From positions 62,001 through 126,000 of the forward strand of contig CALMUT010000316.1 in the NCBI GenBank assembly GCA_937872925.1: a DNA stretch of 64,000 nucleotides, read 5' to 3'. The notes under the pieces are model-generated. The model ran no database searches. It was given only the letters and a program-made list of their open reading frames with translations, and had not been told where the DNA came from. This DNA comes from an uncultured Myxococcales bacterium (GTDB lineage Bacteria > Myxococcota_A > Polyangia > Polyangiales > Polyangiaceae). A program made the position numbers and the translations under genes. Every line of letters starts with the position of its first letter. The first letter of the stretch is position 1. Of the stretch, positions 1-64,000 are shown piece after piece.

Positions 1-2
1 AC

Positions 3-122
3 GTCGCGCTGCCGCTGACCGAATGGCTCGACCGCATGTTCTTCGGCAACAAGACGAGCCCGCAAAAGAAGAAGCGCAGCGGAGCCGGCGGCCCGCCCCG
101 CGCCGAGATCCAGGGCACCTGA
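3..122 (+). CDS. C-terminal end of an unknown protein (partial)
   Basis: An open frame enters from the left edge and stops at TGA 120-122. Only 39 residues are visible. The end is basic and Gly/Pro-rich, with a KKKR stretch, and resembles a flexible cytoplasmic tail. The frame has the strong G/C third-position bias of real genes in this window. No family can be assigned from this fragment, and the start lies outside the window. Confidence 0.5.
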   Translation, partial: VALPLTEWLDRMFFGNKTSPQKKKRSGAGGPPRAEIQGT

Positions 123-152
123 GCCAACGTCGACACGCAACACCGTTGCGTT

Positions 153-671
153 ATGCTGCGGCGCATGGTGCGTCGCTGGCTCTTTGCAGTATTACTCCTG
201 CCGTCCTGCAGTCGCGGCGGTGGGTCCGAACCGCCGCCTGCCGTTACGGTGGCGCCTGCTGCGGCCCCGACGTCGAGCGCTCTGCCTGTGGCAACCTCAG
301 CCGAGCCGGAGCCGGAGCCCAAGCTCGGCCCGCCGGGGCCCGGCGTCGGAACTTACGTTGGCGCTGCTTGCACCGGGCGAAGCTACGAACGCGTCGTTAC
401 CCTGGGCTCAGAGGGGACCATCGAGGTGGTCGACCGAGTCTCGCCCTGTCCGCCAGGCGCGCAGTGCGTTTGGTCGGGCATCGTCGTCCGCAGCGGCAAG
501 TACTCCGTGCAGGGCCCCACGGAACTGGGTAAGCCGTTCCGCGTCGTGCTGTCCTTGGCCGGCGCGCAGGATCCGAAAGCCAGCGTGCTGCCGACGCATT
601 TGCTCTGGTGGGGATCCCGCGGCTCCCTGACGGAGCCGGATGAAAGCTGCCGCTATGTGCGGCGCCCCTGA
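153..671 (+). CDS. Small putative lipoprotein, function unknown
   Basis: This 172-residue protein opens with a short basic n-region (LRRMVRR), a hydrophobic stretch and a lipobox ending LLPSC, so it is probably lipid-anchored after export. A Pro/Ala/Glu-rich linker covers about residues 22-65. A compact C-terminal domain of about 100 residues follows, with four cysteines spaced like two disulfides (TYVGAAC, SPC, AQC, ESC). I do not recognise the domain. ATG 153 is used; ATG 165 is also possible and still leaves a signal peptide. The gene converges with the persulfide dioxygenase gene, leaving 58 bases between the two stops, and no clear terminator was seen there. Confidence 0.6.
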   Translation: MLRRMVRRWLFAVLLLPSCSRGGGSEPPPAVTVAPAAAPTSSALPVATSAEPEPEPKLGPPGPGVGTYVGAACTGRSYERVVTLGSEGTIEVVDRVSPCPPGAQCVWSGIVVRSGKYSVQGPTELGKPFRVVLSLAGAQDPKASVLPTHLLWWGSRGSLTEPDESCRYVRRP

Positions 672-729
672 AGCTGCACATCCGAAAGCGCTCGGTTGAT
701 AGAGCGCAGGGACGCAAGGGCGCGAGCGT

Positions 730-1422
730 CTAGACCAGGGCGGCAGGCTGTCCGCACTCGCGATTCGCGGGCACGGCTTCGTCGATGTGTTTCGGAGGGG
801 GCAGTCCCAGTTCGTCCAGGATCTTCACGAACGCGGCTTTGGATTTGCCGGCAACGCGCGGATTGTGACGCTTCTCTTCTCCGATGCTGGATTGCGTGTG
901 CCCCTTGTAGTCGTGGCCGGGCCACACGACGGTGCTGTCGGCTAATTGGAAAAGCACTTTGGTGAGGGAATCCCAGAGGACTTCGGGGCTTCCGTTCTGG
1001 AAATCTGTTCGCCCGGTTCCGCGCACCAACAGCGCGTCGCCTGTGAAGACGTTTCCGTCGATTAGAAAGCTCAAACTGTCGTCGGTGTGTCCCGGCGTTT
1101 CCAGGATGCAGATCTCAAGGTCGCCAAGGACGACTCGATCCCCGTGCCGGACCTGTAGGTCCGCGCACTTGGCACCACGTGTGGAGCCGATGCTGCGGGC
1201 TCCCGTCCGGTCGCGCAACGCACCGCTAGCAGTGACGTGATCGGCGTGCACGTGCGTGTCGAGCACGTACTCCAAATTGAGGCCCAGTTCTTCAATCAGC
1301 TTCAAGTCACGCTCAAGCTGTTCGCGCACGGGATCGATCAGCGCCGCACTTCGGGTGCGGGGATCCGCCACCAAGTAGGTGTAGGTCGAGGTTTCTCGGT
1401 CGAATAGTTGTCGTAACAGCAT
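730..1422 (-). CDS. ETHE1-like persulfide dioxygenase (MBL fold)
   Basis: The 230-residue protein is a metallo-beta-lactamase-fold enzyme of the ETHE1/persulfide dioxygenase type. This family oxidises glutathione persulfide to sulfite with a mononuclear iron. Visible signatures are THVHADH (His57, His59, Asp61, His62), His112 in ETPGHT, Asp129 in FTGDALL, GRTDFQNG at 137-144 and His170 in WPGHD. By family knowledge, His57, His112 and Asp129 would be the three iron ligands. A longer frame exists upstream, but ATG 1422 is preferred because GGAGGAG lies at 1432-1426 just before it. The divergent neighbour is a TauE/SafE exporter, which fits removal of the sulfite product. Transcription probably starts near 1440 from the sigma-54-like promoter at 1451-1466. 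A glyoxalase II-like hydrolase is the alternative, but GRTDFQ favours the dioxygenase. Confidence 0.88.
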   Translation of the reverse strand: MLLRQLFDRETSTYTYLVADPRTRSAALIDPVREQLERDLKLIEELGLNLEYVLDTHVHADHVTASGALRDRTGARSIGSTRGAKCADLQVRHGDRVVLGDLEICILETPGHTDDSLSFLIDGNVFTGDALLVRGTGRTDFQNGSPEVLWDSLTKVLFQLADSTVVWPGHDYKGHTQSSIGEEKRHNPRVAGKSKAAFVKILDELGLPPPKHIDEAVPANRECGQPAALV

Positions 1423-1450
1423 GGTCTCCTCCGATTCGCATCGAAGACAG

Positions 1451-1466
1451 TGCAGTTGCCGTGCCA
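1451..1466 (-). promoter_or_regulatory. Sigma-54 (-24/-12) promoter for the persulfide dioxygenase
   Basis: Read on the minus strand the site is TGGCACG, four bases (GCAA), then CTGCA. The sigma-54 consensus is YTGGCACG-N4-TTGCW; the differences are T to C in the -12 box and the base before TGG. The invariant GG and GC are exactly spaced. A start about 12 bases downstream of the GC, near 1440, gives a leader of roughly 18 bases that carries the GGAGGAG ribosome site. This geometry supports a working promoter. Confidence 0.75.
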
Positions 1467-1495
1467 TCCAAGAGCTTCGCAAAGATCCCGCACCA

Positions 1496-1546
1496 TGAAA
1501 CGAATTGAAACGTTGTCTGAAACAATCGCTGTAACGCCCTGAAACG
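1496..1546. promoter_or_regulatory. Five phased TGAAACG repeats, probable activator binding region
   Basis: Five direct copies of TGAAACG begin at 1496, 1506, 1518, 1530 and 1540, that is every 10-12 bases or one helical turn. Three copies are exact; 1518 reads TGAAACA and 1530 reads TGTAACG. The array sits between two divergent sigma-54-like promoters, about 80 bases upstream of one predicted start and 120 upstream of the other. That is the usual place for enhancer sites of sigma-54-dependent activators. In Cupriavidus, FisR is such an activator controlling persulfide dioxygenase genes; a FisR-like regulator here is inference, and no such gene is in the window. Confidence 0.65.
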
Positions 1547-1616
1547 AGAATTCGGCCAGAATTCCGACGTATTCACCGGAATCCCCGGGATCCCCCGCCC
1601 CTCGTTGCTTTGGGCG

Positions 1617-1633
1617 TTGGCACGCCGGCTGCA
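1617..1633 (+). promoter_or_regulatory. Sigma-54 (-24/-12) promoter for the TauE/SafE exporter
   Basis: The sequence is TTGGCACG, four bases (CCGG), then CTGCA. It matches YTGGCACG-N4-TTGCW except for one T to C change in the -12 box. It carries the same CTGCA -12 element as the opposing promoter. The predicted start near 1644 leaves only 8-11 bases before ATG 1652 or ATG 1655, with no evident ribosome site. That short leader is the weak point of the call. Confidence 0.65.
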
Positions 1634-1651
1634 ATGTATTTCGGCGTTACC

Positions 1652-2497
1652 ATGATGCCCCTAGTCATCGCACTTTCCGTGCTCATCGGAGTCAGCCTGG
1701 GCCTACTCGGCGGTGGCGGCTCCATCCTCACGGTGCCGATCCTTGTCTACGTCGCCGGGATGGAAACCAAGGCGGCCATCGCGATGAGCCTACTCGTCGT
1801 GGCGGTTACGAGTGCGGCGGGAGTCGTCTCCCATGCCCGCGCCGGACGAGTGCAGTTTCGAACCGGAGCACTATTCGGCGTTGCGGGCATGGTTGGCGCC
1901 TACGCTGGCGGGCGCATCGCGACCTTTATTCCAGGCACGTGGCTTCTAGTTGGCTTCGGTCTCATGATGCTGGCCACCGGCTTCGCGTTGCTGCGAAGTC
2001 GACAGGCCGAAGCGCCGGCGCTGCAAAAATTGCCGGTGTTCCGCGTGCTCTTGGATGGCGTCGTCGTTGGACTCGTGACGGGATTGGTCGGAGCAGGTGG
2101 CGGATTCCTAGTGGTGCCGGCGCTCGTGCTCCTGGGAGGCATGCCGATGAATGTTGCCGTTGGCACGTCGCTGTTCGTGATTGCTCTCAAGAGCAGCGCT
2201 GGATTCGCCGGCTACTTGCACAGCGTTGAAATCGACTGGGGACTTGCGGCGGGAGTGACCGCGGCGGCCACGGTGGGCGGGTTCTTCGGGAGCCGTCTGG
2301 TGGGCAAGATCTCCGAGACGGCGCTGCGCCGTGGGTTTGCGGCGTTCGTGCTGGTGATGGCCGTGGTGCTCCTGGTCAAAGAACTGCCCAGCGAGCTGGG
2401 CCTGCACCTGGGCGCCCTGAGCGCCGTCGGCCTGGGCGCCGCGACCCTGGCCCTGCTCGCCCTCGCCGCCACGCACCTGGTGCGCCGCGAAAGCTGA
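1652..2497 (+). CDS. TauE/SafE-family sulfite/sulfonate exporter
   Basis: This is a polytopic inner-membrane protein of about 281 residues with eight hydrophobic segments. The two halves are related, each opening with a Gly-rich signature (GLLGGGGSILTVP near the N-terminus, GLVGAGGGFLVVPALV in the middle). Those repeats mark the TauE/SafE (DUF81) family, which exports sulfite, sulfoacetate and similar anions. Divergence from a persulfide dioxygenase gene makes sulfite export the likely role. Possible starts are TTG 1610, ATG 1634 and ATG 1652/1655. I chose 1652 because the sigma-54-like promoter at 1617-1633 would place transcription start near 1644, making the earlier codons unusable. No Shine-Dalgarno sequence is visible for any of them. 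Confidence 0.85.
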   Translation: MMPLVIALSVLIGVSLGLLGGGGSILTVPILVYVAGMETKAAIAMSLLVVAVTSAAGVVSHARAGRVQFRTGALFGVAGMVGAYAGGRIATFIPGTWLLVGFGLMMLATGFALLRSRQAEAPALQKLPVFRVLLDGVVVGLVTGLVGAGGGFLVVPALVLLGGMPMNVAVGTSLFVIALKSSAGFAGYLHSVEIDWGLAAGVTAAATVGGFFGSRLVGKISETALRRGFAAFVLVMAVVLLVKELPSELGLHLGALSAVGLGAATLALLALAATHLVRRES

Positions 2498-2546
2498 GGC
2501 GCTCGTTCGAGACTTCAATGACTGCGCGTGGCGGCGCGCCTGTGGC

Positions 2547-2747
2547 TCAGCGAAGCGAAACTGCGTTCGAGCTTTCGCCATGTAGGCCATCGCGCTCGAA
2601 ACACGACCGAATGAAGGCGACGAAGAGCGCCGCGACCGCCAGGGGCAGCGCCGCGTCGGGTAGCGCGGGCATGGCGGAAGTGATTGCCAGGCCGCAGGCA
2701 AGGAAGAGCGTGCGGCGCGTGCCGGTGTGGAGCAGGTGCAGGATCAA
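2547..2747 (-). CDS. Small two-TM membrane protein, TTG start
   Basis: This frame of about 66 residues has strong coding bias (nearly every third base G or C) and two hydrophobic segments, roughly residues 15-30 and 36-52, then a short charged tail. The probable start is TTG 2747, which overlaps the stop of the upstream frame as TTGA. The same coupling occurs at 54109 in this window. I do not recognise the protein. It appears to be the second gene of a two-gene unit with the disrupted frame at 2744-3122. Confidence 0.4.
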   Translation of the reverse strand: MILHLLHTGTRRTLFLACGLAITSAMPALPDAALPLAVAALFVAFIRSCFERDGLHGESSNAVSLR

Positions 2748-3122
2748 CGCGAAGCTGCGTATTCGAAGTATTTGTCGGCGCAGGTAGCACCGGCGACCGC
2801 GCCACCCACGAAGCTGGCGACGACCGTCGGCGCAGCGGCAACAGTAGTGCCGATCCCAAGGGCACACACAACGACGGTATTGGCCGCTGGCTCTGCGCAC
2901 TCGGCCACGCTGCGCGGTTTTTGAGCGGGCGCGGGCTTTCGAGATGCTGAGTACTTGGTCACGAGGTCGTCGACCGCTCGCGATAGCGCTTCACGCTCTG
3001 CGGGCGCAGGAGACGCCCGCCGCGGAGCCGCGCGCGATGGGCTGGCGGTAGCCTCTGACTTTCTGCGGGTAGTCCTCGAGATGACACTGATTGCGAGTGC
3101 CGGAACAGATCGGGTTGGGCAT
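2744..3122 (-). pseudogene. Frame-disrupted small hydrophobic protein
   Basis: Coding bias switches frame inside this stretch. From ATG 3122 one frame reads MPNPICSGTRNQCHLEDY and continues with strong G/C third positions for about 42 codons before a TGA near 2991. A second frame, one base off, carries the rest: an acidic/basic linker (REALSRAVDDLVTKYSAS), a hydrophobic segment (VVVCALGIGTTVAAAPTVVA) and a stop at 2744. Joined near 2995-3005 they would make one protein of about 125 residues with a C-terminal membrane segment. The cause could be decay, a sequencing error or recoding. Function is unknown. Confidence 0.4.
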
Positions 3123-3394
3123 GGGTTCAACTCTTCGTGACCCTGGGCCTGTCGGTCCGGAGTGACGCCAGTTGCCAGAAAACACAAACGGCCGCGTTGG
3201 GGGTGGGGTCGAGGGCCGCCGCCACACGTTATTGGGAGGGCCCGGCGCTCCGAGGGGCCCAGGGCGCGAGGAGTGGCCCGGCGCCGGCCCAGGGCCCCGA
3301 CCCAAAACCCAAAGCCTCATGCAGAGAGCAGAAAAACCGCTGTGTGGGCCCGCGGTGTGGCACTTCTTGGGGCCGTGATTACCTTGGATAGTCG
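3123..3394. other. GC-rich intergenic region with a long inverted repeat
   Basis: No gene is supported here. An imperfect inverted repeat, GGGGCCCAGGGC at 3254-3265 and GCCCAGGGCCCC at 3287-3298 (11 of 12 pairs), would fold into a strong hairpin with a 21-base loop. No U-run follows, so a Rho-independent terminator is unlikely. It lies upstream of the M50 peptidase gene. Confidence 0.4.
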
Positions 3395-4162
3395 ATGACG
3401 GAGCGCGGATACCTGACGCTGTTTTCAATGCGCGGCGCATCCCTGCGCCTGCACTGGTCGCTGCCCCTGGGCATGTTGGTCTTCGGTGGGCTGCGGGTGG
3501 CCCCGGCATTTTGGCTTGGGTTCTTCTTGCTGGTGTTGATTCACGAACTCGGTCACGCCTTTGTCGTCAAGGCCTACGGGCATCGCGTGCTGTCGGTGGA
3601 CGTCACCGGCTTCGGTGGGCTGTGCCGCTGGTCGGGCTCTGCGTCGGTGATGGAGCGCGGTCTCATCGCTTGGGGCGGCGTGCTGGCTCAGGCGGTCTTG
3701 TTGGCCATCACCTTCGGGGTGCTGCTGGTCGTGGGCGCTCCCAAGGCACTGTGGGCGCGCGAGCTTGTCAGTGTGTTCACCTACACGAACCTGTGGATCA
3801 TCGGGTTGAACCTGTTGCCGATCCCACCCCTGGACGGCGCCGAAGCTTGGGGCTTCGTGCGTAACTTGATCAAGGGCGCTGGCTTTCCGCGCCCGGGTCA
3901 GCGTCTTCGCGTGCGCCTGAACGACGACGCGCCCGAGCCGCCGCATGCGGACGCCGTGGTGTGGCGGCCAGGGGATCGCGATCCGCGCTTTCAGCGTCCC
4001 GTGCAGCAGGTGTGGACGAAGTACCGCGACAGTGAGCGCCCGCCTCGCGCAGCGCCGAAAGAAAACGGGAAGGGCGGAAACGGAAAAGGCGGCACCAGCA
4101 ACGACGACCTCGCGCGCATGCTCAAAGACATCGGCGATGAAGCGGGCCGGGCCCGCCGCTAG
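3395..4162 (+). CDS. M50-family membrane metallopeptidase
   Basis: This 255-residue multi-TM protein has the site-2 protease signatures: HELGH at 50-54 within a transmembrane segment and NLLPIPPLDG at 139-148, where Asp147 would be the third zinc ligand. The core of about 155 residues carries roughly four hydrophobic segments. The last 100 residues are hydrophilic, with a Lys/Gly-rich stretch, and are not part of the core family. M50 enzymes cleave membrane-embedded substrates in regulated intramembrane proteolysis. No PDZ or CBS domain is visible. No partner anti-sigma factor is adjacent; the nearest is the ECF sigma operon at 5.7-6.9 kb. Confidence 0.85.
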   Translation: MTERGYLTLFSMRGASLRLHWSLPLGMLVFGGLRVAPAFWLGFFLLVLIHELGHAFVVKAYGHRVLSVDVTGFGGLCRWSGSASVMERGLIAWGGVLAQAVLLAITFGVLLVVGAPKALWARELVSVFTYTNLWIIGLNLLPIPPLDGAEAWGFVRNLIKGAGFPRPGQRLRVRLNDDAPEPPHADAVVWRPGDRDPRFQRPVQQVWTKYRDSERPPRAAPKENGKGGNGKGGTSNDDLARMLKDIGDEAGRARR

Positions 4163-4212
4163 ATCTGCTTTCCAAACTAGACAAAACTGGGCCAGCGTCT
4201 ACGCTTCTAGGC

Positions 4213-5280
4213 GTGTCTTTGCCTCGGGTCTTCGCTGTCGCAGCGCTGCTTGGTTTCCCTTGTGGCTGCCAAGGCGACCCGGTGGGCACGGTGCCTGCAG
4301 ACGCCGGCGCGGCGGACGCTGCGACAGAGGCTGCCTTCGACGCGGGACCGTACAAATGGGAACTGGTGTACGAAGACCCCACGGCGGGGCCCGACGACGC
4401 GCTGCACGCCATCTGGGGCTCGGGGGGATACATCGTCGCCGTCGGCAGCAACGCGCTGACCGTGGAGTTTGACGGGTCGACTTGGCATGCGCGCAACAAG
4501 ACGAATGGCGCGCACTTGTACGGCGTGTGGGGCACATCGCCCGACGACGTAGCCGCCGTGGGGCAGTACTCCTTCAATGGCACGCCGGCCATCTTCTACA
4601 AGAACGCGGGTGGCTGGATCATTGGTGGACCGTTTCCCTCAGACATGCAGGCTCTGACCAGCGTGTGGGGGGTGGGCACGCAGAAGTACTTCACCTCCCT
4701 CGATGGGCGCATCTACCAAGACGATCCCGTCAACAAACCTTCGCAGCCGTACCACCTGGCGGTGATCACCGGCGGCTGTCCGATTGGCAACCCCGTCAGC
4801 CCTCAGCTCAACGGCATCGACGGCACCGGGCTCGACAACATCATGGTCGTCGGCGACGAGCGCTTGCAGGCCCACCGCGATGGCACGGACGGTTGGGCGA
4901 CGTTTTGCGCGCTGGCTCCCGAAGTGCAATTCAGTTCGGTGACGACGATCCCGGGCTCGACGGATTTCTACGTGGGCGCGAACTTCCACGGGCTGTATCG
5001 CTGGCTTGGCCGCACGGAGCCCATGGCGCAGATTTTCGAAGATCGCGGCTTTGCCGGGGCGGACAAGGCGTATCTGCAGGGCATGTGGGCGGCGCATAGC
5101 GCGCTCGTCGTTGCAGTCGGCAGCGGCGGCAAGGTGCTCATCTATGACGGCACCCAGGCGGGCGCCAAGACGATCCCCGCGCCCACGACGGACGAGCTCT
5201 ACGACGTGTGGGGTCTCAACGAGCGCACGCTGTACATCGTGGGCAAGGGCGCGCGGATCTGGCGCCTGACACTGCCTTAG
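4213..5280 (+). CDS. Propeller-like putative lipoprotein
   Basis: From GTG 4213 this 355-residue protein begins with a hydrophobic signal and a lipobox-like GFPCGC, then an Ala/Asp-rich linker. The rest consists of repeating short blocks containing the pattern (I/V)WGSG or VWGTS followed by VAVG, at about residues 68, 103, 143 and 340. Those are blades of a beta-propeller, as in many myxobacterial surface proteins of unknown role. Several cysteines (for example GGCPIG and TFCAL) may form disulfides. No catalytic motif is evident. It stands alone between the M50 gene and a small lipoprotein gene on the other strand. Confidence 0.65.
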   Translation: MSLPRVFAVAALLGFPCGCQGDPVGTVPADAGAADAATEAAFDAGPYKWELVYEDPTAGPDDALHAIWGSGGYIVAVGSNALTVEFDGSTWHARNKTNGAHLYGVWGTSPDDVAAVGQYSFNGTPAIFYKNAGGWIIGGPFPSDMQALTSVWGVGTQKYFTSLDGRIYQDDPVNKPSQPYHLAVITGGCPIGNPVSPQLNGIDGTGLDNIMVVGDERLQAHRDGTDGWATFCALAPEVQFSSVTTIPGSTDFYVGANFHGLYRWLGRTEPMAQIFEDRGFAGADKAYLQGMWAAHSALVVAVGSGGKVLIYDGTQAGAKTIPAPTTDELYDVWGLNERTLYIVGKGARIWRLTLP

Positions 5281-5292
5281 CGTCGCCGTGCT

Positions 5293-5610
5293 TCAGGAGG
5301 GAGACGGCGGGGCGACGAGGTTGGGGGAAGCCGCGGGTGCTGGTTTGACGTCTTGTCCCGCGGCGGACGACGAGCTCCCACGCGCTGGCGCGGGTGGCGG
5401 CAATTTTTCGCCGGTCGCGCAATCGACTTCGACGGGTGGCGGCGGATTGCACGACGCGCCCTCGGGGCAGGGTGTGCTGTACGTTCGCCAGCAGCTGCCG
5501 TCCGAGCGGCGCACCACCTCGCTGGTGGTTCCACGGGTGCCGCGAGTGCAGGCGGGGATTGCCGCCAGGGTCACCACGAAGGATGCCGCCCAGCGCTGTG
5601 AGCGCTTCAT
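5293..5610 (-). CDS. Small putative lipoprotein, Pro/Ser-rich tail
   Basis: This 105-residue frame starts at ATG 5610 (MKRSQRWAAS), with a hydrophobic stretch and a lipobox ending AIPAC. A short Cys-containing block with four cysteines at about residues 40-64 follows, then a Pro/Ala/Ser-rich tail. An upstream ATG at 5628 is also possible. It converges with the propeller lipoprotein gene, with 12 bases between stops. Function unknown. Confidence 0.55.
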   Translation of the reverse strand: MKRSQRWAASFVVTLAAIPACTRGTRGTTSEVVRRSDGSCWRTYSTPCPEGASCNPPPPVEVDCATGEKLPPPAPARGSSSSAAGQDVKPAPAASPNLVAPPSPS

Positions 5611-5745
5611 CCGCCCAGTGTAGCGCATGGAGCGGCAAGTTTTCGCCGGCGCTTTTTTGCGGGATCCCAGGCCGAGCGCGCCTGTGTGGGCTTTTTTGGG
5701 GTCACGGCCGCGGGCGCCGTTCGTTGTCCCATCAAAGGAGGCGAC

Positions 5746-6105
5746 ATGTACGAGTTTCTGAGAATGGGTGGCGTGCCGATGATTTTCGTTTTGCTCTTTG
5801 GAGGATTGACCATGGCCGCGGCCATTGCTTTTGCCCGCCGCCCCATGGAGCGGCTGGTGGGCATGATCCGGGGCATGAGCATCGCGACGGTGTTCGTGGT
5901 GCTGAGCGCAGTAGCCGGGGGACTGGTGGCAACCTTCACCAACATCCCGCACACTCCCGAGTGGGCCAATCATCCGCAGATCCACTTGATCGTCATGGCT
6001 GGCATCGGCGAGTCGCTCAGTTGCGCCATTGTCGGCTTTAGCTTCCTCGCCATGGCCTGGTTGATCACGGCCTTGGGCGTGCGTCGCATGGGCCTGGTGG
6101 CGTAG
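5746..6105 (+). CDS. Small inner-membrane protein (MotA/TolQ-like look)
   Basis: The 119-residue protein starts at ATG 5746 with a clear AAAGGAGG site before it; a longer frame to 5686 lacks such support. It has about three transmembrane segments, starting with the MYEFLRMGGVPM end that also opens some MotA/TolQ/ExbB proteins, but it is too short to be a full channel subunit. It ends 12 bases before the ECF sigma gene, so it probably begins that operon. It could act as the membrane sensor or a structural partner; that is inference from position only. Confidence 0.6.
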   Translation: MYEFLRMGGVPMIFVLLFGGLTMAAAIAFARRPMERLVGMIRGMSIATVFVVLSAVAGGLVATFTNIPHTPEWANHPQIHLIVMAGIGESLSCAIVGFSFLAMAWLITALGVRRMGLVA

Positions 6106-6117
6106 AGGGACTAGCGC

Positions 6118-6699
6118 GTGAGCCTGGACCTTGCAGACTCGGCTGTCGATGGGCTGCGGCGAGGAGACGCCGCGGCCTTCGACGCCGTCTACGATGCGTA
6201 TCGCGCACGCATCTTCGGGTTCTTGGTTCGACTCACCAAAAATCGCGCGCTCGCGGAAGACCTACTGCAGGAGACGTTCCTGCGGCTTGCGCGTTCGGCG
6301 CCGGATCTTGCGGCGGACACCAATGTGCGCGCTTGGCTGTTCCGTGTGGCGCGCAACCTGGTCATCGATCACCAGCGCTGGGCGCTGCTCGACTTCGATC
6401 GCTTGTTTGAGCTTTCCCTGTGGCCGCGACCAGCGACTGACGCAGCGGCCACACCACTGGACCTTGCCGAAGCCAGCGAAACCGGACTGCGTCTCGAGCG
6501 TGCGCTTGGCGAGCTGAGCGCGGAGCATCGCGAAGTGCTGCTGCTCGTTTCTGTGGAAGGTATGGAGCCAGCCGAGGCCGCCGAGGTGCTGGGCATCCCC
6601 GGCGCGACGCTGCGTAAGCGCCTCTCTCGGGCGCGGGAGCGCCTGCAGGACATGCTGCAGGCCGGAGAATGGACCGCTGCAAAAGGAGCCCTCGCATGA
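6118..6699 (+). CDS. ECF-type RNA polymerase sigma factor
   Basis: The 193-residue protein has the two ECF parts. Region 2 spans about residues 25-90, with AEDLLQETFLRLAR and AWLFRVARNLVIDHQR. Region 4 spans about 125-180, with LSAEHREVLLLVSVEG followed by the helix-turn-helix AEVLGIPGATLRKRLSRARE. A short acidic linker lies between. It starts at GTG 6118, preceded by GAGGGA. It redirects core RNA polymerase to its own promoters. The stop overlaps the next start (ATGA), so translation of the following membrane protein is probably coupled, as is common for sigma/anti-sigma pairs. Confidence 0.92.
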   Translation: MSLDLADSAVDGLRRGDAAAFDAVYDAYRARIFGFLVRLTKNRALAEDLLQETFLRLARSAPDLAADTNVRAWLFRVARNLVIDHQRWALLDFDRLFELSLWPRPATDAAATPLDLAEASETGLRLERALGELSAEHREVLLLVSVEGMEPAEAAEVLGIPGATLRKRLSRARERLQDMLQAGEWTAAKGALA

Positions 6700-6917
6700 A
6701 AGACGACCTCGACGTGATGCTGTCGCAGCTGGTGCCCCAGGACGTGGATCGATTTCGCAGTGAGCGCACCCGCTCCTTGGCTCAGGAAGACCTGCGTGGC
6801 GCCGCAAACATGCGCCGGCGCAAGCTACGTTCCTATGAGCCGCTGCTGGTGGCGGCGGCCTGCGTGGTGTATTTGAGCTGGGCGTTCATGCGCGCCGCGG
6901 CGGCGCTAGGCGGCTGA
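6696..6917 (+). CDS. Small single-TM protein, candidate anti-sigma factor
   Basis: This 73-residue protein starts at ATG 6696, overlapping the sigma-factor stop by four bases. The first 45 residues are charged (LVPQDVDRFRSERTRSLAQE) and the C-terminus carries one transmembrane segment near residues 50-68. The layout, cytoplasmic part then membrane anchor, fits a minimal anti-sigma factor. It lacks the HxxxCxxC motif of zinc-containing anti-sigmas. Identification rests on position and topology. Confidence 0.6.
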   Translation: MKDDLDVMLSQLVPQDVDRFRSERTRSLAQEDLRGAANMRRRKLRSYEPLLVAAACVVYLSWAFMRAAAALGG

Positions 6918-7032
6918 CAACGCTGAGATCGCCGTTGGTTAGCGGCCACGCTGCCCGTGGTCGAAACGGCCTGCCAGAACTCCGAGCCTCTCAAGTAGGC
7001 GCGCGACCGTGAGGCGCGCTATCCTGCGCGGC

Positions 7033-8052
7033 ATGAAGCGCACGCCATGGATTGCTATTCTCTGCTTGGGGCTACTCCGTTGTGGTGGTGACGACGCTGC
7101 AGGTGGCAGTGGCGGTACTGCGGGCAGTGGCGGAGGCTCGGGCGCAGCTGCGGGTGCGGCAGGCAGCGGCGCCACGGCAGGGAGCGGCGCCACGGCGGGT
7201 GCCGGCGGCGCGGGAGCCAGCGCAGCCGGATGCGGCAAGGCGGCGCCTGCGAACGGCAAGATAGAGATCGCCCATGGCGGCGCGACGCGCAGCTATCAGC
7301 TGCACGTGCCCAAGGGCTACGATCCGGCGCAGGCTACGCCCTTGGTGATGAACTTTCACGGGCGTACGGCGGCTGCGCTTGGAGACGCTGCGAAAAACCA
7401 AGAACTAGTCAGCAAGCTATACGCCAAGGCTGACGCCGCCGGTTTCGTCGTGGTCAATCCCCAAGGACTGACCGAGCCCGACGGGACGCAGACCTGGAAC
7501 GCAGGTCTGTGTTGTGCCGCGGACAAGAGCCGGGATGATTTGGGGTTCATCGATGCGGTGATCGACGAGCTGCAGGCAACGCTCTGCATCGACACGAAGC
7601 GCATCTACGCCACGGGTCTGTCCAACGGAGGCTTCTTGTCACACCGCCTTGCATGTGAGCGTTCCGAGCGATTCGCCGCAGTGGCCCCGGTCGCGGCATA
7701 CAACGGCATGTCCAGCTGTAACCCAACCCGGCCGACGCCGCTGATCAGCTTCAATGGCACTGCCGATCCTTTGGTCGGCTACGCGTCGAGCCAAAGCTCG
7801 AATCAAGCCTGGGTCACCCGCAACGGCTGTAGCCCAACCCCCACGGAAACCTTCAAGAATGGGGACAGTCACTGCGACACCTATTCCGGCTGTACCGGTG
7901 GCGGCGAGATCGTGTTCTGCACGGTGGACGACGGTGGCCACACTTGGCCCGGGGGTGCGGACCTTTCCGTTTTCGGGTTCGGCAAGACGACCAACGATCT
8001 CATCGCCAACGACGCGCTCTGGGACTTCTTCCAGAAGCATCCGCTGCCGTAG
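7033..8052 (+). CDS. Lipoprotein esterase, PHB depolymerase/LpqC-like alpha/beta hydrolase
   Basis: The 339-residue protein has a lipobox (LLRC, Cys17), a Gly/Ala/Ser-rich linker to about residue 65, then an alpha/beta hydrolase of the poly(3-hydroxybutyrate) depolymerase/feruloyl esterase family. The catalytic triad is visible: Ser197 in GLSNGG, Asp245 in NGTADPLV and His303 in GGHTWPGG. PLVMNFHG at about 104 supplies the oxyanion region. Extra cysteines (LCC, SHCDTYSGC) suggest disulfides outside the cytoplasm. ATG 7033 is preferred to GTG 7009. TATCCT lies eight bases before the ATG. Likely substrates are polyester or hydroxycinnamate esters; which one cannot be told. Confidence 0.82.
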   Translation: MKRTPWIAILCLGLLRCGGDDAAGGSGGTAGSGGGSGAAAGAAGSGATAGSGATAGAGGAGASAAGCGKAAPANGKIEIAHGGATRSYQLHVPKGYDPAQATPLVMNFHGRTAAALGDAAKNQELVSKLYAKADAAGFVVVNPQGLTEPDGTQTWNAGLCCAADKSRDDLGFIDAVIDELQATLCIDTKRIYATGLSNGGFLSHRLACERSERFAAVAPVAAYNGMSSCNPTRPTPLISFNGTADPLVGYASSQSSNQAWVTRNGCSPTPTETFKNGDSHCDTYSGCTGGGEIVFCTVDDGGHTWPGGADLSVFGFGKTTNDLIANDALWDFFQKHPLP

Positions 8053-8128
8053 GGTTTACTCTTAGCCCGCCAGGCATGCCCCTTGTCGGTCGTTGCTGGC
8101 GGCACGCGGCGAGAAGCGGTGACCGACG

Positions 8129-10252
8129 CTACAAGTTCGCGTTTCCGCTTCCAGAGGTGCGGCTCAGGTCGCTTGGCTTGACGGGCGATGGCGAGCTGCG
8201 CTGGGGCTTCGGCTTGAGGAAGCTGCGGGAAGGCTTCGTCGCGCTGGCGCCGCGGGGGGCGGGCAGTCGCTTTTTCTCCAGCGCTGCTGATACTTCGGCC
8301 AAGCGCGCGTTCGGTGCGCCCACCTGCTTCGTTTCTTTCTTGAGTCGGAGGGCCTCCGCAAAGCTCGTCAAAGCTTCATCCTTGCGCCCCAGCAGGAGCA
8401 GTGCGTCGCCCTTCGCGAGCAGCGCACTGACGTTGTCGGGTGCCACGCTCACCGCGCGACTTGCGTGCTCTAGCGCCTCCTTGCCATCCGACTTTTCGAG
8501 TGCGCGCTCGGCGAGGAGTACACGCACCGGCACCAGCTCTGGATCTTTCTGGAGGGCCAGCTTGGAGTGGCGCACCGCTTCCTCGTCCAGTTGCGCGGCG
8601 TGGTACGCGAGTGCCAGCTCGCCCAGTAGTAGGGCGCTCGCCGGGGCCAGTTGCTTGGCTCGGCGCAGTTCCAGAATGGCTGACGGATAGTTCGCCGGCT
8701 CCCCGACCAGGTACGCGCGGGCCGCCGCCCGCACGCCGAGCCACAGCTTGGGGTCGAGCTGCTGCGCCTTCTGCGCTGCCGCTAGCGCCGACTCGCGCTC
8801 TCCGCGGCGCTCACTCACGGCCGAGACGCCTACGTGGGGAAGTGCCCACTTTGGGTCCACCACGCTCGCCTCCCGGAACTGTTTCAACGCCGCTTCCAAG
8901 TCGCCTTCTTTGAGCAGTCGCTGTCCTGCGGCGAAGTGTTCGGACGCGCGCCAGGCAATCGGCGCACCGGGCTGCTGCGCCGCATCCCGAAAGTCTGCGG
9001 CCGCGCTGGCCCACGCTGGCGCAGTGAGTTGCGCCAGCATTCTCGAGTTCTGCTGGGACAGATACGCCGTCATGGTGTCGCTCCCGGCTTGGGGTTGGCG
9101 CAGCTCCTTTTCGGTGCTGGCTAGCTGGGGGGTGTCCTGCACGTACAAGTAGCCGGCACCCACGGCGGCTGCGACCAGGCCGAGCAACGCCACCGCACCG
9201 ACCGCGAGGAGGATCAGACCGGCCCCGCGTTTCGCCGGGCGCTGCGCGGAGCGCTGTGAGCCATCCGTGAGGGTGGGCGCTACGTTGGGGTAGGAGGCCA
9301 GCGCTCCGCCCCCGCTGCGCGCAGGCAGGCCGTCGGGATTTGCGTGCGGGATCGGCATGCGCTGCCCCGATGCATCGGAGGCGATGGTGATGCTGTTTTC
9401 GACGAGGCGTAGTTCATCCGCGATCCGGCGTAGCTCCGTGGCGAGCAACGCGGCGGTCTGGGGCCGGTGGCTCGCGTCTTTGCGCAGACAGGCGTGCACC
9501 AAGGACTCGAGAGCCGCGGGGATGCGCGCATCCAGCGAGCAGAGCGGCGCGGGTTCGTCGCGGGTGGTGGCCGTCAACACATCGACGACCGTGGGACCCA
9601 AAAACGGTGGGCGACCGCCAAGCATTTCGTAAACGATGACGCCGATCGCGAAGATGTCCGTGCGTGCATCGACGTCGAGCCCGCGGACCTGTTCCGGAGA
9701 CATATATCCCGGCGTGCCCAGAGCAGCCCCCTCCCGCGTCACGCCCTGCGCAGCAGGTACCAGCGCTGGATCCAGCTTGGCAATGCCGAAGTCGAGGATC
9801 TTGAGCGCCCCCGACGGATCGAGCATCAGGTTTTCGGGCTTAAGATCTCGGTGCACCACGCCGGCCTGGTGCGCAGTCTGCACGGCGTCGGCGAGCGTCG
9901 CCGCAAGCTGCAGGCCGTGGGCAAGCGCGGGCGGGCCATGCTGCAAGGCGGCGCGTAGGCTCTGGCCTTCGACCAGCTCCATCACGATGTACACGTGGCC
10001 GTCCAGCTCCCCGATGTCGTGCACCGTGGCGATGGCGGGGTGTTTGACTGCGGCGGCGGAGCGCGCTTCGCGCAAGAAGCGTTCGCGCCGGACGGGGTCG
10101 AGCGTCACCTCTTGCGGCAGCACCTTGATGGCGACGCGACGACCGAGCTCAGTGTCCATGGCGGCGTAGACCACGCCCATGCCGCCCGCGCCGAGCTGTC
10201 CATCGATGGAAAACCGCCCGAGTCTGCGCCCGGTGAGATCGCTTGCTGTCAC
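8129..10252 (-). CDS. Hanks-type Ser/Thr kinase with TM segment and TPR tail
   Basis: This 707-residue protein starts at GTG 10252. The N-terminal kinase has a complete set of motifs: GAGGMG at 21-26, Lys43 in VAIKVL, HRDLKPEN at 134-141 and DFG at 154-156. A Pro/Ser-rich linker leads to one transmembrane segment at about 345-370, then an outer region of about 300 residues with TPR-like repeats (AALKQFREASVVDPKWALPH, AVRHSKLALQKDPELVPVRV). TPRs usually mediate protein contacts, here probably in the periplasm. It lies 32 bases downstream of the FG-GAP/CARDB copy 1 gene, so it may be co-transcribed with it, but it also has its own promoter-like motif at 10266-10280. Confidence 0.93.
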   Translation of the reverse strand: MTASDLTGRRLGRFSIDGQLGAGGMGVVYAAMDTELGRRVAIKVLPQEVTLDPVRRERFLREARSAAAVKHPAIATVHDIGELDGHVYIVMELVEGQSLRAALQHGPPALAHGLQLAATLADAVQTAHQAGVVHRDLKPENLMLDPSGALKILDFGIAKLDPALVPAAQGVTREGAALGTPGYMSPEQVRGLDVDARTDIFAIGVIVYEMLGGRPPFLGPTVVDVLTATTRDEPAPLCSLDARIPAALESLVHACLRKDASHRPQTAALLATELRRIADELRLVENSITIASDASGQRMPIPHANPDGLPARSGGGALASYPNVAPTLTDGSQRSAQRPAKRGAGLILLAVGAVALLGLVAAAVGAGYLYVQDTPQLASTEKELRQPQAGSDTMTAYLSQQNSRMLAQLTAPAWASAAADFRDAAQQPGAPIAWRASEHFAAGQRLLKEGDLEAALKQFREASVVDPKWALPHVGVSAVSERRGERESALAAAQKAQQLDPKLWLGVRAAARAYLVGEPANYPSAILELRRAKQLAPASALLLGELALAYHAAQLDEEAVRHSKLALQKDPELVPVRVLLAERALEKSDGKEALEHASRAVSVAPDNVSALLAKGDALLLLGRKDEALTSFAEALRLKKETKQVGAPNARLAEVSAALEKKRLPAPRGASATKPSRSFLKPKPQRSSPSPVKPSDLSRTSGSGNANL

Positions 10253-10265
10253 TTCCCCAAGCTAG

Positions 10266-10280
10266 AGGATAACAAACTTC
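10266..10280 (-). promoter_or_regulatory. Promoter-like motif before the kinase gene
   Basis: On the minus strand the site reads GAAGTTTGTTATCC followed by T. Nearly the same sequence precedes both FG-GAP/CARDB genes (12786-12802 and 28879-28891), each containing TATCCT or the variant. TATCCT would be a -10-like element; no matching -35 is evident. It is close to GTG 10252, leaving a leader of only about seven bases. Confidence 0.35.
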
Positions 10281-10284
10281 GGCT

Positions 10285-12759
10285 TCACCTGGGGCCGCAC
10301 TCCGCCTTGGCGCCGCTGGCGTCGTTGTTGTCTTCGCGACACTCGTTGAAGGTCTTGTTGTTCGGATCCTGAGCGATCTTGGCGCTGTAGGTGTCATTCT
10401 GACCGCCGCTGCCGGCCGGCACGGAAAACTGAATCGTCTCGCTCTGGCCCGGGCCTAAGGGCTGGGTGGTGACGACGCTGCCGATCTTATTGCTGCCATT
10501 GTAGACGTCCACGGGCACGCCGGCGGGTAGCCCCGAGAGACCGACGTTGCGCACCGTCACGTGCACGATGACCGGATCGCTGCACTCGACGCTAACGGTG
10601 ACGACTGCATCCGGAGCGTCGAAGAGCCCCTTGTCCTGCACGTTCTGCCGGAAGTTGTTCAGCCAGGGCAAGGTCCAGTTGGCAACTTGGCTCGTCGGAA
10701 TGAGGCCATAGGTATTCGGCGCGGTGCAGGCGCTGTCGCGGTCGTCGCAGATGTTCGAGACCGAGTAAGCGTGCTGGTTCCAGAGCGTGCGCGTGCCGAC
10801 CCAGGAGTTTTGTTTGTCGCCCCATACCGTCAGGCCGCGGTACGCAGTTTGACCCGTCGGGGGCTTCCAGGCTGGGCGGTTGTTGGCGGCGTCAGCCGTG
10901 TTCCAGGGCGCGACGTTGCACTTCCAACCCGACGCAGACGGATCTGCTCCGTTCGAAACCATCACGATCTCCGAGTGCCCGTCGCCGTCCACGTCGGCGA
11001 CGATGGAGGCTTCGGTGCCAGTGAAGGACGTCGTCAGCTCCGCAAGCAACACCTTGCCCGTGGTGCCGTCGTACACCCACAAGAAGCACTCGTCGTTGTA
11101 GATGACCTCGGCTTTGCCGTCGCCTTCGAAGTCGAAGACGCTCGAGCCCGTGACGGACGAAGACAGATCGTGGTTTGGCGCCTCCCACACCTTCGCCAGG
11201 CTGTTATTGGTGTAGTTTGGTTTGAGCATCGAATACTTGTTCTGCTGCGCGACGCCGATTTCCGCCTTGCCGTCGCCGTCGAAGTCCGCAACCGTGGGCG
11301 GACCGCCACTGCCCGTACCGGGAAGTGTGAAGGGGCCGATTTCGTCGGCGCCCGTGGCTCCTTCGAGGATCCACACCTTGCCGCCCGAAACGATGACGAC
11401 TTCAGGCTTCTTGTCGCCGTCGAAATCCGCCGCGGCGCTCAAGCCGTTCGGGATCGCCGCGCCGAGGGGGCCGGCAGCGGCGCGGTTCCACAGCAGCGTG
11501 CCGTCCTTCTTGTAGGCAGAGTTGCTCGCAAACAGCTCCAGGCTGCCGTTCCCGTCCAGATCCACGAAGAAGGAAAGCGCCTGGGATACCGGTCCGCCGC
11601 TGCCCGCCGTGCCGTTGAACTGGCGCGTGATGGTGGTGCCGCTGATGGTCCATACCGTCGCGCCGAAGGCCGCTTCGGGGTTGCCGTCGTTGTCCATGTC
11701 GCCCAAGGCGATGCCGCCACCCCAGCCGAAAGTGCTGGCGCTCGGGTCGGGATAGGGCTTGTCGGATAGCCCCAACACTTTGCCGTCGCCGCTGATAAGC
11801 GCGAGCTTGCCTTCGCCGGTCATCGCGACGACTTCCATGCTGCCGTCGCCGTCAATGTCCCCGAGCGCGGTGCTCATCGCCGCAAAGCCGACGCTGCTGG
11901 GCTCCGCGCGGCGCAAGGACCAGAGCGTGATGCCGGTGCGGCCGTCCACGGCGCGCAGGACGCCGGTCTTGCACTGGCTCACCGCGTCGCCCGTGCAGTG
12001 GCAGCAGGTGGCCTTGGCGTTGCCCGATACGAAGACGACAGCGGGGGCATCCCCGGCGTTGACGGTGCCGTCGCAGTTGGAGTCGTAGATGCGCCCGACC
12101 GTGGGCGTGGACCAGGTGTCAATGGAACCGGGGAACTCCGTTGGTTTCACCTCTTGGCCCCACTGCCACTTCTTGGTTGTGTTCAAGTTGCCTGCGGTGG
12201 GGAAGTACTCGCACTTCTCGAAACACGTGCCGCCGTCCGCAGCGGTGCCAGCGTCACCGCAAATGGGCGGGAGGTCGACGCAGCGCCCTGCGTTAGTCAC
12301 GGTGCTGGTGCACACCGGGCCGCCGTCCGTAGCGCCTCCGCCGTCACTGCTGCCGCCGTCGTTCTTGTCGCCCAAGCTCGTCTCGCAGTACTTGCCGGCG
12401 CCGCAGTCCGCTGAGCTCTGACAGGGTTTGCCAGGGGTCTTGCATTGCTCGAACAAACACACGTCGCCCGAAGGACAGCACGCGCCGTTGCAAGAAAGCT
12501 CCGCGGACTCGCAACAGATCCCCTTGGAACACACCCCGGTTTCACACGGCATGGTCGGGCCGCATTGCTGCGCGCCTCCGCCAGTGCCCGAGTCCAAGTT
12601 GATGCCGCCCCCGGTGCTGGCGTCGTTGCCGCCCGCGCCCGCCGCCGCGCCGATGCCGCCGCCGCCCACCACCTTGCTCTCGTCGCCGCCCCCGCAAGCG
12701 ACCGCGATGCAAAAAGGTAGCGTCAATGAAGTGAGGGCGACGAGGCGAAGGTTGCGCAT
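10285..12759 (-). CDS. FG-GAP/VCBS and CARDB lipoprotein, copy 1
   Basis: The 824-residue protein starts at ATG 12759, with GGAG upstream. It has a lipobox (AVACGGGDE), a Gly/Ala/Ser linker, a Cys-rich block (CETGVC, CCESAE, CCPSGDVC, about residues 60-170), then many FG-GAP/VCBS repeats with calcium-type DxDxDG loops (DIDGDGSMEV, DMDNDGNPEA, DFDGDGKAEI, DVDGDGHSEI). A CARDB-like domain near residues 725-810 (RNVGLSGLPAGVPVDVYNG) closes it. The repeats should fold as a beta-propeller on the cell surface. A close paralogue occurs at 26384-28855. Function unknown; adhesion or carbohydrate binding is guesswork from the family. Confidence 0.85.
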   Translation of the reverse strand: MRNLRLVALTSLTLPFCIAVACGGGDESKVVGGGGIGAAAGAGGNDASTGGGINLDSGTGGGAQQCGPTMPCETGVCSKGICCESAELSCNGACCPSGDVCLFEQCKTPGKPCQSSADCGAGKYCETSLGDKNDGGSSDGGGATDGGPVCTSTVTNAGRCVDLPPICGDAGTAADGGTCFEKCEYFPTAGNLNTTKKWQWGQEVKPTEFPGSIDTWSTPTVGRIYDSNCDGTVNAGDAPAVVFVSGNAKATCCHCTGDAVSQCKTGVLRAVDGRTGITLWSLRRAEPSSVGFAAMSTALGDIDGDGSMEVVAMTGEGKLALISGDGKVLGLSDKPYPDPSASTFGWGGGIALGDMDNDGNPEAAFGATVWTISGTTITRQFNGTAGSGGPVSQALSFFVDLDGNGSLELFASNSAYKKDGTLLWNRAAAGPLGAAIPNGLSAAADFDGDKKPEVVIVSGGKVWILEGATGADEIGPFTLPGTGSGGPPTVADFDGDGKAEIGVAQQNKYSMLKPNYTNNSLAKVWEAPNHDLSSSVTGSSVFDFEGDGKAEVIYNDECFLWVYDGTTGKVLLAELTTSFTGTEASIVADVDGDGHSEIVMVSNGADPSASGWKCNVAPWNTADAANNRPAWKPPTGQTAYRGLTVWGDKQNSWVGTRTLWNQHAYSVSNICDDRDSACTAPNTYGLIPTSQVANWTLPWLNNFRQNVQDKGLFDAPDAVVTVSVECSDPVIVHVTVRNVGLSGLPAGVPVDVYNGSNKIGSVVTTQPLGPGQSETIQFSVPAGSGGQNDTYSAKIAQDPNNKTFNECREDNNDASGAKAECGPR

Positions 12760-12785
12760 TGTGAAGGAGCTCCTGGGGCTGCCAA

Positions 12786-12802
12786 AGGATAACAAAACTT
12801 CG
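12786..12802 (-). promoter_or_regulatory. Promoter-like motif before FG-GAP/CARDB copy 1
   Basis: On the minus strand the site reads CGAAGTTTTGTTATCCT, followed by TTGG. It lies about 27 bases before ATG 12759. The paralogue carries the matching GAGTTTGATATCCTTTGG at the same distance, and the kinase gene has a similar site. The conserved position in two copies and reuse downstream suggest a real promoter element rather than chance. Confidence 0.4.
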
Positions 12803-12847
12803 AGGGGCTCGCCCGCCTTGGCAGCTGAACGCCTGCGCCTGCGCCTC

Positions 12848-13681
12848 TCAGGGTGCCGGACGCAGGGACGCCACCTTGTCGTTGAACTTGCTCCTGGACA
12901 GATCCGGGTCCGAGTCCGTCCAGATCTTGCATGTGCCGCCGTAGTTCTTCTTGGTGCAAAGCTGCCAGCGACCCGAGCGCACGCGGACACTGGAGATGGC
13001 GTTGTTGCGACCGATGTCGCGAAGGTCGGGCTGGGCCCCGTTCAAGGTCAGGCCCCAGCCGCTGAAGTTCTTGCGTGGGTAGACCGCAATGCCCGATTTC
13101 GGCGTGGCCCAGGGCTTCGAGACGCTGGCCGCGGTCAGCTCTCGATCCAGTCCCTTCCAACGACACAGCTGATAGGCAAAGTTGCCAAACTGGTAGACCT
13201 TGTCATTGCCCTGACCGTGGTGCTTGCCGAAGCGCTCCTTGGGGATCCCGACGGCGTGTCCGAACTCGTGCGTCACGGTACGGGCGAGATCGCAAAACTT
13301 GTAGTTCGAGTCAGCCATGACGGCGTTCCAGCAGATGCGGATCTTGTTCCCCAGGATGCCGCTCCCGTGGAAACCCTTGCGACTCTCCTGCCCGTCCCGA
13401 CACAAAGTCTTTTCGGCACAGCTGAACTTGACGTCGCCAATTTTTTTGCGGATGCGGTCGCGGATGCGCTGTTCCACCTTCGGACGCTCGTTGAGCTCGA
13501 AGTCGTTCTGCAGGATCGACAGGTTGTCGATGATGAACTTCCTGGCGGCCGCCAGATTGCGAACGGCATCGCCGTCGCACTCTTTGAACTTCGTCTTGGC
13601 CTCGCTCGACTCGGGATTGACCAAAAGCAAGCCCGCAGACCCAACGATCAGCCAGCCCGAGACTCCTCTCCGCAATCGCAT
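12848..13681 (-). CDS. Secreted zinc metalloprotease with a beta/gamma-crystallin-like tail
   Basis: This 277-residue protein has a signal peptide (SAGLLLVNPESSEA). A peptidase domain contains HEFGH at 138-142, with eight cysteines across the protein. The third metzincin ligand position is Lys148, so this is not a classic metzincin. The order HEFGH, then Asp160 in GND and a downstream YQFGNFAYQLC block, resembles the M35/aspzincin (deuterolysin, Lys-specific) layout, which is a tentative call. About 80 C-terminal residues carry two Greek-key-like motifs (YPRKNFSGWG with ISSVRV; CTKKNYGGTC with DKVASLRP), a pattern seen in beta/gamma-crystallin proteins. Such domains often bind calcium, so the tail may tether or stabilise the enzyme. 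Confidence 0.7.
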   Translation of the reverse strand: MRLRRGVSGWLIVGSAGLLLVNPESSEAKTKFKECDGDAVRNLAAARKFIIDNLSILQNDFELNERPKVEQRIRDRIRKKIGDVKFSCAEKTLCRDGQESRKGFHGSGILGNKIRICWNAVMADSNYKFCDLARTVTHEFGHAVGIPKERFGKHHGQGNDKVYQFGNFAYQLCRWKGLDRELTAASVSKPWATPKSGIAVYPRKNFSGWGLTLNGAQPDLRDIGRNNAISSVRVRSGRWQLCTKKNYGGTCKIWTDSDPDLSRSKFNDKVASLRPAP

Positions 13682-13863
13682 GCGCTCCTCCTCTCAGACA
13701 CGCCGTGCCCCTTCAGCAAGGTGCGTCGCAAACATCTTGACCCGTCTTGGCGCACAAAGAAAGCCAGTGGTGGAAATAGTCGGGCTGAGAGAATCTCTCC
13801 TTTTCTGGGGAGAAGCCGAGAGCGGACGGACCTCGGGCCCGTGGTCGTTGTAACGTGGCGCCC

Positions 13864-15018
13864 ATGGCGCGGCGTGGGCTGTATGTGGTTGTCGCACTGG
13901 CCGTGGCGGCAGTCGGGATCGCGGTGGCTGGGGTTGCCCTGTTGAAGCGCGAGCCGGCCCAGGCGGGCCCCATCGAAGGCGCGCGCGGGCAGCCTGGGGC
14001 AACTCCGAGCGCGCTCGCGTCTCAGCTGCCAGCAGCGGCGCCGTCCGCGGACAAGCCCGCGCGGGTTGCGCCAAAACGCCCCGACGACGAACTGCCGCCC
14101 ACCTTGGAGCAGCAGCGGGCGCGCCTGTATGCGCAGATGCAGAGCGAGCTGCGCTTGTCGGAAGCCGCGCTGGAGAAGGTGCGCGCCATCATCGAACCGT
14201 CCCCGGTGGTCGGTCAGGGTAACCCCAAGATCAGCAAACACAAGATGACGCGCTCCGAGTGCTGGGACATTCGCGAGCGCGCGGGGCTGCATGCCCCAAA
14301 GCACCTCGAGGCACTCGCGAAGCAGGAAAAGCAATGCGGCGCGCGCAACATGTCTCCCATCGGCCGTGGCGATCAGGACACCACGGTGTGCATCGATCAG
14401 TACGAGTTCCCGAACGTGCCCTGCGAATACCCGGTGGTCTACCCCAGCGCGAAACAGGCGGCAGACCTGTGCGCGGCAGTCGGCAAGCGCCTGTGCGATG
14501 CCCACGAGTGGGAAGGCGCTTGCGCCGGCAAGTTGTTGCCGGCGGAAAAAGAGTATCTGTGGGACCGCCCGCGGCGCATCGAGATGGAGTACTTCAAGAA
14601 CCAAGACCGTGAGATCGTCTGGGCCTACGGTTCAAAGATGGACCAGTCGAAGTGTGCGACCGGCGCTTCGAAGAGCTCGACCTGTGATGGCGGTGGTTGG
14701 GAAACCTGTGGCTCGAATACGTTCCCCGCAGGAGCGTTTCCCGAGTGCGTCAGCAGCTTCGGCGTGTACGACCAGCACGGCAACGCCGCCGAGCACATGA
14801 ACCTGCCCATGAAGCCCGAGGAACTCAGCAGCCGCGGTGGCCTCGGCGAAACCGAGATGAAGGGCAGCTGGTTCATTTTCAAGCGTGAGCCATCGCACAA
14901 AGACGACTGCCGCTGGCGCGCTCCCTCCTGGCACGTCGGCCGCGTCGCGAGCGTGACGAGCCACGCCAACTACCACTTGGGTTTTCGCTGCTGCAAAAGC
15001 GTCGGAGCGGGGAAGTAG
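13864..15018 (+). CDS. Formylglycine-generating-enzyme-like (FGE-sulfatase domain) membrane protein
   Basis: The 384-residue protein has an N-terminal hydrophobic segment (GLYVVVALAVAAVGIAVAG), a long Ala/Pro linker, then a C-terminal domain of the FGE-sulfatase/SUMF1 type from about residue 150. Signatures are YPSAKQAADLCAAVGKRLCDAHEWEGAC, covering residues about 195-225 in shortened form here, GNAAEHMN near 305 and the closing NYHLGFRCC. Cysteines are numerous, as expected for a periplasmic form. Many myxobacterial members are not sulfatase activators; I infer a structural or modifying role. ATG 13864 is used; GTG 13855 is an alternative. It is divergent from the metalloprotease gene. Confidence 0.7.
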   Translation: MARRGLYVVVALAVAAVGIAVAGVALLKREPAQAGPIEGARGQPGATPSALASQLPAAAPSADKPARVAPKRPDDELPPTLEQQRARLYAQMQSELRLSEAALEKVRAIIEPSPVVGQGNPKISKHKMTRSECWDIRERAGLHAPKHLEALAKQEKQCGARNMSPIGRGDQDTTVCIDQYEFPNVPCEYPVVYPSAKQAADLCAAVGKRLCDAHEWEGACAGKLLPAEKEYLWDRPRRIEMEYFKNQDREIVWAYGSKMDQSKCATGASKSSTCDGGGWETCGSNTFPAGAFPECVSSFGVYDQHGNAAEHMNLPMKPEELSSRGGLGETEMKGSWFIFKREPSHKDDCRWRAPSWHVGRVASVTSHANYHLGFRCCKSVGAGK

Positions 15019-15056
15019 CGACGTCCGCGCCGTCGGCAACTCGAAAACCCAACCCG

Positions 15057-15347
15057 CTACTGCGGTATCGCAAGGCTTCGCATGCGTTTGCTGAGTTCAT
15101 CGCGGTAGGCGCGCAGTTCACTGGCCCGCAACGGTTCGAGCATCTCCGGAAGTGGTTCCACCGCGAAGTCCTTCAGTAGCCACGCTAAGATGCCAGGGTC
15201 TATTCCCGCATCCTTCTTGAGCGCCAGCTCGAGATCACGCTCAGGAGAAAAACCTGCGCGCTCCAGAAACAGGATGTCGACACGGTGCCCGCGCTTGCTC
15301 GCACGAAGTCGAGCACGGAGTCGGACAGCACGCGTCTGTCGAAGCTG
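15057..15347 (-). pseudogene. C-terminal remnant of a nucleotidyltransferase-like (AbiEii-type) protein
   Basis: This frame has no start codon near its 5' end and follows the TAG of the next gene upstream in the same frame. It encodes about 96 residues: first a disturbed Arg-rich stretch, then RGHRVDILFLERAGFSPERD, a basic/acidic alternation (ELALKKDAGIDPG) and ELRAYRDELSKRMRSLAIPQ. The KR-x2-VDILFL region followed by a helical tail matches the end of AbiEii/AbiGii-type nucleotidyltransferases, where R(G/A)(A/S)KRDFxDLxFL is typical. The catalytic domain, with its Gly-Ser and Asp-x-Asp motifs, is missing. I read it as a truncated gene. Confidence 0.5.
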
Positions 15348-15674
15348 CTACGCATTTTCCAGCTTTGGTGGCCAAACTGGTTCGGGCAGGCCGAGCAACC
15401 ACGCCCAGCGAGCTCGTGCGTGGCCTAGATGTGGGACCACATGAGGCCAGACGGCGCGGATCTCATCAGGTGAAGCGAATAACCACACGTCCCGCGTGTT
15501 GGCTTCGCGCAGCAGCGCTCCGAGGTAGTAGCCGCGATTTGCCAGGTCCGCGTCGCGGAGGTGCGACTTCAGTTCGTCTACCGTGCAGGGCAGCCACCAC
15601 AGAAAGTAGGGCCGTGCTTCGCCGCGCTCCAGCGCAGTCGTAGTCGGTGGCAGGGCGTGCCTGCGCACTGTCAT
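15348..15674 (-). CDS. Small protein of unknown function, partner of a nucleotidyltransferase remnant
   Basis: This 108-residue frame starts at ATG 15674. It has good coding bias and content such as WWLPCTVDELKSHLRDADLA and YYLGALLREANTRDVWLF. No signal peptide or catalytic motif is visible. It directly precedes, in the same frame, a remnant resembling the end of an AbiEii-type nucleotidyltransferase. In type IV-like toxin-antitoxin or NTase modules a small gene often sits in this position, so this may be a surviving half of such a module. That is inference from layout. Confidence 0.45.
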   Translation of the reverse strand: MTVRRHALPPTTTALERGEARPYFLWWLPCTVDELKSHLRDADLANRGYYLGALLREANTRDVWLFASPDEIRAVWPHVVPHLGHARARWAWLLGLPEPVWPPKLENA

Positions 15675-15687
15675 TACACAGAGCAGT

Positions 15688-15831
15688 CTAGTCGGTATCC
15701 TCCGCAGCGCAAAGCCACCGGTTCGCGGCGATCGTGTCGCGCTGGACTGGACCCAGGGGCTGCGTCGTGAGCACGCTGTCGATCGTCGGCGCGCACTCGT
15801 AGGCGTCCGCGGGCAGGCCGGTAGCCAGGTT
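15688..15831 (-). pseudogene. Decayed C-terminal fragment of an FG-GAP/CARDB lipoprotein
   Basis: A short frame bounded by stops reads GLPADAYECAPTIDSV then LTTQPLGPVQRDTIA. It lines up with the CARDB end of the two intact paralogues, GLPAGVPVDVYNGSNKIGSV then VTTQPLGPGQSETI. The nucleotide match is visible too (for example GGGCTGCGTCGTGAGCACG against GGGCTGGGTGGTGACGACG, read on the plus strand). It lacks everything upstream, so it is a remnant. It lies 13 bases before the gene at 15348-15674, just as the two full copies lie immediately before unrelated genes. Confidence 0.6.
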
Positions 15832-15885
15832 TCAAGGGTGCACAGCGACGTGGCGACTTTCCGTCGCGGGAGGCGTAGGCTAGCG

Positions 15886-17421
15886 GTGAGCTACCCCGTG
15901 ACGTTTGACGAAGCTCTCGACGTTTTGGGCATCGACGCGAGCGTCGATGAGAAGGGCGCGCGCCGGGCATACTTCCGAGCCGTCAAGGCGCATCCGCCGG
16001 AGCGGGACCCAGCGGGCTTCGAGCGCGTTCGCGAAGCATACGAACTAATCCGATCCGAGCTGCCCTATCGCGGTGCCGCGAATGCGTGGCGCGTAGAGCA
16101 GGCCCCCGAGGACAACAGCGATGGGCATCGCATTCCCACCGTGCCGATGGCGCTGGGAGCGTCCGAAGTCGCTCCTAAAAACGAAACTGAACCGTCCACG
16201 GGTGACTCCTTCTCAGCTACTGGCGGCAGCGAGGGTGTGACTTCGGAGATTGCCGTGGAGCGGGCGCTCCAGGCGAAACTCGACGGCCTCGAATACGGTT
16301 CGGAAGAGGCCATCCGCGCGTGTCGAGACGCCGTGAAAGCGGCGCCAGGCGTCCAGGCACTGCGCTGGGAGTTGATCGACCAGCTGGAATACTCAGAGCG
16401 TGCGCAAGAAGTTCCGGCGGAAGTTCTACGCGCCCATCGCGATGGCCTGCCCGGCTTCTTGGACTACTTGCTCTGGAATGCGCCCACGCGCCTGCGCCGA
16501 GACGAGCTGGCTCACGCCGCCGCCCAACCGGAAACTCGTGCCGCCGCGGCGTCCGCGTACACAAAGCTCGACCAACCGGTGCGCGCCGCGAAGCTCTTCA
16601 TACGCGTGTTGGAGGCGAGCGGTGGGGCTGACGCCAGTTTGGACTTTGCGGTGTGCGCGCCCACTCTCCTTGCCCTGCTGGCGCGGGGGAAGTGGAAGAC
16701 GGCACTCCGGCTTCAGTCGGCACTGAATGCGTCGGCGGAGCGCGCAGCTCTGTTCGAGCGCAGCTTCGAAGGCTCCGGTGACGTGCAGCGCCTGCTGGTA
16801 GCCGAGCTCTTCGCGGTGCGAGAGAGCTTGCCCAAGGCCGTGATTCAGGGAATGGCGGAAGCCCTGAGTCATTCGGACCCAGTCGATCACGATCACGATC
16901 TCGTGCTCTTCGCGCACTCCGAGCCTGGCGTCGCGCGCAGGGCGCAGCGAGTTCTGAAACGAGCTGCACCCAATCTGTACTCAATCTTCAACGCTTCACT
17001 TTCGCCCAAAGCTCATGGGTCGAAGGCGACCTATGATTCGGGATGCCTGAGGCCGATTATCGTTGGCGTCCTGCTGTTGAATCTTGTGCGGATGGCCGGC
17101 AAGACGGAGGATCCAGAGCCCGCCAGCCTTCCAGCCGCTCCAACCGTCATGGCCACTCCGGGACCAGCCGGGGCCGCCCGCCAGCTGTCTGCCTCGGGCA
17201 TCGCTGCCAGGTACGGCGTGGTGGAGGTCGTGCCGCTATTGCTCCGCATAGAAACGGCACTGGCGAAGCAGGAGTGCAGCGTGCCTCAGCGCGATGTGGA
17301 TTATGCTTTTACCCTCGCGGATGCGGTGGGTGCAGATGCCATGGTCTCGACGGCGATCACGAAGCTCCAAGATGAGTATCGGCGGGCTTGCCCCATGTTG
17401 AGCGAGGGCGGCGGACTGTGA
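15886..17421 (+). CDS. J-domain co-chaperone with C-terminal membrane anchor
   Basis: The 511-residue protein opens with a J-domain-like region (about residues 5-52): TFDEALDVLGIDASVDEKGA, RAYFRAVKAHPPERDPAGFE and REAYELI. The usual HPD tripeptide is replaced by HPPERDP, a variant seen in some bacterial J-proteins. A middle region of about 300 residues is helical, with repeated Ala/Leu patterns. One transmembrane segment (PIIVGVLLLNLVRMAG) lies near 388-404. The stop overlaps the GTG of the HscC-type Hsp70 gene (GTGA), so the pair is co-translated. In E. coli, HscC works with the membrane-anchored J-proteins DjlB and DjlC, which supports the assignment. GTG 15886 is preferred; GTG 15838 and GTG 15898 are possible. 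Confidence 0.72.
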   Translation: MSYPVTFDEALDVLGIDASVDEKGARRAYFRAVKAHPPERDPAGFERVREAYELIRSELPYRGAANAWRVEQAPEDNSDGHRIPTVPMALGASEVAPKNETEPSTGDSFSATGGSEGVTSEIAVERALQAKLDGLEYGSEEAIRACRDAVKAAPGVQALRWELIDQLEYSERAQEVPAEVLRAHRDGLPGFLDYLLWNAPTRLRRDELAHAAAQPETRAAAASAYTKLDQPVRAAKLFIRVLEASGGADASLDFAVCAPTLLALLARGKWKTALRLQSALNASAERAALFERSFEGSGDVQRLLVAELFAVRESLPKAVIQGMAEALSHSDPVDHDHDLVLFAHSEPGVARRAQRVLKRAAPNLYSIFNASLSPKAHGSKATYDSGCLRPIIVGVLLLNLVRMAGKTEDPEPASLPAAPTVMATPGPAGAARQLSASGIAARYGVVEVVPLLLRIETALAKQECSVPQRDVDYAFTLADAVGADAMVSTAITKLQDEYRRACPMLSEGGGL

Positions 17422-19133
17422 GTGGGGCGCACATCGGAATCGATTTGGGGACCACCTATTCGTTGGTCGCGACTCTCGTGGATGACGAGCCCCAGGTGCT
17501 GGAAAACGCGGTCGGCGAACTCTTGACCCCCAGCGCCGTCAGTCTGACGGATGATGGCGAGTTGCTCGTGGGGGCCGTGGCCCGCGCGCGTGCGACCACG
17601 CATCCAAAGGCGACGGCGCTCGCGTTCAAGAGAGACATGGGCACGGACCGCCTCGTGTCCTTGGGGGACCGTGAAATGCGCCCAGAGGAGCTGTCTGCGT
17701 TGGTGCTGGGAGCGTTGAAACGAGATGCCGAGGCGGTTCTGGGCCAGTCGATCGCGGAGGCCGTGGTTACGGTGCCGGCATACTTCGGTGAATTGGGGCG
17801 CCGAGCCACTCGGGACGCGTGTGAGCTTGCGGGTTTGCACGTCGAGCGAATTATCAACGAGCCCACCGCGGCGGCGCTGGCCTACGGCCTGCACGAACGG
17901 CATCGGGAAATGCGCGCTGTGGTCCTGGACCTGGGCGGCGGGACTTTTGACGTCACCGTGCTGGAGATCATGGAGGGCGTGATTGAGATCCAGGCGTCGG
18001 CCGGGGACTCTCGACTTGGAGGCGAGGACTTCGTCGACCGATTGTCCGATCATGTCGTCGCGGAGCTGCGCCAGCGCTATGATATCGACTTGGCGAGCGA
18101 CCCGCGCGGGCTGGCTCGTGTTCGCGACGCGGTGGAAATGGCGAAGCGGCGCCTGTCCAAGGACGCACGCACGCAAATCGCGTTGCCGCGCCTCGGCGCG
18201 TCCGCGCGCGACGTCGAGCTAGAGCTCACCTTGGACCAGGCCGAAGAGCTATGGCAACCGCTGCTTGGGCGCGTGCGTGGCCCTATCCGTCGGGCGCTGG
18301 GAGACGCTGGCTTGAAGCCAGAAGACGTTGATGAAGTGCTGCTAGTCGGTGGGGCAACGCGCATGCCCTGCGTTGTGCAGCTCGCCGCGACGCTATTCGG
18401 CCGGCTTCCTCTGCGCACGCTGCCGCCGGACTTCGCTGTGGCGCACGGCGCTGCGATTCAGGCCGCGCTGAAACGTGGTGACGCAGCTGTTGCGGACATG
18501 GTGGTCACGGACGTTGCACCGTTCACACTGGGCATTGCGGTGGGGGACAAGGTCGGTTCCCATGAAGTCTCGGGCCTCTTCGCACCGATCTTGGACCGAG
18601 GGACTGTGTTGCCGGCGAGCCGGGTGCGGACGTTTTCCACCATCAGCAACGGGCAGACGCAGATCAACGTGGAGGTCTACCAAGGAGAGCACTCGATCTG
18701 CCGTGAGAATCAGAAGCTCGGCGAGCTGTTGCTCAAGAAGATCCCTGCGAAGCCGGCGGGAGAAGAGTCCGTAGATGTTCGCTTCAGCTACGACATGAAT
18801 GGGATCCTGGACGTGGATGCCACCATCAAATCGACAGGGCGGACTTCGACGCTAACCATCGATCGCGGCGACGGGCGACTGACCGCGTCGCAGCGAAAGG
18901 AAATCAAGAAGCGCTTGCAGACTTTGAAGTTCCACCCGCGCGATGCGTTGCCTAACGCGACGGCCCTGGCACGAGCGGAGGCGCTCTATCTGGAGCTAGT
19001 GGGCACAGAACGAGACATTCTCAGCGACGCCATGCGTTCCATGCGCACGGCGCTGGAGTCCCAAGACCCAGTGCTGATCGAGCAAGCCCGAAGTACTCTG
19101 CTAGGGCTTGCGCACGATCTTGCGCAGCGGTGA
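17418..19133 (+). CDS. hscC: HscC-type Hsp70 chaperone
   Basis: The 571-residue protein is a complete Hsp70. The nucleotide-binding domain shows IGIDLGTTYS at 6-15, NEPTAAALAYGL near 147-158, VLDLGGGTFDVTVLE near 169-183 and a later VGGATRMP. The substrate-binding beta domain follows from about 375 (TPFTLGI-like block PFTLGIAVGD, VYQGE, FSYDMNGILDVDA). The helical lid is short, as in HscC, and the length is close to E. coli HscC (about 556). Residues GKLxxRTLPPDFAVAHGAAIQAA resemble HscC more than DnaK. It starts at GTG 17418 inside the J-protein stop. It is a specialised, not housekeeping, chaperone. Confidence 0.9.
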   Translation: MSGAHIGIDLGTTYSLVATLVDDEPQVLENAVGELLTPSAVSLTDDGELLVGAVARARATTHPKATALAFKRDMGTDRLVSLGDREMRPEELSALVLGALKRDAEAVLGQSIAEAVVTVPAYFGELGRRATRDACELAGLHVERIINEPTAAALAYGLHERHREMRAVVLDLGGGTFDVTVLEIMEGVIEIQASAGDSRLGGEDFVDRLSDHVVAELRQRYDIDLASDPRGLARVRDAVEMAKRRLSKDARTQIALPRLGASARDVELELTLDQAEELWQPLLGRVRGPIRRALGDAGLKPEDVDEVLLVGGATRMPCVVQLAATLFGRLPLRTLPPDFAVAHGAAIQAALKRGDAAVADMVVTDVAPFTLGIAVGDKVGSHEVSGLFAPILDRGTVLPASRVRTFSTISNGQTQINVEVYQGEHSICRENQKLGELLLKKIPAKPAGEESVDVRFSYDMNGILDVDATIKSTGRTSTLTIDRGDGRLTASQRKEIKKRLQTLKFHPRDALPNATALARAEALYLELVGTERDILSDAMRSMRTALESQDPVLIEQARSTLLGLAHDLAQR

Positions 19134-19446
19134 AACTCGACGCTGAAGTCTCGCGGGCACGGCCAACCGAAGGTGAATGCCCGGCGTGTAGCCCATAGTT
19201 TCTGCGCTGCGTCGCGCTCCCGCTCGCGTCCAGGCGCGAAGTGCGGAGCGTCGGCGCTGCTCGAAACGCGAAGGCCTTGCCGCCATCGGCGCTGCCGCCG
19301 CGAGCTTTGCGCAGGTCGCCGGAAACCCGCTCAGTGGCATGTCCTTCAACGCGCAGTTGCTCCGAGATGTCTGGGTCTGGCACGTCGCGTGCTGTGCGGT
19401 CCAAGTGTGATCCTCGAAGTAGAGACGAACTCGAGACCGGGCAAAG
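19134..19446. other. Intergenic region, no supported gene
   Basis: The 313 bases between the Hsp70 and transglutaminase-like genes hold only short frames with poor coding bias. I saw no hairpin with a U-run, no tRNA and no clear promoter boxes. Confidence 0.5.
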
Positions 19447-20229
19447 ATGTCAGCTGATAGAACTTCCAACTCACCAGCCGCAGGTGGGTCGGCTGCGCCA
19501 AGGACGGAGCCGGACCGAGACCATACGCAGACGCCGCGTCGATTGGCCGACCACACGCACCCGCTCGTGGAAGCGACGGCATTGAAGCTCACAGCAGAAG
19601 AGACGACGGACCGGGGCCGCCTTCAGCGGATTTTCAACTACGTCCGCGACATCAACTTTGCGTTTCCCGTAGAGGGGGACTTCGTCTCGGCGTCGGAGAC
19701 GATCCGGCTTGGGTACGGCCAGTGCAACACGAAGAGTACGCTGCTTCTCGCCCTCTGCAGAGCCGCAGGGATCCCGGCACGGATCCATTTTTCTCTGATC
19801 AACAAGGAGATCCAGCGCGGTCCGTTTCGAGGTTTCTTGTATCGCCTCATTCCCGAGGCCATCTCCCATAGCTGGATCGAGGTCGAGATTGATGGTGAGT
19901 GGCGGCAAGTCGACTCGTTCATCAACGACCTTGCCTTTCACCGCGGTGCTGTCGCCGAAATTCGCCGGCGCGGTTGGCAGACCGGATTCTCGGTGACGCG
20001 CGTCGGTGGCGAGCCAAGCGCGGAGCTGGACCTGGACGGCAAGCACTTCTCGCAGATGGGCGCGGTGACCGACGACCATGGCGTTTGGAATGACCCCGCC
20101 GACTACTACGCCTCGGATCGGTATAAGAATCGCCCAGGTCGCCTCAAGCATTGGCTCTATCGCTGGGCGATACTCGGCGCCAACCGCCGAGTATCCGCGA
20201 TCCGTCGGAGTGGCGAACAACGAACGTGA
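19447..20229 (+). CDS. Transglutaminase-like domain protein
   Basis: The 260-residue protein has no signal peptide. It carries a transglutaminase-like (microbial cysteine peptidase) domain from about residue 58 to 160. The putative triad is Cys93 in GYGQCNTKS, His141 in SHSWIEVEIDG and Asp156 in WRQVDSF. This fold covers amidases and peptidases as well as crosslinking enzymes. The first 35 residues are polar and low-complexity. The gene follows the Hsp70 gene by 313 bases and converges with the C45 gene. A cytoplasmic hydrolase role is the likelier reading; substrate unknown. Confidence 0.78.
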   Translation: MSADRTSNSPAAGGSAAPRTEPDRDHTQTPRRLADHTHPLVEATALKLTAEETTDRGRLQRIFNYVRDINFAFPVEGDFVSASETIRLGYGQCNTKSTLLLALCRAAGIPARIHFSLINKEIQRGPFRGFLYRLIPEAISHSWIEVEIDGEWRQVDSFINDLAFHRGAVAEIRRRGWQTGFSVTRVGGEPSAELDLDGKHFSQMGAVTDDHGVWNDPADYYASDRYKNRPGRLKHWLYRWAILGANRRVSAIRRSGEQRT

Positions 20230-20261
20230 GTTCGCTGCGGCCAGAATAGGGTTCTGGGTCG

Positions 20262-21455
20262 CTAAACAGCGGGCAGCGCGCTGTCGGCACCACGCTGTGT
20301 CTCTTCGGCGGCGGCGCGTGTGTCGAGGGCGTGCAGCTCGTATTCGCCCTGGCAGGTCCGACCGACGATTAGCTTAATAGCGCGGGCGCGTGGGTCGATC
20401 AGGGCGTGCATGATGGTCATGTTGAGCGCGTCGCCATGGCAGCAGATGGTGTTCATGCCGCCGCTGCCGTTGTCGTGATCTGCAAGTAGCGCGCGAATGT
20501 CGTTTTGGGAGTAAGCATGCCCGTCCCGCAAGATTTCCAGATAGCGTCGCTCGCGCTCGATGTTGGTGGCATGGATGTCGTAGCCCGCGCCGATGCCCGT
20601 GGTGATCGCGCCTACGGGCACTTCGACGTGCTGCAATTCCGGCAGCAAATACTTGTTGAAGGCGTACAGGATCGCGTCGTCGCTGGGCAGGCGTGGCTTG
20701 CGTCGCGTCGCGGAGAGCTCTACTACCGCGCGCGCTCCGGAAGCATCTACGAGCGTGATGAGCCCGCCATTGGTGACGGGTGTGCGCTTGATGAGCTGCA
20801 CGGCCTCGGCCACATCGTGACAGGCATCGAGACACTCTTGGGCGAGAAGCGTGACGAGGAGCGCCGCCTTGCGGCGGTCGATGTCGGTGGCGAAGGCTTG
20901 GTTGACGGTTAGGGCAAGACCATGCTGGTTGACCCCGGCGATCGCCCCGACCATCGCAGGATAGGTGACCGAGAGCGACGCCGCCGCGTCGTCGGGCCGA
21001 CTGCGTCGGAGCACCAAGAAGCGTTCGAAGGACGGCGGGAAGTCGTGGTTGTAGGCCAACAACGGGGCGCCTGCGGCGGTCCGTTCCGCTGAGAACGCTA
21101 GCGCCGTGCAGCCGAGACGAATACTCGGGTTGGCGCTTTCGATCTCGAAGGCGTTGAAGCCGTAGAGCTGCGCTGGCCGCACGCCGAAGCCCTGGGCCAA
21201 GCCATCCAGCGCATCTAGGTAACGTCCGCCAGCATGATCGCTCAGCAGCCCGCGGTGCCTCTTCAAGTAGACCGCCCCGCCGACTGCCACTGCGGCTTTC
21301 AGTGCCACTTGGTGAACTCCGGCCGGGAGCCAGCTGGGCGCGAGCGGCAGCGCGCGGAGGCCATCGTACATGGGCCCAAGGGCGTCGCGACACGCCTCGC
21401 CCTGCTGCCGGCCCATCGCAAAGGGAGAGCCCGAGGTCTCCAGGACTTGGATCAT
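20262..21455 (-). CDS. C45-family autoproteolytic acyltransferase/hydrolase
   Basis: This 397-residue protein has the C45 (acyl-CoA:6-aminopenicillanate acyltransferase) organisation. The conserved Cys116 in LGCTALAF is where these Ntn-hydrolases cut themselves to expose the nucleophile. LLAYNHDFPPSF, GVNQHGLALTVN near 188-200 and the closing YELHAL are typical. GMNTICCH near 344-351 supplies further conserved residues. The family acts on acyl amides of varied substrates. No signal peptide is visible, so it is probably cytoplasmic. ATG 21455 is the clear start. It could take part in lipid or secondary-metabolite acyl chemistry, but no biosynthetic cluster is next to it. Confidence 0.82.
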   Translation of the reverse strand: MIQVLETSGSPFAMGRQQGEACRDALGPMYDGLRALPLAPSWLPAGVHQVALKAAVAVGGAVYLKRHRGLLSDHAGGRYLDALDGLAQGFGVRPAQLYGFNAFEIESANPSIRLGCTALAFSAERTAAGAPLLAYNHDFPPSFERFLVLRRSRPDDAAASLSVTYPAMVGAIAGVNQHGLALTVNQAFATDIDRRKAALLVTLLAQECLDACHDVAEAVQLIKRTPVTNGGLITLVDASGARAVVELSATRRKPRLPSDDAILYAFNKYLLPELQHVEVPVGAITTGIGAGYDIHATNIERERRYLEILRDGHAYSQNDIRALLADHDNGSGGMNTICCHGDALNMTIMHALIDPRARAIKLIVGRTCQGEYELHALDTRAAAEETQRGADSALPAV

Positions 21456-21550
21456 GCTCCGAGAGTAGCTGCTACGGCATCGAGCACAAGCCGCGGCAAG
21501 CGCCAGGAGCTAGGTATCCTCTACGGCGTCGACCACAAGCTGCGGCGGGC

Positions 21551-22117
21551 CTAGGTACTGAGTAGCCGCCGCTTGAGCTGATGGGCCTGCGCCGCTGCGA
21601 CAATGCCGCGGCAAAGCAGCATGAACACCAGCGCCTTGATCAACAGGCCACTGGTGAGCGCAAGCAGTGACATTGCCGCGCCGGCGACGTGACCCAACAC
21701 CCAGACCACGAGACCCAACGTGATTGCCGCGGCCGGGGCGCGACGAGCGGCTTTCCACGCTCCGAGCATCACGACGCCGATGCTGCCGTTGACCACCAGG
21801 TGCGCGACGCCATGGGCGACGTCCCGGGAGCCGGTGAGGTCGGCGCGGTAGTTGATGCTGAAGAGAAAGGCCCCCACCAACAGATGCAGCAGCCCGACCA
21901 CCAACAGAATCGTCGCGGCATTGCGCGCATGCTCCTGAAGCTCACGAAATTCGAGATGCGAGGCTTCGAGGCGCGCTTCCAGGGCGTCCCGCAACTCCCG
22001 GGACAGCGTGGCGCCGCAGCTGGCGCATTGCCTCTCCCCATAGCGCACGGCGTTTTTGCATTTTGGGCATGGCACGCTGATGCTGCGCAGACTCGCGCCG
22101 GCTCCCTCGCTGGGCAT
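21551..22117 (-). CDS. Zinc-ribbon membrane protein, four TM segments
   Basis: The 188-residue protein begins at ATG 22117 with a zinc-ribbon: CPKC at 17-20 and CASC at 31-34. A basic/acidic helix (LRDALEARLEASHLEFRELQ) leads to four transmembrane segments between about 67 and 175. The zinc knuckle faces the cytoplasm. Many bacterial proteins with this layout are of unknown function. It lies 113 bases beyond the end of the SNF2 gene in the same direction, so it could be the last gene of that unit. Confidence 0.65.
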   Translation of the reverse strand: MPSEGAGASLRSISVPCPKCKNAVRYGERQCASCGATLSRELRDALEARLEASHLEFRELQEHARNAATILLVVGLLHLLVGAFLFSINYRADLTGSRDVAHGVAHLVVNGSIGVVMLGAWKAARRAPAAAITLGLVVWVLGHVAGAAMSLLALTSGLLIKALVFMLLCRGIVAAAQAHQLKRRLLST

Positions 22118-22230
22118 GGCCCGGCACTGTGGCGCGTGCTCGGACCCACATGCAAGGCGCGCGATGCGGGGGCCGTGGCGGCCGCCTGCGCTGCCGGCCC
22201 GGCAAGGAGCTTGAGCGGGGTGCAACCCGC

Positions 22231-25200
22231 TCAAGGGGAGGCTTCGCGGAGCAGATCCAGCAACTCGGAAGTGTCGAGTCCAGCGACGCGCTCCGTGCCG
22301 TCCAGAAGCGCCGTCGCCAACTCGCGCTTCCGCGCGTGCAGCTCGGTCACGCTTTCTTCGATACTGTGGCGCATCAGCAAGCGGTACACGGTCACCGCGC
22401 GCTTTTGTCCGATGCGGTGGGCGCGATCCGTGGCTTGCGCCTCGACCGCCGGGTTCCACCACGGGTCCAGGTGAATGACGTAGTCTGCTGCAGTCAGGTT
22501 CAGACCGAAACCACCGGCCTTGAGACTGACCAAGAAGAGCGGTGTGCTGCCGCTCTGGAAAGCGTCCACGCGGCGCTGCCGCTGGGCCTTCGGCACGGAT
22601 CCGTCCAGGTATTCATAAGGGATGCGCCGCTCGTCCAACTGCTCGCGCACCAAACTCAAGAAGTCTACGAACTGGCTGAATACGAGCGCACGATGTTGGT
22701 TTTCCGTCAGCTCTTCCGCAAGCTCCAAGAAAGCGTCGATCTTGGAGGACTCGGGTTCCGCGTCCGGGAAGATCAGACGCGGATGGCAGCAGAAGCGTCT
22801 CAGCCGCGTGATCTCCGCGAGGATTTCCAGCTTATTGTCCCGGCGACCCGCTGCCGTGAAGAGTTTTTCGTGTACTTGCTTGCGCAAGACGGCGTAGCGG
22901 ATCTTCTCTGCTTCGGAGAAGCGTACTTCGTGGACCACCTCGGTCAGAGGGGGCAATTCCGACAGCACGCGCGCTTTGGTGCGCCTCAGGATGTAGGGTT
23001 CCAAGCGACGTCGGAGTTCTGCCTGCGCTACCTCGTCTCGGTCGGTTTCGATCGGCCGCAAGAACTGCCTGCGGAAGTGCTTCCACTCGCCGAGCAGGCC
23101 GGGATTGAGAAAGTGAAAGATGCTCCAGACGTCCCCCAAATGATTCTCCAAGGGGGTGCCGGTGGCAGCGATGCGCACGTCGGCCTGCAAGCCGTAGGCA
23201 GCCTTGGCTCTCAGGGAGGTTGCGTTCTTGATGAACTGCGCTTCGTCCAGGATTGCGGTGTCCCAGTGGATTTGCGCGAGCTGCGCGGCGTCCTGCTGCA
23301 AGAGCGCGTAGCTGGCAACCACGACTCCGGGACCTTGCTGCAGGAACTGACCCAATTCCCGTCGGCGCGTCTTTCCGAGGTACTCCATGGCACGCAGTTC
23401 CGGTGCGAAGCGTTGGATCTCCTTGACCCAGTTCACACAAACACTGGTCGGCGCCACCACCAACGTCGGCCCGGCGCGCCGCAGCACCAGCGCGATGAGC
23501 TGCAGCGTCTTGCCCAGACCCATGTCGTCCGCGAGGCATGCCCCGAGCCCGAGCTCTGCCAGGCGGCTCAGCCATTGGTAGCCCGCTCGCTGGTATGGCC
23601 GCAGCTCCGCATGTAGATCCGCGGGCAGCTCGAAGTCTTCGCGCTCCAGTTCGGACACTCTCGCCAGCCATGCGCGCGCGTCTGCGTCGAGTTCAAAGCC
23701 GTTGGTCGGCTCCGCGAGTTCGCGCAACGCCGCCAGGGCGCCACGGTGCAGCAACATCCCACTTTCGGTCGCCGGCAGCGGTGCGCCTTGTCGACTTTTG
23801 GCTGGGGCGGAGCCGCTGCTGCGGAGGCATGCCAACACCCGACGGACCTTGGCCTCGACCTCCACGTAGTCTCCGTCGGCCAAGCGCACGAAGCGTCCCA
23901 AGCCGACGGGCGCCGCTTTGGCGAGCTGCTCCAGGCTCAGGTGGTCCACCTCGCTCAGCTTCACCTCGCCGCGTGCCAAGTACCAACCCTTGATGCAACG
24001 CAGCTGCCCGTGCAGGTTGCTCGAACGCGCCGTTCCGCGAAGCCGCAGCGCCGTGCGCTCCGGCCACTCGAATGCGTGCGCGACTCGAGCGTCGCGCAGT
24101 TCACTGAGCAAGCCCAGCAGGCCTTCCTCACCGACCACCCAGCTATCGGGAGGGTCCAACGGGCTGCGTGGCGTTTCGCTGACCGGAGGCAAGCTGGCGC
24201 AGACGGCGATCAGCGCGTCGACTTGATGACGTTCCCGTGGAAGGTCGCGCTGACAGCGCATCCGCCGTCCTTTCTGGAACAGCTTGATGCGCTGCCGGCC
24301 GTCTCCCGCAACAAAGAAACGACCCAAGCGGCCGAAGGGTCGCACACCGAACTGCACCAACCATGCGCCAGAGTGCAAGGCCACGCGCACCACGGGGGTT
24401 GCGTCGGCCTCGACTTCTTGCTCCACGCCCAACTCTTCGCTCACGACATCCACGCTGAGCGAGAGCTTGCCCAGTACTTCCAGCAGCTCGGCTTCTTTTG
24501 CCTTGGGGATCCGCACGCCGTGGGGCAAGGCATCCATCACGCGCCCCATGTCCTCGCTCACTCGATAGACGCGCAGGCGGTCCGCAGCCTCGACGCTCAC
24601 GTTGACGCCCGTCACTGCGCCCCGGGGCTCCACCACCACGTGGATGTGCCCCGCGGTCTCTTGGGTTTCGACCCGCGCTCGGCCGCGAAGCACCGACACC
24701 GGCAGCATCGACCGTGCGCCGTTGAACACTCGGGGGTGTCCAATCAGTGCCTCGACGGCGTCTTCCGTTGGTTCACGCTCCGCGACATAAAGCTCCCGTG
24801 AGCAATCCAGCACCCGGACGTCTTCAGCGGGCAGCCGATCCCGATACTCGAAGAGACTCGCCCAGCTCATGCGACGCCCAGCCGTCCAGGTGCCCATGTC
24901 CGAACGGAACTCTTGCAGCGCCGGTCGCACCAACTCGCCATCCGCCATGTCGACGAACCACGCCACGCGATAGACTAGGTCCGTCGTTTGCTGGAGCTGC
25001 TCGGACACCTGTCCCAAGCGCTGCAGCGCTTTCTCCCATTCAGGCTTGGCTTGCAGCCCCGTCCACAGCGAAAGCGCGGGCGGCGCCGGCTGCAGCATTT
25101 CCCAGTTCCAGCCCTTTTGCTGCAAGGCATTGTCGGCCTGTCCCGCATCGAAGCGCCGCGCAAGGCAGAGCCCTTGCCCCGCGATCCACGTGTAGCCAGC

Positions 25201-26367
25201 GGCGAGCCAGTCCAGTGCCGCCCCAGTGAGTTGCTCGGCCCATCCGGCGCGGGTCACTTCCTGATCTACATGGAGCTCGACCGCGATCCCGAACAACAGC
25301 AGCTCCCAGAAGGACCCAGAGCGTGCCAGGGGGTAGACGTCGACGCGACGCTGCGGGCTTCCCGATTCCGTGAGAAACCCCAGCAACGCCTTGAACGCCT
25401 TGGCCGCTGCTTTCTGGTCGGGCCGCCGACCCTTGCTCACCAGCCTCCGCGCAAATTGAAACGACTCTCGGGTGCCGGCTTCCGTGCGCAGCAGAGCCAA
25501 GATGGGAGCAAGGGATCCGACGTCCGGCGCGACCTTGCGTCCTTGGAAGAAGCGCTCCCGGAGTGCGGCGACCGACCCCGGGTCGCCTTCGACGAAGGCA
25601 GCGCACAGCTCGTACGCCAAACTGTGTTGCGCGGGGAATAGCCCGAGTCGTCGGCGAAGCGCGGCCGCATCGCCGCGAAGCACGGCATGCTCGGCGAAGA
25701 GCGCCAGCGCGCGTTGCTGGGTGTCTCCGGGCGGCAGTTCCACGAGCTGCTCTTCGAACCACTTGTCGAGGCCGCCCAAGGGACTCAGCCGCCGCAAGGC
25801 GTCGCGCAGCACTCCTTCTGCCACCTCACGAGCTCGGTTGCCCCAGACCTCTGAGAACCAGTCCGCATCGAAGGGCTCACAAATGGTTTCGCGTAGCCAG
25901 TCGGCGTCACTGCGGGCCGCGCCGCGCAATCGCGCGGGCTGCGCGCTGCGCAGGTGTCTGAAGCTGGACAGGTCCCCAAGCTGCAGTGCCAACTCCAGGG
26001 GAGCCTGTGAACGCACACCGATCAGTCGGTGGCAGCGCGCGACGATCCCTTCCAACTCGCCTTGTGCGCGGAGTTCTCGCAACACGAGCTGACGCCAGCG
26101 TGGGGCCACCACCAAGCCGGGCTCAGAACGCCGGCCGGGCGCATAAGGGGCAACGCCACTGCACAAGAGATCCTGCTCGACAGCGGCTCGGGTGAACTCG
26201 TCGACTGCGTCTGCACCCGTCGCGAGCTCGCCAATCACGCGTTCGGAAAGGCCGCCTTCCAGGCTCAGAGCACCCAACAGCTGCCATGCGTCGCGCCCCA
26301 GCCGACCGCGCAGGGCGCGCACTTTGGTCGAGCTCGGGGCCCTGCTCTCAGCTCGTGGATCCGGCAT
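22231..26367 (-). CDS. SNF2-family helicase-like ATPase
   Basis: This protein of about 1378 residues carries an SNF2/RapA ATPase in its last 450 residues: RAGYQWLSRLAELGLGACLA, Walker A ADDMGLGKT near 943-951, DEAQ in LDEAQFIKN, ATGTPLEN, FSQFVDFLS, LKAGGFGLNLTAADYVIHLD and ATDRAHRIGQ. The N-terminal 900 residues are not a recognised domain, and contain Arg/Leu-rich helices and tryptophans. Bacterial SNF2 proteins act on DNA or RNA-polymerase complexes. The start is taken at ATG 26367, 16 bases after the FG-GAP/CARDB copy 2 stop. Upstream methionines lie inside that gene's end. It may be co-transcribed with copy 2. Confidence 0.9.
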   Translation of the reverse strand: MPDPRAESRAPSSTKVRALRGRLGRDAWQLLGALSLEGGLSERVIGELATGADAVDEFTRAAVEQDLLCSGVAPYAPGRRSEPGLVVAPRWRQLVLRELRAQGELEGIVARCHRLIGVRSQAPLELALQLGDLSSFRHLRSAQPARLRGAARSDADWLRETICEPFDADWFSEVWGNRAREVAEGVLRDALRRLSPLGGLDKWFEEQLVELPPGDTQQRALALFAEHAVLRGDAAALRRRLGLFPAQHSLAYELCAAFVEGDPGSVAALRERFFQGRKVAPDVGSLAPILALLRTEAGTRESFQFARRLVSKGRRPDQKAAAKAFKALLGFLTESGSPQRRVDVYPLARSGSFWELLLFGIAVELHVDQEVTRAGWAEQLTGAALDWLAAGYTWIAGQGLCLARRFDAGQADNALQQKGWNWEMLQPAPPALSLWTGLQAKPEWEKALQRLGQVSEQLQQTTDLVYRVAWFVDMADGELVRPALQEFRSDMGTWTAGRRMSWASLFEYRDRLPAEDVRVLDCSRELYVAEREPTEDAVEALIGHPRVFNGARSMLPVSVLRGRARVETQETAGHIHVVVEPRGAVTGVNVSVEAADRLRVYRVSEDMGRVMDALPHGVRIPKAKEAELLEVLGKLSLSVDVVSEELGVEQEVEADATPVVRVALHSGAWLVQFGVRPFGRLGRFFVAGDGRQRIKLFQKGRRMRCQRDLPRERHQVDALIAVCASLPPVSETPRSPLDPPDSWVVGEEGLLGLLSELRDARVAHAFEWPERTALRLRGTARSSNLHGQLRCIKGWYLARGEVKLSEVDHLSLEQLAKAAPVGLGRFVRLADGDYVEVEAKVRRVLACLRSSGSAPAKSRQGAPLPATESGMLLHRGALAALRELAEPTNGFELDADARAWLARVSELEREDFELPADLHAELRPYQRAGYQWLSRLAELGLGACLADDMGLGKTLQLIALVLRRAGPTLVVAPTSVCVNWVKEIQRFAPELRAMEYLGKTRRRELGQFLQQGPGVVVASYALLQQDAAQLAQIHWDTAILDEAQFIKNATSLRAKAAYGLQADVRIAATGTPLENHLGDVWSIFHFLNPGLLGEWKHFRRQFLRPIETDRDEVAQAELRRRLEPYILRRTKARVLSELPPLTEVVHEVRFSEAEKIRYAVLRKQVHEKLFTAAGRRDNKLEILAEITRLRRFCCHPRLIFPDAEPESSKIDAFLELAEELTENQHRALVFSQFVDFLSLVREQLDERRIPYEYLDGSVPKAQRQRRVDAFQSGSTPLFLVSLKAGGFGLNLTAADYVIHLDPWWNPAVEAQATDRAHRIGQKRAVTVYRLLMRHSIEESVTELHARKRELATALLDGTERVAGLDTSELLDLLREASP

Positions 26368-26383
26368 GCCCGGGATCGGTTGC

Positions 26384-28855
26384 TTACTTCGGACCGCACT
26401 CGGCCGTGGCACCCGCTGCGTCGTTGTTGTCTTCACGGCATTCGTTGAAGGTCTTGTTGGTCGGGTCCTGAGCAATCTTGGCGCTGTAGGTGTCGCTTTG
26501 GCCGCCGCTGCCCGTAGGCACGGTAAACACGATCGTCTCGCTCTGACCCGGGCCGAGGGGCTGTGTCGTGGTCACGCTGCCGATCTTGTTGCTACCGTTG
26601 TAGACGTCAACGGGCACGCCAGCAGGCAGGCCGGACAGCCCGACGTTGCGCACGGTGACGTGCACGCGGACCGGATCGCTGCATTCCACGCTGACGGTGA
26701 CGACGGCGTCTGGCGCGTCGAAAAGCCCCTTGTCCTGTACGTTCTGGCGGAAGTTGTTGAGCCAGGGCAGCGTCCAGTTGGCCTGTTGCGCCTTGGGGAT
26801 CAAGCCGTAGCTGTTCGGCGCCGTGCAGGCGCTATCGCGATCGTCGCAGACGTTGGTCACGGAATAGGCGTGCTGATTCCACAGCGTGCGGGTGCCGACC
26901 CAGGAATTCTGCTTGTCGCCCCAGAGCGTGAGCCCGCGGTGTGCGGTCTGCCCCGCCGGCGGCGCCCACGCGGGGCGGTTGTTCGCCGGGTCCGGCGCGT
27001 TCCACGGTGCCACGTTGCACTTCCAGCTCGTCGGGTTGGCGCCGTTGGACACCATCACGATCTCCGAGTGTCCGTCGCCGTCGACGTCAGCCACGATCGA
27101 AGCCTCTGTAGCGGTAAACGACGTGGTGAGTTCGGCGAGTAGCACCTTGCCCGTAGCACCGTCGTAGACCCACAAGAAACATTCGTCGTTGTAGATGACC
27201 TCGGCTTTGCCATCGCCTTCGAAGTCGAAGACGCTGGAACCCGTCACGGACGAAGACAGGTCGTGATTCGGTGCTTCCCATACGCTTACGATCGCGTTGG
27301 TCGTGTAGTTGGGCTTCAGCATTGAGTATTTGTTCTGCTGGGCGACGCCGATCTCGGCTTTTCCGTCCCCGTCGAAGTCAGCGACCGTGGGCGGTCCGCC
27401 GCTACCCGTTCCGAGCAGCGTGAAGGGGCCTAGCTCGGTGGCGCCGGTGGCCCCTTCCAGGATCCACACGCTTCCGCCTGACACGACCACGACCTCCGGC
27501 TTCTTGTCGCCGTCGAAGTCGCCGACGGCGCTCAGGCCGTTGGGAACGGCGGGTCCGAGGGGGCCCGCCGCCGCGCGGGTCCAGAGTGTGCCGCCCGTCT
27601 TGCTGTTGTAGGCGGCGTTGCTCGCAACGAGCTCGAGCTTCCCGTCGCCGTCCAGGTCCGCAAAGAACGAGAGCGCCTGCGCGCCGGAGCCGCCGCTGGC
27701 GTTGGGCGCGCCATCGAATTGATGCGTGATGCTCGTGCCACTGATGGTCCAAACGGTGGAGCCGTACGCAACTTCGGAATTGCCGTCCCCGTCCATGTCG
27801 CCGAGGGAGATGCCGCCGCCCCAACCGAAGGTGCCAGCGGATTGGTGCGGAGTCGCCTTGTCTGAGATCCCGAGCACTTTTCCGTCGCCGCTGACCAGAG
27901 CGATCTTGCCTTCGCCGGTCATGGCCACGACCTCCATGCTGCCGTCGCCGTCGATGTCGCCGATCGCGGTACTCAGACCCGCAAAGCCGACGCTGCTGGG
28001 CTCCGCCTTGCGCAAGGACCACAGTGTGGTGCCCGTGCGGCCGTCCACAGCGCGCAGCACGCCGGTGCGACAGGTGCTGACGGCGGCGCCGGAGCAGGAA
28101 CAACACGTGCCCTCGGCATTGCCGGATACAAAGACCACCGCGGGTGAGTCGCCGGTGTTGACCGTGCCGTCGCAGTTGGAGTCGTAGATGCGTCCCACTG
28201 TGGGCGTGGCCCAGGTGTCGATGAACGCGGGGAACTCCGTCGGCTTGATCTCTTGACCCCATTGCCATTTCTTCGTCGTGGTCAGGTTGCCGGCGGTGGG
28301 GAAGTACTCGCATTTCTCGAAGCACGCGCCGCCGTCCGCGGCGGTTCCGCCGTCTCCACAGATCGGCGGCAAGTCCACGCAGCGACCCGCGATGTTCACC
28401 GTGGTGGTGCACACTTTCCCGCCGTCGGCGCCGCCGCCGTCGCCAGTGCCCCCATCGGCTTTGTCGCCTAGGCTCGTTTCGCAGTATTTGCCGTCCCCAC
28501 ACTCCGCCGAGTTCTGACACGGCTTGCCGGGCGTCTTGCATTGCTCGAACAGGCACACGTCGCCGGAAGGACAGCATGTACCGTTGCAAGACTGCGCCGC
28601 CGTATCGCAACAGATCCCTTTTTCGCATACGCCGGTTTCGCAAGGCAGGTTGGGACCACACTGCTGCGCGCCACCGCCCGTTCCCGAATCCAGGTTGATG
28701 CCGCCACCTGTGCTGGCCGCGCTTCCTCCCGCGCCGGACGCAGCGCCGATGCCGCCACCGCCAACGACTTTGTTTTCGTCGCTACCGCCGCAGGCGACGA
28801 CGACTGCGAAGGGCAGGCTCAAGGATGTGAGGAAGACGAAGCGAAGACGGCGCAT
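26384..28855 (-). CDS. FG-GAP/VCBS and CARDB lipoprotein, copy 2
   Basis: The 823-residue paralogue of the protein at 10285-12759 starts at ATG 28855 with AGGAG before it. Domain order is identical: lipobox (VVACGGSDE), Gly/Ala linker, Cys-rich block (CETGVCEKGICC), FG-GAP/VCBS repeats with DxDxDG loops, CARDB-like end and the same closing NNDAAGATAECGPK motif. Long stretches are the same in both proteins, for example FDAPDAVVTVSVECSDP, so duplication or gene conversion is recent. Differences cluster in the linker, and in the middle repeats (NSKTGGTLWTRA against KKDGTLLWNRA). Its 3' end abuts the SNF2 gene. Confidence 0.85.
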   Translation of the reverse strand: MRRLRFVFLTSLSLPFAVVVACGGSDENKVVGGGGIGAASGAGGSAASTGGGINLDSGTGGGAQQCGPNLPCETGVCEKGICCDTAAQSCNGTCCPSGDVCLFEQCKTPGKPCQNSAECGDGKYCETSLGDKADGGTGDGGGADGGKVCTTTVNIAGRCVDLPPICGDGGTAADGGACFEKCEYFPTAGNLTTTKKWQWGQEIKPTEFPAFIDTWATPTVGRIYDSNCDGTVNTGDSPAVVFVSGNAEGTCCSCSGAAVSTCRTGVLRAVDGRTGTTLWSLRKAEPSSVGFAGLSTAIGDIDGDGSMEVVAMTGEGKIALVSGDGKVLGISDKATPHQSAGTFGWGGGISLGDMDGDGNSEVAYGSTVWTISGTSITHQFDGAPNASGGSGAQALSFFADLDGDGKLELVASNAAYNSKTGGTLWTRAAAGPLGPAVPNGLSAVGDFDGDKKPEVVVVSGGSVWILEGATGATELGPFTLLGTGSGGPPTVADFDGDGKAEIGVAQQNKYSMLKPNYTTNAIVSVWEAPNHDLSSSVTGSSVFDFEGDGKAEVIYNDECFLWVYDGATGKVLLAELTTSFTATEASIVADVDGDGHSEIVMVSNGANPTSWKCNVAPWNAPDPANNRPAWAPPAGQTAHRGLTLWGDKQNSWVGTRTLWNQHAYSVTNVCDDRDSACTAPNSYGLIPKAQQANWTLPWLNNFRQNVQDKGLFDAPDAVVTVSVECSDPVRVHVTVRNVGLSGLPAGVPVDVYNGSNKIGSVTTTQPLGPGQSETIVFTVPTGSGGQSDTYSAKIAQDPTNKTFNECREDNNDAAGATAECGPK

Positions 28856-28878
28856 TGGGGGGCTCCTGTTGGTTCCAA

Positions 28879-28891
28879 AGGATATCAAACT
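28879..28891 (-). promoter_or_regulatory. Promoter-like motif before FG-GAP/CARDB copy 2
   Basis: Minus strand GAGTTTGATATCC with TTTGG after it, about 23 bases before ATG 28855. It corresponds base for base with the copy 1 site apart from one indel and a few substitutions. The spacing to the start codon is conserved. Confidence 0.4.
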
Positions 28892-29053
28892 CCCCCTTGC
28901 GAAGCCCCTCGCGCGAACTGCGTTTCGCTGATCGTCGTCAATTCGGGGAAGAATATTCCGCGCCTGCAGGAAATCGCCCCTAGCGTCTGTGCTCCGACCT
29001 CGCCGCGGCTTGGGCAGTGTGCTTCGGCCGACTTGCCGCTAAGCTGCTCCGCC

Positions 29054-29683
29054 ATGGACGCAGTCCTGGACTCCATGGCGCGCACCCGCTGTTCCGCGAT
29101 CTTGCGCACTGACGACGAGGCCGTGGCTCGCGAAGCCATGAACGCTGCGGTGAGCGGTGGTTTCAGGGTCGTGGAGTTCACCCTGACAACGCCCGGTGCC
29201 CTTGCCCTCATCGAGGAGTTCGCTTCGCGCCCGAACTTGCTGGTCGGCGCGGGCACCGTGCTCGAAGCGGAGCAAGCGCGCTCGGCAGTGGCTGCGGGCG
29301 CGCGTTTCTTGGTATCCCCGGTGATGGATCCGGAGATCATCCGCCTCAGCTTGGAGCTGGGAGCGGTGGCGGTGCCGGGCACGAGCACTCCGACGGAAAT
29401 GCTCGCGGCCTGGCGCGCAGGCGCGCAGGTGCTCAAGCTCTTTCCCGCTGCAGAGAAGGGACCGGCCTACGTGCGCGCGTGCTTGGGGCCGATGCCCTTC
29501 TTGCGCATCTTCCCGACGTCGGGGGTCAGCGAGGAAAATGCCGTCGAGTTCCTGCGCGCCGGCGCCTTTGGCCTTGGGTTCGTGGGGCCGCTATTCGACC
29601 CCGCGGCGTTGCGCGAAAAGAACTACGCTGACATAGAAGCGCGGGCGCGGCGCTTGCTCGCGTTGGTTGGCGCTGCAGCATGA
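29054..29683 (+). CDS. eda: KDPG/KHG aldolase family protein
   Basis: The 209-residue protein is a class I aldolase of the 2-keto-3-deoxy-6-phosphogluconate / 4-hydroxy-2-oxoglutarate family. Glu41 in VVEFTLTTP and the Schiff-base Lys128 in LKLFPA are in place. GAGTVL at 65-70, SPVMDPE and IFPTSGV follow in family order. It splits KDPG to pyruvate and glyceraldehyde-3-phosphate (Entner-Doudoroff), or acts on related keto acids. No other Entner-Doudoroff gene is present, so the substrate is uncertain. Its stop overlaps the next start (ATGA), linking it to the epimerase gene. It is divergent from FG-GAP/CARDB copy 2. Confidence 0.85.
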   Translation: MDAVLDSMARTRCSAILRTDDEAVAREAMNAAVSGGFRVVEFTLTTPGALALIEEFASRPNLLVGAGTVLEAEQARSAVAAGARFLVSPVMDPEIIRLSLELGAVAVPGTSTPTEMLAAWRAGAQVLKLFPAAEKGPAYVRACLGPMPFLRIFPTSGVSEENAVEFLRAGAFGLGFVGPLFDPAALREKNYADIEARARRLLALVGAAA

Positions 29684-30651
29684 CGACTCTTGTGACGGGG
29701 GCCACCGGCCTAGTGGGAAACGCCATCGTGCGGTCGTTGATCGCCCGCAAACGAAGCGTGCGCGTCTTGGCCCGCAGCGTGGACAAGGCGAAAAGCGTCG
29801 TGCCTGAGGGCGTGGAGGTCGTGGCCGGCGACGTGACGGACCCCGCGAGCTTGCGCCGGGCCTTTGCAGGCGCAGAGGTGGCGTATCACGCAGCGGGCTT
29901 GCCGGAGCAATGGCTGCCAGATCCCCGCAGCTTCGATCGCGTGAACGTGGCCGGCACGGAGAACGTGATCGAAGCGGCGCGATCCCTCGGGCTGCGCCGA
30001 TTGGTTTACACCAGCACCATCGACGTCTTCAAAGCTGGCACCGGCCAAGAGTACGACGAGAGCGAGATCGATCCAGCGCCCAAGGGCACGCACTACGAGC
30101 GGAGCAAACAAGAAGCCGATCGCGTCGTGGTGCGTGCGGAGCAGCGCGGTCTCGATGTGGTGTTCCTCCATCCCGCGGCCGTGTATGGGCCGGGGCCGGC
30201 AGGCTCGCCCGGCGTGAACGACTTCGCCCACAAGCTGCTCGCAGGTGAAGCGCCAGCGCTCTTGCCCGGCGGCATGCCGGTGGTCTTCAGCGACGATGTG
30301 GGCGAGGGCCATGTGCGCGCCGAGGAGCGCGCCGAGAGTGGTGCGCGGTTCATCTTGAGTGAGCGCTATGTCACCCTGCGCGAGTTGGCGCGTTGCGTGC
30401 TGGACGCTGCCGGGTCGGACGCGCGTTTGCCCTTTGTGATCCCACTGTGGGCAGCACGCGTCGCGTCGCGGCTCACCGAAGCTTGGGCTCGCCGTAGCGG
30501 GCGTGCGCCGCTGGTGCCCGAGGGGCAGCTGACGTTCCTGCAATGGCAAGCGCGGCCCAATGCCGCGCGGGCTCGACGCGAGCTCGCGCTGGAGTTCACG
30601 ACGCTGGAAGACGGACTGCAGCGACTTTTGACTGCGACTGGGTCCGACTGA
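29680..30651 (+). CDS. NAD(P)-dependent epimerase/dehydratase (extended SDR)
   Basis: This 323-residue extended short-chain dehydrogenase has the cofactor motif GATGLVG at 7-13, and the active-site pair Tyr139 and Lys143 in YERSK, with the Ser/Thr of YTSTID at 110-115. It resembles the 3-beta-hydroxysteroid/dihydroflavonol reductase-like branch (HAAGLPEQW, NVAGTENVIEAA). Translation is coupled to the aldolase gene. A joint role in sugar or keto-acid metabolism is possible. Note the cholesterol-oxidase-like enzyme at 50.5 kb, but it is too far away to infer a pathway. Confidence 0.82.
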   Translation: MTTLVTGATGLVGNAIVRSLIARKRSVRVLARSVDKAKSVVPEGVEVVAGDVTDPASLRRAFAGAEVAYHAAGLPEQWLPDPRSFDRVNVAGTENVIEAARSLGLRRLVYTSTIDVFKAGTGQEYDESEIDPAPKGTHYERSKQEADRVVVRAEQRGLDVVFLHPAAVYGPGPAGSPGVNDFAHKLLAGEAPALLPGGMPVVFSDDVGEGHVRAEERAESGARFILSERYVTLRELARCVLDAAGSDARLPFVIPLWAARVASRLTEAWARRSGRAPLVPEGQLTFLQWQARPNAARARRELALEFTTLEDGLQRLLTATGSD

Positions 30652-30780
30652 AAGCGACGTCGCTGCCGCACAATGCGCAGGGCCGATGACGGACTGGGCC
30701 GGCACATCAAAAAAAAAACAGAGCTGACTCGCGGCCCCCTTGCGACTTGTCCTCGGGTGCTGGCCGGTCAATGCTGAGGC

Positions 30781-32136
30781 ATGAAGCGTGTCGGTTGGAC
30801 ACAAGGCGCCCTGTTGGCGCTGGGGATCGGCGTGTTTGCTTGCGGCTCCCGAAGCCCACTGAGTCTGCCGACGGAGTCGGGGTCCGGGGGAACGGGCGCA
30901 GTCGCTGGCGCGGGAGGCAGCGGTGGCATCGAGCCCGCCCTGGATCGCTGCGCCTCGGCTACGGCAGGCCCCGCCTCCATGTGGCGCAATTGCTCTTCCC
31001 GCGACGGTCGGTCGCGGGTGCCCGTTCCCGTCAACCCTCGGCTGACCTGGGCGCAAGGGGGGGCCGCGAAACTAGGGCGCGGCGCGCTCACCACGGGACC
31101 GGAGAGCGACGTCTATGTCGTGAGCGGCAAGTTCAATTCGAGTCAGGGATCGATCCGGCGGTTGGGCGCCGCTGGCGGCGCGGAGCAGTGGGCGTTGGAC
31201 ATCGAAATCACCGACGCGACGGCATGGCCCGTGTTCCGCTCGACTGGCGTCATCGACGTGTTCGCGCGCGACGCTGAATTCAACCCAGCGCTGCTTCAGA
31301 TCGACGCGCAATCCGGGGCGTTCGCGACTACGAACTTCGGTTTCGATTTCTACAGCGGGCCACCGAATCCCGCAGTCGGCGCTGATGGCAGCTTGTACTT
31401 GGTCCACTCGGAAAACGTTGGGACCGTGAGTGAACACACGTTCTTCTCGCGCGTTCGCTCGGACGGCGTCGTGAGTTGGACAACGCCGGATCTCGCCGGC
31501 CTCGTTGCGACGAGCACTGACACGAAGCTGCAGTCCCCTTCTACGCTTGCACTCGGCACGGCAGACCGGGTGTTCACAGTCGTGTCCACGATCACCGCTG
31601 CGGGCACGGGTGGCATCGTCCTGGCCCTGGATGCGGATAGTGGCGCGCCGTTGTGGCAGTCCGAGTTCCTAGGGCAACACCTCGGCGGCCCCGCCGTCCG
31701 CCCCGACGGCAGCATCGCGATCTTGCTCGGTCCACTGGAAGCCGCCAGACTGGTGTTCCTAAACGCGCAGTCCGGAACGCCTACGACACACAAGCTGGAT
31801 TTCGGCGGCTCCGCGATCCATGTCATCACCCGTTCCGGCGACGCCATCATTGCGACCAACGAGGGCAAAGGCGCAACGGGGCTGGCCGCCGTCGGCGGCG
31901 ACGGCAAGACTCGGTGGACCCACGCAGTGTCCGTAAGGAGCGCCACGCTTGGATCGAACGACACGCTGTTTGCCGTTGGCTCGACTTTGCTTGGCCTCGA
32001 TAGCGCGACCGGCGCGACGCGGTGGGAGCTGGCGCCTCCCAATCCAGAGTCGTGCATCTTGGACGGCGCTCTGACCAGCAGCAGCGAGATCGTTGCGGTG
32101 CAATGCGACGGAACCGTGTTCGGCGCCGCGGACTGA
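30781..32136 (+). CDS. PQQ-like beta-propeller lipoprotein
   Basis: The 451-residue protein has a lipobox (VFACGS), a Gly/Ser linker to about residue 50, then repeated blocks with the PQQ/propeller pattern LALDADSGAPLWQSE, LGLDSATGATRWEL and AAGGAEQWAL. The blades end in Trp, as in BamB-like proteins. It is probably outside the cytoplasm as a scaffold. It sits alone after the epimerase gene, with a ten-base A run (30709-30718) upstream, and ends at a terminator-like hairpin. Confidence 0.7.
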   Translation: MKRVGWTQGALLALGIGVFACGSRSPLSLPTESGSGGTGAVAGAGGSGGIEPALDRCASATAGPASMWRNCSSRDGRSRVPVPVNPRLTWAQGGAAKLGRGALTTGPESDVYVVSGKFNSSQGSIRRLGAAGGAEQWALDIEITDATAWPVFRSTGVIDVFARDAEFNPALLQIDAQSGAFATTNFGFDFYSGPPNPAVGADGSLYLVHSENVGTVSEHTFFSRVRSDGVVSWTTPDLAGLVATSTDTKLQSPSTLALGTADRVFTVVSTITAAGTGGIVLALDADSGAPLWQSEFLGQHLGGPAVRPDGSIAILLGPLEAARLVFLNAQSGTPTTHKLDFGGSAIHVITRSGDAIIATNEGKGATGLAAVGGDGKTRWTHAVSVRSATLGSNDTLFAVGSTLLGLDSATGATRWELAPPNPESCILDGALTSSSEIVAVQCDGTVFGAAD

Positions 32137-32149
32137 GTCCTGTGTTTTT

Positions 32150-32166
32150 GGGGGTTCGCCCCTTTT
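32150..32166 (+). terminator. Rho-independent terminator candidate
   Basis: GGGG at 32151-32154, TTCG loop, CCCC at 32159-32162, then TTTT. A run of T also precedes the stem. The stem is short but all G:C. It lies 14 bases after the propeller lipoprotein stop and before the MarR promoter, which fits a boundary between the two units. Confidence 0.6.
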
Positions 32167-32199
32167 CGGCGTCCAGTCGCCGCCAAAAGCGCCCTGGGC

Positions 32200-32228
32200 T
32201 TGACAACTTAGGAGTCCTAAGTTAGGTT
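32200..32228 (+). promoter_or_regulatory. MarR promoter with internal palindromic operator
   Basis: A -35 box TTGACA (32200-32205) and a -10-like TAGGTT (32223-32228) are 17 bases apart. A perfect inverted repeat AACTTAGGA-G-TCCTAAGTT covers 32205-32223, so bound repressor would block polymerase. Transcription would start near 32235, the A of the ATG, giving a leaderless message; no ribosome site is visible upstream. Autorepression by the MarR protein is the obvious inference. Confidence 0.75.
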
Positions 32229-32234
32229 CTTTTC

Positions 32235-32894
32235 ATGGCTCGCAAGTGTCTGCCGTTCTTCGATCAGCACTCGGAACCCCTAGAGCAGCGCATCGCGACG
32301 GGACTGCACAAGCTTGGGCTGGCCATGAAGCAGCAGGCGTGGCTGCGTGCCAATGAAGACGGGCTGTCGCCAACCCAAGCGCAGATCTTGGCGGCGCTTG
32401 CCGCGGGTGGAGCGCAGACCGGCACCGAGCTCAGTCGCCAGCTCGGAGTGACGCTGCCGACCGTGAGTGATTCGGTGCGCGTGCTCGTCGAGAAGGCCCT
32501 CGTGGCCAAGAAGCCGGACCCGCGTCACCCACGCGCGAGTCTCATTGAACTCACAGCGGCGGGAAAGCGGCAAGCGGCCCGCGCGGAGTCCTGGCCTGAG
32601 TTTCTCGCCACGGCGGTGGGGTCGCTGTCGGACGTCGAGCAAACGGCGTTCCACTCCGGGCTCGTGAAAATGATCCGCACACTTCAGGAGAACGGGCAGA
32701 TCCCGACGCTGAAGATGTGCGTGACCTGCAAGTACTTCCAGCCGAACGTGCACGGAGGCAGCACGCCGCATCACTGCGGCTTTGTCGATGCGCCGATGGC
32801 CAATAGCCACCTGCGACTCGAATGCGACGACCACGAGGAAGCGGCGCCCCAAGTGCGGGAAGCCACATGGCAACAGTTCCTACACCCGAGTTGA
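32235..32894 (+). CDS. MarR-family regulator with a four-cysteine C-terminal metal site
   Basis: The 219-residue protein has a MarR-type winged helix at about residues 20-115 (TGTELSRQLGVTLPTVSDSV is the recognition helix region, wing DPRHPRASLIELT). An extra C-terminal segment holds Cys162, Cys165, Cys181 and Cys197 with His179/His180 nearby: CVTC, then HHC, then EC. The spacing C-x2-C-x15-C-x15-C looks like a metal or Fe-S site rather than a disulfide. Typical MarR proteins of about 150 residues lack it. Co-location with a protoglobin and a thioredoxin-like protein suggests sensing of redox or nitrosative stress. ATG 32235 has no ribosome site and may be leaderless. Confidence 0.85.
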   Translation: MARKCLPFFDQHSEPLEQRIATGLHKLGLAMKQQAWLRANEDGLSPTQAQILAALAAGGAQTGTELSRQLGVTLPTVSDSVRVLVEKALVAKKPDPRHPRASLIELTAAGKRQAARAESWPEFLATAVGSLSDVEQTAFHSGLVKMIRTLQENGQIPTLKMCVTCKYFQPNVHGGSTPHHCGFVDAPMANSHLRLECDDHEEAAPQVREATWQQFLHPS

Positions 32895-32997
32895 TTCCGC
32901 CAAGCGGATAACCCCGCCATCCGATCACTGCCTACGGAACCGCGCACGCATGTTGCGAGCGCGGCGGTGGGCCTCTTTGTCAAAATTGGAGAGTCAT

Positions 32998-33588
32998 ATG
33001 AGCAGCAGCATCGTCGGATACACCTATGGAACCAGCGAAGTCGGCCCCTCGCCGATCCGCCTGTCGGACTTCGAATTGATGAAGAAGAGCGCGCTCTTCG
33101 GCGAGGAGGACGTGCGTTATCTGAAGCTCTCCCACGGCGTGCTTGCGGACCAAGTCGAGGCGATTCTCGATGTTTGGTACGGATTCGTTGGCAGCAACGA
33201 GCATCTGGTCGCGTCGTTCTCCGCCAAACACGGTGGCAAGCCCCTGGCCGAGTATTTGGGTGGCGTGCGAAAACGCTTTGGCAAGTGGATCCTGGACACG
33301 GCGCGCGCCGAGTACGACCAGGCTTGGCTCGACTACCAACACGAGATCGGCCTGCGCCACCATCGCACCAAGAAAAACGTCACCGACCGCGCCGCATCTA
33401 CGGACATCGTGCCCTTTCGGGATCTGTTCGCCCTGATCTTTCCCGTAACCTTCACGCTAAAGCCATTCTTGGCGAAGCAGGGGCACTCGCCCGAGGATGT
33501 GGACAAGATGCACGCGGCGTGGCTCAAGTCGTGCCTGTTGCAAGTCACGCTATGGAGTCATCCCTACGTGAAGGACGGTGATTTCTGA
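32998..33588 (+). CDS. Protoglobin-domain protein
   Basis: The 196-residue protein is a single-domain protoglobin (globin-sensor fold). Conserved blocks are the N-terminal IVGYTYGTS extension, DFELMKKSALF, VLDVWYGFVGS, the proximal His115 in DYQHEIGLRHHR, and the long C-terminal helix region KPFLAKQGHSPEDVDKMHAAW. It binds heme and through it O2, CO or NO. Family size of about 195 is matched. ATG 32998 is chosen because GGAG lies just before it, and the longer upstream frame would overlap the MarR gene end. The stop overlaps the next ATG (TGATG), so it is co-translated with the thioredoxin-like gene. Confidence 0.88.
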   Translation: MSSSIVGYTYGTSEVGPSPIRLSDFELMKKSALFGEEDVRYLKLSHGVLADQVEAILDVWYGFVGSNEHLVASFSAKHGGKPLAEYLGGVRKRFGKWILDTARAEYDQAWLDYQHEIGLRHHRTKKNVTDRAASTDIVPFRDLFALIFPVTFTLKPFLAKQGHSPEDVDKMHAAWLKSCLLQVTLWSHPYVKDGDF

Positions 33589-34151
33589 TGGACCCGCAGC
33601 CCGCCCCGGACTGGCAAACCACCACTTGGCTCAACACGCCAGAGCCGCTCACCTTGGAGCGGCTCCGAGGGCGGGTGGTATTGCTGCACGCGTTTCAAAT
33701 GTTGTGTCCCGGGTGTGTTGCCCGCGGTATTCCCCAAGCGCAGCGAGTCGCCGCGGCCTTTGCGGACGCGCCCCTAGTCGTTGTGGGCATGCACACTGTG
33801 TTCGAACACCACGAAGCGATGCAACTCGCGTCGCTGCGGGCGTTCCTGCACGAATACCGAGTGACGTTTCCCGTCGGGATTGACGCTCCGGGCTTGGGCG
33901 GCAACCCGATGCCCCGCACCATGAGCGCGTACCAAATGCGGGGCACCCCGACGACGATCCTGATCGACGCCGCGGGCCGACTGCGTCGTCAGGTGTTCGG
34001 GGTGCACGACGACCTAGTGCTCGGCGCCGAGCTGCAGACGTTGCTCTTGGAAGCGACGCAGCATGCGAGCGCAACGCCGGCGGAGCCTTCCGTTTCCGCG
34101 GAGCCTGAAGGCGGCTGCGTCGAGCAGTGCGAAGTCGGCGAAGCCGTTTGA
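33588..34151 (+). CDS. Thioredoxin-like (AhpC/TSA-TlpA fold) protein
   Basis: This 187-residue protein has a redoxin-like domain: RVVLLHAFQMLCPGC with the catalytic pair Cys40-Pro-Gly-Cys43, a cis-Pro in RGTPTTILIDAAG at about residues 118-130, and a middle insertion. There is no export signal, so it is probably cytoplasmic. A polar tail ends with two more cysteines (GGCVEQCE). It is the third gene of the MarR-protoglobin operon. The pairing of a thiol reductase with a heme globin suggests a combined response to reactive nitrogen or oxygen species, which is inference. Confidence 0.82.
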   Translation: MDPQPAPDWQTTTWLNTPEPLTLERLRGRVVLLHAFQMLCPGCVARGIPQAQRVAAAFADAPLVVVGMHTVFEHHEAMQLASLRAFLHEYRVTFPVGIDAPGLGGNPMPRTMSAYQMRGTPTTILIDAAGRLRRQVFGVHDDLVLGAELQTLLLEATQHASATPAEPSVSAEPEGGCVEQCEVGEAV

Positions 34152-34303
34152 TTTGGGGTCGGGGCGCTGCGCGGCGCGGGGCCACTCCTCTCGAGGGGGG
34201 CCACGCTGCGCGTGCGCGGGGCTGCGCAGAGTCGCCGGATGGGAAGACAAGTGTCGGAGGCAGAGGCAGTGGCGGTGGCCGTGGCGTGGCAGTGGCTGAG
34301 CCG

Positions 34304-34394
34304 GAGACAGTGGCAGGTGACAGCGGCGGGTGTCAGTGGCCGGGCCAGAGACAGTGGCAGGTGACAGCGGGTGACCGCGGCGGGTGTCAGTGGC
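34304..34394 (+). repeat. Imperfect tandem repeat in an intergenic region
   Basis: A 37-base unit opening GAGACAGTGGCAGGTGACAG runs from 34304 to 34340 and recurs from 34348 to 34394 with a ten-base insertion. It sits in the 34152-34439 intergenic region, which holds no supported gene. Further GTGGC-type repeats lie upstream of it (34265-34295). No function is evident. Confidence 0.5.
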
Positions 34395-34439
34395 GGCGGC
34401 GCCCTTGGGCGAACCGATCGAGGGATGGGGACATCGACC

Positions 34440-35159
34440 TTATTGACATGCAAATAGGGCGATGCCCTTGTTCTTGCATTCGCTTTTGCAACTGATCCAG
34501 GCGCAACCGCAGCGGCGCAAGTCAGCGCTGTTGCCTTTGGCGGACTTGGTAGATTTGGCGGACTTGGCGGACTTGTCGCAGTCGTCGCTTTGGCGCTTGC
34601 AGCTGGCAAGGCAAAGGTTCAGCTCAGCGTCGGAGACGGGGCAATCCACGCCGCCCGCCTCCCCACTGACTCCGCTCTGGCAGAGCTCTAGGCTGACGAG
34701 ATCAGTCAGCAATGGAATCACCCCGCTGATCAGGCACTGCGCGTGGGGACTACAACGGTAATCGTGCCGGCGGCCCCGGGCGCGGACCCGACGGCCGACG
34801 AGACTGCGCCAGTCTTGACCGAGCAGCGCTTGCACCTCGTCGCCTCGGAGCAGCACGCCGCCCAAGGACGCAAAGCCTTTGCTCGTTCCCAGGGTGCCAA
34901 TGATTTCGTCGACGCCGGTAGGCGACGAAGCATCGGACTCCGGAGTGGTTTGCAGCAGCGAGGCGTCCGGCGCGGGCGCGACGGTGACGCTGGCGGCAGG
35001 CTCGCCGCTTTCGGCGCGCCGCTCCACGGACGTTGGGTTTGAGCTATCGCGGGCTTTCGGGCAGCCAGAAACGCCGAGGAAGGCCAGGGCCAGGCATAGA
35101 GCAAAGCGATTGGGCACGCTGCGGCTTCGTAGCAACGCCGGGGCGTTGCGGCAACGCAT
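34440..35159 (-). CDS. Lipoprotein with Lys/Ser-rich repeats and Cys-rich end
   Basis: The 239-residue protein starts at ATG 35159 with GGGGAG upstream. The n-region is long and basic and the lipobox is LGVSGC, so it is probably a lipoprotein. After a Ser/Pro linker, a middle part of about 100 residues has DEIIGTLGTSKGF and GVLLRGDEVQALL. The C-terminal part has eight or so cysteines and a short Lys-Ser-Ala repeat KSAKSAKSTKSAKG. GTG 35117 is an alternative start. Function unknown. It is divergent from the rhodanese gene. Confidence 0.6.
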   Translation of the reverse strand: MRCRNAPALLRSRSVPNRFALCLALAFLGVSGCPKARDSSNPTSVERRAESGEPAASVTVAPAPDASLLQTTPESDASSPTGVDEIIGTLGTSKGFASLGGVLLRGDEVQALLGQDWRSLVGRRVRARGRRHDYRCSPHAQCLISGVIPLLTDLVSLELCQSGVSGEAGGVDCPVSDAELNLCLASCKRQSDDCDKSAKSAKSTKSAKGNSADLRRCGCAWISCKSECKNKGIALFACQ

Positions 35160-35283
35160 GCGGGATCTCCCCGGGGTGCAGGACCTTGTCGGGAAAAAGG
35201 TCGCGGCGTGTTGCCCTCAGACCCTGTGCGGGAGCGACAGCGCTGGCGGCTTTCGAGCCGCGCCACTAGGCTCGTTCCTTCCC

Positions 35284-35631
35284 ATGACCAACTTCCAATG
35301 GGCTTTGCTCGGCGGCTTCGTGCTGCTTGTCGTTTGGATGTTCTTCAAGCGCCGCGGTGACATTGCTCCGGCAGAGGCACACAAGCTCGTGAAGGAAGGC
35401 GCTCTCCTGCTCGACGTGCGCACTGCGGCCGAGTACGCGTCCGGACATCTGCCCGGCGCTGTGAATGTGCCGCTTTCCGAGCTCAACTCGAAACTCGAGA
35501 CGCTCAGCTCGAAGGAGCGAGTCGTGGTGGTGTACTGCCTCTCGGGCACACGCAGCGGCATGGCCGCCCGGGTGCTGCGCAACGCGGGCTTCTCCCAGGT
35601 GTCCAACCTTGGCGCGATGACGCGTTGGTGA
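35284..35631 (+). CDS. Membrane-anchored rhodanese
   Basis: The 115-residue protein has one N-terminal transmembrane segment (ALLGGFVLLVVWMFF), then a rhodanese fold. Cys85 in YCLSGTRSG is the active-site cysteine. LLLDVRTAAEYASGHLPGA at 41-59 is the conserved substrate-channel block. Rhodaneses transfer sulfane sulfur to thiols or cyanide. The domain is probably on the cytoplasmic side of the membrane. It links to the sulfur theme at 0.7-2.5 kb, but it is not in the same operon. Confidence 0.88.
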   Translation: MTNFQWALLGGFVLLVVWMFFKRRGDIAPAEAHKLVKEGALLLDVRTAAEYASGHLPGAVNVPLSELNSKLETLSSKERVVVVYCLSGTRSGMAARVLRNAGFSQVSNLGAMTRW

Positions 35632-35706
35632 GCTCTCTCAGAAGCGTCTGGGCCCGCGCCACATAGCGCACGGCGCTGCCCCGGTCCTGCGTTGCTGCAG
35701 GCGGAT

Positions 35707-35720
35707 CTGACAAGCGTCAG
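35707..35720. promoter_or_regulatory. Short inverted repeat upstream of the overlapping cassette
   Basis: CTGAC and GTCAG, with a four-base spacer, lie between the rhodanese and the overlapping gene cassette. Nothing else in the 35632-35811 gap is clear. An operator for a repressor is possible; a chance hairpin is as likely. Confidence 0.25.
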
Positions 35721-35811
35721 CTGCGACAACTTGCCTCATGGTGAGGGCCGTTGACGGATTCTAGGTTCCCGGCGCCTGCACGAGCAGGTCGCTTGAAGGA
35801 GAAGACTTGTG

Positions 35812-36904
35812 ATGAGAGTTGGACATCGCCAATGCGGTGCCGCGCTGCTTGCGTGCGTGCTGAGCCTGCCTGCCTGTGGTTCGGATCCGGATGACGGAGG
35901 CAGCGGCGGGGCGAGCGCCACTGGCGGAACGGCGGGGCGCGGGGGGGGGGCCGGGGGCCGTGGGGGCGGGGGGGGGCGGGGGGGGGGGCGGCGGTGCGAG
36001 CGCCACTGGCGGAACGGCGGGCAGCGGCGGCGCGTCTGGCAGCAGTGGCGCGGCAGGTGCCGGGGGAGGGAGCGGGGCTACGGACGCCGGCGCCGACGCA
36101 GCGGCCGGCTATTCGGCCAAGATCGTTCCGGACCCTGCGGGGCTTTTTGTAGGCAAGAGCAAACTGCGCCTCGAAGTCACTACCAAAGCCGACGGGCTGC
36201 CGGCCACGGGTTTGGCCGCCTCGATTTCGCTGACGCCGATGATGCAGATGACGGCGATGGCCCATGGCGCGCCGGTGCCGCCGGACGCTGTGGTCGAAAG
36301 CGGGACCGCGGGCACGTACGACGCGACGCTGTTTTTTCCGATGGCATCCGTGGACAAGGGAGGATCGCCCCTGGGCACCTGGACCCTGAAGGTCGGCGTT
36401 GGCCCAGACGAGGTGGCTGCCGGCGAACTGGAAGTGCAGCCACCGACACACGCCGAGACGACCCACGTCACACTGAAAAACGCGGCGGACACCATCCAGT
36501 CCATGGGCAGCGCGAAGCCTCGCAACTGGTTCCTGTTCCGCGACACCCTGGCCGCCGCTGCTTCGGGGCATGAACTCACGCTGTTTTTGGCCACGATCCA
36601 GGAAGGCGGCATGGTCTGGCCACCGGTCACTGCGGGGCTAAAGCTCACGGATTCGAAAGGGGTCGAGCAGCTGACCGTGCAATCCCTAGCACTTCAGGTT
36701 TCGACCGACGGCAGCAGTTGGACGGCGATGAACTGCGATGCCATGGCGCGTTGCACAGCCCAGCTCACGGGCCTGGCCCAGGGCAGTGCCGCTGATGTTC
36801 TCGTCAAGCTCGCGGTCAACGGCAAGGACTACACCACGGACGGCAGCGCACCCGACGCGACGAAGAAAAACGGCTTCGCGACCTTCGCGGTGATGGCGCC
36901 GTGA
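35812..36904 (+). pseudogene. YtkA/FixH-like lipoprotein, frame broken at G-tracts
   Basis: The gene reads MRVGHRQCGAALLACVLSLP with a lipobox ending LPAC and a Gly-rich linker in one frame. The mature domain is in the next frame: from about 36080 to 36904, with YSAKIVPDPAGLFVGKSKLR, PMMQMTAMAHGAPVPP and GTWTLKVGV. The two frames meet in a stretch with G runs of 10, 9 and 11 (35941-35950, 35968-35976, 35978-35988). A change of one base there would restore a single protein of about 360 residues. Options are phase variation, a sequencing error or decay. The domain resembles YtkA/FixH-like proteins, which are often linked to copper or heme proteins, and the Met/His motif is compatible with copper binding. 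The upstream site AAGGAG supports ATG 35812. Confidence 0.6.
35911..36021 (+). repeat. 26-base direct repeats flanking the G-tracts
   Basis: The 26 bases from 35911 to 35936 (starting GCGAGCGCCACTGGCGGAAC) recur at 35996-36021. Three G runs lie between them. The repeat encodes part of the lipoprotein linker. Recombination or slippage across it could add or remove linker length. Confidence 0.7.
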
Positions 36905-37353
36905 ATCCCCGCAGCCTCTCGCGTCGCGGCGTGCTGAGCCAACTGCTGCTGTTGCCGCTACTTGGCGTGGCGACGGGATGCGGCAGCGAGGACGCTCCCG
37001 AGGAAGGCTTCGCGGAGCAGCCGCTCACCGTCGTGACTAGCGACGCGGGCAAGCTACGTCTGGCGGTGTGGACATCTCCCGGGCAGCCCCCGGATCGGGG
37101 CGTATTGAAGCTGCAGCTAGAGGTGACGGACGCCAGCAGCGACGCACCTGTCGACGGGCTGTACTACGACATCGTGCCGGACATGCCGTCGATGGGCCAC
37201 GGGACGCCAACCGTTCCCAAGACCGAGGCGCAAGGAGGGGGCCTCTACATCGTCTCAGACGTCAACCTGTTCATGGCCGGCCGCTGGCAGCTCCGGATCA
37301 CGATTACGGGGAGCGTTTCGGACGTCGCGATCGTGCAGATCGATGTGCGTTGA
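36901..37353 (+). CDS. YtkA/FixH-like lipoprotein
   Basis: The 150-residue protein starts at GTG 36901, overlapping the previous stop. Its N-terminus SRRGVLSQ followed by a hydrophobic stretch and LLGVATGC looks like a Tat-type lipoprotein signal. The mature domain has the YtkA pattern: LRLAVW, LKLQLEVTDASSDAPVDG, MPSMGHGTPTVP and GRWQLRITITG. Such domains occur in proteins near copper and cytochrome-assembly genes. It is the second YtkA-like gene in a row, so the two are probably related parts of one assembly. Confidence 0.65.
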   Translation: MNPRSLSRRGVLSQLLLLPLLGVATGCGSEDAPEEGFAEQPLTVVTSDAGKLRLAVWTSPGQPPDRGVLKLQLEVTDASSDAPVDGLYYDIVPDMPSMGHGTPTVPKTEAQGGGLYIVSDVNLFMAGRWQLRITITGSVSDVAIVQIDVR

Positions 37354-38257
37354 GCGGCGCGTCCTGGTCCTGCTTGCGCTGGCGCTGCTGTTGCGAGCGA
37401 GCCCCGCCGCGGCGCAGGCTTGCTGTGCAGGCTCCGGCGCCGTCACGCCCGTGCGCCTCGGACTGCACGATCAGGCGGCGTTTGGGGCGCAGCTCCGCGC
37501 TTCCAATGTGTACGGCTCCCACGATGCCGACGGCGAGTACGTGCCGGCCCCCGCCGGCGCCCGCGAGTGGGAGTTCGGCGAAGATCTGTTTGCGGCCGTG
37601 CGCGTCTTGGGTCGCGGCCAATTGGGCGCGCTCGTGCCCTGGGTGCAAACCCATCGCCGCGCCGGCGGACGCGAGGAAACCGGCGGTGGTCTGGGCGACC
37701 TCAACCTCTCTGCACGCTATGACATCTTGTTGGCGCGGGAGTCGTTGCTGGTGCCAGGCGTCGGGCTGCTGGCCGGCGTAACGCTGCCCACGGGGCGAGC
37801 CGTCGAGTCCGCGGAGAAACCCCTGGCCACGGACGCAACGGGTCTCGGCGCGGTGCAGGTCAACGGCGGCGTTGCCGTCGAGCAGGTCTTCGGTCCGTGG
37901 CTGGTCGGTTTGAGCGGCCTCGTCGCCTATCGCGCCCCGCGGGAGGTTGGTGGCGTGACCATGGAGCTCGCGCCGCAGTGGTCACTGCTGGGCGCCGGCG
38001 CCTATGTCTTCGAAAGTGGCGCGTCGGTGGCGCTGTCGGCGCTGTACGCAGTGGAAGGCGACGCCACGGTTGCTGGCAGGAGCGCACCACAGAGCTCCCG
38101 GCGCTGGTTGCGTGGCAGCGTCGCTGCGTCGCTGCCTATCGATGATGCGTGGTCCCTACTGGGTAGCGTGTTTGCGAATCCACCCGTCTCCTCTCTGGGG
38201 GTCAATCAGACCACCGCTGTCGGCGCCAGCTTTGGCGCCAAGTGGGCACTATTATGA
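37343..38257 (+). CDS. Outer-membrane barrel-like protein
   Basis: The 304-residue protein starts at ATG 37343, overlapping the YtkA gene. The signal peptide ends ASPAAAQA, and the mature N-terminus has CCAGSG. The rest alternates in the manner of a beta-barrel, with long stretches such as LGDLNLSARYDILLA, PGVGLLAGVTLPTG and ASVALSALYAVEG, and ends with the FGAKWALL aromatic-rich C-terminus. It resembles outer-membrane transport or MetA-pathway barrels. In this cassette it could be a channel for the metal or electron carrier handled by the other proteins; that is inference. Confidence 0.6.
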   Translation: MCVERRVLVLLALALLLRASPAAAQACCAGSGAVTPVRLGLHDQAAFGAQLRASNVYGSHDADGEYVPAPAGAREWEFGEDLFAAVRVLGRGQLGALVPWVQTHRRAGGREETGGGLGDLNLSARYDILLARESLLVPGVGLLAGVTLPTGRAVESAEKPLATDATGLGAVQVNGGVAVEQVFGPWLVGLSGLVAYRAPREVGGVTMELAPQWSLLGAGAYVFESGASVALSALYAVEGDATVAGRSAPQSSRRWLRGSVAASLPIDDAWSLLGSVFANPPVSSLGVNQTTAVGASFGAKWALL

Positions 38258-38817
38258 ACCGTCGACTTGCATTGCTTTGGATCACACTGATGCCGCTCGC
38301 TCTTGGTTGTGGCCGTCCCGCAGCCACGGCACAGGACGCGCAGCTCGTCTCAAGTCGTGGCGAGAAAAGCGCGTTTTCCGAGTACGTGGGCCGCTCACCG
38401 TGGACCGTGTTTGTGTTCGTTTCCCGAGACTGCCCCTGCCTCGATGCGCACGTGCCGCGCCTCGAGCAACTGGTGCGTGACTACGCTTCGCGGGGAGTTC
38501 AGTTCGTCGGGGTCGACTCGGAAGTGGACGCCACGCCCGAGTCTGTGGCTCAACAAGCGCGGAAGCTGCCGTTTGCCGTGCTGGTGGACGACGGAGCCAT
38601 CTTGGCGAACGCCTTTGGCGCCAAGTACGCCACGTACTCAGCTCTGGTGGACCGCGAGGGGCGTGTCGTCTACCGCGGCGGTATTGACACCGACAAGCGC
38701 AAGATGCACGACGACGCTACGCCGTACCTGCGCGATGCTATCGACGACGTGCTCGCCGGCGCACCACCCCGTCGAGCGACCGGCAAAGCCCTGGGTTGCA
38801 CGTTGCGCAAATGGTAG
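38254..38817 (+). CDS. Lipoprotein redoxin (thioredoxin-like)
   Basis: The 187-residue protein starts at ATG 38254 (ATGA overlap with the barrel gene). It has a lipobox LALGC, then a redoxin domain: WTVFVFVSRDCPCLDAHVP with a CPC pair near residue 63, VGVDSEVDATPE, ALVDREGRVVYRGGID. The Cys-Pro-Cys form is less usual than CxxC and appears in copper- or heme-linked redoxins. The long C-terminal helix ends with GKALGCTLRKW. The stop lies inside the next start, so it is co-translated with the cytochrome. It may reduce thiols for cytochrome maturation or metal loading. Confidence 0.72.
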   Translation: MNRRLALLWITLMPLALGCGRPAATAQDAQLVSSRGEKSAFSEYVGRSPWTVFVFVSRDCPCLDAHVPRLEQLVRDYASRGVQFVGVDSEVDATPESVAQQARKLPFAVLVDDGAILANAFGAKYATYSALVDREGRVVYRGGIDTDKRKMHDDATPYLRDAIDDVLAGAPPRRATGKALGCTLRKW

Positions 38818-39254
38818 CGAAGCGAGCTGCGCTCGTCGCGGCAGGCCTGATGGCGGTGGCCTGCGGCACGCCGGCGGCGACGCCTGCTTCAGGCGGGCGC
38901 CCTTGGGACGCAATGGGGCCGGCCGAGCGCTTGGAGTACATGCAGTCGACGGTGATGCCACGCATGCAAGCGGTATTCGAGGCTTTCGACGAACACCGTT
39001 TTGGTGACGTGACTTGCGCCACCTGTCATCGCGGGCGCGCTGCGGCCGATGGTTGGGCCATGCCTGCGCCAGATCTGCTCTTGGAACCAACGACGTGGAA
39101 TACCGGCGCTGCCGAACCGAATGCGGCACCCTCGACCTTCGACGCATTCATGGCCGAGCGCGTGACCCCCGAGATGGCGCGGCTACTCGGGCGCTCAGCG
39201 GGCCCTGGGCAGCGTGGGTTTGCATGCTTCGGTTGCCACACTCCGGAGCGCTAG
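38811..39254 (+). CDS. Diheme c-type cytochrome lipoprotein
   Basis: The 147-residue protein starts at ATG 38811, overlapping the redoxin stop. It has a lipobox (AVAC, Cys18) and two c-type heme sites: Cys69-Ala-Thr-Cys72-His73 and Cys139-Phe-Gly-Cys142-His143. The span of 70 residues between them, with WDAMGPAERLEYMQSTVMPR ahead, is reminiscent of the cytochrome subunit of photosynthetic reaction centres and of small electron carriers. It is the last gene of the overlapping cassette. A role in electron transfer at the membrane surface is the likely reading. Confidence 0.82.
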   Translation: MVAKRAALVAAGLMAVACGTPAATPASGGRPWDAMGPAERLEYMQSTVMPRMQAVFEAFDEHRFGDVTCATCHRGRAAADGWAMPAPDLLLEPTTWNTGAAEPNAAPSTFDAFMAERVTPEMARLLGRSAGPGQRGFACFGCHTPER

Positions 39255-39345
39255 AGTTGCAAGAGTCCTGTGTAAAGCACGGAGCCACAGCCAAAGGCGG
39301 AGCAGTTCATTCGGTTTTCGCTGAACAAAGCGTATAGTCGGAGTG

Positions 39346-40485
39346 ATGCGCTTCGGACTTGCACTGCTCGCCACTACCGGCGTCGCCCTGATCACTTATG
39401 CTTGCAGCTCCTCCAGCCGGACCAAAGTTCGGGAAGCAGACGCGGGAAGTGGCGGCACTTCAGGTGCTAGCGGCAGCGGTGGAACCGCGGGGGACGCCAG
39501 CAGCAGCGGGGGCACTGGCGGGACGGACGCGGGGGGCAGCGGCGGAACCGGCGCGGGCGGCAGCGCTGGGACGGACGCCGGCAGCGGCGGGACGGACGCC
39601 GGCGGCGCGTGCGCGTTCCCGGATGCCGGCGTGCTCGGAACCTGGCCGGACTCGAGTACCGCGTACTGCTCTGACGGCACCAACGAAATCAAATGCACAG
39701 ACGCAACCGGCCCGTATTTGTTGCAAGACGGTGTCAGCGTTGGAACGACTTCCAACTACAGCTTTCCGGGCGGGCCCGTCGCCGTAGACAGTTTGACGCA
39801 TCTCACCTGGCGCACGGACACGGGCGGGCAGAAGTCCCAGGCGGACGCTTCGCTCACTTGCGCTGGCCAGAACCCGACCATGCGCCTACCCACACTCACG
39901 GAACTCATTTCGATCATCGATTTCGGAAAGATCCACCCCGCGATCGACACCACGGTCTTTGCCGCGCCCACCGGGCAGTTTTGGACGTCTTCGACTTTTC
40001 ACGGTGGCAAGCACGCCGTCGTCGACTTGGATACGGGTACGGTGACAGAGGTAGATAGTACGCAGGCCCGCCAGTTTCGCTGCGTCAGCGGCAATCCGAC
40101 GTCAACCAAGATCAAGCTCGATTGCGGCGCTGCGGTCGACACACGCACCGGGCTGATGTGGTGGACTTCGAGCGGGCCCACCAAGTTCAGCTGGACGGGC
40201 GCCCTCACTCACTGCGACGGCCTCGTTGCTGCGGGTTTTTCCGATTGGCGACTGCCTACGGCGAAGGAGCTATTTACAATCTTGGAGCCGAACGGGGCGT
40301 TTCCGGCGATCGACCAATTGGTCTTTGGCACGACGGAGGCGTTCGGATTCTGGAGCTCTACGGGCGGCAAAGCCTCGGCGACGGGATACGGAATCGACTT
40401 CGGTATCGGCATCTTCGGCATCGGATCCCCGACTCTTGCGGGCGCGGTGCTGCACGCCCGCTGCGTGCGCGATTGGAAGCCGTGA
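39346..40485 (+). CDS. DUF1566 (Lcl-like) lipoprotein
   Basis: The 379-residue protein has a lipobox (ITYAC), a Gly/Ser/Asp linker to about residue 90, then two DUF1566-like domains. Signatures are THLTWRTDTGG with RLPTLTELISIID in the first, and TGLMWWTSSGP, FSDWRLPTAKEL and FGFWSSTGG with HARCVRDW in the second. Lcl-type proteins bind glycans or adhesive surfaces in some bacteria. GTG 39343 is an alternative start. A TATAGT at 39333-39338 would place transcription start at about the ATG, hinting at a leaderless message. Confidence 0.75.
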   Translation: MRFGLALLATTGVALITYACSSSSRTKVREADAGSGGTSGASGSGGTAGDASSSGGTGGTDAGGSGGTGAGGSAGTDAGSGGTDAGGACAFPDAGVLGTWPDSSTAYCSDGTNEIKCTDATGPYLLQDGVSVGTTSNYSFPGGPVAVDSLTHLTWRTDTGGQKSQADASLTCAGQNPTMRLPTLTELISIIDFGKIHPAIDTTVFAAPTGQFWTSSTFHGGKHAVVDLDTGTVTEVDSTQARQFRCVSGNPTSTKIKLDCGAAVDTRTGLMWWTSSGPTKFSWTGALTHCDGLVAAGFSDWRLPTAKELFTILEPNGAFPAIDQLVFGTTEAFGFWSSTGGKASATGYGIDFGIGIFGIGSPTLAGAVLHARCVRDWKP

Positions 40486-40486
40486 C

Positions 40487-43400
40487 TCAACCACAAATCG
40501 GCGAGTGACCCGTGCCGGCGCTGATGACGTTGTCGGCGGTGCCCAGTGCTTCTCCGGCTTGGCCCAAGAGCCCGGCCAGGCCGCCCAGTCCAGCCAATGC
40601 ACCGAATGCACCTCCCGCCGCGCCACTGGCGGCCGCGCAGCCGAAGTCGTTCCAGTTCGTGGGATCATCCGAGGACGTGCCGCCGGCGATGACTACTGTC
40701 GCGCCGAGGAGCTTCTTGGCCTTGGTCAGCTCCAGAGAAAGCCACGTACCACCCGCGCCGCTGAGCGCGCCCAGAGCGCCGGCCAAGTTGGCAAGCCGGC
40801 CGATCAAGTCAATCATGCCGTTCATCTCGTTTTGGAACGCCTCGGCGTCTTCCCCGCCGCCGGCGCCGCTCTCGAGCACGCCCAAGAGCGCACCCGTCAT
40901 GAAGTCCACCTGCCAGAACGCGACGGGCTCTGCTGCCGTTGGCACCAAGCGAAACGAATCCGTGTAGCCGCTCATCGCCATGCGCCAACGGTCCTGAACT
41001 TCGGGAGACAAGCCCGAGATCACGCTGCCAATGTCGGTAAAGCGTGGCACGAGCGTCAGCGGCACGCCCTTGAGCAGGCTGGCCGTGCTTTTTGCGAACA
41101 GGGCTTGTTCTATCAGAGCAAAACGCGCCGTTGCGTTCATGGACTCGGTCAACGCGCCTCGCGAATCGTCGCTGACGGCCGCGTAGGATCCCCAGGGCAG
41201 TAGATCCACCCGCCGCACCACGCTCTTTTTGCCCCGCGGCATCGCCGAGTGCAGCACCGCGCGCACGTCTGTGGGAAATACCAGAGAACCCGCTTTGGCG
41301 ACGACCGGAGCATGAAGGGCAAACGCGCCCAAGGCCGGCATCGCGGGCGCCTGCAGCACAGCGTCGTAGATTGCGGCGAGATCCGATCCGTGCGTGGCGT
41401 CCCACAGCGGTTCTAAGCCCAAACGCGCGGTGATGAGATCGTCGATCACCTGGGACGCCGTGGGGGCGCCCGCTTCGATGCGCAGCTCAAAGCTGCCCAA
41501 GAAGGCGTCGCTTACTTCCGCGAATTCCGCATCCGTGGTGTCGGCCAACACTTCGCGCCGGCCCGCAAGCACGCGGGTCACGCTGTCGGAACCGTCGCTC
41601 AGGGTCAGCAGCAGACCGCCAAAGCGATTGGGTGGCTTGACCTCCGCCGGTATCGGGACGGTGTAGGGCCCGGTGCCCGAGGCCGTGCCGCCGCGGATGG
41701 AGAGCTTGACGTTGCGGGTGTTTGGGCCGCCGGCGGGCGCGTCGTAACGCAGCAGGTAAGCGTTCTTTTGGCGCGCCGTGATGAAACCGTCGGCGGCAGT
41801 GATCGCCTCGGTCTGAAGGGACACAGAAACAACGATGCCAGCGGTGATGCTCGCCATCTGGTCAAAGGTGTCGGTCGGCGCGGTACCGACGTGCACAAAG
41901 ACGCTCGGAGGCGCGAGGCTCGCAGCGGCCAATGTTTCGGCGTTCGGAGTATCCGTCGCGTCGCCGTCGCTGATGAAGATAATCGTCGTCGCGCCGAGCT
42001 TGGCGGCTTCGCCGAGGGCCTCCCACAGATCCGAACCGAGGGCGTATTGATTGAGCGCTGCCTGTTCGAGCGTGGCGGGGTCGCTCGTCCAAGCGCCGTC
42101 GTTTTTGGAGCCCCCGACGGTTTGGATGCGGAAGCTGGAGCCGGAGAACTTGGCGAGTAGCTGCGTGGCAATGGTCTTCACCAAGGCCGCAGCCTGCGCG
42201 CCGCTGAATTCCGGCGGCAGGCTGGTGGACTTGTCGAGCACGAACACCACTTGCGGATCCGGCGGCTTGTTCTCCAGCAGGCTGAAGACTTGTTCCACGC
42301 CGTCTTCTTCCAGCTTGAACGCGGAAGCGTTCAGACCGTGCACGCTGTTGCCCGCGGCGTCCGTGGCACTGGCGCGCACGTTCACGCGCGGGTAGCCGCT
42401 GGCGGATGCTTGCAGACTGATGCTCTTGACGCTGGCCAGCTTCGCTGGATCCGTTGGCGTGGTGTCCAGCACGACGCCGCCCACGCTGTAGCTGCCATCC
42501 GCCTGCTTCTGAAGCACATCCCCGCTCCGAGTCACGGCCGATCCGACGAAGGTGAACTGTTCTCGCTGAGCCTGGGTCAGGTCGTTGCCGTCCAGGGTCA
42601 ACACGGGGATGAAAGTGCGCAGCTGATCCAACTTGCGGCCGACGACCGTGGCCAGATCCTCCGGCGGCGCCATGCCGATGCGCAGGGAACGCCCCGTCAG
42701 TTCTTCTAGAGGAAACTCGCCGCTGACGAGGTCCACGGGCGTCTTCGGGTCCGCCGAAGCGACCACAGAAAGCGTCGCGGTGAGTTTGGCTAGTTCTTGT
42801 GCAGGCGCGGCAGTGCCGACGCTGGCGGTCGTGCCTGGATCCCCAAAGGCGAGGTCCGGCAAGGCTGGGTTCGCGAGCTTCTTCTCGCTGCCCACAGTCA
42901 CGCGCACGATGGGAATGCTGATCGGCGGCGAGAAGTCGAACGCCTGCGCTTTTGCGTCCGTGGGCAACTGCGCAAGCAGCGCTTGGGCCAGGGTCGTGGC
43001 GGCGGCGTTGTCGGCATCAAGGACGCCTTTCTTCGTGGGCACGTCGATCTTGAGCAGACCAAGCCACTCCGCCACCTTGGCGTCGGGCACCTGCGGGTCG
43101 AAAACTCGGCTGACGCTGCGCAGCAGTACCTTCTTGACGAAGTCGTTGACCTTGGGCGTGGAGACAGCCACCACCTCCGCCTCGAATCCAGCGCGCTTGT
43201 ACAAGTCCGCCAAGAGATCGGCCTTGTCGCGCATCGTGCCCGCGCCGCCTCGCAACGTCCCGCGCAGACCAAAGAGCCGCCCAGTCTCACCGCCGAGAGT
43301 GACTTGCGTGGCAGGCAGGGTCACGATGTGATCGCGCACGAACTCGAAGATGGCGGGGGCGTCCTTTTGCGCAACGAGGGCCTCGGCGCGGGCCACCAAG

Positions 43401-43615
43401 TGATCTGGACTCGTGCGGATCGCCGCGCGGACCTCTTCCCACACTCCGAAGGGAACGCGCGGGCTCGTGCCGCCATCTCCCCCCATGCCTCCGGCGCCGC
43501 CGCCGCCGTCCGGTTGCGGCTTGGCGGAAGATCCGTCGTCACTGCCGCAGGCGGCAACGACCAGAGCGGCCAGCATGAAATCACGTCGCGAGAGATCCCA
43601 AGGGTGCTTCATCAT
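40487..43615 (-). CDS. Tat-exported lipoprotein with von Willebrand A domain
   Basis: The 1042-residue protein starts with a Tat-type signal: SRRDFML, a hydrophobic run and a lipobox VVAAC. After a Gly/Asp linker, residues about 60-200 have a transglutaminase-like look (GGETGRLFGL, DLYKRAGFEAEVVAV). A VWA domain lies near 445-610 with the MIDAS DKSTS near residue 460 and ISDGDATD. The last 400 residues are helical, and end in a Gly/Ala-rich, hydrophobic stretch. VWA domains bind protein partners through a metal ion. It converges with the DUF1566 gene with one base between stops. GGGGAG lies about 12 bases before the ATG. Confidence 0.72.
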   Translation of the reverse strand: MMKHPWDLSRRDFMLAALVVAACGSDDGSSAKPQPDGGGGAGGMGGDGGTSPRVPFGVWEEVRAAIRTSPDHLVARAEALVAQKDAPAIFEFVRDHIVTLPATQVTLGGETGRLFGLRGTLRGGAGTMRDKADLLADLYKRAGFEAEVVAVSTPKVNDFVKKVLLRSVSRVFDPQVPDAKVAEWLGLLKIDVPTKKGVLDADNAAATTLAQALLAQLPTDAKAQAFDFSPPISIPIVRVTVGSEKKLANPALPDLAFGDPGTTASVGTAAPAQELAKLTATLSVVASADPKTPVDLVSGEFPLEELTGRSLRIGMAPPEDLATVVGRKLDQLRTFIPVLTLDGNDLTQAQREQFTFVGSAVTRSGDVLQKQADGSYSVGGVVLDTTPTDPAKLASVKSISLQASASGYPRVNVRASATDAAGNSVHGLNASAFKLEEDGVEQVFSLLENKPPDPQVVFVLDKSTSLPPEFSGAQAAALVKTIATQLLAKFSGSSFRIQTVGGSKNDGAWTSDPATLEQAALNQYALGSDLWEALGEAAKLGATTIIFISDGDATDTPNAETLAAASLAPPSVFVHVGTAPTDTFDQMASITAGIVVSVSLQTEAITAADGFITARQKNAYLLRYDAPAGGPNTRNVKLSIRGGTASGTGPYTVPIPAEVKPPNRFGGLLLTLSDGSDSVTRVLAGRREVLADTTDAEFAEVSDAFLGSFELRIEAGAPTASQVIDDLITARLGLEPLWDATHGSDLAAIYDAVLQAPAMPALGAFALHAPVVAKAGSLVFPTDVRAVLHSAMPRGKKSVVRRVDLLPWGSYAAVSDDSRGALTESMNATARFALIEQALFAKSTASLLKGVPLTLVPRFTDIGSVISGLSPEVQDRWRMAMSGYTDSFRLVPTAAEPVAFWQVDFMTGALLGVLESGAGGGEDAEAFQNEMNGMIDLIGRLANLAGALGALSGAGGTWLSLELTKAKKLLGATVVIAGGTSSDDPTNWNDFGCAAASGAAGGAFGALAGLGGLAGLLGQAGEALGTADNVISAGTGHSPICG

Positions 43616-43782
43616 TCACACTTACTCCCCGCCCGGGCGCGCCCTTCCTGGGTCAGCGCTGGGTGGAAGCATGAGCTTTTGCCTGGATCCCCGCGGATTT
43701 CAACGTTGCCGTCGCTTTGATCAAGGAATGCTCAGCTTCGGCTCAGACTTGGGAACGCAAAGGTATCCCTGCGGGGCTGGCC

Positions 43783-44565
43783 CTACAGGAACATCCCGCC
43801 GGAAACCTCGATTCGCTGGCCAGTGATCCAGCCTGCGGCCGGCGTGCAGAGCATCGCGACCACGCCGCCGACGTCCTCGGCCACGCCCATTCTGCCCAGC
43901 GCGGTCACACTCGAAATGTATCCGCGCATCGCGGGGTTGTGTTCGAGGGCAGCAGCGTTGAAGTCGGTGTCGAGGGCGCCGGGGGAGATGGCGTTGGCGG
44001 TGATGCCCCGCGGGCCGAGCTCGGTGCCCAGGTAAGCCATGTAGCGTTCCAAAGCCGCCTTGAGGCTGCCGTAGACACTCATTCCGGCGAGGGAAAAGCG
44101 ACTGAGACCGGAACCGATGGCAATGATGCGTCCGCCGTCGTTGAGTCGCGGCAGCAGGGCTTGGGTGAGAAAGACGACGCTCTTGAAGTTGGTGTCGACG
44201 ACACGGTCGAACTCGGCCTCGGTGATCGCGCCGACGGGCTGGTGCGAGGACACGCCCGCGTTGTTGACGAGGATGTCCAAGCCTTCGGTGCGCCATTCGG
44301 TCAGGACCTTGCCGACGCCTTCGACGAGGCTGTCGATCTGATCGGTGCCAGCGAGATCGACTTGCAGCGCACGGGCGCGGCGGTCGGCTTTCTGGATCTG
44401 CCGGACGACTTCTTCCGCCGCGTCGGCCTGGGAGCGGTAGGTGAGGATGACGTCGGCGCCGGCTTCGGCGAGGCGCAGGGCGATATCGCGACCGACGCCG
44501 CGACTGCCGCCGGTAACGAGGGCGATCTTCTGTTGGAGATGGGTCTCGGAGGCTTTCGTGTTCAT
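43783..44565 (-). CDS. SDR-family oxidoreductase
   Basis: The 260-residue protein is a classical short-chain dehydrogenase/reductase. Cofactor motif TGGSRGVG at 18-25, NNAG at 101-104, catalytic Ser152, Tyr165 and Lys169 (YGSLK) are all present. ATG 44565 with AGGAG before it is preferred to 44604. The Arg after the Gly-rich loop suggests NADPH. It is divergent from a LysR regulator gene, the usual target-regulator layout. Confidence 0.88.
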   Translation of the reverse strand: MNTKASETHLQQKIALVTGGSRGVGRDIALRLAEAGADVILTYRSQADAAEEVVRQIQKADRRARALQVDLAGTDQIDSLVEGVGKVLTEWRTEGLDILVNNAGVSSHQPVGAITEAEFDRVVDTNFKSVVFLTQALLPRLNDGGRIIAIGSGLSRFSLAGMSVYGSLKAALERYMAYLGTELGPRGITANAISPGALDTDFNAAALEHNPAMRGYISSVTALGRMGVAEDVGGVVAMLCTPAAGWITGQRIEVSGGMFL

Positions 44566-44659
44566 GGTTGGCTCCTGTGGGCGGTGGGTTGGAGTGGCCG
44601 CCACGCCGGAGAAGCTATTGCATGCCGTCTGCGCACGGTAGAGCTGGCCTTGTCATCCA

Positions 44660-44682
44660 CTACATGCAAAAATCGCATGTAG
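44660..44682. promoter_or_regulatory. LysR-type operator between SDR and LysR genes
   Basis: A perfect inverted repeat CTACATGC (44660-44667), seven-base spacer AAAAATC, GCATGTAG (44675-44682). It contains the T-N11-A pattern typical of LysR-family sites and lies in the divergent intergenic region. It overlaps the likely LysR start codon, so autoregulation and control of the SDR gene are both plausible. Confidence 0.75.
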
Positions 44683-45605
44683 TGACCCTGGCTCAACCAG
44701 ATTCCGATGAGCGCGTGTTCCTGCGGATCGTCGAGACCGGCAGCCTCAAGGCGGCCGCGCAGCAGCTCGAAACCGATCCGTCCGTCGTGAGTCGGCGCCT
44801 CGCCGCGCTCGAAGCGCGCCTTGGGCAACAGTTGCTCCGGCGCTCCACTCGGGGTTCGACGCCAACCGAGGTCGGCGCTCGGTACTACGAGGGCCTAGCG
44901 CAGATCGTCGCGCAACAGGACGCCCTTGAGGCGGATGTGGCCATGGCCGCCGATGAGCCCGAAGGGCACTTGCGGGTGACCGCGCCGCCAGAGTTCGGCG
45001 TGCGCTTCGTAGTGCCGGTGCTCGAAGAGCTGGAGTGCCAGCATCCGAGGCTCAGCGTGGAGCTCTCGTTGGGTACGGGATTCTTGGATCTGGCTTCCTC
45101 GGACATCGACGTGGCGATTCGCATTGGCACGTTGCCGGACTCTGCGTTGCGGGTTCGACGCCTCGGGCTCGTGCCACGGGTACTCGTCGCATCTCCGGCG
45201 TACCTCAAGAACCACGGCACGCCGAAGCTGGCAGCGGATCTTTCGACCCACCGCTTCCTCGGCTACTTGAACCCGGGCGCGAGCCCCACGCTGCGCACGA
45301 AGACCTCCGAAGGCCAGAGCCGCGAGGTGCGTGTGCCGCGGCCAGAATTCACAGTCAACAGCATCGCCACCTTGGTGCGTATGGTCGAAGCAGGGCGCGG
45401 AGTATTTCTGGGACCACTCTGGGCGTTTGCAGAGTCTCTGCGCAGCGGAAGAGTGCGGTCGCTTCTGGCGGACCATGATTTCGAAGCCTATCCCGCACAA
45501 GCGCTGTACCGCAGTCGGCGCTACGTTCCGGCGAAGACCCGGGTGTTCATCGAAGCGATGGCCCAACGGGTCGCCGCGGAGGAGAGCCTAGACGCCGTCG
45601 GCTAA
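44664..45605 (+). CDS. LysR-family transcriptional regulator
   Basis: The protein of about 313 residues has an N-terminal winged helix-turn-helix (FLRIVETGSLKAAAQQLETD, then PSVVSRRLAALEARLGQQLL) and a LysR substrate-binding domain (LRVTAPPEFGVRFVVPVLEE). ATG 44664 is used, but it lies inside the operator-like palindrome; GTG 44682 directly after it is a good alternative. It is divergent from the SDR gene, which it probably controls. Confidence 0.85.
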   Translation: MQKSHVVTLAQPDSDERVFLRIVETGSLKAAAQQLETDPSVVSRRLAALEARLGQQLLRRSTRGSTPTEVGARYYEGLAQIVAQQDALEADVAMAADEPEGHLRVTAPPEFGVRFVVPVLEELECQHPRLSVELSLGTGFLDLASSDIDVAIRIGTLPDSALRVRRLGLVPRVLVASPAYLKNHGTPKLAADLSTHRFLGYLNPGASPTLRTKTSEGQSREVRVPRPEFTVNSIATLVRMVEAGRGVFLGPLWAFAESLRSGRVRSLLADHDFEAYPAQALYRSRRYVPAKTRVFIEAMAQRVAAEESLDAVG

Positions 45606-45636
45606 TGTCCGCGGCGCCTCGGGCGCAGCAGGCGCT

Positions 45637-45954
45637 CTATTCCGGTTCGGGTTCGTCCCCGCAAGGACCCCACTCGCCGTCCGTGCATGTCTCCACGCCC
45701 ACGAAGCAGTTGTTGACTTGGCCGTGGGAGGGCAGCGCCCGCTTGCAGCTGCGCTGGCTACCTTCGACGCATTCGGCGAGGACGGTCGTGTCCGGCGTCG
45801 CGTCCGGTGTCGCGTCATCGGAGTCGGCAGCCGCATCAGGTGCTTCTGCGACAATGACATCTGCTTCGAGTTCAGCCGCGGGCGAGGGACGCTCAGCCGG
45901 GCCGCACGCTGGCAGCCCGAGTAGCAGCAGCACTGAGGCAACCGCGGGTCGCAT
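45637..45954 (-). CDS. Small lipoprotein with Cys-rich C-terminus
   Basis: The 105-residue protein has a lipobox (LGLPAC), an Ala/Asp/Thr-rich linker, and a Cys-rich end with CVEGSQRSC, NNCFVGVETC and WGPCGDE. That end resembles a short Cys-knot-like block often seen in myxobacterial lipoproteins. It converges with the LysR gene. Function unknown. Confidence 0.6.
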   Translation of the reverse strand: MRPAVASVLLLLGLPACGPAERPSPAAELEADVIVAEAPDAAADSDDATPDATPDTTVLAECVEGSQRSCKRALPSHGQVNNCFVGVETCTDGEWGPCGDEPEPE

Positions 45955-46000
45955 GCTCGTTTGGAACGGACGGTCCCGCTATTCCTTGAGCGGTGGACCG

Positions 46001-48313
46001 CTATTCCGCCGGCTGGCAGCTTGCTTCGAGGTTCCAGGCGTGCAGCACCGGCGCACTCAGTAGATCCGTGGAGGGTTTGAGCGCGGACCGCACGCGAACG
46101 AAGCGGTTTCCTTGGGGGCGCGACATACTGGCGAAGGTCTGCGCGACCACGGCGGAACCGTTTCGGGTATCTGTGGGGCTCGTTCGTGCGATGGCGGGCG
46201 TGCCGCTCAGGGCGCCAGGGCCTGGCGGGTTGGTGAATCGGATGGCGTCTTCAGGTGCCGTGTCCAGCCCGGCCAGGGTCGGCGCTGTTCTCACGTAGAA
46301 CTCGATGCTCGAATTGCTTGGCGTCGTGGTCGTCCAGGACCAGCTGCCCCAGACGGGTTTGGTGCCGTAAGGACACGCATCGTTTGCGTCGTAGTCTCGA
46401 ATGAAGTTGCCCGCCGAAAACGTTGGCGGCGGGGGCGGCGGGATCGTCGGCTGGGTTTGAATGGTCGCGGTTTGGGATGACCAACGGAAGTTGTCCATCA
46501 GCACCGTCGAATCCCAGACGTTGTCACCCGTATCCCAGATCGAGAAGTGCAGCGTGATCACCTCGCCGGGGTTCACCGGGGCGGTGGTCGTGAGCCAGCC
46601 CGTGGCGCCTCCGCACATTCCGTTGGGGGAGTAGCCGTAGTTGTTGCAGTTCCCCGAGAAGCCCGTGCCGTCCAAGAGCGGGTGGGAGGTCTGCGTTGGG
46701 TTCGTGGGAATGCTGAAGAAGCCGACGTTGACGCTCACCGGGTTGTTGGAGGCATCGAAGGAGATGTTCTTGTCAGCAAACGGGTTCAATGCGCCGTAGT
46801 AGAGCGCGATGTAGGAGTCGTTGTAGGCGGTGCAGATCCATTCCGAGTATTCGGTCGAGAAGAAGTTGAAGTCGTAGGCGAAGGACTTTGCGTTAGTTGG
46901 AGCACGGATCTGCAGCTTGTAGCCGCAGGAATCTCGAGCTGCAGAGCCGTTTGGACAGCCGGCGGCGTTCTTCGGAAAGCCTGCGGGCGGGGTGGCGAAC
47001 GTGCCAGCGTTGTAGCTCGCGAATTGGCCGCTCGGGTTCACGTAACCTGGGTCGTTGGTGTCCCGAGCAGTCCCCGAGGAGAAGACGGCCATGCGCTGAC
47101 CGGCCTTAGGGAAGTTGCCATTGCCGAACTGGGATGTGATGGCACGCTGCAAAGTGTTGCTGCACGCGGTTGTGCCGTTCGCTTGAACCAGGCTGTCGCT
47201 GAGCACGCCCCAGGTCTTGGCGCTGCCGCTGGCACTCGCAGAGCTGAAGCGGCAGATGTCGATGGCTTTGGCGTAGTTGTTGGTTGTATTGGTGGAAAAG
47301 GGCAGCCCCACGTCGCAGCCCGTGGGCTCATCGTCGGCGGTGCCGCTGCAATCGTCGTCTAGACCGTTTCCTGGGAAGTCGTAGGCGCCCGGGTTCACAA
47401 GCGGATTGCAGTCTTTGCAGTCGCCTTGAGTGAATGAGTAGCCGTCGCCATCGTGATCTGTCGAGTCGGCGTAGCAGAAGACGCATTGCCCTGCCGTGTT
47501 GATGGCGCAGGACGACCCCGGGCAGTTCGCCGTAATGGCGTTAACGCACGCACCGGTCCACGCACCTGTGCAACAACTCGGCAAGGCGGCGCAGACAGCG
47601 GAGACGCAGCTCGGAGAGATTGCGTCGCAACCGGCGCTCAGTTTGCTGCCGGTTTGGCAGATATGGTGGGCGCAGGTTCCGCTCGTCCCGCCGCTGCAGC
47701 TCGACGCGGGCGGAGGCCCGCCCGTGCTGGGTACGGTCAGACCGCCGTCGGTCACCACCACGCCGCCATCGCTACTGCCGAGGCCAGTTGGATCGTCCGG
47801 CCAGGTCTTGCAATACGGGTCGCAGGGATTCGCGGCGCAGGTCGTAGGAGCGCCCAGGGACTTGGAGCTCTGTTTGGGGTCGCCACCGGGGAGCAAAGTG
47901 ACGGAGTTGTTGATGATGCACTCGCCGTAGAGTCCGCCGTCGCAGACGGTCTCGCCGTGGCCACAGGTGATTTGGTTGCCGACCTTGCTTTGCACCTGGC
48001 CGCAGGCGGCCCGTTCGCCCTGGGTGGTGCATGGGCAGCCGGGGCGAGGTGGGTTGCAGGCGTAGCATTCGTTGCCACTGTTCGGGTCCGAGTCGTCGCA
48101 GTCGGCACCGGCGGCGCAGCCCTCGCCGAAGCCATCCTGGTCCTTGTCGCTGCACGCGGCTGAGCCGCCGTCGAAGTCCGCGAGGCCGGGGAGCCCGTCC
48201 TGGCCGCTACAACCCGTGGGCATGGACAGCGCGACGGCGCTGGCGGACGTGAGTGTCCACAGGAAGATCCAGCGAAGGCGGTCGACCATGCGTGTTGGCT
48301 GTTGCGCTTTCAT
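46001..48313 (-). CDS. Secreted MopE-motif and choice-of-anchor-L protein
   Basis: The 770-residue protein starts at ATG 48313. It has a lipoprotein-like signal ending SMPTGC. Two MopE-type metal-binding blocks are present (DKDQDGFGEGC with ADCDDSDPN near 45-75, and DHDGDGYSFTQGDCKDCN with GLDDDCSGTADD near 270-310). A Cys-rich middle lies between. From about residue 335 a choice-of-anchor-L-type domain follows: AYDFNFFSTEYSEWICTAYN, YIALYYG, DTGDNVWDSTVLMDNF. The last part is beta-rich and ends with LEASCQPAE. In Methylococcus MopE binds copper, and the anchor-L fold is common in surface proteins. It follows the gene at 48322-49197 by eight bases, so the two form an operon. Confidence 0.75.
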   Translation of the reverse strand: MKAQQPTRMVDRLRWIFLWTLTSASAVALSMPTGCSGQDGLPGLADFDGGSAACSDKDQDGFGEGCAAGADCDDSDPNSGNECYACNPPRPGCPCTTQGERAACGQVQSKVGNQITCGHGETVCDGGLYGECIINNSVTLLPGGDPKQSSKSLGAPTTCAANPCDPYCKTWPDDPTGLGSSDGGVVVTDGGLTVPSTGGPPPASSCSGGTSGTCAHHICQTGSKLSAGCDAISPSCVSAVCAALPSCCTGAWTGACVNAITANCPGSSCAINTAGQCVFCYADSTDHDGDGYSFTQGDCKDCNPLVNPGAYDFPGNGLDDDCSGTADDEPTGCDVGLPFSTNTTNNYAKAIDICRFSSASASGSAKTWGVLSDSLVQANGTTACSNTLQRAITSQFGNGNFPKAGQRMAVFSSGTARDTNDPGYVNPSGQFASYNAGTFATPPAGFPKNAAGCPNGSAARDSCGYKLQIRAPTNAKSFAYDFNFFSTEYSEWICTAYNDSYIALYYGALNPFADKNISFDASNNPVSVNVGFFSIPTNPTQTSHPLLDGTGFSGNCNNYGYSPNGMCGGATGWLTTTAPVNPGEVITLHFSIWDTGDNVWDSTVLMDNFRWSSQTATIQTQPTIPPPPPPTFSAGNFIRDYDANDACPYGTKPVWGSWSWTTTTPSNSSIEFYVRTAPTLAGLDTAPEDAIRFTNPPGPGALSGTPAIARTSPTDTRNGSAVVAQTFASMSRPQGNRFVRVRSALKPSTDLLSAPVLHAWNLEASCQPAE

Positions 48314-48321
48314 GGAGTTCC

Positions 48322-49197
48322 TCAGAGCGACGCAAAGTCGAAGTCGGTGGATTCCCCTGTGAACACCAGACGCAGGTTCCAGCCGATGCTGCCTCCGTCC
48401 GGAGTCTGACCGCCGCTGGAAGACCCGCCGGCAATCGCTCCGAGGGTCGTGGTGCCACCCGGAAGATCCAGGGCGAGTCCGCCCTGCGAGCTCGGGATCA
48501 CCGCCGTGAGCTGCGCGAGCATCGTGCTGCATTGGTTGCTCGTCACGACGGACAGGTCGATGTTGTTGAGTTCAATGTCCTTGAACCCGGTCTGGTCTTT
48601 GATGCGTAGCCAGCCTTGGCCCTGACTGGCGGTGCTCGCGAAGCCGCCAACGGCGATGTTTGCGGGAACGAATATTGGCTTCTTTCCCACAAGAAATCCC
48701 GGCGGCTGGCTGCCGACGGGCGCCTCGGTGGCGCTGGCTGCAACGCTCGCGCTGCCGCCCTTCATGGCGAGCACGACAGTAACCGGGTGCTCGGTGTAAT
48801 CGTAGGTGAGCGGACCCAAGGCGCTGGCGAGCCCCTTCGGAGTCGGGAACACAAAGGACGCGCCGGTGGCCCAGAACGCCATGGATCTGTCGCAGGCAGT
48901 GTCAATGGGCGGGACACCGCCGTCATTGCCGCCACTACCTGCCCCAGCATCGAAGGTGCCAACGCCCCCGGTTCCCGCCGAGCCCGCGGCGCCCCCGCCC
49001 CCCGCGCTTGCGCCGATCCCCCCACTGGCCGCGTCGGCGCTTCCGCCGCTTCCGCTGCTGCTCAGCCCCGTTCCGCCGCCTGCGGCAGACTGAGGTCTGC
49101 CGTCACCATTTCCGCACCCAAGGGCCAGGCCGACGCTGGTCGTTGCCACGGTCGCCAGCAGCACAAAGCGGCCCCCGAGGGTCGCATGATTGGTCAT
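48322..49197 (-). CDS. Lipoprotein with Gly-rich linker, unknown function
   Basis: The 291-residue protein has a lipobox (LALGC), a long Gly/Ala/Ser linker to about residue 95, then a domain of about 190 residues without a clear family: TGASFVFPTPKGLASALGPL, LDLSVVTSNQCSTMLAQL-like blocks and FTGESTDFDFASL at the end. It begins the operon with the MopE/choice-of-anchor-L gene, eight bases apart, so it is likely a partner at the surface. ATG 49197 is clear. Confidence 0.6.
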   Translation of the reverse strand: MTNHATLGGRFVLLATVATTSVGLALGCGNGDGRPQSAAGGGTGLSSSGSGGSADAASGGIGASAGGGGAAGSAGTGGVGTFDAGAGSGGNDGGVPPIDTACDRSMAFWATGASFVFPTPKGLASALGPLTYDYTEHPVTVVLAMKGGSASVAASATEAPVGSQPPGFLVGKKPIFVPANIAVGGFASTASQGQGWLRIKDQTGFKDIELNNIDLSVVTSNQCSTMLAQLTAVIPSSQGGLALDLPGGTTTLGAIAGGSSSGGQTPDGGSIGWNLRLVFTGESTDFDFASL

Positions 49198-49368
49198 GGA
49201 CTTCTTCGCCTAAGCAGGACGCGTGCCGGCGCGGGCTGAGTCGGCTTCCCTCGGTAGCGCCGTTCGTGACCGAAAGACCGTCGCGCAGAGGGTTCAGAAT
49301 CGGACTGCGTGCGATTCATGTTGCTCGGTCGCTGAATGTCGCGGGCTTGGCTGGCCACGGAGGCAGTC

Positions 49369-50424
49369 ATGCTCACTTGGTCGGCTCCTTCATCCAGGCG
49401 CACCCTGTTCCGCTGTCTTGCCCTGTCCACCATCGCAGCACTTGGCGTTGGGCTGGCCGCTTGCTCCGGCGATGACACCGGTAAATCGGCTGCTTTCGGA
49501 GGTGGAGGCGCAAACACCGGCGGCGCGGGCGCTGCCGGTGGGAACGACGCCGGCGGAACCGGAGGAACTGCTGCCGTTGGCACTGGAGGAACTGCTGCGA
49601 GCGCCGCTGGAGGTGCCGGCGCTGGTGGATCCGGGGCCACCAGTGCCACGCATCCGCCCACCTGCCCGAAGAGCGTTCCCTGCACCGAGTCCAAAGCGGA
49701 ATGCGTCAACGGTTGCGCCATCACCTGTGCCGAATACCAAGGCCAGTTCGGCCTCTTTCTTGAGGAATGCTCAGCCTTCGGAACCTGCAGCGTCCAGCAG
49801 ACGAGCATCGGCCCGGTGGCGACGTGCACCGGCGACGGCATCGGCACCGCTTGTGATTCAAATTACACCGCGCGTTGTGAAGGCAACGTTGCCTTCAATT
49901 GTGATTTCGGCAAGGTCGCGGTCAGCTACTGCGCGGCTGACGCTCAGTGTTGGTCCGACGGCGAACACGCGGGATGCCGCACGGATCCGCTCGCGTGCGG
50001 GAAGCTCCGGGATGGCACAACTTGCGGAGGGGGGATCGACTCAGTGCCCTGCTGTCAGGGGTTCGTCTGTGGTGGGTCGAGTTGTTTGCTGCCAGCGGGC
50101 AGCGAGTGCGAGAGCATTCTAGACTGCAACTTCGGCTTGGTCTGCCGCACCAAGGCAAACCGTATTCCGAAGAAGGGCGAGAAGGGACTCTGTGAGCTTC
50201 CGACGCCCGCCTGTATCCTGCCGGACGCGAGCTCGCCTTCCGACGAGAACGAACGTTGTGGTCGCCTGCCGGGAGTGCCCTGTTGCATCGCTGGAACCAG
50301 TTGCGACAAGGCCGAGGATCGCTGCTGTTTCCCGGACGGGATCGTGCCGAAGGTCGGCAACAGCGTGGACTCCTCCCTATGCTGTAACCCCATCGGCACC
50401 GACATTGACGACAAATGCCAGTGA
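49369..50424 (+). CDS. Cys-rich lipoprotein, unknown function
   Basis: The 351-residue protein starts at ATG 49369 with GGAGG upstream. It has a lipobox (GLAAC), a Gly/Ala/Thr linker to about residue 90, then a region with more than 30 cysteines in repeated short blocks (CPKSVPC, CAEYQ, CTGDG, CCQGF, CGGSSC, CCIAG, CCFPDG, CCNP). Disulfide-rich stalks of this type are common on myxobacterial surfaces. No catalytic motif. It is divergent from the lipoprotein gene at 48322-49197. Confidence 0.65.
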   Translation: MLTWSAPSSRRTLFRCLALSTIAALGVGLAACSGDDTGKSAAFGGGGANTGGAGAAGGNDAGGTGGTAAVGTGGTAASAAGGAGAGGSGATSATHPPTCPKSVPCTESKAECVNGCAITCAEYQGQFGLFLEECSAFGTCSVQQTSIGPVATCTGDGIGTACDSNYTARCEGNVAFNCDFGKVAVSYCAADAQCWSDGEHAGCRTDPLACGKLRDGTTCGGGIDSVPCCQGFVCGGSSCLLPAGSECESILDCNFGLVCRTKANRIPKKGEKGLCELPTPACILPDASSPSDENERCGRLPGVPCCIAGTSCDKAEDRCCFPDGIVPKVGNSVDSSLCCNPIGTDIDDKCQ

Positions 50425-50518
50425 CCTGATCCGGGCGTCGGACAGCCCCAGAGCGGCGACGCGTTCTTAGGGCCGGGCGCCAATTGCGGTCCATCAGTGG
50501 CGCCCGTAGATTCCGTCC

Positions 50519-52108
50519 ATGACCTACGACTTCGCCGTTGTCGGCTCCGGCTTCGGAGGCAGCGTGTCCGCGCTGCGCCTGACGGAGAAGGGCTATCGGG
50601 TGCTCTTGTTGGAAAAGGGGCGCCGCTTTTCCGCAAGCCAATTCCCGAAGACCAACTGGGATTTGAAGCGTTGGATGTGGCTGCCGGAGCTGGCGCTGCA
50701 TGGCATCTTCAAGATGTCGTTCTTCCCTCACATCACCGTCGTGCACGGGGTTGGCTACGGGGGGGGGTCGTTGGTGTATGCCAACACGCTTCCCGTGCCG
50801 AAGTCGGACTTCTTCCAAGCCGACTCCTGGGGGCACTTGGCGGACTGGGAAGCGGAGCTGCAGCCCCACTACGCAACTGCAAAGCGCATGCTGGGTGCGA
50901 CGCGCAATCCGACCTTCACGCGCATCGACGAGGTGTTCCGTGAGGTGGCGAAAGACATCGGTCGCAGTGAGCACTTTCATCCCACGGACGTTGCCGTCTA
51001 CTTTGGAGAACCGGGCAAGACGGTGCCAGATCCGTTCTTCGGTGGGGAAGGGCCGGACCGCACGGGCTGCATCCAGTGCGGCGCATGCATGACGGGCTGC
51101 CGCCACGGCGCGAAGAACACCCTGGATCGCAACTACCTGTACCTGGCCGAGCGTCGTGGGCTGGACGTACATACCGAGACCGAAGTCACGCGCGTTGCAC
51201 CCATCGAAGGCGGCGAGACGGGCTCACAGGGTTACCGCATCGAGACGCAGCAAGGGTTGAAGCCCGGCAAGCGTCGCGCCGAGACCTACACAGCCAAGCA
51301 GGTGATCTTCGCCGGTGGCGTGATGGGCACCGTCGATCTCCTGCTGAGGCTCAAAGCCGATCCCAAGGCATTGCCTCGCCTCTCGGAGCGGCTGGGGGAC
51401 CATGTGCGAACGAACTCTGAGTCGCTCATCGCCGTCGTCTCCAACAACCGCGACCTCGACTTGTCCAAGGGTGTGTCGATCAGCTCGATCATCCACACGG
51501 ACGATCACTCCCATATCGAGCCCTGCCGCTACGGCGAGGGCTCGGGCTTTTTCCGCACCTTGCTCGGGCCTCACGTTGCCGGCGACGCGCTGCCCGAACG
51601 GCTGATGAACGTGATCGGCGTGCTCGCTAAGAAGCCGCTGGCCTTCTTGCGCGCCGCCACGGTGCCGGACTTGGCGAAGCACAGCATCATCTTGCTCTAC
51701 ATGCGTACCCTCGAAGGTTACATTCGGCTCAAGCGCGGGCGCTCGCTCACCACGGGCTTTGCCACCGGCATGACGACCGAGCTTGGCGAGGGACCCGCTC
51801 CGACCGCGTCCATTCCCGAGGCAACGGCCCTGGCTGAGCGCGTCGCCGAGAAGATTGACGGGTTTCCCACGACGCTCTTCACAGAGACGGTGCTTGGGAT
51901 CCCCACCACCGCACACATCTTGGGCGGCTGCTGCATGGGAGACTCCGCCGCCACGGGCGTGATCGACGCCGACCATCGCGTCTTCGGCTATCCCGGGCTG
52001 TATGTGATCGACGGTTCCGCCATTTCCGCAAACCCCGGTGTGAATCCCTCCCTGACCATCACCGCCCTGGCCGAGCGCGCGATGAGCAAAATCCCGGCGA
52101 AGCCCTGA
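50519..52108 (+). CDS. GMC-type flavin oxidoreductase (cholesterol-oxidase-like)
   Basis: The 529-residue protein has an N-terminal FAD-binding GSGFGGS at 9-15, the GMC-like block HGVGYGGGSLVYANT at 76-90, and a C-terminal TTAHILGGCCMGDSA plus VNPSLTITALAER. It lacks a signal peptide. Cysteines 184, 187, 190 and 194 form C-x2-C-x2-C-x3-C in CIQCGACMTGCRHGAKNT, as in ChoD-type steroid oxidases; this spacing equals that of a 4Fe-4S ferredoxin. Its role is probably oxidation of a sterol or hydrophobic alcohol. It has no partner gene here. ATG 50519 is clear. Confidence 0.82.
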   Translation: MTYDFAVVGSGFGGSVSALRLTEKGYRVLLLEKGRRFSASQFPKTNWDLKRWMWLPELALHGIFKMSFFPHITVVHGVGYGGGSLVYANTLPVPKSDFFQADSWGHLADWEAELQPHYATAKRMLGATRNPTFTRIDEVFREVAKDIGRSEHFHPTDVAVYFGEPGKTVPDPFFGGEGPDRTGCIQCGACMTGCRHGAKNTLDRNYLYLAERRGLDVHTETEVTRVAPIEGGETGSQGYRIETQQGLKPGKRRAETYTAKQVIFAGGVMGTVDLLLRLKADPKALPRLSERLGDHVRTNSESLIAVVSNNRDLDLSKGVSISSIIHTDDHSHIEPCRYGEGSGFFRTLLGPHVAGDALPERLMNVIGVLAKKPLAFLRAATVPDLAKHSIILLYMRTLEGYIRLKRGRSLTTGFATGMTTELGEGPAPTASIPEATALAERVAEKIDGFPTTLFTETVLGIPTTAHILGGCCMGDSAATGVIDADHRVFGYPGLYVIDGSAISANPGVNPSLTITALAERAMSKIPAKP

Positions 52109-52208
52109 AGAGACGCGCGACGGGGTCAATGGAACGTTCCTGCCGGATGGATCTCGCCGTCGTGACGGGGGTCGGGTGGGTTGGATTGCGACTCCGAACA
52201 GACGCGGC

Positions 52209-53489
52209 TCAGAGGGAGTACGCGCCACCGAAGTAGATGTCGCCGGCGTTTTGGGCGTAAGGGTAGAGCGATAGCGTCTCGGGGGAATTGAAGCCGAGGC
52301 GAATGCTGAAGAAGTCTGAGCCAGTGCTGCTTGCCGCCATGGACGCCTCGACGGAGGCTCGCAGGCGGTAGCCGCCCTCGATGCCGTAGTACCAGACCGA
52401 CGGGACTTGCACGACGCCGACCACGGCGCGGAGGCCGGTGAAGCCCGAGGCGTCTTCCCCGCGTTCAATCTTGGCCATTGCAATATCCGACGGCAGCGGG
52501 TTTCCCAGGCGGACCCCAATGGATGCCTCTTGCACGAACAGCGACGGCTCCGTGGCCACCGCCGCCGAGAAGTCGATCAGCTTGAGCAACCCGTACTCGT
52601 CAAGATGAAACGTGGTGAGTCCCGTCTCGGCCAAGGTCGGCGCTGTCTCGTCGAAAGAGACGGCGCCTCGGGGCACCGAGGCGTATTGCAGCCGGCGCAA
52701 GTAGAGCGAAGTCGTGCCTAGGTCCTTGGCAGCACCGGTGAGCCAATCCAAGGTGGTAAAGCCGAGGCGCGCGTAGGGAATGCGGTCGATGAAGCGGCTC
52801 CCCGTCGCCGCGGCCTGTTGCTCCACTTCCTCTGTAACGGCCTGGTAGACGGCGCTGACGAAGGCCGTGGCGGGCGTCAGATTCAAGTTGCCGTAGAGTC
52901 CGTTCGACGCAGCGTAGGCCAGACTGCCCGAGACATAGGGCGTGACGAACTGCGCGCCGACCATGGCGTCGAAGGTCACTGACAGCGAGCCGTCGTCTCG
53001 GGCGAAGCGGCGCTGGTAGAACGCAATCGGCGAGCCCTGCGCCATGGCAATACCGTAGAACGCGCTACCGACGCGCTCGTTGCCTGGGCCGCCAACGGTG
53101 TGGGCGGCGCCAGTGCCCACCGCGTACAGCGAGAATCCTTCGAAGCGCCAGCCAAAGCCAAATCCACCACCAGAGAGATCGACCTTTCCCATCTCGACGC
53201 CATTCTCACCGCAGATGGGGGTGCGCAACGCGCCCGGCGTGGCCCCCATCTCGTAGCGCAAGGTGGGGCCTTCGTTGACCGCGAGGATCGGCAGCAGTTG
53301 CCGCTCAGCCATCTTGGCGGCGCCGTAGATTTGTGCGTTTCGATCGATGGCGCCGCTTAGCAGGCCCGCGCCGACGGTGCCCGGCACCGGCCCGGCGTTG
53401 TCCGCGGGGCACACTTGCGCCAGCGCTGGCGCGCCAAGCGTCGTGACCAGGCCAAAGCCGACCGCGCACCCGAGCCACTTCGAGATCAT
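52209..53489 (-). CDS. Secreted barrel-like protein, unknown function
   Basis: The 426-residue protein has a clean signal peptide ending TLGAPALAQ. The mature part is Gly/Ala/Ser-rich with alternating segments and aromatic ends, closing with YAQNAGDIYFGGAYSL, which fits an outer-membrane or surface barrel. No named family is recognised. Its ATG overlaps the stop of the preceding gene (ATGA), so it is the last gene of a three-gene operon with the kelch protein. Confidence 0.6.
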   Translation of the reverse strand: MISKWLGCAVGFGLVTTLGAPALAQVCPADNAGPVPGTVGAGLLSGAIDRNAQIYGAAKMAERQLLPILAVNEGPTLRYEMGATPGALRTPICGENGVEMGKVDLSGGGFGFGWRFEGFSLYAVGTGAAHTVGGPGNERVGSAFYGIAMAQGSPIAFYQRRFARDDGSLSVTFDAMVGAQFVTPYVSGSLAYAASNGLYGNLNLTPATAFVSAVYQAVTEEVEQQAAATGSRFIDRIPYARLGFTTLDWLTGAAKDLGTTSLYLRRLQYASVPRGAVSFDETAPTLAETGLTTFHLDEYGLLKLIDFSAAVATEPSLFVQEASIGVRLGNPLPSDIAMAKIERGEDASGFTGLRAVVGVVQVPSVWYYGIEGGYRLRASVEASMAASSTGSDFFSIRLGFNSPETLSLYPYAQNAGDIYFGGAYSL

Positions 53490-54109
53490 GGTTTCACCAA
53501 CATGCTGCCGCAGCTCGGCGCCAGGGCGACCCAGCTCAGGGCGTCATCGGGAGTCGCGTTGTCAGTGCACAGCAGTGCCGCCAGCTCACTCTTGCAAGCG
53601 TCCACAACGGTGCTCGTCGCCGCGGCGCAACCTGTTTGCGCGAGGGTCAGCTGCACTTTGACGCTGAGCGCCGCAATATCTGGGGCGCTCGTGCCACACA
53701 CCGCCATTTTCGGGGCGACGGCCTGAGTCAAGTCGGCGCAGGCGGCAAGATCCGACTGGGAGGGCGCAAAACCGCCAAATACCTCATGACACACCGGTGT
53801 TTCGCTGAGCCAGCGATTGAGATCGTCTCGCCACACGTCGACTTGTTCACAAGACACGGCGTTCAACTGCGCGGCGCATTTGTAGAGCTCGGGATCTGCG
53901 GAATCGCCGATGCACGTGTACTCTTCGTTGAAGCGTTCGTAGGCCGCGTTCGCGAAATCGCCATCTTGCGTGCACGCCTGCAGCCGAGCAGCGATCGAGT
54001 ATCCAGCTTGACGACAGTGCTCGTGGGGCTCCACGTCATAGGTTCCGGTGCACGCGCCCATCGCGAGGGCCGTGCACCACAGCAGCCAAGGAAGCCGACC
54101 GCGTTTCAA
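53486..54109 (-). CDS. Putative lipoprotein, TTG start, in kelch operon
   Basis: The 207-residue protein starts at TTG 54109, preceded by GGAGG, and overlaps the kelch-gene stop as TTGA. A basic start (MKRGRLPWLL) and lipobox (AMGAC) mark it as a lipoprotein. Ten or more cysteines in the mature part (CRQAGYS, YTCIG, YKCAAQLNAVSCEQ, PVCHEVF) suggest a compact disulfide-bonded helical fold. Function unknown. It sits between the kelch protein and the barrel-like protein, all co-translated. Confidence 0.6.
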   Translation of the reverse strand: MKRGRLPWLLWCTALAMGACTGTYDVEPHEHCRQAGYSIAARLQACTQDGDFANAAYERFNEEYTCIGDSADPELYKCAAQLNAVSCEQVDVWRDDLNRWLSETPVCHEVFGGFAPSQSDLAACADLTQAVAPKMAVCGTSAPDIAALSVKVQLTLAQTGCAAATSTVVDACKSELAALLCTDNATPDDALSWVALAPSCGSMLVKP

Positions 54110-56589
54110 AATTGCCTCCGGCGGCGCATGAACGCCAGCGCCACGCCACCGAGCAGTCCAGCCCAGGCCGAATACGGTGCGCCCGGCGAGCCCGGCGCTT
54201 GACACAAACAACCCAGCGGAGTGCCCGCAGCGAAGGCCCCGCCCTGGGCAGCGCTGTTGCCCGCAACGCATACACCGTCGTTGCCGCAGACTTCGCCCGC
54301 CGCACAGGCTTGGCTCACTCGGCAGTCTACCGGGTCCCGGGCGCAGCGCCCATGGAAGCAGCCGTATTCGCAAGGTGTCTCGAGAGAGCTCAGGGTGTCG
54401 ATTTCGGACTTGCCGTCGCTGCTGCAGCGGGTGCCGCAGTCGTAAAGGCTCGCGCAACAGGGCCCGCCGAGACACACGCCGCTGCTGCAGCCGGTCCCTT
54501 GGCTGCACTCGTTGTTGGCGCAGACGTTACGCTTCCCGCTGCAACCCTCGGGGCACTCTTCGGATTGCTCTGTCCCGCGCGGCGCGCCTTCGCAGCTTCC
54601 GTCCTGGGACGAGCCCGCGGCGACGCTGCACACTTCGCAGGTTCCCTTGCATTCGGCGTCGCAGCACACGCCATCCGTGCAGGCTGCGCTCTCGCATTCG
54701 CTGGCGTCGCTGCAGCTGGACCCGATGGACTTCAGACACACGCCACCCGAACACGTTCCAGACGCGCAGCTGTCCGGATCGGGGCCGTCCACAGCCGCGC
54801 ACGTGCCCGGCGATCCGGCCGTGCCGCAACTCTCGCACGTGCCGCAGCCGGCGGTATCACAGCAGGCGCCGTCGACGCAGAAACCCGTCGCGCAATCCGA
54901 CGGCTGAGTACAGCCGACGCTGATCGGCGCGTACTCCCAAGTGTCGTTCAAGTGGCCGCTTGAAGCTTCGGGTTCGACGGCCAGAGGATTGCCCCCGAAG
55001 AGCAGCATCACACCGCGTGAGGCGTCGAAGGCCATCGCGGCATGGGCGCGGGCCGGCGGCGCGGGCGTCTTGTCGTTCAGCCAGAAGCTCGATCCGTCCA
55101 GCTCGTAGCTGTCCGCCGCTACGCCGGTGGCCGTGCGTCCCGCGTACACTACCGTCACGAGTCGGCTCGAGTCGTAGGCCATACTGTGGCCGAAGCGCGC
55201 GGACGGCAGGCTGCCCGTCGCGCTCAGGGTGCTCCAGGTCGAACCGGTGCGCGCCGACAGATCCCCCAAAGGCGCGCAGCTCTGTCCGCGCCCACACCCG
55301 CGGCCGCCAAATACGACCGTCCTATCCAAAGTCAGATCATGCGCCATGCCGCTATCGCGGCGAGCGCTGGGTTCGCCACCCGCGGCGGATTGCCATGAGC
55401 TGCCACCCAGCCACGGATCCGTCAGCACGGTGCCCGCGTTTTGGCCGAAGGCGACAAACATCTTGGCGGCGGAGTCGACGTAGGCCGCCGTGTGTCCTTC
55501 GCGGTTGCCGGGCAGCGAGCCAATCGCAACCGTTGACCACTGCTGCCCACCCGTCAGCCAGTCCTCGGTCGCGAGGGCGCTTGTTCCGTCAAAGCCTCCG
55601 TACAAACGCGCCACGCCGAGCGTCGGATCGTGCACCAACGTTGCGTACGCCCGCGGCGCCGGCTTCGGGCCGGTGGTTGTCACCGCTTGCCACTGACCGT
55701 TCTTGAACTCCCAGAGGTCGTCGCGCAGACACGACGGCAAGCTGGCACACCCAACACCCCCAAAGAGCAGCATGCTCTGGCTAGCCGGCGAATAGATCAT
55801 GCTGGCCGCGCTTCGCGCGCTGGGGCTGCTGGTGGGCGACAGCTGCTTCCAGTGCGACACTGTTGCCAGCACCGGTTCAACGACAACGGGATGCGGTAGT
55901 GCGGCGTGCTCGAAACTGAACGTGAAGCTGCGCTCCGCCGGGTCCCAATGCAGGTGCACGCGATGTCGCATTCCGCGAGCGTCCCGCGCGAATGGCGCCG
56001 GCATGCGCAGCACTCCGCGCCCGTCCGCGGTTTCAAAGACGAAGCTGCCGTCGGGCTGCGCCGCCGGACCACGTAGCTCCGAGCCCAGCTCCAGCTCCCA
56101 GCGGAATCGAGCCGGCGCGTCCGCGGACTTGAGTACCCGAATCTGCCGCGCTTCCGCGGGCGTTACCCACCACAGGCTGTCGGGATTTGGGTAAGCATTG
56201 CGGTAGCTTACGCCACCGTCTCGGAACTCCGCGCCGACCGCGGCGGCACCCGTTTCGGTTACGCGCAGTTGCATGCGCTGCAGGCCCGCGGGCAGCACGT
56301 CCCAGGGCTGGCTGGCCCGCTCACCGAGGCGCAGGGTCAGCCAACGCCCCTTCGCAGGGTTGCTGGTCCAGTTTGCGCCTTGCCGCACGAGACCGCCGTT
56401 TGCGCGCGCCGCGAGGCTGTGGAGTCGCGCGTCCAAGTCCACCACGCCCTGCCCGCTCGCTGCCTGAGTGGCGGGTGGATCCCTCGGTTCCGCGTCGGGC
56501 GCCTCGCCTGAGCACGCCGCAACCGCGGCAACGACCGCTAGAGCACTCCCAAGAACAAACCGTGAGATCAAGGTGTGATCCCAAGCCAT
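54106..56589 (-). CDS. Kelch-repeat lipoprotein with MYXO-CTERM-like end
   Basis: The 827-residue protein has a lipobox (AVAACSG), a beta-rich region to about residue 250, and kelch repeats from about 255 to 560 (MLLFGGVGC, ARLYGGFDG, TVVFGGRGC, MLLFGGNPL, each with downstream Trp). A Cys-rich stalk of about 200 residues follows (CCDTAGCGTCESCGT, CCDAECKGTCEVC). It closes with GCLCQAPGS, a hydrophobic segment and RRRR, which matches the MYXO-CTERM sorting pattern of a Cys motif, a transmembrane helix and a basic end. It starts the three-gene overlapping operon. A surface adhesin or binding protein is the likely role. Confidence 0.75.
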   Translation of the reverse strand: MAWDHTLISRFVLGSALAVVAAVAACSGEAPDAEPRDPPATQAASGQGVVDLDARLHSLAARANGGLVRQGANWTSNPAKGRWLTLRLGERASQPWDVLPAGLQRMQLRVTETGAAAVGAEFRDGGVSYRNAYPNPDSLWWVTPAEARQIRVLKSADAPARFRWELELGSELRGPAAQPDGSFVFETADGRGVLRMPAPFARDARGMRHRVHLHWDPAERSFTFSFEHAALPHPVVVEPVLATVSHWKQLSPTSSPSARSAASMIYSPASQSMLLFGGVGCASLPSCLRDDLWEFKNGQWQAVTTTGPKPAPRAYATLVHDPTLGVARLYGGFDGTSALATEDWLTGGQQWSTVAIGSLPGNREGHTAAYVDSAAKMFVAFGQNAGTVLTDPWLGGSSWQSAAGGEPSARRDSGMAHDLTLDRTVVFGGRGCGRGQSCAPLGDLSARTGSTWSTLSATGSLPSARFGHSMAYDSSRLVTVVYAGRTATGVAADSYELDGSSFWLNDKTPAPPARAHAAMAFDASRGVMLLFGGNPLAVEPEASSGHLNDTWEYAPISVGCTQPSDCATGFCVDGACCDTAGCGTCESCGTAGSPGTCAAVDGPDPDSCASGTCSGGVCLKSIGSSCSDASECESAACTDGVCCDAECKGTCEVCSVAAGSSQDGSCEGAPRGTEQSEECPEGCSGKRNVCANNECSQGTGCSSGVCLGGPCCASLYDCGTRCSSDGKSEIDTLSSLETPCEYGCFHGRCARDPVDCRVSQACAAGEVCGNDGVCVAGNSAAQGGAFAAGTPLGCLCQAPGSPGAPYSAWAGLLGGVALAFMRRRRQF

Positions 56590-56723
56590 ATCCCGAAGTT
56601 CCGCTGAGCCGCAAGGGCGAATCGCGCGCTACTATGACGGAACGCAGTCATTTGCGTGGTCCGCGTGGGGGCCAACTTGGCCGGAACGTTGACGCATGTC
56701 GGAAGGGATGCGTTGATCCGTGC

Positions 56724-57221
56724 ATGTCGAAGTCTTTCGTTGGGATCGCGCTCTCGCTGTGCGCAGCCTGTGGCCCCAGTTCCGAGGCCAACGCGCCCCC
56801 TTCGCCCACGCCCGCTTCGCCCACGCCAGTCGCGGCTGCGCCTGGCGATACTTCGGAGCTAGTGAACGAAGCGCCCGGCGACGCTATGCCCACCGCGACA
56901 GCATCAACCGCCAAAGGAGTGATTGACGCTTACTTCGCCGCCGTCGAAGCGGGCGACCGGGAAGCTGCTCACGCGCTCTTGACCCCCGAAGCACGCGAGG
57001 AGGCCAAGACCTCCAGAAAGTCGTTCACCTATGCGTTCTTCGAAATGGGTTTCAAGGTGAAGACCCGGCGGCTGCGGGGCGAGATTGAAGAGCAGGGCGA
57101 CAAAGCCAGCGCCTACTTCAAAGCGGTGCTCCTTGATGAAAAGGGCAAAGACGACAACGAAGGTATGCGCTTCGTTCTCGTGCGCGAGGATGGCAAATGG
57201 TTGATCGCGGAGATCAACTAG
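56724..57221 (+). CDS. Lipoprotein with NTF2-like domain
   Basis: The 165-residue protein has a short signal and lipobox (LCAAC), a Pro/Ser/Thr linker to about residue 60, then a domain with the NTF2/SnoaL pattern: VIDAYFAAVEAGDREAAHAL, then TYAFFEMGFKVKTRR, and FVLVREDGKWLIAEIN at the end. Such folds can bind small ligands or act as accessory subunits. ATG 56724 is chosen over long upstream frames because the signal peptide begins there. It is divergent from the kelch operon. Confidence 0.6.
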   Translation: MSKSFVGIALSLCAACGPSSEANAPPSPTPASPTPVAAAPGDTSELVNEAPGDAMPTATASTAKGVIDAYFAAVEAGDREAAHALLTPEAREEAKTSRKSFTYAFFEMGFKVKTRRLRGEIEEQGDKASAYFKAVLLDEKGKDDNEGMRFVLVREDGKWLIAEIN

Positions 57222-57267
57222 CGGAGCGCGCTCCGCGACTATCCGTGACCACGACGAGTCTGCCCAA

Positions 57268-57840
57268 GTGAAGTTGGTTACCGATCCACTGAAGCTGCCG
57301 CGTTCGTCCTTGGACGGACCCGCGCGGGAAGCGGTCGATCGGGTGACAGCGGCCCGGCACTTCGGCCCGGGCGAGCTGGTCCTCGACGGTCTGACGTTCG
57401 TGCCCGACGGGCTGGACGCCCGCAAAGGCGGCGCGTTCGCGCTGCTCGGCGGACTCACCGCCCTCTTCGGCGTGGTGTTCGCCGGCATTGTCGTTGACGG
57501 CAAGCAGGATGAGCCTTGGATGCGCTGGGCCGCGCCGGCGCTGATCGCTATCGGTGGGTGGACGTGGTGGCGTGGCCACAAGGACAAGCAGTTGGCTCTG
57601 CAGACGCCACGCGTGACGGGTGCGTACTTGCTGCCGGATCTGCTGTTGCACGTCCAAGATGTGGGCTGCCGGACCTACCCGAAGTCGGTGATCCTCGGCT
57701 TCGAGTACCGCGCGACGAGCGAAGGTAGCCACCACAAGCTGTTCGTGCGCTATCGACACGCCGGCGAAGAACGCGAAGACGTGTTGTTCTACCTGGACGC
57801 CACCGAACGGCTCAACGCGTGGTTGCATGGTGGCGCCTGA
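57268..57840 (+). CDS. Two-TM membrane protein, unknown function
   Basis: The 190-residue protein starts at GTG 57268. A short cytoplasmic part (about 55 residues) leads to two transmembrane segments near 55-100. A soluble part of about 90 residues follows (LLPDLLLHVQDVGC, YPKSVILGFEYR, EERED). It could be a small sensory or DUF-type inner-membrane protein. It is 46 bases after the NTF2-like gene and probably shares its transcript. Confidence 0.55.
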   Translation: MKLVTDPLKLPRSSLDGPAREAVDRVTAARHFGPGELVLDGLTFVPDGLDARKGGAFALLGGLTALFGVVFAGIVVDGKQDEPWMRWAAPALIAIGGWTWWRGHKDKQLALQTPRVTGAYLLPDLLLHVQDVGCRTYPKSVILGFEYRATSEGSHHKLFVRYRHAGEEREDVLFYLDATERLNAWLHGGA

Positions 57841-57900
57841 GCCGTCAGGAGTGCGAATGCGCTGCTGACTCCGGCGACCCGGCGGGTAACCGGGGTAACC

Positions 57901-57979
57901 GGGGTAACCCAACGGAAAATCGCTTAGCATGCAAGCATGCATATCGATTTTTCTTGAGCGCTTGCCCGCCGCAGCCGCA
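57901..57979. repeat. Intergenic hairpin repeat, copy A
   Basis: The unit GGGGTAACCCAACGGAAAAT, a long hairpin, then GAGCGCTTGCCCGCCGCAG recurs at 60269-60340. The hairpin arms are AAAATCG (57916-57922) with CGATTTT (57945-57951), and GCATGC (57927-57932) with GCATGC (57935-57940) around an AA loop. Before it lie three tandem copies of GGGTAACC (57883-57909). It follows a gene stop, so terminator function is possible on either strand; its repetition suggests a dispersed element. Confidence 0.65.
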
Positions 57980-58027
57980 GCGCGGTTCATAAAACGGGCC
58001 GCCACACCCCACCAATCAGAACGCCTA

Positions 58028-58612
58028 ATGAGACTTCCGACCGCCGTGCTCTTGGTCCTCGCCGCCTCCTTGCCGGGTTGCTCTGAGGAGGGATCCGCTC
58101 CAGGGCCGGGTGCGAACGGCGGACCGTGCGTCTCGGGGGACTTGTGCAATCACGGGTTGCAGTGCGTCGGCGGCACGTGCGCGCCTGGCCCCTGGGGCGT
58201 TCAGGGGATCGGGGCGGCGGATGCTGGGGGCGCGTCGGGAGCGGCCGGCGGTGCGGCGGCGCAGAGTGGAGCGGGAGGCGCCAGTAGCGGCGGCGGGGCC
58301 GGCGCGCCCGGGGGTGGCGGGGCCGGGGCGGTGCCTTCAGGCGGAACGGGCGGCGTGTCCAGTGGAGGCACATCCGGGGGCGGCGCGGCCGGTAGCGGCG
58401 GCGCGTCCACCGGTGGCAGTGGCGGCGCGTCCACCGGGGGTAGCGCCGGCAGCGGCGGAGTCACGGGCACGGGCGGCGGAGGCAGCTGCGTCGGGATCCC
58501 TGCCGTCAACAGCTCCTGCAACGTTGCGTTCTGTTATTGCTCGTCGACCGATAACTGCTTTCCAAAAGCGCTGGCACAGCTTTGTTGTGCCGTGGCTCCG
58601 AGTTGCAAATGA
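58028..58612 (+). CDS. Lipoprotein with long Gly/Ser linker and Cys-rich end
   Basis: The 194-residue protein starts at ATG 58028. It has a lipobox (LPGCSEE), a short Cys block (CVSGDLCNHGLQCVGGTC), about 80 residues of Gly/Ser/Thr linker, and a Cys-rich end (SCNVAFCYCSSTDNCF, LCCAVAPSC). The stop overlaps the next ATG (ATGA), so it pairs with the heme-motif protein. It is the first gene of the cassette between the two repeat copies. Function unknown. Confidence 0.65.
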   Translation: MRLPTAVLLVLAASLPGCSEEGSAPGPGANGGPCVSGDLCNHGLQCVGGTCAPGPWGVQGIGAADAGGASGAAGGAAAQSGAGGASSGGGAGAPGGGGAGAVPSGGTGGVSSGGTSGGGAAGSGGASTGGSGGASTGGSAGSGGVTGTGGGGSCVGIPAVNSSCNVAFCYCSSTDNCFPKALAQLCCAVAPSCK

Positions 58613-60117
58613 CGGCCCGCGGGACTCATATCGCTCTCAGCGCTGCAGCGGCTCTTGGCGTGCTGTTGATCACAGCCGCACCAGGTTGTTCGAGCGGCGA
58701 AGTTGGTGGCAACGACCCAAATTGCGACGCCACGCTCGCGTCTATTCGCAGCAGTATCTTCGTTCAGAGTTGTGGCAGCCCGCTCTGTCACGGTGGGGAT
58801 GAGCCGGCCGGGCAGCTCAACCTGGTTGACGGTGACATCGATGCACGGCTCGCTGGCGTCAGTGCAGGGACCTGCGACGGCTGGCAACTCGTAGTTCCGG
58901 GCAAGCCCGAGGAGTCTCTGCTTTGGCTCAAGTTATATTCAGACTCGCCGCCCTGCGGTGATCCAATGCCCCTGGGCACCTTTCTGCCAGCCACGCAGCT
59001 TTCATGCGTGCGGGATTGGATCTTGAACCATCCGCCGCTGCAAGGATGTGAGAACTGCGGCGGAGCTGACTGCGTCGATCTGAAGGCGGACCCACTGAAC
59101 TGCGGCTCTTGTGGCGTGGCCTGCCCAGCGGGTTCGGCCTGCACCGATGGAGCCTGCGAGTGCGCGGGCTCCCTGACTTTCTGCGCCCCGGCCTGTGTCG
59201 ATACGCAGTCGGCTACTGATCATTGTGGCAAATGTGACAGCCCATGTGGCACGGGCGCGCTGTGCAACGTCGGGCAATGCGTTTGTGGGGCCGGACTCGA
59301 GGCTTGCGCCGGGAGCTGCAGTGACACCGGCGCCGACCCCGACAATTGCGGTGGCTGCGGCACCAAGTGCGCTGGCGCGGAGGTCTGCTTCCAAGGGGGA
59401 TGCGCCGCAGGCTGCGGCACCCTCGCCCAATGTGGTCAAAGCTGTGTGGACACGAATGTCAGTCCGTTTCACTGCGGTGCGTGCGGTTCGGCCTGCCCTG
59501 CGGGCGCGTCGTGCGTGGGCGGCAAGTGCGCGTGCCCTGGCGGAACCGCGGATTGCGGCGGCACCTGTATCAGCACGTCTGCGGATCCCACCAATTGTGG
59601 GGCGTGTGGCAACACCTGCCCCGCGGGTCAGATTTGCAGCGCTGGTGCGTGTGTATGCCCCGCGAACGGCACATACTGTTCAGGAAAATGCGTCGACACC
59701 GGATCGGATCTGCTCCATTGCGGGGGCTGTGGCAATGCCTGCGGCGGGGGGCAGACATGCAACCAGGGCGTGTGTACTTGCGGTACCACGACGGCAACCT
59801 TCGCCAAGGACGTGCAACCCATTTTCGACGCGAGTTGTGCGTCGAAGGGCTGCCACAGCGGCGTCAAGCCAGCAGCGAGTTTGACCCTGACCCAGGGGGC
59901 ATCTCACGCCGCCCTGGTGGGCGTGAAGACGAACCAATGCGGTGGCGGGCGCACGCGTGTCATTCCCGGTGATCCTGCCCAGAGCTACCTGATGCAGAAG
60001 CTGCTGGGCGTGGATCTCTGCACCGGCACACAGATGCCTAAAGCCGGCCAGAGCATCCCTGCCTCGCAGATTGACGCCATCGGTGCGTGGATCTGCGCGG
60101 GGGCGGCGAACAACTAG
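58609..60117 (+). CDS. Cys-repeat lipoprotein with terminal C-x4-CH heme-like domains
   Basis: The 502-residue protein has a lipobox (AAPGC), then an N-terminal domain with CGSPLCHGG and ending LSCVRDWILNHPP. Seven or more Cys-rich repeats follow from about residue 145 to 400, built on CGSCGVAC, CGKCDSPC, CGGCGTKC and the like with CSGxC/CVDT. A C-terminal domain mirrors the first: VQPIFDASCASKGCHSG and AIGAWICAG. Both ends show C-x4-CH, close to the CxxCH of c-type heme but with a longer spacing, seen in planctomycete-type cytochrome domains. Heme binding is a hypothesis. It could carry electrons at the surface. Confidence 0.6.
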   Translation: MTARGTHIALSAAAALGVLLITAAPGCSSGEVGGNDPNCDATLASIRSSIFVQSCGSPLCHGGDEPAGQLNLVDGDIDARLAGVSAGTCDGWQLVVPGKPEESLLWLKLYSDSPPCGDPMPLGTFLPATQLSCVRDWILNHPPLQGCENCGGADCVDLKADPLNCGSCGVACPAGSACTDGACECAGSLTFCAPACVDTQSATDHCGKCDSPCGTGALCNVGQCVCGAGLEACAGSCSDTGADPDNCGGCGTKCAGAEVCFQGGCAAGCGTLAQCGQSCVDTNVSPFHCGACGSACPAGASCVGGKCACPGGTADCGGTCISTSADPTNCGACGNTCPAGQICSAGACVCPANGTYCSGKCVDTGSDLLHCGGCGNACGGGQTCNQGVCTCGTTTATFAKDVQPIFDASCASKGCHSGVKPAASLTLTQGASHAALVGVKTNQCGGGRTRVIPGDPAQSYLMQKLLGVDLCTGTQMPKAGQSIPASQIDAIGAWICAGAANN

Positions 60118-60268
60118 CGGGCTCACGCAGCCTGTCGACGAAGCCCAAGAAGTTCGGCCTCCTGGAGTACCGCGCCAAGGGGAGGCAGCGTCGTCCTCGC
60201 TCTGAAGTCGGGCCGATGAATCCAAGATGCAAACTCATGCCGCGAAATACTGACTGCTGCTACCAGTG
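60118..60268. other. Intergenic stretch, no supported gene
   Basis: The bases between the heme-motif gene and repeat copy B show no open frame with coding bias. The region from copy B to 60450 likewise has none. No promoter or terminator besides the repeat was recognised. Confidence 0.45.
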
Positions 60269-60340
60269 GGGGTAGCCCAGTGGAAAATCACTAAGCATAC
60301 ATATTACTTTTCCTGGGAGCGTTTGCCCGCCGCATCCGCA
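60269..60340. repeat. Intergenic hairpin repeat, copy B
   Basis: GGGGTAGCCCAGTGGAAAAT, then a shortened hairpin, then GGGAGCGTTTGCCCGCCGCA. It matches copy A at both ends (GGGGTA-GCCCA/ACCCA, GGAAAATC, GCCCGCCGCA), and is about seven bases shorter in the middle. Its arms GGAAAA and TTTTCC still pair. Same orientation as copy A, so the two bracket the 58.0-60.1 kb gene pair. Confidence 0.65.
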
Positions 60341-60450
60341 ATCGCAAGGCGCGCCGGAACTCGCGACGCCCTCGCTCAGACCCGCAACCCCACCAGAGCG
60401 CGCTCTTGAGGCACGCCAACCGGGCGCACCAAAGCACGCGACGCCCTGGC

Positions 60451-61461
60451 TCAGAACGACACGCCGATCATGCCGCGGAATCCGCCACCGCGGGCGGCGA
60501 AGGTGCCGAGGTCGACGTCGGCGGTGCGTTGCGGCGCGCCGCCGTCGTCTTCTTCGGCGGCGAACTTCAAGTCCAGGTCCGTGGTCCAGCCGTAGCCCCC
60601 TTCGGCGGCGACCCAGATGCGCAGCTCGCCCTTTTGGCCCGAGGCGTCGAGTAGCTCGTAGGCGATGCCAGCGAAGCCGTCGATGGCGAGCAGCCAGTCG
60701 TTTGCATAAAGAGTGGTGCCCGTGGACGACTCTTCGAGGCGTGCGGCAGCGCGCAGCGGACCGGCGCCGGCGCGCGCATACAGGTACAGCTCCGGTAGCA
60801 GGTGGAAACGCGCTTCCGGGCTCAGCGTCACGCGATGCAGCGCCAGTCGCGTGGCCTCGCCGCGGGCGTCGCCGTCTTGGGTGCTGCCATCGTAATAGAG
60901 CATGCCCGCGATGCTGATCTGGCCCGCGGTGTAGACGGTGCGACCGAAGCCGATGGATCCTTGGCCCATGAAGTCCGAATCGTCGAAGGGGTCGTAGCCA
61001 GCGTTGGGTACGAAGGCGCCGCGCATGCCGACGAAGGCTTGCCAACCTGGGTACATGGACTTCTCGCGCGGTGGTCCTGGTGGCTCGGATTGGACCGGTT
61101 GGTCTGCTTGCGGTGCAGCGGTGGGATAGGTCGGCGCGCCGAAGCCCATCTGGACGGCGGGTCCCATGCTGGGTGCGGGCTGCCCGGGTTGCACTTGCGG
61201 AGCCGGCGCGGGGGCAACGGGTGGTGCTTCGGTCTCGCCTGCGTCGCCGGCGGCTCCATCGCCGGCTTCGTCTGCGTCTGCGTCGGCTGCAGCGGCTGGA
61301 GGCGCGGCAGCTGCGGGCGCCGTGGGCTTGGAGGGGGCGGCGGCCTTGGGCGCCGCGGGTTTGGCTGGAGCTTTCGCCGGTGCGGCTTCCGGCGCTTTGG
61401 CTTGCGCGAAGGCGCTGGTGCTCACGAGAAGCGACGCGGTGAGTAGGAATGTCGTGCGCAT
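60451..61461 (-). CDS. Exported barrel-like protein with Ala/Pro-rich N-terminus
   Basis: The 336-residue protein has a signal peptide ending STSAFAQA, an Ala/Pro/Lys linker of about 110 residues, then a beta-rich domain with alternating hydrophobics and aromatics (FVGMRGAFVPNAGYDPFDDS, GQGSIGFGRTVYTAG, ARFHLLPELYLYARAGAG) ending with GGGFRGMIGVSF. That is an outer-membrane barrel profile. It is the last of three genes in the same direction, with two bases between it and the previous stop. Function unknown. Confidence 0.62.
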   Translation of the reverse strand: MRTTFLLTASLLVSTSAFAQAKAPEAAPAKAPAKPAAPKAAAPSKPTAPAAAAPPAAAADADADEAGDGAAGDAGETEAPPVAPAPAPQVQPGQPAPSMGPAVQMGFGAPTYPTAAPQADQPVQSEPPGPPREKSMYPGWQAFVGMRGAFVPNAGYDPFDDSDFMGQGSIGFGRTVYTAGQISIAGMLYYDGSTQDGDARGEATRLALHRVTLSPEARFHLLPELYLYARAGAGPLRAAARLEESSTGTTLYANDWLLAIDGFAGIAYELLDASGQKGELRIWVAAEGGYGWTTDLDLKFAAEEDDGGAPQRTADVDLGTFAARGGGFRGMIGVSF

Positions 61462-61463
61462 GA

Positions 61464-63062
61464 TCAGAGACCTCCGAAGATCAGGCCGGGGAAAAAGCGA
61501 CTCTTGGCGGTGTCCGGATCCAGGGCGTCGAGCACCGTGGCGCCGAGGGCCGTGGTGCTGCCGCGATCGACGACGTGCAGCGCAATCACTGCGCGTCCGG
61601 CATCACGGCGAGCGACGTCGTAGACGGCGGTCACGTCGCGTTCCACCACGATGCTGGTGGGGTGCAGATCCGAAAGGGTGATGCTGGCGAACTCCGGGGT
61701 GCCAGGTTTCAGCGCCCAGGCACGCTCGCCATCGGGGGCGACGGAAAGCTGGAAGCCGCTGGCGTTGGTCAGCATCGGGAAGCTCTGGCGCTTGTCCAAG
61801 TCGAGCACGTAGAACTCCGGGGCTGACGCGCTCTCTAGGATCTTCAAGTGAGCGCGGGTTGCACCGGGCACGCTCTTGACGTTGGCGACGCTGATGCCGA
61901 TCTCGTACGGGTCGACGCTGCGGAACGGCGTGCCGCTGGTTTGGCCCAAGGACCAAAACGCCACGCCGGTGGCGGAATTGCTCCAGAGTAGTGCTACGTC
62001 GCTCTGGATCGGCTTGTTGGTGACGGAGTCGGTGACTCGCGCCATCTTGCTGTAGGGCTTCTTGAAGGCGACGGTCTCGGCGACGGTGGTCTGCGGATCC
62101 ACCAGGGTGGCAAGCTGCCGGCTGGGGACCAACGTGGCCAAACGCAGTCCGCCGTCGGTCTGTACGAAGGCTAGATCCGTGGGTACACCACCGACGTCGG
62201 CGACATTGACTGTGGGCTTGAAGGGTTTGTTCGGTTCGTCCGCGGGGGGAGCGGCGAGCTCGACGATCATCACGTTGCTGTCGCCTTCAAGGCGGATGGC
62301 AATACGCGCGTCACTCGGATCGTCGGGATCGCCGTCGTGGAAGTCCACCTGGGCGGGTTTGCCCGGCTTGCCTGTGGACGTCTGCGGCAAGATCAACGTG
62401 ACTTCGTCGCGGGTCGGTTCGGATAGATCGACCAACGTCACGTCCTGCTCCGTCTCGACGATGAGCAGCCGGCGCGCGGCGCCACCCGGCACGTTGAGCT
62501 CGCTAGTGAAGGTCAAGCGCGTGGGGCGACCGCCGAAGCTTCGGATGGTTTTCGGCAACGGGTCCGCCTGCGGCGTACCGAGCTTCACGAGGATCAGCTC
62601 GTTGGGGTTCACGACTACGCCGCCGGCATCGAAGACCACGGCCCACTCGCCCTCGGGGTCGATGGCCAGCCCTTGCAGCGGATCCGTCAGCGTGTAGCGC
62701 GCCTGCACTTCCGGCGTGGTTCCTCCGGAAATCACGGTCAAGCTAGGGCGCTCGTCGTCAGGTTTGCGCCGGGGTTGCACGCCGCTGGAAAGCACGAAGA
62801 GCGTTTCGCGATCCGGGGACGCTTCTGCGCGCACGACGTTCTTGCCGACACGCAACGGCGTGGAGAGCAGCTCGCGGCCACTGGTGACGCCCAGCATCAA
62901 GACGCGATCGAGGCTCGGATCCACCACGGCGACGGAACCCGAGAGCCCCACGTGCTTCACCGGCGTCTGCAGGGGCTTTTCCCAGTGGTCGGGGCGGCCG
63001 CCGCAGGCACTGACGACAGCACCAAGACTAAGCAACGTAAGTGACCAAGCTATGCGTTTCAT
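61464..63062 (-). CDS. Beta-propeller lipoprotein, unknown function
   Basis: The 532-residue protein starts at ATG 63062, overlapping the preceding gene's stop (TGATG). It has a lipobox (AVVSACGG). The body has repeated propeller-like blocks (VAVVDPSLDRVLMLG, LFVLSSGV, GLAIDPEGEWAVVFD, VALLWSNSA, FYVLDLDKRQSFP, QLSVAPDGERAWAL), as in YVTN/WD-like proteins. It shares this design with its upstream neighbour. Function unknown. Confidence 0.65.
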   Translation of the reverse strand: MKRIAWSLTLLSLGAVVSACGGRPDHWEKPLQTPVKHVGLSGSVAVVDPSLDRVLMLGVTSGRELLSTPLRVGKNVVRAEASPDRETLFVLSSGVQPRRKPDDERPSLTVISGGTTPEVQARYTLTDPLQGLAIDPEGEWAVVFDAGGVVVNPNELILVKLGTPQADPLPKTIRSFGGRPTRLTFTSELNVPGGAARRLLIVETEQDVTLVDLSEPTRDEVTLILPQTSTGKPGKPAQVDFHDGDPDDPSDARIAIRLEGDSNVMIVELAAPPADEPNKPFKPTVNVADVGGVPTDLAFVQTDGGLRLATLVPSRQLATLVDPQTTVAETVAFKKPYSKMARVTDSVTNKPIQSDVALLWSNSATGVAFWSLGQTSGTPFRSVDPYEIGISVANVKSVPGATRAHLKILESASAPEFYVLDLDKRQSFPMLTNASGFQLSVAPDGERAWALKPGTPEFASITLSDLHPTSIVVERDVTAVYDVARRDAGRAVIALHVVDRGSTTALGATVLDALDPDTAKSRFFPGLIFGGL

Positions 63063-64000
63063 CAATCCACCACCTTGGCTCCCAATTCGAATCCTGTGAG
63101 TGTGCGTGCGCTGCCGTCCGCGAGGTCGACGAATGTGATGCGGCCCTCGGGGTGCTGCTGCGCAACGTAACCTTTGCCGGCCTTGGCCAAGATGCCGACG
63201 GAAAGCGGCGGACTGGCCAGCGGAATGAAATCCACCTGCAAGCTGGGCATGCGCGTGATGTACACGCCGTGTTTCTTGAGCTTGTCGTCGCGCACGGCGA
63301 TCAAGCCGCGATCCGTCGGCGCCGGGGTCTGCGCCACGGCGACGGGGGGTGCGTCGGTGCCGACGACTTTGGGTGAGATGTTCTTCTGCGTTGCGACGAC
63401 GCTGAAGGCGCCGGCCTTCGTGCTGCCGTTCGGGGCGTTGGAGAGCACGAGCAGGTGCGAGCCATCCGGCGAGGGAAATACGGCTTGCACAGGAGCTTTG
63501 ACGTCCGTGGTGCGCGTGGACAGGAAGGTGGCGCCGGCGCGCAGATCCACCATGCTGACGTGGCTGTTCTGCACGGCGTTGGTGTAGAGCGCGGCGGTTT
63601 CGCTGTTTTCCGAGATGGCCACGCTGCCGACGAGCTCGCCGACGAGCGCCAGCGTGTCGCCTGCGCTGGGGTTCGTCGCCGCCGCGGGGATGGGCAGCAG
63701 GTGTAGCTCGGATTTCTCCCGCACCACCGCGAGGGCCAATTTGCCGTCGGCGGAAAGGTCCAGGTCCGTGATGGCTCCGGTAAGCGCGCGCGCCGACCGC
63801 GTGCCTGTGCTCAGATCTACGAAGGTGAGATCCGCGCTGTCGTCGCGGCGCACCAGAGCGAGGCTGCCGTCCGGCGTGATGCTGACGTCCCGCGACGCGG
63901 GATCACTGAGCGGGTCATCGGTCACCGGGTAGAGCTTGCTGACCTCCGGCACCGTCGTGAGCTCGATCACGCTGATGCCCGGTTCCGTGACTGCAAAGGC
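63062..64000 (-). CDS. Beta-propeller protein, runs off the right edge (partial)
   Basis: The visible 312 or so residues are the C-terminal part of a propeller protein; the frame stays open to the edge (AFAVTEPGISVIELTT at its entry). Blocks such as VSITPDGSLALVRRDDSAD, LDLSADGKLALAVVREKS and VFPSPDGSHLLVLSN have the SPDG pattern of YVTN/WD-type blades. It is co-translated with the propeller lipoprotein downstream. Start and any signal lie beyond the window. Confidence 0.65.
   Translation of the reverse strand, partial: AFAVTEPGISVIELTTVPEVSKLYPVTDDPLSDPASRDVSITPDGSLALVRRDDSADLTFVDLSTGTRSARALTGAITDLDLSADGKLALAVVREKSELHLLPIPAAATNPSAGDTLALVGELVGSVAISENSETAALYTNAVQNSHVSMVDLRAGATFLSTRTTDVKAPVQAVFPSPDGSHLLVLSNAPNGSTKAGAFSVVATQKNISPKVVGTDAPPVAVAQTPAPTDRGLIAVRDDKLKKHGVYITRMPSLQVDFIPLASPPLSVGILAKAGKGYVAQQHPEGRITFVDLADGSARTLTGFELGAKVVD

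Follow-up and report, generated by a model that had tools for sequence, protein, structure and literature searches.

What regulates the divergent pair of genes formed by a persulfide dioxygenase (PDO) gene and a gene for a TauE/SafE-family exporter? The initial annotation placed both under a FisR-like, polysulfide-responsive activator bound to repeats between two outward-facing sigma-54 promoters, with FisR of Cupriavidus as the precedent. The window is the full 64,000-nt stretch of contig CALMUT010000316.1 that was analyzed (positions 62,001 to 126,000 of the forward strand), and the features of the region are given below in window coordinates.

730..1422, minus strand: PDO, ETHE1-type MBL fold, 230 aa, ATG at 1422-1420 (PDB match, Pfam Lactamase_B)
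1426..1432, minus strand: Shine-Dalgarno sequence GGAGGAG of PDO (sequence)
1451..1466, minus strand: sigma-54 -24/-12 element TGGCACG-GCAA-CTGCA of PDO (sequence, genome pattern search; boxes upstream of PDO in many relatives)
1496..1502, plus strand: repeat 1, TGAAACG (for this and the next four: sequence, relatives, genome pattern search)
1506..1512, plus strand: repeat 2, TGAAACG
1518..1524, plus strand: repeat 3, TGAAACA
1530..1536, plus strand: repeat 4, TGTAACG
1540..1546, plus strand: repeat 5, TGAAACG
1618..1633, plus strand: sigma-54 -24/-12 element TGGCACG-CCGG-CTGCA of TauE (sequence, genome pattern search; divergent partner boxes in L045, L046 and L127)
1652..2497, plus strand: TauE/SafE-family exporter, 281 aa, ATG at 1652 (Pfam)

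Promoters and repeats between the PDO and TauE genes

The best PDB match of the PDO is 4ysb (330 bits over 227 aa), which we take to be PDO1 of Myxococcus xanthus; human ETHE1 (4chl) scored 198 bits. The exporter matched Pfam TauE (PF01925) above the cutoff, with 169 bits and an E value of 1.7e-49. The pairing is physiologically sensible, as FisR of Acinetobacter baumannii was shown genetically to drive a PDO1-SQR-TauE operon on sulfide (PMC7315123), which places together a route from persulfide to sulfite and on to export.

The near-consensus TGGCACG-N4-CTGCA elements claimed for each strand were both read, at 1466-1451 (minus) and 1618-1633 (plus), at the right distance upstream of PDO and TauE, respectively. 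Each has GG/GC at -24/-12 with correct spacing and matches 11 of the 12 scored positions. As the -12 GC of the minus-strand element lies at 1453-1452, transcription of PDO is predicted to start at approximately 1440, about 18 nt ahead of the ATG with a good ribosome site between, in agreement with the view that the start falls just before GGAGGAG (1432-1426). The predicted start of TauE is at approximately 1644, leaving a leader of only about 8 nt without a Shine-Dalgarno site, which is the weak point of the plus promoter; a similarly short leader was found again in relatives, ahead of TauE in L045 and ahead of a YeeE-like gene in L046 and L127. The box pattern alone is no commoner than its control, with 8 exact matches to TGGCACG-N4-YTGCA in the 9.39-Mb genome against 6 for the reversed pattern. 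Two of the 8 are the window pair, set apart by their outward-facing arrangement 167 bp from each other.

The five TGAAACG-like repeats reported between the boxes were confirmed at 1496-1546, with start-to-start spacings of 10, 12, 12, and 10 bp. Five copies of TG[AT]AAC[AG] within 60 bp occurred once in the window and never in 60 dinucleotide shuffles. Genome-wide, TGAAAC-N4-6-TGNAAC-N4-6-TGNAAC gave 4 matches, 3 of them inside the array (control pattern, 0), and direct repeats of this form are found essentially nowhere else in the genome. A lone two-copy TGAAACG match at C149:29100 of the same genome was rejected; no sulfur gene was recognized nearby. Measured from the predicted starts, the array lies about 98 to 148 bp upstream on the plus side and about 56 to 106 bp upstream on the minus side, and tandem-repeat enhancers 80 to 150 bp upstream are usual for sigma-54 activators of such a kind (PMC7910581). 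The GC-rich genome and the lack of enrichment of the box pattern would suit the explanation that repeats and boxes are incidental and that both genes use ordinary promoters. However, the outward pairing of boxes around a unique array, together with the recurrence of these elements in different families of the order and in Acinetobacter (see below), leaves this explanation very improbable.

Similar architectures are known from Nla28 of M. xanthus (PMC7910581) and GcsR of Pseudomonas aeruginosa (PMC4894688), where dimers of the activator sit on repeats arranged in tandem ahead of the sigma-54 box. TGTAACG, the half-site of GcsR, is similar to the window repeats, but the full GcsR site, an 18-bp TGTAACG-N4-CGTTCCG, differs, and both systems involve other activators, signals, and full sites.

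Recurrence of the array and the activator family in relatives

The expectation that the repeats would recur next to PDO and TauE genes in related genomes was upheld. In relatives from the same family and order, the regions ahead of PDO orthologs contain sigma-54 boxes as well as arrays of this 7-mer, which may run in either direction and has the consensus YGTTKCA, and in many relatives the elements upstream of PDO match 10 to 11 of the 12 consensus positions. Most same-strand repeats follow each other at 10 bp (19 cases) or at 12 bp (15), the two spacings seen in the window. Within 428 kb around PDO, TauE, and activator loci, 36 arrays of at least three repeats were found against 0.3 in shuffles, and arrays mostly adjoin a PDO, TauE, or activator gene. 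Tandem TGTTGCAGTGGC repeats in G006 and G168 look like a simple 12-bp repeat and were rejected as arrays. Divergent box pairs around an array were identified beside TauE in L045 (G028) and beside a YeeE-like gene in L046 and L127 (G040 and G049); the box-to-box distance in G040 and G049, 167 bp, is identical to that in the window. At L046:8886-8915 and at L127 the gene divergent from PDO is thus the YeeE-like one, named by eye, instead of TauE. This comparative evidence favors the earlier suggestion that PDO and exporter may be controlled jointly, according to a sulfide/persulfide logic.

Many of these loci have, next to PDO, the gene for a sigma-54 activator in which an N-terminal PAS-like domain, with its [L/F]CG cysteine conserved, is followed by an AAA+ domain of the GAFTGA type and an HTH of the Fis type; members of this family are usually encoded beside PDO. 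Searching with a profile of the PAS domain identified this family in 25 of 59 genomes, mostly well above threshold and in one copy each. GAFTGA is invariant across the aligned members, and the cysteine is present in 20 of 21. A PDO ortholog was present in 38 genomes, of which 20 have the activator family and 18 do not. An array lay no more than 3 kb from PDO in 15 genomes of the first group and 2 of the second (Fisher P = 9e-5) and within 400 bp upstream of PDO in 11 and 1, respectively (P = 0.001), while sigma-54 box scores upstream of PDO were higher in genomes with the family (P = 3e-5); these P values are indicative only, since the array and score definitions were set after some loci had been seen and the genomes are related. 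No array was recognized at PDO in G001 (a congener), G003, G044, G054, and G058 despite the presence of the activator family, and in G022 and G045, which have close PDO orthologs, neither array nor activator was found. In several relatives (L114, L115, L116, L117, L118, and L128) the activator, often with an array, lies beside a second, distant MBL-fold enzyme that shares roughly 32 to 36% identity with the window PDO, and TauE is mostly present there as well.

Two activator lineages under the name FisR

The single clear member of this family in the window's genome is encoded on another contig, as follows.

C216:5564-6919: candidate activator, 451 aa (family profile)

C216 scored 637 bits against the family profile, compared with 367 bits for the next match in the same genome, and contains the Sigma54_activat (224 bits) and HTH_8 (47 bits) domains, with the GAFTGA AAA+ module and Fis HTH of a bacterial enhancer-binding protein. 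The model of the sensor domain (mean pLDDT, 83.5) matches PAS/LOV structures. No array accompanies the C216 gene, which is not linked to the window.

A plasmid search for the activator yielded, among the matches opened, mostly activators with other neighbors and no PDO; the exception, FisR of Cupriavidus metallidurans, became the reference. This FisR-like protein, encoded on NC_007974 between PDO-like and TauE-like genes, has cysteines at 53, 64, and 71, presumably the positions reported for FisR of C. pinatubonensis. In the window's genome, C180 (L157:2029-3345) is clearly orthologous to it, with 51% identity and 420 bits versus 256 for the next protein, and C216 ranks 12th. All three sensor cysteines are kept by C180, whereas the C216 family keeps one. 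FisR is known to drive PDO genes in Cupriavidus and, according to a review, uses three conserved cysteines (PMC9774590), and the array could on these grounds be assigned to C180 and its three-cysteine PAS domain. We regard this as unlikely. The C. metallidurans and C180 loci carry TGCCA..TGGCA dyads (CTGCCAGATATGGCAG upstream at C180), and no YGTTKCA array was found at either. FisR of the Cupriavidus type was present in only a handful of the 59 relatives (strongest matches in G000, G003, G012, and G058), and most array-bearing genomes therefore lack it. The recognition helix is SERTLYR/SQRTLYR rather than the SRVTLWR of the C216 family, and C180 sits at an NnrS/DUF59/DUF2249-like locus (families named by eye). 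Cupriavidus-type FisR was thus rejected as the array binder on orthology, distribution, DNA site, and recognition helix. It shares with the C216 family the nature of a sigma-54 activator with a PAS-like sensor and, in C. metallidurans, TGGCACG boxes with repeated sites. When the profiles of the two PAS domains were compared, no more than 35 columns, at the start, could be aligned. Near C180 (contig C180 of G000) there are also genes for a cytochrome c and for glutathione-dependent formaldehyde enzymes, a neighborhood that suggests a role beyond PDO control.

The kinship of C216 lies with Acinetobacter. A tree built from AAA+/HTH cores united three FisR proteins from Acinetobacter with the C216 family in one clade (support, 1.0), and of about 30 sampled activators of its genome C216 alone fell there; Cupriavidus-type FisR grouped elsewhere, and monophyly of the myxobacterial family to the exclusion of Acinetobacter was weakly supported (0.375). 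The Acinetobacter helices, SRTTLWR/SRTSLWR, match SRVTLWR. The Acinetobacter loci (L230, L255, and L267) come from three genomes other than A. baumannii, and the stretch between PDO and fisR holds the 7-mer four times in L230, four times in L267, and three times in L255, compared with about 0.05 arrays per locus in shuffles. Upstream of PDO they likewise have sigma-54 boxes of the TGGCAT/TGGCAC type (TGGCATT-ATGT-TTGCA-like). PDO and TauE are also the targets in the A. baumannii operon (PMC7315123). The arrangement differs in that Acinetobacter fisR adjoins pdo, whereas the activator gene here is in trans and its targets are divergent. The sensor region differs as well: Acinetobacter N termini do not match the PAS profile and lack the conserved PAS cysteine found in the C216 family. 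Clade-related activators without any N-terminal sensor domain lie next to PDO at L044:6706-7689 and, in Acinetobacter, at L255:6840-7808, and regulation there must consequently work without a PAS domain; in G044 the sensorless activator (L044) adjoins a PAS-bearing paralog. As the Acinetobacter sensor region has no PAS cysteine and is absent altogether in L255, the signal may be sensed differently in this genus.

On the sequence comparisons made here, the name FisR covers two lineages, Acinetobacter-type and Cupriavidus-type. Of the FisR-like activator first proposed, the sigma-54 boxes and the polysulfide logic stand, but Cupriavidus FisR does not, as the repeats track a different family, kin to Acinetobacter FisR, and Cupriavidus-type loci carry other dyads and are rare in relatives. 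The absence from A. baumannii FisR of the cysteines seen in its Cupriavidus namesake is a stated puzzle (PMC7315123); on present evidence, the A. baumannii protein is a member of another lineage, which has a DNA site of its own, and persulfide sensing by this lineage is therefore directly testable. No published operator for the C216/Acinetobacter-FisR lineage was found in a literature search that did not extend to the original Cupriavidus FisR study. A candidate operator and a candidate regulator family are offered for sulfide/persulfide defense in myxobacteria, where none was found described.

Proposed control by C216

The likely regulator of PDO and TauE is the Acinetobacter-type activator C216, encoded in trans. 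We assign a probability of nearly 0.8 to the reading that sulfur-stress detoxification is controlled in both directions from this sigma-54 region, with a C216-type activator on the array serving both promoters. Dimers of C216 would bind the TGAAACG/YGTTKCA array as an oligomer and respond to persulfide or polysulfide, with the one conserved cysteine of the PAS domain ([L/F]CG) as the probable sensor. The activator would then hydrolyze ATP and open sigma-54 RNA polymerase at the PDO promoter and the TauE promoter alike, whereupon PDO would oxidize persulfide to sulfite and TauE would export the sulfite. Counted against this reading are the unlinked activator gene without an array, the array-less congener G001, the short TauE leader, and the Acinetobacter sensor without the PAS cysteine.

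The window's genome encodes about 55 sigma-54 activators in all, and arrays alone do not prove which of them binds; genes for the second type of MBL enzyme and YeeE-like genes are linked to arrays too. Use of the array by another of these activators, responding to another signal (e.g., sulfite, nitric oxide, or redox), is nonetheless improbable, as presence/absence and gene neighborhood point to one activator family and the SRVTLWR helix was found only in C216 among the sampled activators caught by the helix pattern.

For the C216 lineage as a whole, we lean slightly toward a wider generalization, in which sigma-54 activators non-orthologous to Cupriavidus FisR would sense persulfide via a single PAS cysteine, or by another route where the sensor domain is absent, and act on YGTTKCA arrays at PDO, TauE, and YeeE genes from Myxococcota to Acinetobacter; two unrelated regulators would thus have been named FisR.

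Arrays were also observed in other contexts. G064, a genome of the order, has several YGTTKCA direct-repeat arrays (C16:35306, C31:97434, and C34:126328), with no PDO or TauE match in the 3 kb fetched around them. In a distant organism, Sulfidibacter corallicola (L196), where no sigma-54 activator was found within the fetched flank, a three-repeat array (7846-7871) and a TGGCACTCGGGTTGCT box are present upstream of PDO.
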